DNA from: Solirubrobacteraceae bacterium
GTDB taxonomy: Bacteria; Actinomycetota; Thermoleophilia; Solirubrobacterales; Solirubrobacteraceae
Assembly: GCA_024711025.1 (NCBI GenBank)
Contig: JANJTP010000063.1
Location: 1 to 32,775 of the forward strand
Direction: 5' to 3'
DNA: 32,775 bases
The number at the start of each line of letters is the position of its first letter. The stretch's first letter is position 1. A program made the position numbers and the translations under genes. The notes under the pieces are model-generated. The model was not told the origin of the DNA. It saw nothing but the letters and a program-made list of their open reading frames with translations, and made no database searches. Positions 1 through 32,775 of this stretch are shown piece after piece.

Positions 1-1
1 C

Positions 2-337
2 GAGCGCGACTATCCGGCGACGCGCCCCTACAGGCTGCGCGACCGCGCCGGCAAGCGCTTCGACGCCTACCGGATGGTCCTCGCCACCGGCGAGACCGGC
101 CAGTACTACGGCGTGCAGGGAACGACCTGGAAGGCGCCGCCGGTCCTCGACAGCCCGTCCGACACGATGCGGCTGCGCGGGCGCACGTATGAGGTCTTCT
201 ACGACGGCACGCGCCTGCGGCTCGTCGCCTGGCGCACTCCGCGCGGGGTGTACTGGGTGTCCAACACGCTCTCGCGGAGCCTGACGAACAAGCAGATGCT
301 CGCGATCGCGCGGTCGCTCACGCGGCTGGGCGCGTAG
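2..337 (+). CDS. C-terminal fragment of a probable LCP-family (LytR-CpsA-Psr) cell-wall protein
   Basis: An open frame enters from the window edge in the frame of position 2 and ends at TAG 335-337, giving 111 visible residues. The first ATG is at 74, but the frame is open and coding-like upstream of it, so the gene starts outside the window. The fragment is rich in aromatic and basic residues (QYYGVQGTTW, WRTPRGVYWVSNTL). I associate this pattern with the C-terminal tail domain of some actinobacterial LCP proteins, which attach glycopolymers to peptidoglycan; that is recollection of the family, not a match I could run. No catalytic LCP motif is visible because the N-terminal part is missing. 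The neighbouring UDP-sugar genes would suit a cell-envelope role. The coding call is firm, the family call weak. Confidence 0.55.
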   Translation, partial: ERDYPATRPYRLRDRAGKRFDAYRMVLATGETGQYYGVQGTTWKAPPVLDSPSDTMRLRGRTYEVFYDGTRLRLVAWRTPRGVYWVSNTLSRSLTNKQMLAIARSLTRLGA

Positions 338-388
338 GCCGCCTGCCGGCTCGGCGTCGAGCGCGCTCGTTACCCTCCCTCGCTCCCC

Positions 389-3151
389 ATGACGACTGCA
401 CAGCGCGAACCCATCGGCGTCATCGGCACCGGCTACGTCGGCCTCGTCACCGCGGTCGGCTTCGCCGAGCTCGGCAGCCATGCCTGGTGCGTGGACATCG
501 ACGCCGACAAGATCGCCCGCCTCGAGCGCGGCGAGGTGCCGATCTACGAGCCGGGGCTCGCGGACGCGATCGCCCGCAACCGCGAGCGGCTCCACTTCAC
601 CACCGACCTGGGCGAGGCGCTCGAGCACGCGCGGCTCCTCTTCGTCGCCGTCGGCACGCCGCCGACGCACTCCGGCGACGCCGACCTGAGCGCCGTCCAC
701 GCGGTCGTCGACGCGATGCCGCCGTCGAACCGCCACGCGCTCGTCATGAAGTCGACGGTGCCCGTCGGCACGGGGGCGACGATCAAGCGGCTCTTCGAGG
801 AGCGCGGCAAGGACGGCTTCCGCTACGTCTCCTGCCCGGAGTTCCTCAAGGAGGGCTCCGCGCTCTCGGACTTCCTCGCACCCGATCGGGTCGTCGTCGG
901 CGACGACGGGGACTGGGCCGGCGACGCCGTCGTCGAGCTGTACCGCCCGCTGCTCCGCGCCGAGCACGGCGGGCAGGGTGACGCGGAGCTCGTGCGCACC
1001 GACATCGCGAGCGCCGAGATGGTGAAGCTCGCCTCGAATGCGTTCCTGGCGACGAAGATCAGCTTCATCAACGAGATCGCCAACGTCTGCGAGGAGACCG
1101 GCGCCGACGTGCTGCAGGTCGCGCGCGGGATGGGCCTCGACAATCGGATCGGTCCGAAGTTCCTGCAGGCCGGGATCGGCTTCGGCGGCTCGTGCCTGGC
1201 GGGCGAGGAGACGGTGCTCGCTCGACGCTCAGGCCGCACACGGCTCGTCGAGCTGTCGGCGCTCTACGACGAGATCGAGCGCGAGGGAGCCGACGAGCAC
1301 GACGGCGCGCTGCTGCCCGAGGACCTCGAGGTCCTCTCGTGGGCGCCGGATGCGGGCGAGCCTCTGTTCCTGCCGGTGATGTGCCTCACGCGCCGTGAGC
1401 ACGACGGCGACGTGCTGAGGATCCGCACGAAGATGGGCCGGATGGTCACGTGCACCGCTGACCATCCGTGGTACGTGAGCGACGGCGCCGGGGGCGAAGT
1501 CGGGGTGAAGCTCGCCGACGAGCTGACGAGCGCCGACTGGCTGCCGCTCGCCCGCCATCGCCTCGGCGACTGGGAGGCGCCCCGACTGGCCTCACTGCTG
1601 TCCGCTGTCGGCGTCGAGGGCCTCGACGCCCCGCGGATTCTCGTGCGCCCGCCCCGGCCCCAGCTCGATCGCGCGCTCGCGTTGCCCGCCGAGCGGCGCC
1701 GCGAGGTGTTCGCGTCCAGTGCCGCCCCGACGTCGCGCAGCTACGACGTGCGCCGCAGCGGCGCGCTTCGTCTGCACGAGGCGGCACTCGCGGGGATCGA
1801 CGTGCGTGACTCTCATCTCAGCACGACGAAGAACGGGGCGTGGCCGGCGTCGGAGATCGTCATCGACGAGGCCTTCTGGCGCGTCGTCGGCCTCTACCTG
1901 GCCGAGGGGCACACGGCGGTCGAGGCCGGCGGGCGCGGTACGACGTACCGGGTGTCGTGGAGCTTCCACCCCGCGCGCGAGGAGCACCTGGTTGACGAGG
2001 TCGTGGCGTTCTGGCTGCGTCACGGCGTGCGCGCCCGCGTCGCCACGACGCCGACGACGCGGCAGGTCACCGTCCAATCGCGCCTGCTCGGGACCTGGTG
2101 GCTGCACGTTCTCGGGCTCGGACGGGGCAGCTACGAGCAGCGGATTCCGGATCTCGCCTGGGAGCGCCCGGAGGGCGACCGGTGGGCGATGTTGTCAGGG
2201 CTCTTCGAAGGCGACGGGTCATGGTCGCTCGTGGGTGGTGGGCCGAGCGTCACGATCGAGCTCGGAACGGTCAGCGACGAGCTGGCCGACGGCGTGCTGC
2301 GGATGGTCGGCGATCTCGGGATCGTCGCCTCGCAGCGCATCGGCCGGGCGGCGAAGTCGACCAAGGACACCCACTGGCTGCGGATCTCGGGCGCCGACCA
2401 GGTCGAGCGGGCGATCGCGCTCGTGCCGGAGCGGGACCGTCCCGGTGTTCGAGCCAGCCTCGTGCGCCAGTCGAAGCGCATCGCGCCGACCGGCTTTCGC
2501 GACGGCGGCGACGGCACCGCCTGGGCGCGAGTGGTCGCCGTCGAGCGCGCGGCGCTGGGTGGCAGCGTCTACTCGATGGAAGTCCCGGGGGCTCACTCGT
2601 TCGTGACGACCGGCGGCCTGATCACGTCGAACTGCTTCCCGAAAGACGTCTCGGCGCTCAAGCAGCTCGCCGGCAACAGCGGCTACCACTTCCAGCTCCT
2701 GACGGCGGTCATCGAGGTCAACGAGCTGCAGAAGCGCCGCGTGATGGGCAAGCTGCAGAAGCACCTGGGCTCGCTGGTGGGCAAGCGGATCGCCCTGCTC
2801 GGCCTGGCCTTCAAGCCGAACACGGACGACATGCGCCAGGCCGCCTCGCTCGTGCTAGCCGGCCGCCTGCAGGCGGCCGGGGCGCACGTCGTCGCTTACG
2901 ACCCGATCGCGGAGGACGAGGCGCGCGGGCTGATGCCCGGGGTCGAGTTCGCCGACGGGGCGATGGACGCCCTTCGCGGCGCCGACGCCGCCGTCCTCGT
3001 CACCGAGTGGCAGGAGTTCCGCGATCTCGATCTCGGCCAGGTCGCGCAGGCGCTCGCCGGCGACGTCCTGATCGACGGGCGCAACGCGCTCGACGCCGAC
3101 GCCGCCCGCGCCGCGGGCCTGCGCTACGAGGGCGTCGGTCGGGCGACATAG
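389..3151 (+). CDS. ugd: UDP-glucose 6-dehydrogenase interrupted by an intein
   Basis: Cytosolic enzyme oxidising UDP-glucose to UDP-glucuronate with two NAD+. The 920-residue frame begins with a Rossmann NAD site (GVIGTGYVGLV, about residues 10-20). It continues with the substrate-binding helix around VKLASNAFLA and reaches the active-site segment GFGGS at residue 268. An intein occupies residues 269-748, after which the enzyme resumes with CFPKDVSALK and the C-terminal UDP-binding domain (LLGLAFKPNTDD). Removing the intein leaves 440 residues, the normal length of the family. The catalytic cysteine is Cys749 of the precursor, which becomes residue 269 after splicing. ATG 389 begins close to the Rossmann motif and no better start is visible. 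The next gene starts 5 bases after the stop, implying an operon for activated sugars. UDP-ManNAc dehydrogenase is possible but less likely from the GGSCFPKD motif. Confidence 0.95.
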   Translation: MTTAQREPIGVIGTGYVGLVTAVGFAELGSHAWCVDIDADKIARLERGEVPIYEPGLADAIARNRERLHFTTDLGEALEHARLLFVAVGTPPTHSGDADLSAVHAVVDAMPPSNRHALVMKSTVPVGTGATIKRLFEERGKDGFRYVSCPEFLKEGSALSDFLAPDRVVVGDDGDWAGDAVVELYRPLLRAEHGGQGDAELVRTDIASAEMVKLASNAFLATKISFINEIANVCEETGADVLQVARGMGLDNRIGPKFLQAGIGFGGSCLAGEETVLARRSGRTRLVELSALYDEIEREGADEHDGALLPEDLEVLSWAPDAGEPLFLPVMCLTRREHDGDVLRIRTKMGRMVTCTADHPWYVSDGAGGEVGVKLADELTSADWLPLARHRLGDWEAPRLASLLSAVGVEGLDAPRILVRPPRPQLDRALALPAERRREVFASSAAPTSRSYDVRRSGALRLHEAALAGIDVRDSHLSTTKNGAWPASEIVIDEAFWRVVGLYLAEGHTAVEAGGRGTTYRVSWSFHPAREEHLVDEVVAFWLRHGVRARVATTPTTRQVTVQSRLLGTWWLHVLGLGRGSYEQRIPDLAWERPEGDRWAMLSGLFEGDGSWSLVGGGPSVTIELGTVSDELADGVLRMVGDLGIVASQRIGRAAKSTKDTHWLRISGADQVERAIALVPERDRPGVRASLVRQSKRIAPTGFRDGGDGTAWARVVAVERAALGGSVYSMEVPGAHSFVTTGGLITSNCFPKDVSALKQLAGNSGYHFQLLTAVIEVNELQKRRVMGKLQKHLGSLVGKRIALLGLAFKPNTDDMRQAASLVLAGRLQAAGAHVVAYDPIAEDEARGLMPGVEFADGAMDALRGADAAVLVTEWQEFRDLDLGQVAQALAGDVLIDGRNALDADAARAAGLRYEGVGRAT
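1193..2632 (+). mobile_element. Intein with LAGLIDADG homing endonuclease, inside Ugd
   Basis: In-frame insertion of 480 codons between Ser268 and the catalytic Cys749 of Ugd. Block A begins with Cys269 (CLAGEETVL). Block B contains the TxxH motif TADH at residues 356-359. Two LAGLIDADG-type dodecapeptides are present: GLYLAEG (501-507, acidic residue Glu506) and LSGLFEGDGSW (602-612, acidic residue Asp609), so both endonuclease metal ligands appear intact. The C-terminal splicing region has the block F pattern VYSMEVPGAHSFV and ends GGLITSN before the +1 cysteine. The terminal Asn748 is present, but the usual penultimate histidine is Ser747. Splicing is predicted to be class 1 (Cys1, Asn, Cys+1). 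No frameshift is seen, and base composition matches the host gene, suggesting long residence or transfer among GC-rich hosts. Confidence 0.93.
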
Positions 3152-3156
3152 GGACG

Positions 3157-4272
3157 ATGCGCGCGGTCGTCCTCGTCGGCGGTGAGGGCACGCGGCTGCG
3201 ACCGCTCACCTCGACCGTCCCCAAGCCGGTCGTGCGACTCGTCGACCGTCCGTTCCTCGCCTACATGCTCGAGTGGCTGGCGCGCCACGGCATCGAGGAT
3301 GTCGTGCTGGCGTGCGGCTTCCTGCCGACCAGGCTGCGCGAGGCGCTCGGCGACGGGCACCGCCACGGGGTGCGGCTGCACTACATCGTCGAGCCCGAGC
3401 CGCGCGGCACGGGGGGCGCGATCCGCTTCGCCGACGAGGCGCTCGACGGCGGTCTCGGTGAGCGCTTCCTGGCGCTCAACGGCGATGTGCTGACCGATCT
3501 CGACCTGCGGGCGCAGATCGACGCGCACGAGGCGGCCGGCGCCCGCGCGACGCTCGGCCTCGTTCCAGTCGACGACCCGACCGCCTACGGCCTCGTACGC
3601 CTCGCGCACGGCGGGGCGGTGCGCGGCTTCCTCGAGAAGCCCGAGCCGCATGAGATCGACACGAACCTCATCAGCGCCGGTGCCTACGTCCTCGAGCGCG
3701 ACGTCCTCGACCTGATCGCGCCCGGCCGGGGCGTCTCGATCGAGCGCGAGGTCTGGCCGCTCCTCGTCGGCGACGGGCTGCACGGCGTCGCGCACGAGAG
3801 TGCCTACTGGCTCGACATCGGCACCCCGGAGCGCTACCTGCGCGGCTCGCAGGACATCCTCGCGGGGGCGGTGCGCAGCGCCGTGCGCGAGCGGCTCGAC
3901 TCGCACGGGCTGGCCCACGGAGCGGGGTGCTCGATCGAGGGCCGGCTCCGCGGGCCGGCTGTGCTCGGCGACGGCTGCCACATCGCCGCGGGCGCCGTGG
4001 TCGGTCCCGGCGCGGTGCTCGGCGACCGCGTCGTCGTGGAGCCGGGGGCGACGATCGAGCAGGCGGTCGTGCTCGACGGCGCGCACGTCGGCCGCGGCGC
4101 GCGGGTCAGCGGGGCGATCGTCGCGCCGGGTGCCAGGGTCGGTCCCGACTGTCTCGTGACGGGCGCCGCGGTCGTCGGCCCCGATGCGACGCTCGGCGCG
4201 GGGAACGTTCTCGATCGCGGGATGCGGCTGTTCGCGGGAGTGGAGCTGCCGGATGGGGCCGTAGCGTTCTAG
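3157..4272 (+). CDS. Sugar-nucleotide pyrophosphorylase, mannose-1-phosphate guanylyltransferase-like
   Basis: Cytosolic nucleotidyltransferase that joins a sugar 1-phosphate to an NTP. ATG 3157 lies 5 bases after the ugd stop and puts the signature at the N-terminus: LVGGEGTRLRPLT (about residues 6-18) and the catalytic-lysine motif PKPVV (about 22-26). Further family landmarks are GTGGAI, the metal-binding LNGDVLTD and FLEKP. The last roughly 110 residues are imperfect hexapeptide repeats (GDGCHIAAGAVVGPGAVLGDRV), giving a left-handed beta-helix as in GDP-mannose and glucose-1-phosphate pyrophosphorylases. At 371 residues it has the usual length for the two-domain type. Nucleotide and sugar specificity cannot be read from sequence alone. 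The neighbouring phosphomannose isomerase gene supports mannose-1-phosphate and GDP-mannose, while dTDP-glucose or UDP-glucose remain possible. Confidence 0.85.
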   Translation: MRAVVLVGGEGTRLRPLTSTVPKPVVRLVDRPFLAYMLEWLARHGIEDVVLACGFLPTRLREALGDGHRHGVRLHYIVEPEPRGTGGAIRFADEALDGGLGERFLALNGDVLTDLDLRAQIDAHEAAGARATLGLVPVDDPTAYGLVRLAHGGAVRGFLEKPEPHEIDTNLISAGAYVLERDVLDLIAPGRGVSIEREVWPLLVGDGLHGVAHESAYWLDIGTPERYLRGSQDILAGAVRSAVRERLDSHGLAHGAGCSIEGRLRGPAVLGDGCHIAAGAVVGPGAVLGDRVVVEPGATIEQAVVLDGAHVGRGARVSGAIVAPGARVGPDCLVTGAAVVGPDATLGAGNVLDRGMRLFAGVELPDGAVAF

Positions 4273-4316
4273 CCGACTGCGCCAGACTGCGTCGTTCACG
4301 AAGGGACTCGCACAAC

Positions 4317-5393
4317 ATGTCAACCATCCAGAACCGGCCCGCGGCGCTCGACGAGAAGATGCTCGCGGAGCTGGATCCCAGCGAGCAGCTCGCCGACGTC
4401 CTGGCGATCCCGGAGCACCTGCGCGACGCGGTGTGGAAGGCCGAGTCCGCAGCGGTCGAGCCCTGGGAAAGCAGCGGCGGCCTCGTGGTCGCCGGGATGG
4501 GTGGATCGGCGATCGGCGGTCGGCTGGCGCGCGCGATCCTCGGCGACCAGGCCTCCAGGCCGGTGCTCGGCGTGGCGGGCTACGCGTTGCCCCCGTGGAC
4601 GACGCCGGAGGTCACCGTGCTCTGCGCGAGCTACTCCGGCGAGACCGAGGAGACGCTCGCCTGCTTCGAGGCGGCCGGCGTGATCGGCGCCAGGCGGCTG
4701 GTGGCGACCACCGGCGGCCGGCTGGCGACCGCCGCCCGGGCCGAGGGGGTGCCGGTGCTGCCGCTCGCCGGCGGTCTCCAGCCGCGCTCGGCCGTCGCCT
4801 ACCTGACCGTCGCCGCGCTCGAGGCGGCGGCGATCTGCGGCGCGGGGCCGCGGCTGACGACCGAGATAGATGTCGCCGCCGACCACCTCGAGCAGCTGAG
4901 CGTCGCCTGGGGTCCCGGCTCCGACGAGGACAGCGAGGCCAAGGCGCTCGCGAGGGCGCTGCACGGGACGGTGCCGGTGATCGCCGGCGCTGACGTGACC
5001 GAGCCGATCGCCTACCGCTGGAAGACCCAGATCAACGAGAACGCCAAGCAGCACGCCTTCGCCAGCGTCCTCCCCGAGCTCAACCACAACGAGCTCGTCG
5101 GCTGGGGCTCGGCGCAGCGATTCGGCCGTTTCAGCGCGGTCTTCCTCGACGACAGCGACGCTACGCCGCGGGTCCAGCGGCGGATCGAGCTGACGCGCGG
5201 GCTGATCGAGGACGCTGCCGCGGGCGGTACGCACGTCGTGCCGACGAGGGGGCAGACGAGCGTCGAGCGCGTCTTCTCACTCGTCCTGCTCGGCGATCTG
5301 GTGTCGATCTACCTCGCCGTGCTCAACGGCGAGGATCCCGGTCCGGTCCCGGTGATCGACACGCTGAAGGCGCGGCTCGCCGAGCTCGAGTAG
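4317..5393 (+). CDS. Bifunctional phosphoglucose/phosphomannose isomerase (SIS-domain type)
   Basis: Interconverts fructose-6-phosphate with glucose-6-phosphate and mannose-6-phosphate in the cytosol. The 358-residue protein has two SIS domains. The first carries GMGGSAIGG (about residues 60-68) and the phosphate-binding SYSGETEETL (about 104-113). The C-terminal bacterial PGI/PMI domain contains NENAKQHAF followed by PELNHNE, matching the Glu/His catalytic region of the archaeal-type bifunctional isomerases. ATG 4317 is chosen because upstream codons run into the preceding gene in another frame; the 44-base gap holds only a weak GAAGGGA ribosome site. It follows the nucleotidyltransferase in the same direction and would feed mannose or glucose phosphates to that enzyme. 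A classical pgi is not needed if this is the glycolytic isomerase, but that cannot be judged from this window. Confidence 0.88.
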   Translation: MSTIQNRPAALDEKMLAELDPSEQLADVLAIPEHLRDAVWKAESAAVEPWESSGGLVVAGMGGSAIGGRLARAILGDQASRPVLGVAGYALPPWTTPEVTVLCASYSGETEETLACFEAAGVIGARRLVATTGGRLATAARAEGVPVLPLAGGLQPRSAVAYLTVAALEAAAICGAGPRLTTEIDVAADHLEQLSVAWGPGSDEDSEAKALARALHGTVPVIAGADVTEPIAYRWKTQINENAKQHAFASVLPELNHNELVGWGSAQRFGRFSAVFLDDSDATPRVQRRIELTRGLIEDAAAGGTHVVPTRGQTSVERVFSLVLLGDLVSIYLAVLNGEDPGPVPVIDTLKARLAELE

Positions 5394-5449
5394 GCGTAGG
5401 TGCGCGGTCGGCGCCGAGGGGGCGTCGTCGAGCCGGGCCGGCCGCCGCA

Positions 5450-5475
5450 AACCTTGACAAACCGTTGGTAAGGTT
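5450..5475. promoter_or_regulatory. Palindromic MerR-type operator with a TTGACA box
   Basis: A 26-bp interrupted dyad with perfect outer arms AACCTT and AAGGTT lies just before the MerR gene. A good -35 sequence, TTGACA, occurs at 5454-5459 within the left arm. MerR-family regulators classically bind dyads placed in the promoter spacer, so autoregulation of the merR-ahcY pair is the natural reading. No convincing -10 hexamer is visible. The position would place transcription start close to ATG 5488, making a leaderless mRNA possible. Confidence 0.6.
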
Positions 5476-5487
5476 CATGGCGCACCC

Positions 5488-5870
5488 ATGGACGCCCTGA
5501 CGATCCACGAGGCCGCGCGGACGACCGGCTGGTCGGCGCGCATGCTTCGCTACATCGAGCAGATCGGACTCGTCGAGCCCGATCGGTCCGCGTCCGGCTA
5601 CCGCCAATACGGGCCAGGAGAGCTGCAGCGCCTGCGCACCCTGCGCGAGCTGCTCGACGAGCACGACCTCGGTCCGGCCGATGTCGCGTTCGCGCTGCGC
5701 CTGCGCCGCGACGGCGCGCTGCGCGCCGGAGTCGACGCCTGGCTCGAGGCCGAGCCGAGCCGGCCCGAGACGGTTTCCGCGGCCGACTGGCTGCGCTGGG
5801 AGCAGGAGAAGCACGCCAGGCTGCTCGGTGCGGCCGGCGCCCCCACATCGACGATGGAGACGACCACCCG

Positions 5871-5874
<4 letters not shown>
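5488..5874 (+). CDS. MerR-family transcriptional regulator linked to ahcY
   Basis: A 128-residue DNA-binding regulator. Residues 3-70 form the MerR winged helix-turn-helix: [21 protein letters not shown], then the wing [13 protein letters not shown] and the following helices. The remaining 55 residues are short and lack the cysteine pattern of metal sensors or a recognisable effector domain, so the ligand is unknown. The stop codon overlaps the ahcY start (ATGA, 5871-5874), indicating translational coupling. Together with the dyad at 5450-5475 this suggests a dedicated controller of SAH hydrolase expression, possibly sensing a methyl-cycle metabolite. The link is inferred from gene order only. 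The upstream ATG at 5478 is in another frame and was not used. Confidence 0.88.
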
Positions 5875-7343
<1,469 letters not shown>

Positions 7344-7360
7344 CCTCGCGGCGTCTGGGC

Positions 7361-7452
7361 GCCGCTGCCGGTGTCCTCGGGGTCGGGATGGCCACGACGG
7401 CCCATCCCGACCCCTGCGTCCTTGGCAGCGACGCCCAGCCGCTCGCGAGGTC
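7361..7452 (+). repeat. Direct repeat copy 1, hairpin-bearing, downstream of ahcY
   Basis: First of two about 91-bp direct copies between the two SAH hydrolase genes, beginning GCCGCTGCCGG and ending CTCGCGAGGTC. It contains an 11-bp inverted repeat, GGTCGGGATGG at 7381-7391 against 7402-7412, which would fold as a strong RNA hairpin 38 bases after the ahcY stop. There is no U-tract. It may be a GC-type terminator or mRNA-stabilising structure. Confidence 0.8.
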
Positions 7453-7467
7453 GCCCGTGGTCCGGCG

Positions 7468-7557
7468 GCCGCTGCCGGCGTTCGTAGGTCGGGATGGCCA
7501 CGAGGCCCATCCCGACCCCTGCGTCCTTGGCAGCGACGCCCAGCCGCTCGCGAGGTC
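7468..7557 (+). repeat. Direct repeat copy 2, hairpin-bearing
   Basis: Second copy of the repeat at 7361-7452, separated from it by 15 bases. The copies are nearly identical from the hairpin (7487-7497 with 7507-7517) to the shared end CTCGCGAGGTC, and diverge slightly at the 5' part. Retention of both stem arms in both copies suggests that the RNA fold matters or that duplication is recent. Confidence 0.8.
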
Positions 7558-7571
7558 TGCGATCCCGACGC

Positions 7572-7610
7572 GGCTGCAGTTTCCGGGTCCATACCGGAGC
7601 TTCTGCAGCC
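7572..7610 (+). terminator. Hairpin after the repeats, possible terminator
   Basis: GGCTGCAG at 7572-7579 pairs perfectly with CTGCAGCC at 7603-7610, and an inner TCCGG/CCGGA pair extends the stem. No U-tract follows. It lies in the 367-base gap between ahcY and its paralogue, so it may end the ahcY transcript. The remainder of the gap (7611-7710) shows no gene. Confidence 0.45.
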
Positions 7611-7710
7611 ACTTGTGTGACCGAGCGTTGGCGAGAGCCCCCGGCCGTGGTCGCCCGGCCCCTGTCGGCGCCTCTGGGCCGGAGCGCTGGGAGCCCTCGG
7701 CGCATACGCG

Positions 7711-9012
7711 ATGATGTCGCGCGAGATGCCCTCGCCGACGCCCATGCCGCCGCACGACGTCGCCGATCTCTCGCGCGCCGACGCCGGCGAGGCGCGGATC
7801 GCCTGGGCCACCGCGCAGATGCCGGTGCTCGCACGCCTGCGGGATCGCCTGGCGAAGGCCCGGACGCTCGAAGGGGTGGGCGTCGGGCTCTGCCTCCACG
7901 TCACCGCGGAGACGGCGACGCTCGCGCGGGCGCTCGCCGCGGGGGGCGCCCAGGTCGCGCTCTGCGCCGCCAATCCGCTCTCGACGCAGGACTCGGTGGC
8001 TGCGGCGCTGGTCGTCCACGACGGGCTCGCCGTCCACGCCGTCCACGGAGAGGACCTCGAACGCTACGCCGCGCACGTCGCCGCCCTTGCCGCACGCGAG
8101 CCGGACATCGTCCTCGACGACGGCGCGGACCTCATCGGCCTCCTGCACGACGAGCGTCCCGACGTCGCGCGGGCGCTGATCGGAGCGACCGAGGAGACGA
8201 CCACCGGCCTCTTGCGGCTGCGCGCGATGCAGGCCCAGGGGCGTTTGAGCTGTCCGGTCGTCGCCGTCAACGAGGCACGCGCCGAGCGCGCGTTCAACGA
8301 TCGATACGGCACCGGTCAGTCGACGATCGACGGCATCCTGCGCGCTACGAACACGCTGCTTGCCGGAGCGGTCGTCGTCGTCTTCGGCTACGGCTGGACC
8401 GGCAAGGGGATCGCGCTGCGCGCGCACGGCCTCGGGGCCAGCGTCATCGTCTGCGAGGTCGACCCGATCCGGGCGCTCGAGGCGCGGATGGAGGGCTTCC
8501 AGGTGATGCCCGCGCTCGAGGCCGCCGAGCGCGGCGACATCTTCGTGACGGTGACCGGCGGCAGCGCCGTGCTGAGCGCCGAGCACTTCGAGCGGATGCG
8601 CGACGGGGCGATCCTCGCGAACGCCGGCCACTTCGACGTCGAGATCGACCTCGCCGCGCTCGAGCGCGTGGCATCCGGCCGGCGGGAGGTACGCCCGCTG
8701 GTCGAGGAATACGATCTGGGCGATCGGCGGCTGAACCTGCTGGCGCGGGGGCGCGTCGTCAATCTCGCCGCCGGCGAGGGGCATCCGCCCGCAGTCATGG
8801 ACCTCTCGTTCGCGATGCACGTGCTCGCCGTCGAGCATCTCGTGCGCCGTCGCGGCGAGCTGGGCCCGGGCGTGCATCCCGTCCCGGCGGCGCTCGACCG
8901 CGAGGTCGCCGCGCTGAAGCTCGACGCCCTCGGCGTGCGCATCGACGAGCTGTCGCCCGAGCAGGCGGCCTACGCCAGCGCCTGGGTGCCGCGCCCCGAG
9001 GAAGACGGCTGA
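7711..9012 (+). CDS. Divergent SAH hydrolase paralogue with altered catalytic residues
   Basis: A 433-residue member of the adenosylhomocysteinase family, shorter than AhcY at 5871. It resembles the archaeal/Thermotoga class: it lacks the standard catalytic-domain insertion and the C-terminal KPDHYRY, and has YGTGQS in place of YGCRHS. It keeps the substrate histidine (LHVTAET), LDDGAD, EETTTG, an intact NAD loop (GYGWTGKG), EVDP, GHFDVEID and GHPPAVMD. In the catalytic segment, however, the canonical TKSKFDN reads AERAFND, so the hydride-transfer lysine is Glu and the Asp-Asn pair is inverted to Asn-Asp. NAD binding is therefore likely but ordinary SAH hydrolysis is doubtful. A changed substrate or a regulatory role is possible. 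The start is uncertain: ATGs at 7711, 7714, 7726 and 7741 are all in frame. Confidence 0.85.
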   Translation: MMSREMPSPTPMPPHDVADLSRADAGEARIAWATAQMPVLARLRDRLAKARTLEGVGVGLCLHVTAETATLARALAAGGAQVALCAANPLSTQDSVAAALVVHDGLAVHAVHGEDLERYAAHVAALAAREPDIVLDDGADLIGLLHDERPDVARALIGATEETTTGLLRLRAMQAQGRLSCPVVAVNEARAERAFNDRYGTGQSTIDGILRATNTLLAGAVVVVFGYGWTGKGIALRAHGLGASVIVCEVDPIRALEARMEGFQVMPALEAAERGDIFVTVTGGSAVLSAEHFERMRDGAILANAGHFDVEIDLAALERVASGRREVRPLVEEYDLGDRRLNLLARGRVVNLAAGEGHPPAVMDLSFAMHVLAVEHLVRRRGELGPGVHPVPAALDREVAALKLDALGVRIDELSPEQAAYASAWVPRPEEDG

Positions 9013-9045
9013 CGACGCCGGCGGCCCTGTGACAGCATCCCGACC

Positions 9046-10467
9046 GTGAACGGCGACGGACCGGCGCAGGGCGATGGACTGACGCAGAGCCTGGAGAAGC
9101 TGCGCGCCGACGGGGCCGGCGAGGCCGCCGTCGCGACCTTCCGCTCGTTCGCGCGGCGACTCGCCTGCGGTGAGAGCGGCCTGCTGCGCGAGGACGAGAT
9201 CGAGCCTGTCGGGACGCTTCCCGACGCAGAGGGCCTCCCCGAGCCGGATGCGGAGGCGGCGGCCGCGCTGCTCGACGCGACGATCGTGCTGAAGCTCAAC
9301 GGCGGACTCGGCACGAGCATGGGGATGACCCGCGCGAAGGCGCTGTTGGACGTCAAAGAGGGCCTGAGCTTCCTCGACGTGATCGCGCGGCAGGTGCGCG
9401 ACCTTCGACGGCGGCACGGTGAGCGCCCGCGGCTGCCGCTCGTGCTGCTCGACAGCTTCCACACCCGCGAGGACTCGCTGGCCGCGCTCGCGCGCTACGG
9501 CCCGCTGTCGGCCGACCTTCCGGCGGACGTCGTCCAGAACCGCTTCCCGAAGCTGCGCGACGACGGCTCGCTCGCGCCGGTCGCCTGGCCGGCCGACCCC
9601 GAGCTCGAGTGGGCGCCTCCCGGGCACGGCGACCTGTACGCCGTGCTGCAGTCGTCGGGACTGCTCGACGCGGCGCTGGAGCGCGGCTATCGGTGGCTGT
9701 TCGCGTCGAACGCCGACAACCTCGGCGCGACGCTCGACCCGCGGATCCTTGCGTTCCTCGCCGGCGAGCGGATCTCCTTCCTGATGGAGGTGGCCGAGCG
9801 CACCGCCGCCGATCGCAAGGGCGGCCATCTCGCACGCCGCGCGGGAGGCGGGGCACTCGTCCTGCGCGAGGTCGCGCAGACCGCCCCGCAGGACATGGAG
9901 GCATTCCAGGACGTCGCGCGGCACCGCTACTTCAACACGAACTCGATCTGGCTGGACCTGCGCGCACTCGCCGGCCTGCTCGGTGAGCGCGGCGGGGTGC
10001 TCGGGCTGCCGATGATCGTCAACCGCAAGACCGTCGACCCGACCGACGCGGGGTCGTCGCCGGTTATCCAGCTCGAGTCGGCGATGGGCGCGGCGATCGA
10101 CGTCTTCGAGGGCGCCGGTGCGCTGGGGGTGCCGCGTACGCGCTTCCTGCCGGTCAAGACGACCGACGACCTGCTCGTCCTGCGGTCCGACGCATATGCG
10201 CTGATCGACGACTGCCGGCTGGAGCTGGACCCCCGTCGCGGGGGCGTCGCGCCGCTCGTCCGGCTCGACGCCGACCGCTACCGCCTGCTCGCCGACTTCG
10301 AGTCCCGCTTCCCGGCCGGGCCGCCCTCGCTGCTCGAGTGCGAGCGGCTGACCGTGCGGGGCGATGTGCGCTTCGGCGGCGGCGTCGTCGTGCGCGGCGC
10401 GGTGACCATCGACCACGAAGGGCCCGGCCAGCTCGTCATCCCGGACGGGACTCCGCTTCAGGGCTGA
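9046..10467 (+). CDS. UTP--glucose-1-phosphate uridylyltransferase (eukaryotic-like class)
   Basis: Makes UDP-glucose from UTP and glucose 1-phosphate, the substrate of the Ugd encoded at 389. The 473-residue protein belongs to the UDPGP class related to eukaryotic UGPase rather than bacterial GalU. It has the nucleotide-binding LKLNGGLGTSMGM (about residues 84-96) with the downstream lysine in RAKALLDV, then LLDSFHT, HGDLY, SNADNLGA, the segment NTNSIWLDL, and the late motif FLPVKTTDDLL. A C-terminal beta-helix-like tail follows (RGDVRFGGGVVVRGAVTI). The start is GTG 9046, with no competing ATG before the conserved region. The gene ends overlapping the convergent ctaG-like gene by 10 bases. 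AGX-type UDP-GlcNAc pyrophosphorylase is less likely given the motif spelling. Confidence 0.9.
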   Translation: MNGDGPAQGDGLTQSLEKLRADGAGEAAVATFRSFARRLACGESGLLREDEIEPVGTLPDAEGLPEPDAEAAAALLDATIVLKLNGGLGTSMGMTRAKALLDVKEGLSFLDVIARQVRDLRRRHGERPRLPLVLLDSFHTREDSLAALARYGPLSADLPADVVQNRFPKLRDDGSLAPVAWPADPELEWAPPGHGDLYAVLQSSGLLDAALERGYRWLFASNADNLGATLDPRILAFLAGERISFLMEVAERTAADRKGGHLARRAGGGALVLREVAQTAPQDMEAFQDVARHRYFNTNSIWLDLRALAGLLGERGGVLGLPMIVNRKTVDPTDAGSSPVIQLESAMGAAIDVFEGAGALGVPRTRFLPVKTTDDLLVLRSDAYALIDDCRLELDPRRGGVAPLVRLDADRYRLLADFESRFPAGPPSLLECERLTVRGDVRFGGGVVVRGAVTIDHEGPGQLVIPDGTPLQG

Positions 10468-11321
10468 GTCGCGTCCGCCCGGCCACCCTGCTCCAGGCGG
10501 TCGATCAGCAGGTCGCGGCGTTGCTGCTCGCGCTCGCTGCGCTCGAGCGCGCGCACGATCAGGTACACGAGAACGATGCCCATGACGAGCGACTGCTCGA
10601 GCGCCATGATCGCGCCCGCCAGCTGCTGGTCGCTGTCGGCCGTGAGGCCCCAGATCGACTCGCGCGCCTGGTAGTACGGGTAGAGCGAGCGTGGCGCGAA
10701 CGTCAGGCCGATCCCGAGGACCCCGACGCCCAGCTTCGTCGCCGCCATGTAGAGCAGCGGCGCCAGCGCGCCCTCGCGGAAGCGCGAGCGGATCGGCGAC
10801 AACAGGTGCCACCAGTAGAGCAGCCCTACGCTGAGCAGGCTGACGTGCTCGATGACGTGGATCGTCGGGTTCTCGAGCGCGACGTCGTAGGCCGCCGGGA
10901 TGTGCCAGACCCAGACGACGAGGACGTAGAGCACGACCGCGACCCAGGGGTGGGCGAAGGCGCCCACGGCCTGCTCGAGCGCCATCAGCCGGCGCGTCGC
11001 CGGGCGCAGCAGGATCCTCGTCAGCCCCAGCATGAACAGCACGGGCGCGACGTCGAGCAGCAGCATGTGCTGGAGCATGTGTGGCGCGAAGGCCTGCTCG
11101 ACGAGGGCGTCGAGTGGCGAGACCAGGGCCACGAACAGCACGACCAGTCCGGCGACGTACGCGCCCAGGCGCCACACCGGCGCGGCGAGGGGACCGTCGT
11201 CGCGGCGCACGCGCACCCAGCGGGGCACGTACAGGCCGCCGAACGCGGCCAGCAACAGGATCGGTCCGGGCTCGAACGCCCAGGAGTAGTCGGGGGAGGC
11301 GGCGAGCGGCGCGCCGACCAT
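10458..11321 (-). CDS. CtaG-family (caa3_CtaG) cytochrome c oxidase assembly-like membrane protein
   Basis: An integral membrane protein of about 288 residues with some seven hydrophobic segments. Family features visible are the histidine-rich helix start APHMLQHMLLLDVAPVLFMLGL, the segment VWVWHIPAAYD, and HVIEHVSLLSVGLLYWW. This pattern is that of the caa3_CtaG family, linked to copper delivery and assembly of caa3-type oxidases. No oxidase gene is near, so the role is inferred from family only. The chosen start is ATG at 11321; in-frame GTGs at 11342 and 11336 and a TTG at 11360 are alternatives, and none has a clear ribosome site. It is convergent with the uridylyltransferase gene (10-base overlap) and divergent from comF. 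Confidence 0.8.
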   Translation of the reverse strand: MVGAPLAASPDYSWAFEPGPILLLAAFGGLYVPRWVRVRRDDGPLAAPVWRLGAYVAGLVVLFVALVSPLDALVEQAFAPHMLQHMLLLDVAPVLFMLGLTRILLRPATRRLMALEQAVGAFAHPWVAVVLYVLVVWVWHIPAAYDVALENPTIHVIEHVSLLSVGLLYWWHLLSPIRSRFREGALAPLLYMAATKLGVGVLGIGLTFAPRSLYPYYQARESIWGLTADSDQQLAGAIMALEQSLVMGIVLVYLIVRALERSEREQQRRDLLIDRLEQGGRADATQP

Positions 11322-11350
11322 CCAAACAGCCGTCACAGACACGTCGCACC

Positions 11351-12043
11351 ATGGTCGCAAAGCTCTCGTTGCACCGATGCGGGCGGTGCAGCGAGGCTGC
11401 CCCGGTGCGCGCCGAGAGCCTGATCGAGCTGGTCGCCCCGGCCCTCTGCTGGTCGTGTCGCAACCCCTCTCCGGCGCGCGGGCCGTTGTGCCCGCGATGC
11501 GCGGCCGCTCTGCCGTGGCTCGACGGACGCGATGCGCCGCAGCCGCCGGGTCTCGACGGCTGCCGGGCTCCGCTCGCCTTCGAGGGGCCGGCGCGTGACC
11601 TCGTCCACGCGCTGAAGCTGCGCCCGGCTCCGCGGGTGGCGCGGCTGATGGGCGCGCACCTGGTCCATGGCGCCCCTCCCGAGACGTGGCGGCCGGACGG
11701 GCTCGTGCTCGTCCCTGCGCCCGCGTCGCCGTGGCGCACGCACGCCCGCGGCATCGACCACACGACGGTCCTGGCTCGGGAGCTGGCGCGACGTACCGGG
11801 CTGCCCGTGGGAGCGGCGCTGCGCCGTCGCGGAGCGCCGTGGTCCCGTCAACGGGGCCGCACCCGCCGTGAGCGGCTGGCCGGTACCGCGCTGAGCGTCG
11901 AGGCGAGCCGGCCTGCCCCGTCCTGCTGCCTGCTCGTCGACGATGTGATGACCACCGGCGCGACGCTTGCCGCTTGTGCGGCGGCCCTGCGATCGGCCGG
12001 TGCGCGTCGGGTCTGCGCCGTGGTCTACGCCCGCGTCCTGTGA
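11351..12043 (+). CDS. comF: ComF-family phosphoribosyltransferase-like protein
   Basis: A 230-residue ComF homologue, a family required for DNA uptake in naturally competent bacteria and widespread elsewhere with unclear function. Residues about 30-55 hold a four-cysteine zinc finger (LCWSC ... LCPRC). The C-terminal half is a type I PRTase fold with the PRPP loop LLVDDVMTTGATL (about 196-208) and the preceding RxxNQ-like region (ARGIDHTTVLAREL). ATG 11351 is used because a start further downstream would remove the zinc finger region. It is divergent from the ctaG-like gene. The hibernation factor gene follows 49 bases later on the same strand. No other competence genes are visible in the window. 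Confidence 0.88.
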   Translation: MVAKLSLHRCGRCSEAAPVRAESLIELVAPALCWSCRNPSPARGPLCPRCAAALPWLDGRDAPQPPGLDGCRAPLAFEGPARDLVHALKLRPAPRVARLMGAHLVHGAPPETWRPDGLVLVPAPASPWRTHARGIDHTTVLARELARRTGLPVGAALRRRGAPWSRQRGRTRRERLAGTALSVEASRPAPSCCLLVDDVMTTGATLAACAAALRSAGARRVCAVVYARVL

Positions 12044-12092
12044 CCTGCTTCGCCCGCTAGCATCGGCCGCCCACGAGTCCGAGAGGATCGCC

Positions 12093-12446
12093 ATGCAGAT
12101 CGAGATCACCGGCACGAACGTCCCCGTCACGGACGAGCTGCGGGAGCACGTCGAAAGGCACTTCTCGAAGGTCGCGCGCACGGTCTCGGACCTCGCCACC
12201 TGCGACGTCGTGCTCGGCGAGGAGCGGAACCCCGCGATCGCCGAAGGCCGGCGCTGCGAGGCCACCATTCATCTCAAGGGCACGAGCCTGCACGCCAAGC
12301 AGCACGCGCGCGAGATGCAGATCGCGATCCACAAGGTGGCCGACGAGCTCGAGCGTCAGGCGCGACGGCATCGCGAGAAGCTCCGCGGGAGCCCCGGCGA
12401 CGACTCGATCCGCCACGTCGAGCCCACGGAGACGGAGTCGGCCTGA
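12093..12446 (+). CDS. hpf: Ribosome hibernation-promoting factor (RaiA/HPF family)
   Basis: A 117-residue ribosome-binding protein of the sigma-54 modulation/S30EA family that occupies the decoding channel of stalled 70S ribosomes. The beta-alpha-beta-beta-beta-alpha fold is visible as MQIEITGTNVPVTDELREHV, then CDVVLGEE, CEATIHLKG, and the closing basic helix AIHKVADELERQARRHREKL. This is nearer to the short form, because the C-terminal dimerisation domain of long HPF is absent; only an acidic 20-residue tail follows. That is unusual for actinobacteria, where long HPF is common. ATG 12093 is preceded by a good site, GAGAGG, at 12081-12086. It lies upstream of secA, an arrangement seen often in bacteria. 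Confidence 0.88.
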   Translation: MQIEITGTNVPVTDELREHVERHFSKVARTVSDLATCDVVLGEERNPAIAEGRRCEATIHLKGTSLHAKQHAREMQIAIHKVADELERQARRHREKLRGSPGDDSIRHVEPTETESA

Positions 12447-12554
12447 GCGGTTTCCGGGCGCTCCGGGATCGCCTGACGGGGCAGGCCCGCACGGGCCGCC
12501 GGCGGGCCGCGCCGAGGGTCCGAAGGCCGCAGGAGCGCGGGGTACACTCCGCCC

Positions 12555-15419
<2,865 letters not shown>

Positions 15420-15527
15420 GCGAGTCATGAGGTGCGGGGGCGGAGAGCCCGGGCCGGTCGCATTCGCCCTCTTCCGCGCGGCCTCCTCGGCAACGGCCGC
15501 CGGCCCGTCCGGAGGGAGCGTCGTCCC

Positions 15528-15647
15528 TCACCGTGGCCGGGGTTTGCCCCGGCCTGCCCGGGGGCTTCGAGGCGGGCTACGCGCTGCGTGCCTCGCGAGT
15601 CACCGTGGCCGGGGGTGCACCGACCTGCCTGGGGGATCATCCGAGGC
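15528..15647 (+). repeat. Two degenerate direct repeats with a GC hairpin after secA
   Basis: In the 371-base gap between secA and the ABC transporter, TCACCGTGGCCGGGG occurs at 15528-15542 and again at 15600-15614. Each copy is followed by related sequence of about 45 bases ending GAGGC. Copy 1 contains the perfect stem GGCCGGGG/CCCCGGCC (15535-15554). No gene is credible in this gap. The rest holds the leader and ribosome site of the next gene. Confidence 0.6.
15535..15554 (+). terminator. GC hairpin, probable secA terminator
   Basis: A perfect 8-bp stem with loop TTTG, 115 bases after the secA stop. There is no U-tract, as is usual in GC-rich actinobacteria. It could equally be part of the repeat. 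Confidence 0.45.
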
Positions 15648-15790
15648 ATCTCACCGGCTGGTCCAGCATGCGTATCCGTGAGTGTGTAGTCTGACCAAAC
15701 GAGGGAGGTACACAGGGCGAGGCGTCGTCATCGGCGCTCCGTTGGGTTCGCGGCGGTCGGCCGATCGCCGCTCGACCGGAGGAGAGAGGG

Positions 15791-16690
15791 ATGAGGGGCA
15801 TTTCACACAGGCTCGGCGCGCTGCTCGCGCTGCTGACGCTCGCGGTCTTCGTTGGCGCGGGGTGCGGCGGCAACGACAACGAGACGACGTCGTCCGCGAC
15901 TGAGACCGGCACGACGACCGCCACGGCGATCAAGGTTCCTGACGCGATCAAGTCGAAGGGCACGCTCGTCGTGGCGACCGACGCGAGCTACGCGCCGATG
16001 GAGTTCTTTGCGCCGGACGGCAAGACGATCGAGGGGCTGGACGCCGACTTCGCCAAGGCGATCGCGGCCAAGCTGGGGCTGGAGGCGGACGTCAAGAACG
16101 TCACCTTCGACGCGATCATCCCGGGCCTGGCGGCGCACAAGTACGACGTCGGGATGTCTTCGTTCACCGATACGAAGGAGCGCGAGCAGACCGTCGACTT
16201 CGTGACGTACTTCACCGCCGGCACCTCGTTCTTCACCAAGGCGCAGGGCGGTAAGGACATCACCGGCCTGGCCGACCTCTGTGGCGTCAAGGTCGCCGTC
16301 CAGCGCGGCACGACGATGGCCGACGACGGCAACGCCCAGTCCAAGAAGTGCAAGGCCGACGGCAAGCCCGGCGTCGACGTGCAGGTCTATCCCACCCAGG
16401 ACGGCGCGAACCTCGCGATCGTCTCGGGCCGAGCTCAGATCGGCTTCGCCGACTCCCCGGTCGTCGCCTACCAGATCCAGAAGTCCGAGGGGAAGCTCAA
16501 GGCGACCGGCACGCCGTACGCGGTCGCGCCGTTCGGCATCGCGATCCCCAAGGACAGCGGCCTCGCCGAGCCGATCCTGGAGGCGGTCAAGGCGACGATG
16601 GCCGACGGCGACTACCAGAAGATCCTCGAGAAGTGGGGCGTGCAGGACAGCGCCATCACGAGCCCGGTGATCAACGGGGCGGAGTCCTAG
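15791..16690 (+). CDS. Amino-acid ABC transporter substrate-binding lipoprotein
   Basis: Extracytoplasmic binding protein (SBP_bac_3 family) that captures a polar amino acid or related small solute for the permease encoded next. The 299 residues begin with a lipoprotein signal ending in a VGAGC lipobox (Cys about residue 27) and a Thr/Ser-rich linker. Domain landmarks follow: KSKGTLVVATDASYAPMEF, GLDADFAKAIA, the FDAIIPGL hinge region and VQRGTT. The C-terminal lobe has PFGIAIPKDSGL. ATG 15791 has a strong ribosome site (GGAGGAGAGAGGG). It heads a three-gene operon with permease and ATPase. Two paralogues lie at 24023 and 26674. The substrate cannot be named from sequence. Confidence 0.93.
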   Translation: MRGISHRLGALLALLTLAVFVGAGCGGNDNETTSSATETGTTTATAIKVPDAIKSKGTLVVATDASYAPMEFFAPDGKTIEGLDADFAKAIAAKLGLEADVKNVTFDAIIPGLAAHKYDVGMSSFTDTKEREQTVDFVTYFTAGTSFFTKAQGGKDITGLADLCGVKVAVQRGTTMADDGNAQSKKCKADGKPGVDVQVYPTQDGANLAIVSGRAQIGFADSPVVAYQIQKSEGKLKATGTPYAVAPFGIAIPKDSGLAEPILEAVKATMADGDYQKILEKWGVQDSAITSPVINGAES

Positions 16691-16696
16691 ACGCCG

Positions 16697-17679
16697 ATGC
16701 GGCCCGCTGAGCCCAACGGGGGTTCGATGGCGGCGCCTGCAGGGTCACCGCCCGCCGGGGGTTCACCGGCGGGCGGCCCTCCCGCGGAGGCGATCACCGC
16801 CGTCCCCGTCCGCCATCCGGGGCGGTGGATCGCGGCAGCGATCGTCGTCGCCCTCGCTTTCGTCGTCATCCGCTCGATGGCGACCAACCCGCGCTTCGAG
16901 TGGAGCGTCGTCGGCGACTTCCTCTTCTCGAGCCGCATCATCGACGGTCTGATCGTCACGCTCTACCTGACGGCCATCGCGATGGTGATCGGAATCCTGC
17001 TCGGGATCCTGCTCGCCGTTATGCGGCTCTCGCCGAATCCGATGGTGTCCGGTGCGAGCGGCTTCTACATCTGGCTGTTTCGCGGCACGCCGGTCCTCGT
17101 GCAGCTGCTGTTCTGGAACTTCATCTCGGCCGTCTACCCGACGATCGACTTCGGGCTGGTCTCGTTCGAGGCCAACTCGCTGATCACGCCGCTCGTCGCC
17201 GCGATCCTCGGCCTGGGCCTCAACGAGGGGGCATACATGGCGGAGATCGTGCGAGCCGGGATCCTGTCGGTCGACGAGGGACAGGGCGAGGCCGCGTCGG
17301 CGCTCGGCATGACGCGCCTGCAGACGATGCGGCGGATCGTGCTGCCGCAGGCGATGCGCGTGATCGTGCCGCCGACCGGCAACGAGACGATCTCGATGCT
17401 CAAGACGAGCTCGCTCGCCAGCGTCATCGCGCTGACCGAGCTGCTCTACGCCGGCCAGCTGATCTACTCGGCGAACTACAAGCAGATCCCGCTGCTGATC
17501 ACGGTCAGCATCTGGTATCTCGTCGCGACGACCGTGCTGTCGATCGGCCAGTACTACCTGGAGCGGCGCTTCGGTCGCGGGGCCAAGCGCGAGCAGAAGC
17601 AGACGCCGTTGCAGCGCCTGCGCCGGATCCTCATCCCGACACACGTGCGGCCTGAGGACGTTCAGACCGGAGGAGGCGG

Positions 17680-17683
<4 letters not shown>
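16697..17683 (+). CDS. Amino-acid ABC transporter permease (HisM/GlnP type)
   Basis: Inner-membrane permease of the polar amino-acid uptake family. The 328-residue protein has a low-complexity Pro/Gly/Ala N-terminal extension of about 35 residues. A first transmembrane segment follows ([15 protein letters not shown]), then the conserved [16 protein letters not shown], the segment [15 protein letters not shown], and the EAA loop [23 protein letters not shown] that docks on the ATPase. The gene starts 6 bases after the binding-protein stop and overlaps the ATPase gene by four bases (ATGA). It is probably a homodimer since no second permease is present. The first ATG (16697) is used; ATG 16728 would trim the extension and has no clear advantage. 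Confidence 0.93.
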
Positions 17684-18450
<767 letters not shown>

Positions 18451-18457
18451 GGCGGGC

Positions 18458-18483
18458 GGTGCGGGCCGGTCGCGGCCCGCACC
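18458..18483 (+). terminator. GC hairpin ending the ABC transporter operon
   Basis: GGTGCGGGCC pairs perfectly with GGCCCGCACC around a six-base loop, 7 bases after the ATPase stop. There is no U-tract. A short tandem (GCGTACCCCCGGCCGAT, two near copies around 18494-18530) follows, with no gene before 18722. Confidence 0.7.
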
Positions 18484-18594
18484 GTGTCCGTTGCGTACCC
18501 CCCGGCCGATGCGTACCCCCGGCCGATGCGCAGCCGCGGAGTGGGGAGCGAGCGGCTCGCGGCGCGGCTTGGCGGGGTATGCCGCAGCCTAGAA

Positions 18595-18610
18595 CTACAC
18601 TATAGTGAAG
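18595..18610. promoter_or_regulatory. Island box 1 (inverted orientation), upstream of the XRE-cupin gene
   Basis: CTACACTATAGTGAAG is the reverse complement form of the 16-bp box CTTCA-N6-TGTAG found five more times in this island. It is nearly palindromic and embeds a TATAGT -10-like sequence. It lies 111 bases before the regulator start, which fits autoregulation by the XRE-cupin protein. Confidence 0.7.
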
Positions 18611-18721
18611 GCAGGTTCTGTTCACGAGGGTAGGATGAGGTAGTCTCGGTGGAGCCTGGCCACAATTCCCCGTCGTGGGACCTCGGGCCTCCGCGACGGG
18701 CCGACAGGGATGTAGCCCCGC

Positions 18722-19348
18722 ATGCATTCAACAGACGAGCAGATCGAATCCGCGCCCGTCGACGTCTCCGTGATCGATGACGGAGAGCTCGTCTCCCGCC
18801 TCGGCGCGATGCTCAAGGACCATCGCAAGGGGCGCTTCACGATCGAGGCGCTCGCGGCACGGTCGGGGGTCAGCGCCGGGCTGATCAGCCAGATCGAGCG
18901 CGGGATCGGCAACCCGTCGTTCTCGACGCTCGCACGCCTCTCGTACGCACTGGGACTGCCGCTCGCCTCGATGTTCGAGGGGCCGCACTTCGACGAGCAG
19001 CAGATGGTCGTGCGCCGCGCGGAGCGGCGTCGGCTGGTGATGCCCGGCGACGGCAGCGTGCACGAGATGCTCGTCCCCGATCCGAACCGCAAGCTCGGCG
19101 TGATGGCGACGGTGTTCCCGCCCGGGTTCCCGTTCGGCGAGGTGCCCAGCTCCCACCCCGGTGAGGAGTTCGTCCTCGTGGTCTCGGGGACGGTGCACAT
19201 CAAGGTGGGCGGTCAGCCGTTCGTCCTCGAGCAGGGCGACTCGCTCATCTACGACTCGGCGCTGCCCCACGTTTGGGCGAATCCGTCGGACGAGCCGGCG
19301 GAGATCCTGCTCGTCTCGACGCCGCCGGCGAGCGGCGCCCCTCACTGA
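18722..19348 (+). CDS. XRE-family regulator with C-terminal cupin sensor domain
   Basis: A 208-residue one-component regulator. Residues about 25-80 form an XRE helix-turn-helix (RFTIEALAARSGVSAGLISQIERG, then NPSFSTLARLSYALGLPL). Residues about 135-200 form a cupin_2 barrel with the metal/ligand motif SSHPGEEFVLVVSG and the later EQGDSLIYDSALPHVW. Regulators of this build commonly control catabolic and amino-acid/polyamine genes by sensing small metabolites. It lies between the amino-acid ABC operon and the catabolic genes and has a copy of the shared box upstream. It is therefore the best candidate to bind that box across the island; this is inference. ATG 18722 follows a weak ribosome site. 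The leader contains a CCCGTCG/CGACGGG hairpin (18669-18700). Confidence 0.92.
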   Translation: MHSTDEQIESAPVDVSVIDDGELVSRLGAMLKDHRKGRFTIEALAARSGVSAGLISQIERGIGNPSFSTLARLSYALGLPLASMFEGPHFDEQQMVVRRAERRRLVMPGDGSVHEMLVPDPNRKLGVMATVFPPGFPFGEVPSSHPGEEFVLVVSGTVHIKVGGQPFVLEQGDSLIYDSALPHVWANPSDEPAEILLVSTPPASGAPH

Positions 19349-19490
19349 TCGGACGTTCGTGCCGTTCCCGGAGGGGATCGGTCACTTAGGCGCTTCTCCA
19401 GCCGGCGCGCGCTCCTCGGCGCGTGGCTTCCGGCGCTCTCCGGTGGGCTGATGGCACCTGCTTGACGCCGTCCGGAGATCGGCGAAGCCC

Positions 19491-19506
19491 CCGGCCACGA
19501 GGCCGG
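19491..19506 (+). terminator. Small GC hairpin after the regulator gene
   Basis: CCGGCC-ACGA-GGCCGG, a 6-bp stem within the 276-base gap after the regulator. It lies just upstream of the next promoter and could end the regulator transcript. Evidence is weak. Confidence 0.35.
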
Positions 19507-19528
19507 AAGCGCGACTCTTGATCGCATT

Positions 19529-19544
19529 CTTCACTTTGCTGTAG
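19529..19544 (+). promoter_or_regulatory. Island box 2, promoter of the carbamoylase operon
   Basis: CTTCACTTTGCTGTAG. A -35-like TTGATC stands at 19518-19523, 16 bases before TGTAGG (19540-19545) in the -10 position. Same layout as boxes 3-6. Confidence 0.75.
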
Positions 19545-19624
19545 GGACTTGCTATCTTTTGAAGTCCGGCCGGCCGACGCGATCGGAGGCGGGAACTCAG
19601 GAGCCTTGCAGGAGAGGAGCCAGC

Positions 19625-19723
19625 ATGTTCAAGGTGAGGGAAGAGGGCCTCTGGACGGGTCAGGATCGCTGTCATGCGACCGGCGGGATCGATTGCGCCG
19701 GCGCGCCCGCGTGGCGTGGCTGA
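19625..19723 (+). CDS. Possible 32-codon leader ORF overlapping the carbamoylase start
   Basis: ATG 19625 has a far better ribosome site (AGGAGAGGAG just upstream) than the annotated carbamoylase start, and lies about 80 bases after box 2. It reads 32 codons, beginning MFKVREEGLW, to TGA 19721-19723, in a different frame from the 19674 gene. Three readings are possible. It may be a leader peptide coupling translation, the true start of the carbamoylase followed by a frameshift, or chance. No family is recognised. Confidence 0.35.
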   Translation: MFKVREEGLWTGQDRCHATGGIDCAGAPAWRG

Positions 19724-21071
19724 GCCCGTGCGGGCGGGAACCGTGGCCGGCCTCGACGCTGCGCTGCCGGAGGACGAGGCGGGAGCGAGCCTCGACGCCG
19801 CGCTGCCGGAGGACGAGGCGGGAGCGAGCCTCGACGCCGCCCGCGTCCTGAGCGACCTGGATGAGCTCGCCGCGATCAGCGATCCGGGGCCGGGCGTCAC
19901 GCGAGTGGCATACACCCAGCGCGACGCGGAGGGCCGTGCGTGGTTCGCCCGACGCTGCGACGAGCTCGGGCTGCGGTTCGAGGTCGATTCTCACGGTAAT
20001 TGCTTCGGTTGGTCGCCCGGCTGTGACGAACGTCCGGCTGTCCTGGTCGGCTCGCACCTGGACTCGGTCCGCGAGGCCGGCAGCTACGACGGGGTGCTTG
20101 GAGTCGTCGTCGGCTTCGAGATCGCCCGTCGAGCGCTCACACGGGATCCCGGCGCGCCGGTGGCAGTCGTCTCGTTTGCCTGCGAGGAGTCGACGCGGTT
20201 CGGGATCGGGACGGTCGGCAGCCGACTGCTGTTCGGCGATCTCGACGGCGGAGCGCTCGAGGATCTGCAGGACCTCGACGGCACTCCGCTGCGCGAGGTG
20301 CTCAGCGGAGCGGGCCTCGACCCTGCGGCGTCTTCGACGTTCGACCCTGACGGCATCGCCGCGTTCGTCGAGGTTCACGTCGATCAGGGCAGCGGACTTG
20401 GCGACACCGGCACCGTGGGCGTCGTGCCTGCGATCGCCGGCTGCATCCGCACGCGGATCAGCTGGCGGGGAGAGGCGTCCCACTCCGGCGCGCATGCGCG
20501 CTCCCAGCGTCGAAACGCGCTGCTGGGTGCGGCGCGGTTCATCGTCGCAGCCGAGGATCTCTGGTCCGAGATCGACGCGCGCGGCGAGTCGGCGACGGTC
20601 ACCATCGGGTGGCTGGAGAACCGTCCCAACGCACCGAACTCGGTCGTTGGGACCACGGATGTGGTCGTGGATCTCCGCTCGCCGGACGCGGCGGTCCTGA
20701 CGGCGACCGAGGAGGCGCTCGAGCGGATCGCGCGCGACGTCGGGGAGGAAGGGGGCCTCGAGGTCGATGTGAAGACGCTCGGGCGCATCGAGCCGGTCGA
20801 GATGTCGGCTGCGGTCGTCGGCATCCTCCGGGAGTCCGCTCGCGACGCGGAGGTCGACCACCGCCTCTTCCCGTCGATGGCGGGCCACGACACCGAGGTG
20901 CTGGCTCACCGGATCCCGAGCGCGATGCTGTTCGTCGCCAATCCGGCCGGGGTCAGCCACAACCCGGCCGAGGCGATCAGCAGGGAGAGCCTCGCAGGTG
21001 CGCTGACGATGCTGGACAGGGCGTTGCCGGAGCTTTTCGTAATGCGGGCTACCAGGTTGGAGGGTGAGTGA
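19674..21071 (+). CDS. M20-family N-carbamoyl amino acid hydrolase / allantoate amidohydrolase-like
   Basis: Zinc amidohydrolase of the hydantoinase/carbamoylase family, hydrolysing a ureido group to CO2, ammonia and an amino compound. Metal ligands are visible in GSHLDS (His), SYDGVLG (Asp), CEESTRFG (Glu), HVDQG (His) and the late VSHNP (His). The dimerisation-domain motif GEASHSG and the substrate loop MAGHD are also present. The conserved domain starts about residue 60; the preceding region contains a 13-residue tandem duplication. ATG 19674 lacks a good ribosome site, so the true start may be downstream or involve the leader ORF at 19625. The following cyclic amidohydrolase gene overlaps by GTGA. 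The substrate may be a carbamoyl amino acid, allantoate or a ureido acid; sequence alone does not separate them. Confidence 0.88.
   Translation: MRPAGSIAPARPRGVAEPVRAGTVAGLDAALPEDEAGASLDAALPEDEAGASLDAARVLSDLDELAAISDPGPGVTRVAYTQRDAEGRAWFARRCDELGLRFEVDSHGNCFGWSPGCDERPAVLVGSHLDSVREAGSYDGVLGVVVGFEIARRALTRDPGAPVAVVSFACEESTRFGIGTVGSRLLFGDLDGGALEDLQDLDGTPLREVLSGAGLDPAASSTFDPDGIAAFVEVHVDQGSGLGDTGTVGVVPAIAGCIRTRISWRGEASHSGAHARSQRRNALLGAARFIVAAEDLWSEIDARGESATVTIGWLENRPNAPNSVVGTTDVVVDLRSPDAAVLTATEEALERIARDVGEEGGLEVDVKTLGRIEPVEMSAAVVGILRESARDAEVDHRLFPSMAGHDTEVLAHRIPSAMLFVANPAGVSHNPAEAISRESLAGALTMLDRALPELFVMRATRLEGE
19751..19840 (+). repeat. 39-bp in-frame tandem duplication in the carbamoylase N-terminus
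   Basis: Units at 19751-19789 and 19790-19828 are nearly identical, with a partial third copy to 19840. Each encodes 13 residues including LDAALPEDEAGA. The unit precedes the catalytic domain, so copy number probably does not affect the fold. Confidence 0.9.
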
Positions 21072-22480
21072 CGATGACGTCGGTTGATCTGCTGGTGAGG
21101 GATGCGCGAGTTCACGTCGCGGCCGGTGAGGTGGTGGAGGGCTGGCTGGCCGTTCGCGGTGGCCGGGTTGCGGCGGTCGGCACGGGTCCCGAGCCGGCCG
21201 CCGACGTCGTGCACGACGCCGGCGGCCGGGATGTGATGCCCGGGGCCATCGATACCCACGTCCATTTCCGCGATCCCGGCGACACCGAGAAGGAGGACTT
21301 CTCGACCGGCAGCCTGGCCGCGGCGTTCGGCGGCGTCACCACGGTGGTGGACATGCCGAACACGGGTCACCTCGTCATCACGCCCGACGACTTCCGCGAG
21401 AAGCGCGACCTCATCGCCGGTCGCAGCTGGGTCGACTTCGGCCTGCACGCGAACTTCAACGACTCCGCAGCCTACGTCAGCGACCTCGCCGAGCTCGGCG
21501 TCGCGAGCCTCAAGCTGCTCTTCGGCTACGGGGACTGGAAGGGACTGCGCTGCCACCCGTCGACCTACGCCGAGCTACGTGCGACGCTGCTGGAGGCGGT
21601 CGCCGCAGGCGTGCTGGTGATGGTCCATGCGGAGTCCCTGCCCTGGCTCGTCGACCTCGGACGGGCGCTGCGGGCGGAGGGCCGCACCGACGTCAACACC
21701 CACTTCGACTCGCGGCCTCCGTTCGTCGAGGCGATCTCCGTCGCCGAGACGGCGATCCTCGCCGCCGAGTTCGGCTGCCGCATGCACATCGTGCACCTCA
21801 CCGGCGAGCTTCCGCTGCGCACCGCCATCGCGCTCCGGGACGAGCTCGACGCTCCGCTCACGGTCGAGACCTGCCCACAGTACATGTTCCTCACCGACGA
21901 GGACGTCGCAGCCCAGGGGGTGAGCATCCAGGCCAACCCGCCGATCCGGACCGAGCGCGACAAGCTCGCGATGTGGGAGGGGGTCCGCAACGGGACCATC
22001 CACTCGATCGCCAGCGATCACGCTCCCAACCTGCCGGAGGACAAGGTGCGCGACAACCCGCTCGACGCTCTGCCCGGCGTCCTCGGTGTCGAGACGATGC
22101 TGCCGTTGCTGCTCGACTCGGTCGCCCGAGGGCGGCTGACGCTCCCACGGGTGATCGAGCTGCTGTGTGCGCATCCGGCCGAGCTGGTGCGCCTCGACGA
22201 CCGCAAGGGTGCGCTGCTGCCCGGGCACGATGCCGACCTGGTGATCGTCGACCTCGAAGCCCAGAGCACGATCTCCGGGGAGGCGCTGCACAGCAAGCAG
22301 CGCTTCACGCCCTACGAGGGACGCGAGCTGCGCGGGGCGATCGGCGACGTCTTCCTGCGCGGTCAACCGCTGGTCGTCGACGGACGCCTCGCCGCGGAGA
22401 AGCCGTTCGGGGCCTACACGCCGTCGCAGTACGCGGCGGCTGTTGGTTCCACCCCCGCGCGTGCGGAGCGGATCGCGTGA
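21068..22480 (+). CDS. Cyclic amidohydrolase (allantoinase/hydantoinase/dihydroorotase family)
   Basis: Binuclear-metal TIM-barrel enzyme that opens a cyclic amide ring. The 470 residues show HVHFRDPG (metal histidines, about residues 63-70), GGVTTVVDMPNT, and the probable carbamylated lysine in ASLKLLFGYG. HAES, the IVHLTG histidine and the catalytic aspartate in SDHAP follow. Late motifs such as GHDADLVIVD match the family. The HVHFRDPG/DMPNT spelling is nearer to dihydroorotase-allantoinase than to D-hydantoinase. No pyrimidine genes are near and it is coupled to a carbamoylase, so an allantoin or hydantoin ring is the likelier substrate. GTG 21068 overlaps the previous stop and follows GGAGG at 21059; ATG 21074 is an equally reasonable start. 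The next gene overlaps its stop by GTGA. Confidence 0.88.
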   Translation: MTMTSVDLLVRDARVHVAAGEVVEGWLAVRGGRVAAVGTGPEPAADVVHDAGGRDVMPGAIDTHVHFRDPGDTEKEDFSTGSLAAAFGGVTTVVDMPNTGHLVITPDDFREKRDLIAGRSWVDFGLHANFNDSAAYVSDLAELGVASLKLLFGYGDWKGLRCHPSTYAELRATLLEAVAAGVLVMVHAESLPWLVDLGRALRAEGRTDVNTHFDSRPPFVEAISVAETAILAAEFGCRMHIVHLTGELPLRTAIALRDELDAPLTVETCPQYMFLTDEDVAAQGVSIQANPPIRTERDKLAMWEGVRNGTIHSIASDHAPNLPEDKVRDNPLDALPGVLGVETMLPLLLDSVARGRLTLPRVIELLCAHPAELVRLDDRKGALLPGHDADLVIVDLEAQSTISGEALHSKQRFTPYEGRELRGAIGDVFLRGQPLVVDGRLAAEKPFGAYTPSQYAAAVGSTPARAERIA

Positions 22481-23706
22481 GCGGTGAGCCGGCCGGGACC
22501 GTGCGCGCGACGCGGAGGCTGAAGCGACTGCAGCTGCCCGACCGCACGAACGCCGACGGCGTGCTCGTGACGGAGCTCGAGGATCGGGTGAAGGCGGTGG
22601 CGGGCGCTCACAAGATCGACTTCGACCTGACGTCGGTCCATACCGGCGCGTTCCCGCCGCCGCCGTACTTCCTGGAGAGCACGGCGCGTGCGATCCGGGA
22701 GGGACGGCCGGGGTACACCGCGATTCGCGGCGACCTCGGTGTGCGGACCGCGCTCGCGCCGCGCCTGGAGAGCATGCTGGGCGTCCCCGTGGACCCCGCT
22801 GGGAATCTCCTGCTCACCGCGGGCACCCAGGCCGCCCTGTTCGCGACGTTCTCGGTGCTCGTCGAGGCTGGAGACACGGTGCTGGTGGCCGATCCCGAGT
22901 ACATGTGCGAGGAGCGCGTCGCGCGCTTCTTCGGCGCGGACGTGCGCCGCGTTCCGTTCGCGCGCAGGGGTCCGGACGCGAGCCTCGACCTCGATGCGGT
23001 GGAGCAGGGGCTTCGAGACGGGGCGCGGGTGCTCGTCTTCTCCAACCCGCACAATCCGACGGGCTCGGTCATGTCGGCCGACTCGCTGTCGCGACTCGCC
23101 GAGCTCGTCGTCGAAGCCGACGCATGGGTGATCGCGGACGAGCTGTACGCCCGGTTCGTCTACGACGACGGGCCGATGGAGCACCTGATCGCGCTGCCGG
23201 GCATGGCCGACCGCTGCGTCACCTGCCTCGGGCCGTCGAAGACCGAATCGGCAAGCGGCTTCCGGGTGGGTGCTCTCGTGGGACCGCCGGAGCTGCTCAA
23301 GATGGTCGCGCGCGTCGTCGAGATCACGACGATTCGCGCCCCAGCCTATGCGCAGTACGCCCTGGAGCACTGGCTCACGGACGAGGATCAGTCGTTCGTG
23401 AACGACTACCTGACGAGATATCGCCACCTGCGGGAGCTCACCGTCGAGCGCCTCGGGCAGGTCGAAGGAGTGACGGTCCAGGTTCCCGCGGCGACCGCCT
23501 GGCTGTTCCCGGACGTGTCCGGCCTCGGTCGCGCCGAGCACGAAGTCGTCGAGGCGCTCATCAAGGCGGGAGTCCTCGTCATGCTGGGCAGCTCGTTCGG
23601 GCCGGCGGGGGAGGGCTGTCTGCGAATGGCGTTCGGCCATCACGAGCAGAGCTGGCCCGGCGCCCTGGATCGCATCGCCGAGACGCTCGACGGCCTGCGG
23701 CGCTGA
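22477..23706 (+). CDS. Class I/II PLP-dependent aminotransferase
   Basis: Fold-type I aminotransferase of 409 residues, transferring an amino group from an amino acid to a 2-oxo acid. It shows the glycine-rich PLP phosphate region (TAGTQAALFATF), the ring-contacting SNPHNPTG, the aspartate/tyrosine motif DELYARFVYDDG, and the Schiff-base lysine in GPSKTESASGFRVG with the substrate arginine. The best start is GTG 22477, overlapping the amidohydrolase stop as GTGA. The frame is open further upstream, but only as a shadow of that gene. It is the third gene of a coupled trio, so it probably acts on the amino acid released by ring opening and decarbamoylation. It is not the class V ureidoglycine-glyoxylate aminotransferase type. 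A strong hairpin follows. Confidence 0.9.
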   Translation: MSGEPAGTVRATRRLKRLQLPDRTNADGVLVTELEDRVKAVAGAHKIDFDLTSVHTGAFPPPPYFLESTARAIREGRPGYTAIRGDLGVRTALAPRLESMLGVPVDPAGNLLLTAGTQAALFATFSVLVEAGDTVLVADPEYMCEERVARFFGADVRRVPFARRGPDASLDLDAVEQGLRDGARVLVFSNPHNPTGSVMSADSLSRLAELVVEADAWVIADELYARFVYDDGPMEHLIALPGMADRCVTCLGPSKTESASGFRVGALVGPPELLKMVARVVEITTIRAPAYAQYALEHWLTDEDQSFVNDYLTRYRHLRELTVERLGQVEGVTVQVPAATAWLFPDVSGLGRAEHEVVEALIKAGVLVMLGSSFGPAGEGCLRMAFGHHEQSWPGALDRIAETLDGLRR

Positions 23707-23729
23707 CCGGCGCGAGCGCGCGCATCGAC

Positions 23730-23780
23730 GCCCCGGCTCCTCTGCAACGGGCGAAGCCCGTTGCAGAGGCCTTCCGGGGC
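23730..23780 (+). terminator. Long perfect hairpin ending the carbamoylase-aminotransferase operon
   Basis: A 14-bp perfect stem around GAA (left arm from 23739, right arm to 23769, CCTCTGCAACGGGC) is extended by an outer GCCCCGG/CCGGGGC pair to 23730-23780. It lies 24 bases after the aminotransferase stop. There is no U-tract. It is the strongest hairpin in the GC-rich part. Confidence 0.75.
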
Positions 23781-23952
23781 TACAGGAGCGACCCCCGCGG
23801 CCCGGCCCGATCGACGTCGTCCGGCTGCGGCGCGGGACGCTTGACCATGCCGGTCACTCCACCCCGGTCGTCACAGGGCAGGACCGGGCAGATGCTGCTC
23901 TATGCCGCTGTGGCGTCGGCGACGCTTTCTGCCGATCCAGCTTGTACAGGGG

Positions 23953-23968
23953 CTTCAGTATGATGTAG
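23953..23968 (+). promoter_or_regulatory. Island box 3, promoter of orphan binding protein 1
   Basis: CTTCAGTATGATGTAG, with TTGTAC at 23942-23947 as -35 and TGTAGA at 23964-23969 in the -10 position. It is 54 bases before ATG 24023. Confidence 0.75.
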
Positions 23969-24022
23969 ACTCCTTCAATGGGGCGCCCATCCCAGGGTGT
24001 AACGAGGAGAGAGAGGGAAGGA

Positions 24023-24964
24023 ATGCAGTGGACTTCCAAGCTTGCGAGCGTGCTGCTCGCGAGCCTGCTGATCGCTGTCATCGCGTCTGGATGCGGCGGT
24101 GGCAGCGACAACTCGAGCTCGGTTGAGGCCGGGGGCTCGACCACCACGTCGACCGCAAGCGCCGGCGCCGATCAGAAGGTCGCCGACGAGGTTCCCGCGG
24201 ACATCAAGTCCAAGGGGGTGCTCAACATCGCCACCGACACCACGTTCCCGCCGTTCGAGTTCATCGGCGCGGACAGCCAGGCGATCGAGGGCATCGATCC
24301 GGACATGATCAAGGCGATCGCCGAGGTCATGGGCCTGAAGGCGGACGTGAAGGGCGTCAAGTTCGACGCCATCATCCCCGGCCTGGCTGCGGGCGAGTAC
24401 GACATCGCGATCTCGTCGTTCGCCGTCTCGGCCGAGCGGATGAAGGTCATCGACATGGTCACGTACCTGGCCGCCGGCAACTCCTATGTGGTCAACGCCA
24501 AGGTCGACGGGACGAACCTCAAGGGGCCCAACGACCTGTGCGGCCTCAGGATCGCCGTCCTGAAGGGCACGACGAACGCCGTCGAAGCCCATCAGCTGGC
24601 CAAGAAGTGCGGCGGTAAGACGAAGGTGCTGGACTTCCCGGAGCAGAGCGCGGCCAACCTGGCCGTCACCTCGGGTCGCGCGGACGTCACCTCGTCGATC
24701 GCCCCGGCGGCCGCGTACTTCGCCGACCGTTCGAACGGGCAGCTGAAGGTCGCCGGCGTGAACTACGACGGCAGCCGGCCGTTCGGCATCGCAGTGCCCA
24801 AGGGGAGCGGTTTGGCGGCTCCGATCCGCGACGCGGTCCAGGTGCTGATCGACAACGGCACCTACGAGAAGATCCTCGCGAAGTGGAAGTCCGAGGCCGC
24901 CGCTCTGAAGAAGGCGCCGGAGGTCAATCCGACCGAGTTCGGTCCGACCGGCGCGAGCTCGTAG
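24023..24964 (+). CDS. Orphan amino-acid ABC substrate-binding lipoprotein 1
   Basis: SBP_bac_3 binding protein of 313 residues, a paralogue of the one at 15791. It has a lipoprotein signal (hydrophobic LASVLLASLLIAVIASGC; Cys about residue 23) and a Ser/Thr-rich linker. DIKSKGVLNIATDTTFPPFEF, GIDPDMIKAIA, FDAIIPGLAAGEYDIAISS and a C-terminal lobe with PFGIAVPKGSGL follow. ATG 24023 is chosen over 23978 because it sits directly after GAGAGAGAGGGA and at the start of the signal peptide. No permease or ATPase follows. It may therefore deliver its ligand to the transporter at 16697-18450, or act as a sensor. It is expressed from box 3. Confidence 0.9.
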   Translation: MQWTSKLASVLLASLLIAVIASGCGGGSDNSSSVEAGGSTTTSTASAGADQKVADEVPADIKSKGVLNIATDTTFPPFEFIGADSQAIEGIDPDMIKAIAEVMGLKADVKGVKFDAIIPGLAAGEYDIAISSFAVSAERMKVIDMVTYLAAGNSYVVNAKVDGTNLKGPNDLCGLRIAVLKGTTNAVEAHQLAKKCGGKTKVLDFPEQSAANLAVTSGRADVTSSIAPAAAYFADRSNGQLKVAGVNYDGSRPFGIAVPKGSGLAAPIRDAVQVLIDNGTYEKILAKWKSEAAALKKAPEVNPTEFGPTGASS

Positions 24965-24983
24965 CCGCAGGGCCGTCGCGATA

Positions 24984-25023
24984 GCCCGTGCCGCCGGCGG
25001 CGATCGTCGCCTGCGGCACGGGC
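24984..25023 (+). terminator. GC hairpin after orphan binding protein 1
   Basis: GCCCGTGCCGC (24984-24994) pairs perfectly over 11 bp with 25013-25023, 20 bases after the stop. There is no U-tract. Confidence 0.65.
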
Positions 25024-25180
25024 CTGTCGCCCCGGCGGCGTGGGTGGTCACCGGCGTGCGTGGTCACCCTGCGTGGGGGGTGATCCGGCGTGGGGGTCAA
25101 CCCGGCACGGGCCTGTCGTCCCGACGGCGTAGGGGTCAACCCGGCACGGGGCTGTCGCCCCGACGGCGTGGGTGGTAACC
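25015..25180 (+). repeat. Three-copy GC-rich repeat in a gene-free gap
   Basis: A 38-bp unit, beginning GGCACGGG and ending near GTGGTCAACC, occurs at 25015-25052, 25104-25141 and 25143-25180, with partial echoes of GGTCACC/GGTCAACC between. The first copy overlaps the right arm of the terminator. The gap from 24965 to 25406 otherwise holds only box 4 and the leader of the next gene. Confidence 0.65.
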
Positions 25181-25267
25181 CGGGAGGGGCGAGGCTCGCC
25201 GACGAGCGAGGCTCACGCCGAAGCACCTGAGTGCCCTTGCGAGATGTCCCCACCATCTTGAACTTGT

Positions 25268-25283
25268 CTTCATCATCCTGTAG
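25268..25283 (+). promoter_or_regulatory. Island box 4, promoter of the TPP decarboxylase genes
   Basis: CTTCATCATCCTGTAG, with TTGAAC at 25258-25263 as -35 and TGTAGA at 25279-25284 in the -10 position (15-base spacer). It gives a leader of roughly 115 bases to TTG 25407. Confidence 0.78.
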
Positions 25284-25406
25284 AGATGAAGGGGAGGCGA
25301 GTGTCGGTCATCCAGCGGACCGGCAGGTGCACCCTTCGAGTGGGTTGCCGGCGCTTGCCATTCCATGTGCCGCCGACGGCGGCGCCTTGACACGGACAGG
25401 AGCGAC

Positions 25407-25922
25407 TTGAGCACGGAAGAGAGAAAGCGCGAGCTGGCGAAGGGAGTCGTGTCGGCGCTGAAGGCAGCCGAGATCGACTTCGTCGTCGGCCTGCCGGACG
25501 ACTGGCTCAACACCGCGTTCCACGAGATTCGCGAGGACGCCACGCTCCAGTACGTGCCGGTCGTCAACGAGCGCTCGGGTGCCTGCGTGTGCGCAGGCGG
25601 ATGGCTCGGGGGCAAGAGGCCGGCGCTGCTGATGGAAGCGGCCGGCCTGTTGATGGCGACGGAGGCCCTGGTCCGCCTGCGGCCGTTCCACATCCCGTTC
25701 CTGATGGTCATCAGCTACCGGGGCGACCTGGGCGATGGCAACGCAGTCGCGGTGCCGCAGGGAGAGGCGTTGCCGGGTGTCCTCGATGCCCTGCAGATCC
25801 GGCATGTCGTCGTGCGCGACCCGGCCGAGCTCGAGCAGGCCGTCACCGGAGCGCAGCTCGTGCTCGAGATGGCCAAGCAGCCCTACGCCGTGCTGCTCGG
25901 GAAGAGGGTGCTGGTCTCATGA
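25407..25922 (+). CDS. TPP-dependent decarboxylase alpha subunit (ComD/sulfopyruvate decarboxylase-like)
   Basis: A 171-residue protein equal to the pyrimidine-binding half of a thiamine-diphosphate decarboxylase. It matches the ComD pattern: FVVGLPDDWLNTAF near the N-terminus and the cofactor-activating glutamate in VVNERSGACVCAGGWLGGKRPALLME. PFLMVISYRGDLGDG follows. The start is taken as TTG 25407 with an AGGAG site at 25397-25401; the upstream in-frame ATG at 25365 has no such site. The stop overlaps the beta-subunit ATG (ATGA). ComDE makes sulfoacetaldehyde in coenzyme M synthesis, but here the neighbours are catabolic. A 2-oxo acid made by the aminotransferase is the more plausible substrate. 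Phosphonopyruvate-type decarboxylase is another option. Confidence 0.85.
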   Translation: MSTEERKRELAKGVVSALKAAEIDFVVGLPDDWLNTAFHEIREDATLQYVPVVNERSGACVCAGGWLGGKRPALLMEAAGLLMATEALVRLRPFHIPFLMVISYRGDLGDGNAVAVPQGEALPGVLDALQIRHVVVRDPAELEQAVTGAQLVLEMAKQPYAVLLGKRVLVS

Positions 25923-26569
25923 AGAGATATGACTGTCTGAAGATCCTGTCGGACGAGATGAGTGGTGACGAGCTGGTGCTCGTCGACATGGGAAACGTCT
26001 CGACCGAGCTGCACGCGGTGAACCACCGAGACGGGAACCTCTACCACCTCCAGATGGGCATCCCGTTCGGGGTCGGCCTCGGGCTGGCGCTCGCCCTGCC
26101 CGATCGCCGGGTGATCGCCTGCCAAGGTGACGGGAGTCTGCTCGAGAATCTCGGCGTCCTCGTCGAGCTCGCTCAGATGCGCCCCGAGAACCTGTTATGC
26201 ATCGTGTGGGACAACGAGTGCTACGAAGCTGTCGGCGGGCACCCGACCGGGAGCGCCATCGCGAGCCTCGCCGGGATCGGGCGGGAGGCCGGAGTGCCGA
26301 GGGCCATGGAGACGACGACGCCGGAGGAGTTCGCGGCGGCCGTCCGTGAGGCGCTGGCCGGCGACGAGCTGAGCTTGATCGTGGCGAAGATCGAGCCCGG
26401 CATCGCCGAAGGGGTGAGGCCGATGACCCTCTACGCCCACGTCGAGGGGACGATTCGCTTCGTGCAATACGTGGAGCGCACGTCCGGTGTCACCATCGCC
26501 CGGCCGGATCAATGGGCGCGAGACGAGATCGGTCATCGAGCTCCCGATGCGCGCGTCGGCGAGGACTGA
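25919..26569 (+). CDS. TPP-dependent decarboxylase beta subunit (ComE/sulfopyruvate decarboxylase-like)
   Basis: A 216-residue partner holding the diphosphate-binding half. The ThDP/Mg motif starts with GDGSLLENLG and ends with the asparagine of WDNECYEAVGG about 30 residues later. The preceding MGIPFGVGLGLALALPDRRVIAC is also typical of ThDP enzymes and ComE. After about residue 180 there is a tail (TLYAHVEGTIRFVQYVERTSG) that is not obvious in ComE as I know it. The gene is translationally coupled to the alpha subunit, and the two would assemble into the active enzyme with ThDP at the interface. It is followed 27 bases later by box 5. Confidence 0.87.
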   Translation: MKRYDCLKILSDEMSGDELVLVDMGNVSTELHAVNHRDGNLYHLQMGIPFGVGLGLALALPDRRVIACQGDGSLLENLGVLVELAQMRPENLLCIVWDNECYEAVGGHPTGSAIASLAGIGREAGVPRAMETTTPEEFAAAVREALAGDELSLIVAKIEPGIAEGVRPMTLYAHVEGTIRFVQYVERTSGVTIARPDQWARDEIGHRAPDARVGED

Positions 26570-26596
26570 GATTATCCCAAAAGAACTTGAAACTCT

Positions 26597-26612
26597 CTTC
26601 ATTATGTTGTAG
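26597..26612 (+). promoter_or_regulatory. Island box 5, promoter of orphan binding protein 2
   Basis: CTTCATTATGTTGTAG, with TTGAAA at 26587-26592 as -35 and TGTAGC at 26608-26613 in the -10 position (15-base spacer). It is 61 bases before ATG 26674. Confidence 0.78.
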
Positions 26613-26673
26613 CGTTCGCCCATGCCCCACAGGGCAAGGTTGGGTCAAGCGCCAACGAGGAGAGGGAGTGGAG

Positions 26674-27594
26674 ATGTCGCGAGTTCTCAGGTTCGCGGCG
26701 GTTTTGTTGTCGGTTGCGCTGATCGCGCCGGCGGCTGCGCTGGTCGGATGCGGCGGCGACGAGTCGAGCGGTGGCTCGGACTCGGCGGCCGCCGAGCATC
26801 CGGGCTTCAAGAAGGAGATCGCCGACACGCTGCCGGAGGCGATCAAGTCAAAGGGGACGCTCATCGCGGCGACCGACGCCACGTTCCCGCCGCTCGAGTT
26901 CATGGACGCGGACGGCGAGACGATCACGGGAGTCGACCCTGAGCTGATCACTGCGATCGGCAATGTCCTGGGCCTCGAGGTGAAGGTCGTCAACGCAAAG
27001 TTCGACAGCATCCTTCCGGGGCTGCAGGCGGGCAATTACGACGTGGCGATCTCGTGGTTCAACGACCGCAAGGACCGCGAGGAGGTCGTCGACATGGTCG
27101 TCTACGGCCAGAGCGGGAACACCTACTACGTCAACGCGGACGTCGATCCGTCGACGATCAGCAAGCCCGAGGATCTGTGTGACAAGCGGTACGCCGTGAT
27201 GAAGGGCAGCAGCCAGGCGGCTGAGGCCGCCGAGCAGAAGAAGGCCTGCGGCGGCAAGCTCGAGGTGATGGAGTTCCCCGACCAGAACGCGATCAACCTG
27301 GCGCTCGCCGCCGGGCGGGCCGACATCGCCAACGCCGGCACGCCGGTTGCGCTGTACGCGATGTCCAAGGCCAGTGGCCGTCTCGCGCTGGTCGACGGAC
27401 TCGCCGAACACCCGCATCCCGTGGGCATCGCCGTACCGAAGGGCGGTGGGCTCGCCCAGCCGATCCTCGACGCGCTCAAGGCGCTGATGGCCGACGGCAC
27501 GTACCAGGAGATCTTCAAGAAGTACGGGATCGACGCCAAGTCGGCGATCACCGACCCCGTCATCAACGGGGCACCGGACGAGCCGGCCGAGTAG
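26674..27594 (+). CDS. Orphan amino-acid ABC substrate-binding lipoprotein 2
   Basis: Third SBP_bac_3 paralogue, 306 residues. ATG 26674 follows GAGGAGAGGGAG and opens a lipoprotein signal ending ALVGC (Cys about residue 26). Domain landmarks are AIKSKGTLIAATDATFPPLEF, GVDPELITAIG, FDSILPGLQAGNYDVAISW and the C-terminal lobe with PVGIAVPKGGGL. It shares more of its spelling with the other two binding proteins than expected for unrelated members, indicating local duplication. It has no permease or ATPase partner next to it. The same frame is open upstream to 26512, but that region is the promoter. Confidence 0.9.
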   Translation: MSRVLRFAAVLLSVALIAPAAALVGCGGDESSGGSDSAAAEHPGFKKEIADTLPEAIKSKGTLIAATDATFPPLEFMDADGETITGVDPELITAIGNVLGLEVKVVNAKFDSILPGLQAGNYDVAISWFNDRKDREEVVDMVVYGQSGNTYYVNADVDPSTISKPEDLCDKRYAVMKGSSQAAEAAEQKKACGGKLEVMEFPDQNAINLALAAGRADIANAGTPVALYAMSKASGRLALVDGLAEHPHPVGIAVPKGGGLAQPILDALKALMADGTYQEIFKKYGIDAKSAITDPVINGAPDEPAE

Positions 27595-27627
27595 TCGCCT
27601 CTCGAGTTCTCCGAGGAATGCCGGATC

Positions 27628-27665
27628 GGGGCCGCGACTCGCTCTCGCAGCGAGCTCGCGGCCCC
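27628..27665 (+). terminator. GC hairpin between binding protein 2 and the MFS gene
   Basis: GGGGCCGCG (27628-27636) pairs with CGCGGCCCC (27657-27665), with an inner CTCGCT/AGCGAG stem. It lies 34 bases after the stop and within the open frame preceding ATG 27711, which argues for that later MFS start. Confidence 0.7.
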
Positions 27666-27710
27666 GCCGCGCAGGGGCTGAAGGGGAACAGCCGGCCCGG
27701 CGACCTGCCA

Positions 27711-29243
27711 ATGCCCGGCACAGCCGACGCCGAGCGGGAGCCACGCCACTGGCAGGCACTTGCCGCGCTCGCGCTCCCCGGGTTCTCCTTCGCGCTCATC
27801 AACACGCTCGTCGCGCCGGCGCTCCCGGAGATCCAGCGGGAGCTCGGCGTCTCCGCGATCTCGGCGGGATGGGTGATGACCGTGCAGGTGCTCGCTGCGG
27901 CGGTGAGCACGCCGATCGTCGGGCGCCTGGGGGACACGCACGGGAAGGACCGCGTGCTCGTCGCGGCATTGGCCGCCTGCGCGCTCGGCTCGCTGCTGGC
28001 GGCGGTGTCGACGTCGATCGAGGGCTTGATCGCCGGACGTGCCCTGCAGGGCCTCGCCGGTGCGACGTTTCCGCTCGCTTTCGGCATCGTGCGCGACGAG
28101 TTTCCACCCTCGCAGAGGGGAACCGGAATCGGGCTGGCCTCGGCGACGTGGGGCCTCGGCGGCGGCGTGGGGCTCGTGATCGCCGGGCCCCTGGTGAACG
28201 TGAACGGCTACGGGGGCCTCTTCTGGTTCTCCTTCGTCGCCGCGCTTGCGGCGGCCGCCGTCGCCTGGCGGTATGTGCCCGCCTCGCCGGTGCGCGTCGC
28301 GTCCCGAATCGACTGGCTCGGGGCCGTGCTCCTTGCGGCGGGGCTGGGCACCCTGCTGCTCGGCGTCGGCCACCTCGGAAGCTGGGGCCCTACGGCTCCC
28401 GCGACCGCGGCACTGTTGGGCGGAGGCGCCGCGTTGATGGCCGTCTGGGCGATCGTCGAGACCCGCATCGGCGAGCCGCTCGTCGAGATGCGCACGATGC
28501 GAAGCCGCGCCGTGCTCGCCGTGAACCTCGCCGGCGCGCTCACCGGGGTGGGGATGTTCGCGACGTACCTGATCGTCCCGCAGCTCGTTCAGGCGCCGGC
28601 GTCGGCCGGCTACGGATTCGCGGCGACCGTGGGCGAGGCGGGCCTCTTCATGCTCCCGTCGCCGATGCTGCTCCTGGCGGGAGGCCCGCTCGCCGGCGTA
28701 ATCGGCGCGCGCAGGGGCTTCAGGTCGCCCTTGCTGGCGGGACTCGCGATCTTCGCGGCCGGGCTCGCCTGGCTCGCGATCGCCCACCGAGAGCCTTGGC
28801 ACGTGTACACGGCGACCGCGCTCGAGGGCCTCGGGGTGGGGCTCGCCCTTGCGGCGATGCCCAATCTGATCATCGAGAGCGTCGATCCCGGCCAGACCGG
28901 GGTGTCGACCGGGATCAACGCCGTGATGCGGACGATCGGCGGCTCCTTCGGGACGCAGATCGTCGCCGCGGTGCTCGCGGGCAACCTCATCGCGGGGACG
29001 CAGATCGCCTCGGAGGGCGCCTTCGTCGTCGCCCTGGCGATCGCGGCGGCCGCGTTGGCGGTCGCATTCCTGCTCGCGCTGCTCGTTCCGCGCCAGGGTG
29101 GACGCGCGGGCGCGGCCGTGCTCGTGCACGCGACCGCTCCCGCCGCCCCGCCGGCGGTCAGGGGCCGACAGGTACGACGATCCGTGAATTCGGTGAGAGG
29201 TGAAAGCTCGTTCGCGATGACACGGACGGATGCAGCATCTTGA
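27711..29243 (+). CDS. MFS transporter, DHA2-like (14 predicted membrane segments)
   Basis: Integral membrane transporter of the major facilitator superfamily, 510 residues. Motif A-like sequence GRLGDTHGKDRVLV lies between the second and third helices, followed by GRALQGLAGATFPLAFGIVRDEFP. The antiporter-type segment has GLGGGVGLVIAGPLV. The long array of hydrophobic segments is consistent with the 14-helix DHA2 drug/proton antiporter group. ATG 27711 begins about 20 residues before the first helix; the earlier in-frame ATG 27618 would place a terminator hairpin inside the gene. It has no shared box of its own and the binding-protein terminator precedes it. Its stop overlaps the -35 of box 6. 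The substrate is unknown; export of a pathway product or analogue is possible. Confidence 0.88.
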   Translation: MPGTADAEREPRHWQALAALALPGFSFALINTLVAPALPEIQRELGVSAISAGWVMTVQVLAAAVSTPIVGRLGDTHGKDRVLVAALAACALGSLLAAVSTSIEGLIAGRALQGLAGATFPLAFGIVRDEFPPSQRGTGIGLASATWGLGGGVGLVIAGPLVNVNGYGGLFWFSFVAALAAAAVAWRYVPASPVRVASRIDWLGAVLLAAGLGTLLLGVGHLGSWGPTAPATAALLGGGAALMAVWAIVETRIGEPLVEMRTMRSRAVLAVNLAGALTGVGMFATYLIVPQLVQAPASAGYGFAATVGEAGLFMLPSPMLLLAGGPLAGVIGARRGFRSPLLAGLAIFAAGLAWLAIAHREPWHVYTATALEGLGVGLALAAMPNLIIESVDPGQTGVSTGINAVMRTIGGSFGTQIVAAVLAGNLIAGTQIASEGAFVVALAIAAAALAVAFLLALLVPRQGGRAGAAVLVHATAPAAPPAVRGRQVRRSVNSVRGESSFAMTRTDAAS

Positions 29244-29249
29244 ATGGGC

Positions 29250-29265
29250 CTTCAGCATTCTGTAG
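29250..29265 (+). promoter_or_regulatory. Island box 6, promoter of the molybdenum hydroxylase genes
   Basis: CTTCAGCATTCTGTAG, with TTGAAT at 29240-29245 (overlapping the MFS stop codon) as -35 and TGTAGC at 29261-29266 in the -10 position. It is about 100 bases before ATG 29368. Confidence 0.75.
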
Positions 29266-29367
29266 CCTGCGAGCGGTCCGGGGATTTGGCGGAGCACGAA
29301 GGCGAGGGCGTCCAGTTACTCGCGCGCGTGAGCTCCGTCGGCCCTCGAGGATGAGATTCACGTTCCG

Positions 29368-30258
29368 ATGAAGCCGGCGACTTTCGAATACATGCGACCC
29401 GAGACGACCCGCGGCGCGCTCGACGCGCTGGCGAGTCACGGTGACGAGGCGCGCGTGCTCGCCGGGGGACAGAGCCTCGTGCCGATGATGAACCTGCGTC
29501 TCGCCCGCCCGGCCGTGCTCGTCGACATCACCCATGTGCAGGAGCTACGAGAGCTGCGCGTCTGCGCCGATGCGGTCACTATCGGCGCCGGCGTGAGGCA
29601 GCTCGCCGTGGAGCGATCCGCTGACGTCGCGGCGGCGCTGCCGATCCTGCGCCAAGGGCTCGCGTACGTCGGCCACGCGCCGATCCGCAGCCGCGGCACG
29701 GTGTGCGGGAGCGTCGCCCATGCGGATCCGCTCGCCGAGCTTCCCGCCATCGTGCTCGCGCTCGACGGCGTGATGGTTGCGGCCGGCCCGGCGGGCCGGC
29801 GCGAGATCGCCGCGGCGGACTTCTTTCGGAGCTATTACACGACGGCTCTGGAGCCGGACGAGCTGCTGGCCGAGATCCGCATCCCGCGGCCGCCCGAGCG
29901 CTGGGGATCGGCGTTCCTCGAGCTCGCCCGTCGGCACGGCGACTTCGCGCTGGCGGGAGTGGCTGCGCTCGTCGACGTCGACGACGATCGCCGGATCCGC
30001 GGCGTTCGGCTGGCGCTGAGCGGGGTGGCGGAGGCGCCGGTCCGCGCCGTGGAGGCGGAGGGAGCGCTCAGCGGGGCCACGCTCGACGACGGGCAGGCCC
30101 TCCGCGCGGCCGCCGACGCGGCGATTCGCACCATCGACCCGATGTCGGACGTCCACGCGACCAGCGAGTTCCGTCGCGAGGTCGCCGGCGTCCTCGTGCG
30201 TCGAGCGATCGTGCTCGCGGGCGAGCGATCGATCGAGCGAGCGAAGTCCGTCCGATGA
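29368..30258 (+). CDS. Molybdenum hydroxylase FAD subunit (CoxM/XdhB-like)
   Basis: Medium subunit of a xanthine dehydrogenase/CO dehydrogenase/aldehyde oxidase-type enzyme, carrying FAD that passes electrons from the iron-sulfur subunit. The 296 residues contain the FAD pyrophosphate motif AGGQSLVPMMNLRLARP (about residues 32-48). The second FAD motif RGTVCGSVAHADPLAELP (about 110-127) follows, then FFRSYYTTALEPDELLAEIRIP, and the C-terminal domain with the DVHATSEFRREVAG segment. The start ATG 29368 opens with the usual KPATFEYMRP. Its stop overlaps the next start (ATGA 30255-30258). The Mo-binding large subunit would be expected after the small subunit but is lost at the junction. The substrate may be a purine, aldehyde or other N-heterocycle. 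Confidence 0.92.
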   Translation: MKPATFEYMRPETTRGALDALASHGDEARVLAGGQSLVPMMNLRLARPAVLVDITHVQELRELRVCADAVTIGAGVRQLAVERSADVAAALPILRQGLAYVGHAPIRSRGTVCGSVAHADPLAELPAIVLALDGVMVAAGPAGRREIAAADFFRSYYTTALEPDELLAEIRIPRPPERWGSAFLELARRHGDFALAGVAALVDVDDDRRIRGVRLALSGVAEAPVRAVEAEGALSGATLDDGQALRAAADAAIRTIDPMSDVHATSEFRREVAGVLVRRAIVLAGERSIERAKSVR

Positions 30259-30397
30259 GCGACCCGCGTCCGGCCGGCCATCCTCCCCCTCCCGCCGGGA
30301 CGATTGTGGCAAGCGGGCCGACGCTCGTCACGCTGCGCGTCAACGGCGAGGTCCGTCGCGGGCTCGCCGATCCGCGCATGCTGCTGTCCGACTTCCT
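30255..30397 (+). CDS. Molybdenum hydroxylase 2Fe-2S subunit, truncated at the junction
   Basis: The first about 47 residues of a CoxS/XdhC-like small subunit. TLVTLRVNGEVRRGLADPRMLLSDFL is the family N-terminus, in which a segment with Gly-Cys and clustered cysteines binding the first 2Fe-2S centre should follow within about 20 residues. Instead the sequence changes at about 30397 into an unrelated sulfotransferase, so no cysteine ligand is present. The ATGA overlap with the FAD subunit is normal for the operon. The N-terminal part is genuine; the frame continuing to 30821 is a join artefact or a rearrangement. Confidence 0.85.
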
Positions 30398-30402
30398 AAC
30401 CA
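30393..30402. other. Composition break, probable assembly join
   Basis: GC-rich sequence ends and AT-richer sequence begins within ACTTCCTAAC, inside the small-subunit reading frame. Left and right genes belong to unrelated functions and apparently different phyla. No insertion sequence, attachment site, tRNA or repeat marks the boundary. Confidence 0.8.
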
Positions 30403-30821
30403 TCTCATGGATCAATTACGCACGCCGTCAATTCACCGACCCCGGTCATGGCTATTTCTACATCGAAGAAATCCTGGATATGACGCAGCACTGGTATCGC
30501 TACCCGCTGCAATATCTGGATGCGCATCCCTCTCCCCGTTACCTGATTCTTAACTACGACGATTTGATCCTGCGCCCGGAGAGTGTGATTCGCGGTTTCT
30601 ATGAGCAGTTTGGCTATCCCGACAAGCCCGGACTGCCCATCATCATTGACCAGGCCGTCAAAGAAACGCTGGCGTTTCGGAGTGACCATTCCTATTCCCT
30701 TGAACGAATGGGGTTCACCCGCGAACAGATCGTGGAAATTTACAAAGACATCTTCGAACGCTTCAATTTTGAAACCCGCGAAGACCTGCTCCCCATTGAG
30801 CGTATTGAACTGGATAGATAA
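30398..30821 (+). CDS. C-terminal fragment of a sulfotransferase-family protein
   Basis: About 140 residues, in frame by chance with the truncated 2Fe-2S subunit. The segments FYIEEILDMTQHWYRY, LILNYDDLILRPESVIRGFYEQFGYP and the C-terminal RSDHSYSLERMGF match the second half of PAPS-dependent sulfotransferases, where a tyrosine/aspartate loop before a helix is typical. The PAPS-binding P-loop region is missing because the 5' half lies beyond the join. Codon use is of the low-GC type. It ends at TAA 30819-30821, directly before a U-tract terminator. Confidence 0.65.
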
Positions 30822-30868
30822 AGAGAATCAAAAAGAGCGTCCAGCAAGGACGCTCTTTTTGATTCTCT
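30822..30868. terminator. Perfect bidirectional terminator between the sulfotransferase and lgt
   Basis: A 21-bp perfect inverted repeat (30822-30842 with 30848-30868) around loop AGCAA, with A-tract and T-tract edges. It serves both convergent genes and overlaps the lgt stop codon. Confidence 0.93.
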
Positions 30869-31922
30869 ATTCTTCGGTCTTACGCCTTTTTACAGGAGTT
30901 TTCTTCACGGCAGTTTTCTTCGCTGCTGTTTTTGTTGACGCAGGTTTCTTTGCGGCGGATGTTTTCCGCACAGGCTTTGCAACCGCTTCCTCTTCCACTT
31001 CATCCTCTACTTCAACAATAGCCTTCACACGAGCAGGGCGCGGACGTGGAGCCTTTTCGACTTTCTTGAGTTGATACTCTTCTGCCCAACCTTCCGCAGC
31101 GGCAAGTTGAATTTTCCCGTAACGGATGAGCAGCATGACCAAACCAGCCATTGCCATTAGGAAGGAAACGGTCATAGTGTAGGTGATAAAGGTCTCACCG
31201 ATACGTGCCTGATCGGGTCGGAAGAATTCGATGAATGTGCGGGAAAGTCCCGCCAGCATGAGCCATGCGCTGAAAATCGTCCCCGCCTTCAACTGCTCTT
31301 CATAACGGCGGGAGAGCCAGAGCAGGAAAAGCACGATCAACACATTCAGGATCATTTCGTAGGCGAAGGTCGGGTGAAACCGAGTCGTCTCCACCGGGAA
31401 CAGGCTCACAGGGAATTGAGCGAGGCGATGATTCGCCGCGATGGGAATGCCCCACGGCAGAGTCGTCGGCGGGCCGTACAATTCCTGATTGATGAAATTT
31501 CCAAGCCGCCCAAACGCCTGTCCGAGCAATGCGGCAGGGGCAACAGCATCCAAAAACAGCCAGGTGTCATAGCCGTTCCGTTTTAAGAAGATCACCAGCG
31601 CAATGCCGCCAAAAAGCAAACCGCCAAAAATATGCAAACCAGCGATCGGCGGGCGGATGATGGAGAGGGGGTCTTGAATATAGGATTGATTGCCAGCCAG
31701 GGTGCTGTTCGCTACATACCATAAACGCGCGCCCAAAATACCAACGATCACCGCCCATACCATCGCATCGACCAGTACTTCGCTATTCTCACCACGGCGG
31801 CGGACTTCGCGCTCGGCGATCCATGCGCCGATGAGAACACCGCTCATTACGATCACGCCATACCATGTTACAGTGATCGGCCAGATGAACAATTTAAATG
31901 TGAAAATTACAGGGTCTATCAT
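30867..31922 (-). CDS. lgt: Prolipoprotein diacylglyceryl transferase with lysine-rich tail
   Basis: Inner-membrane enzyme that moves diacylglycerol from phosphatidylglycerol to the lipobox cysteine of prolipoproteins. The first about 270 of 351 residues hold seven membrane segments, with the Lgt signature GRLGNFINQELYG, the conserved histidine region LHIFGGLLFGG and HPTFAYE. The last about 75 residues are an unusual Lys/Ala/Pro/Thr tail, preceded by an acidic stretch (VEVEDEVEEE), resembling histone H1-like tails. Such a tail is not needed for catalysis and may bind nucleic acid or phospholipid headgroups. ATG 31922 has AGAGGAA upstream. The gene belongs to the low-GC segment. Confidence 0.95.
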   Translation of the reverse strand: MIDPVIFTFKLFIWPITVTWYGVIVMSGVLIGAWIAEREVRRRGENSEVLVDAMVWAVIVGILGARLWYVANSTLAGNQSYIQDPLSIIRPPIAGLHIFGGLLFGGIALVIFLKRNGYDTWLFLDAVAPAALLGQAFGRLGNFINQELYGPPTTLPWGIPIAANHRLAQFPVSLFPVETTRFHPTFAYEMILNVLIVLFLLWLSRRYEEQLKAGTIFSAWLMLAGLSRTFIEFFRPDQARIGETFITYTMTVSFLMAMAGLVMLLIRYGKIQLAAAEGWAEEYQLKKVEKAPRPRPARVKAIVEVEDEVEEEAVAKPVRKTSAAKKPASTKTAAKKTAVKKTPVKRRKTEE

Positions 31923-31948
31923 GATTTCCTCTGAGTTATTTTTCCGCG

Positions 31949-31954
31949 ATTATA
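31949..31954 (-). promoter_or_regulatory. -10 element of lgt
   Basis: TATAAT on the minus strand, 27 bases before the lgt ATG. TTATTG 15 bases further upstream could be a weak -35. The 101-base intergenic space is shared with the divergent permease gene. Confidence 0.5.
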
Positions 31955-32023
31955 TCACCCGTCGAATTTCAATAAGAAAAGTCATGTTATCATCCAATCA
32001 CTACACTCCCGGGAGAACCTATA

Positions 32024-32775
32024 ATGTTCATGTTTGTTCTGCGCCGCCTGATCGGAATGACGATTCTCCTCATCGGCGTCAACTTTCTTACATTTGCATA
32101 TGCCCATTATGGGCGTTTCGAACAACTTAAACAAAACCCCATCTTTGCACAGGAAGGCAAGGCGGAGCCAGTCCTACCTTTTTATAAGGAATATATCGAT
32201 GGCTTTATAAACGGCAGCCCGATCCCCATTCCAATGATGACAGGAGTGGATGTATGGGAACTGGTGAGTCTGGCAACAAAGAACAGCCTCGGCTTGCTGG
32301 GACTTGCATTTTTCACCAGTCTGCTGGTCGGGCTATTGATTGGTATCAGCGCTGTAAAAGTAGAGCCACCCCGCGTGGCAAAATGGCTCATCCCCGTTTC
32401 CACTATCAGCCTTGCCATGCCGGGCTTTTATGTCGGCGCAATGCTGATCACAATTTCCATTTACTATCTGCTCTATACACCCGGGACACAGGCGAGTTTG
32501 CCCTTCCCATTAGGCGGCTTCGGCTGGGATGCACACCTCGTTTTCCCAGTCATCGCTCTTTCATTTCGCCCTTCCATTCAGATCGCCCAAACAACAGCCA
32601 CCCTGCTTGTAGAGGAATTTTCACACACCTATGTGACCGTTGCACGCAGTTTGGGACATTCCTGGCGACTCATCAAATATAAGACCGCCCTGCGGAATAT
32701 TTATGTGCCGCTGGCACAGGTGATTGCCACCTCTCTCAGCGTGATGATCGGAGAATTGATCCTGCTTGAATGGCT
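32024..32775 (+). CDS. ABC transporter permease, OppB/DppB type (partial, runs off the window)
   Basis: Inner-membrane permease of the peptide/nickel ABC family; 250 residues are visible and the frame is open at the window end. It starts FVLRRLIGMTILLIGVNFLTF (first membrane segment, typical of OppB). After an extracytoplasmic loop come several hydrophobic segments (SLGLLGLAFFTSLLVGLLIGI). SLAMPGFYVGAML and the coupling loop EEFSHTYVTVARSLGHSWRLIKYKTALRN follow. ATG 32024 has GGGAGA at 32011-32016; ATG 32030 is an alternative. It is divergent from lgt. The ligand is unknown, and partner OppC, ATPases and binding protein would lie beyond the window. Confidence 0.87.
   Translation, partial: MFMFVLRRLIGMTILLIGVNFLTFAYAHYGRFEQLKQNPIFAQEGKAEPVLPFYKEYIDGFINGSPIPIPMMTGVDVWELVSLATKNSLGLLGLAFFTSLLVGLLIGISAVKVEPPRVAKWLIPVSTISLAMPGFYVGAMLITISIYYLLYTPGTQASLPFPLGGFGWDAHLVFPVIALSFRPSIQIAQTTATLLVEEFSHTYVTVARSLGHSWRLIKYKTALRNIYVPLAQVIATSLSVMIGELILLEW

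Follow-up and report, generated by a model that had tools for sequence, protein, structure and literature searches.

A single open frame across two unrelated genes

Does the open frame at 30255-30821 encode a novel fusion of a [2Fe-2S] subunit with a sulfotransferase, or was it created when the contig was assembled? The window, which is the whole stretch of 32,775 nucleotides analysed here, is the entire contig C71 of the 72-contig draft genome G000 (3.1 Mb; completeness 97.28%, contamination 0.24%), likely a metagenome-assembled genome. The open-reading-frame list gives the frame as a single one of 188 amino acids from its ATG, nested in a longer frame that opens at 29703. A CoxS-type gene contributes the first 143 bases and a sulfotransferase gene another 423, and a Pfam search with the whole frame matched no family. 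An earlier note had placed a contig junction inside this gene near 30397 and had read it as a misassembly, not a novel fusion. The position is now confirmed to the base by the end of CoxS identity and the start of Anaerolineales homology, and the misassembly is supported by the probable continuation of the gene on another contig (C28) and by the Anaerolineales tail. The frame is almost certainly an assembly artefact, the last 2378 bases of C71 being foreign and no fusion protein being encoded. The features on the left side and at the joint are as follows.

29368-30258, forward strand: intact CoxM-type FAD subunit, which belongs to the contig proper (PF00941, E 5e-45; PF03450, E 7e-23)
30112-30397, forward strand: overlap with the start of C28 (its bases 1-286), 93% identity (exact over the first 96 bases, 20 differences over the next 116, exact again over the last 74 up to the junction)
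30255-30397, forward strand: first 47 codons of a CoxS-type [2Fe-2S] subunit, broken off before the cysteine motifs (aligns with the intact CoxS of C28)
30397-30398, no strand: junction, almost certainly chimeric (CoxS identity ends at 30397; Anaerolineales alignment from 30399, or from 30398 in a few genomes)

Where homology and composition change

Identity of the CoxS-type gene to C28 runs to 30397, beyond which it drops to 16-38% per 50 bases, a random level. Homology to Anaerolineales starts at 30399, the second base of the tail, and the alignments that cover the sulfotransferase begin at this base in nearly all Anaerolineales genomes. A likelihood change point of composition lies at 30377-30392. 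GC content and codon use, reported earlier to change and to stay changed up to the window end, indeed do so (GC 0.706 before the junction vs 0.506 after; GC3 0.83-0.96 in sampled genes before vs 0.56-0.62 after). The comparison of tetranucleotide profiles proposed in the earlier note likewise shows that the two sides disagree, with a correlation of 0.19 between the tail and the rest of the window vs 0.82-0.94 for same-length pieces of the rest. The observed switch of composition and homology is far beyond chance.

A tRNA search at the junction found none, in agreement with what had been read from the letters, and no long repeat was found there. At the joint (marked by a slash), the relatives read CTGCCCTC/CACCATCTC or CCTTC/AAC, vs GACTTCCT/AACCATCTC in the window; judged against these relatives and not against the donor itself, microhomology appears to be 0-1 base. 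A repeat-induced join through a shared k-mer was also considered, and the 0-1 base in common speaks against it. As the two sides show no common sequence where they meet, the join seems more likely to come from a chimeric read or molecule than from the collapse of a repeat. The joined sequence was not found in 60 relatives, nor the exact junction in viral contigs, nor any DNA similar to the frame in plasmids.

The CoxS-type gene and its probable continuation on C28

Only 47 codons of the [2Fe-2S] subunit are left in the window, so that it does end before its cysteine-rich segment as first described. The fragment agrees with the CoxS-type small subunits of molybdenum hydroxylases (PF00111 and PF01799) in these codons and in its position directly 3' of CoxM, whereas the Fe-S binding residues are all absent from it and present on C28; in the window frame neither the Fer2 nor the Fer2_2 domain, cysteines included, is found. 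Nor does the window hold a Mo-binding large subunit, its share of the operon being the FAD subunit.

C28, another contig of G000 (12949 bases), encodes at 144-701 the complete CoxS of 185 amino acids (Fer2_2, 4.7e-29; Fer2, 2.4e-7) and at 702-3104, directly 3' of it, a Mo-binding large subunit of 800 amino acids, the very gene that the earlier note had advised looking for on another contig. An ABC permease and an ATPase follow, as read from translations. C71 has the FAD subunit without the Fe-S domain of CoxS beside it, and C28 has CoxS and the large subunit with CoxM present only as its last 47 codons; the two fit as halves of one operon. CoxS lies directly 3' of CoxM in several other operons of G000 and in most relatives examined, with gene order varying. 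Across the whole genome, family searches returned 12 FAD subunits and 13 large subunits, and Fer2_2 was matched 13 times, in one case partially; the 12 FAD and 13 large subunits are a rich set for a 3.1 Mb genome.

The exact blocks make up 170 of the 286 bases of the overlap, including the 74 before the junction, and composition correlates at 0.98 between C28 and C71. Because of these exact blocks and the equal composition, C28 is probably a variant of the same locus and not a paralogue; the 20 differences in 116 bases mark it as a variant of the locus and not an identical continuation.

The designation CoxS needs some care. The segment of the C28 large subunit that corresponds to the AYXCSFR motif of form I CO dehydrogenase reads AYRGVGM. 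The name thus stands for a CoxS-type [2Fe-2S] subunit of a molybdenum hydroxylase, and CO oxidation is not to be inferred. Neighbouring genes, as read from translations, encode a cyclic amidohydrolase, an N-carbamoyl hydrolase-like protein, an aminotransferase and an amino-acid transporter, which suggests catabolism of a nitrogen compound.

The Anaerolineales tail

From its sequence matches, the low-GC side is now placed in the Anaerolineales (Chloroflexota); the label actinobacterial for the high-GC side is that of the earlier note. It holds the following features.

30398-32775, no strand: foreign tail as a whole, 2378 bases, to be trimmed (composition, homology, no second copy)
30399-30821, forward strand: last 140 codons of a sulfotransferase that lacks about 255 residues at its N-terminus (up to 87% amino acid identity to Anaerolineales; intact relatives about 395 amino acids)
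30822-30868, no strand: palindromic hairpin resembling a bidirectional terminator, where the sulfotransferase and lgt genes converge (opposite-strand self-match 89%; relatives have similar palindromes there)
30867-31922, reverse strand: prolipoprotein diacylglyceryl transferase (Lgt) of Anaerolineales type (PF01790, E 2e-61)
32024-32773, forward strand: ABC transporter permease, truncated where the contig ends (PF00528; 64% amino acid identity to L010)

The claim that an unrelated sulfotransferase C-terminus continues in frame is upheld by the 140 codons and their close Anaerolineales matches. The window shares with the Anaerolineales sulfotransferase of about 395 amino acids its C-terminal 140 residues, the convergent order with lgt and the terminator-like palindrome, whereas the N-terminal 255 residues are absent, among them the GNLRSGSTFLHRL segment of intact relatives. 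A complete Sulfotransfer_1 or Sulfotransfer_3 domain with its N-terminal PAPS-binding segment is not present in the window, and the part that remains matches Sulfotransfer_1 weakly, under the Pfam cut-off. In Anaerolineales relatives the sulfotransferase gene runs unbroken across the junction point, and the order and orientation of sulfotransferase, hairpin and convergent lgt are those of the window; in one Anaerolineales relative (L010) the permease is there too, with order and orientation conserved. The relatives of Lgt among the matches listed are almost all metagenome-assembled genomes of Anaerolineales or other Chloroflexota, the best at 76% amino acid identity.

Matches to the tail were found in 52 of the 57 genomes of one Anaerolineales group. 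None of these 57 genomes, the closest group, is the exact donor; larger pieces match at 65-81%, the best matches being 78-81% over parts. Within G000 there is no second copy of 30398-32775, the N-terminus of the sulfotransferase was not found, and neither was the rest of the permease outside the tail, the other matches being general permeases at 22-26% identity. G000 carries two other Lgt genes.

Alternative explanations and the preferred account

An assembly chimera is the simplest account, given that both genes break at a single base, where one lineage gives way to another, and that the left gene continues intact on another contig. Homology and composition switch sharply between the two lineages within the contig, and what is probably the true continuation lies elsewhere in the assembly, on C28 as a variant of the same locus. 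A genuine gene for a CoxS/sulfotransferase hybrid protein would explain why the frame is open across the joint, but a random join of two coding pieces is in frame one third of the time, and such a protein would consist of a CoxS part without any cysteine motif and a sulfotransferase part without the conserved N-terminal GNLRSGSTFLHRL segment, unmatched in Pfam as a whole and absent from the relatives on either side; this reading can for practical purposes be set aside. Somewhat less remote, yet still very unlikely, is a real and recent transfer between phyla, in which one strain would carry an Anaerolineales insertion that breaks coxS and of which one edge is seen. An insertion-free variant beside C71, such as C28, is what a polymorphic insertion would be expected to leave. 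Nevertheless, a single edge is visible, as the block extends to the contig end; it begins and ends inside genes, and the remaining parts of both broken tail genes were not found elsewhere in G000. The joint lacks a tRNA or long repeat, 2.4 kb of foreign composition are unamended, and the join is absent from all relatives examined. Resident DNA on both sides, or a signature of integration, as a horizontally acquired island would show, was not found.

A different doubt concerns the left side alone, namely that C71 and C28 come from two related organisms or represent paralogous operons, so that C28 would not continue this locus while the tail would still be foreign. An overlap at 93% and not 100% identity is in its favour, but the share of the overlap that lies in two exact blocks, one of them ending at the junction, and the near-equal composition of the contigs argue against it, and we consider it improbable, though less so than the transfer.

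Under the preferred account, an assembly chimera, the true sequence past 30397 would continue through CoxS to the Mo-binding large subunit, as on C28. The assembly would instead have joined it mid-gene, in frame by chance, to the 3' part of a sulfotransferase gene from Anaerolineales and would then have followed the Anaerolineales genome up to the contig end. Shortly before the joint, at 30208-30323, two variants of the locus exist, which may have made the assembly fragile there; the probable cause is a chimeric read or library molecule by which the contig end was extended where these population variants differ.

Other observations on the two contigs

Several features elsewhere on the contigs are recorded here in their own right. 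The UDP-glucose 6-dehydrogenase gene at 389-3151 (forward strand, 920 amino acids) contains an intein that carries a LAGLIDADG domain and is situated, from the translation, directly before the cysteine of GFGGSCFPKD (GFGGS / intein / CFPKD). An adenosylhomocysteinase gene (5871-7343, forward strand) is followed by a shorter, divergent adenosylhomocysteinase-like gene of 433 amino acids (7711-9012, forward strand), and a 54-base exact direct repeat with copies 105 bases apart lies between them (7399-7557). Tandem repeats with a unit of 39 bases occur in three copies in an apparently intergenic stretch (25014-25202) and, in frame, in two copies (97%) at 19750-19827, at the start of an amidohydrolase-like gene (19674-21071). 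On C28, a NadC-like gene (L008:8726-9871) has an in-frame N-terminal tandem repeat of MSRMLDEADRRTGG-like units. Three paralogous solute-binding proteins are encoded at 15791-18450, 23978-24964 and 26512-27594, one of them together with a permease and ATPase of its own; at the DNA level, this permease/ATPase stretch has 76% identity to the pair of C28.

Implications for the genome and its annotation

Chimeric contigs produced by misassembly are a known, relatively rare class of error in metagenome-assembled genomes, and non-redundant contamination is picked up less readily by marker-gene methods (PMC8201837). C71 resembles the chimeric contigs addressed by GUNC (PMC8201837) in holding fragments of two lineages in one contig of a genome that passes marker-gene checks, and differs from them in that its joint is known to the base and the sequence that probably continues the left side is located, on C28. 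A genome at 97.28% completeness and 0.24% contamination can thus still hold a foreign contig end, and the conclusion would be unchanged if the source of G000 were a contaminated isolate draft. C71 should be cut at 30397, and the frame 30255-30821 should stay out of databases as a fusion protein. The tail gives G000 a third, foreign lgt gene, by which annotation of this organism could be misled.
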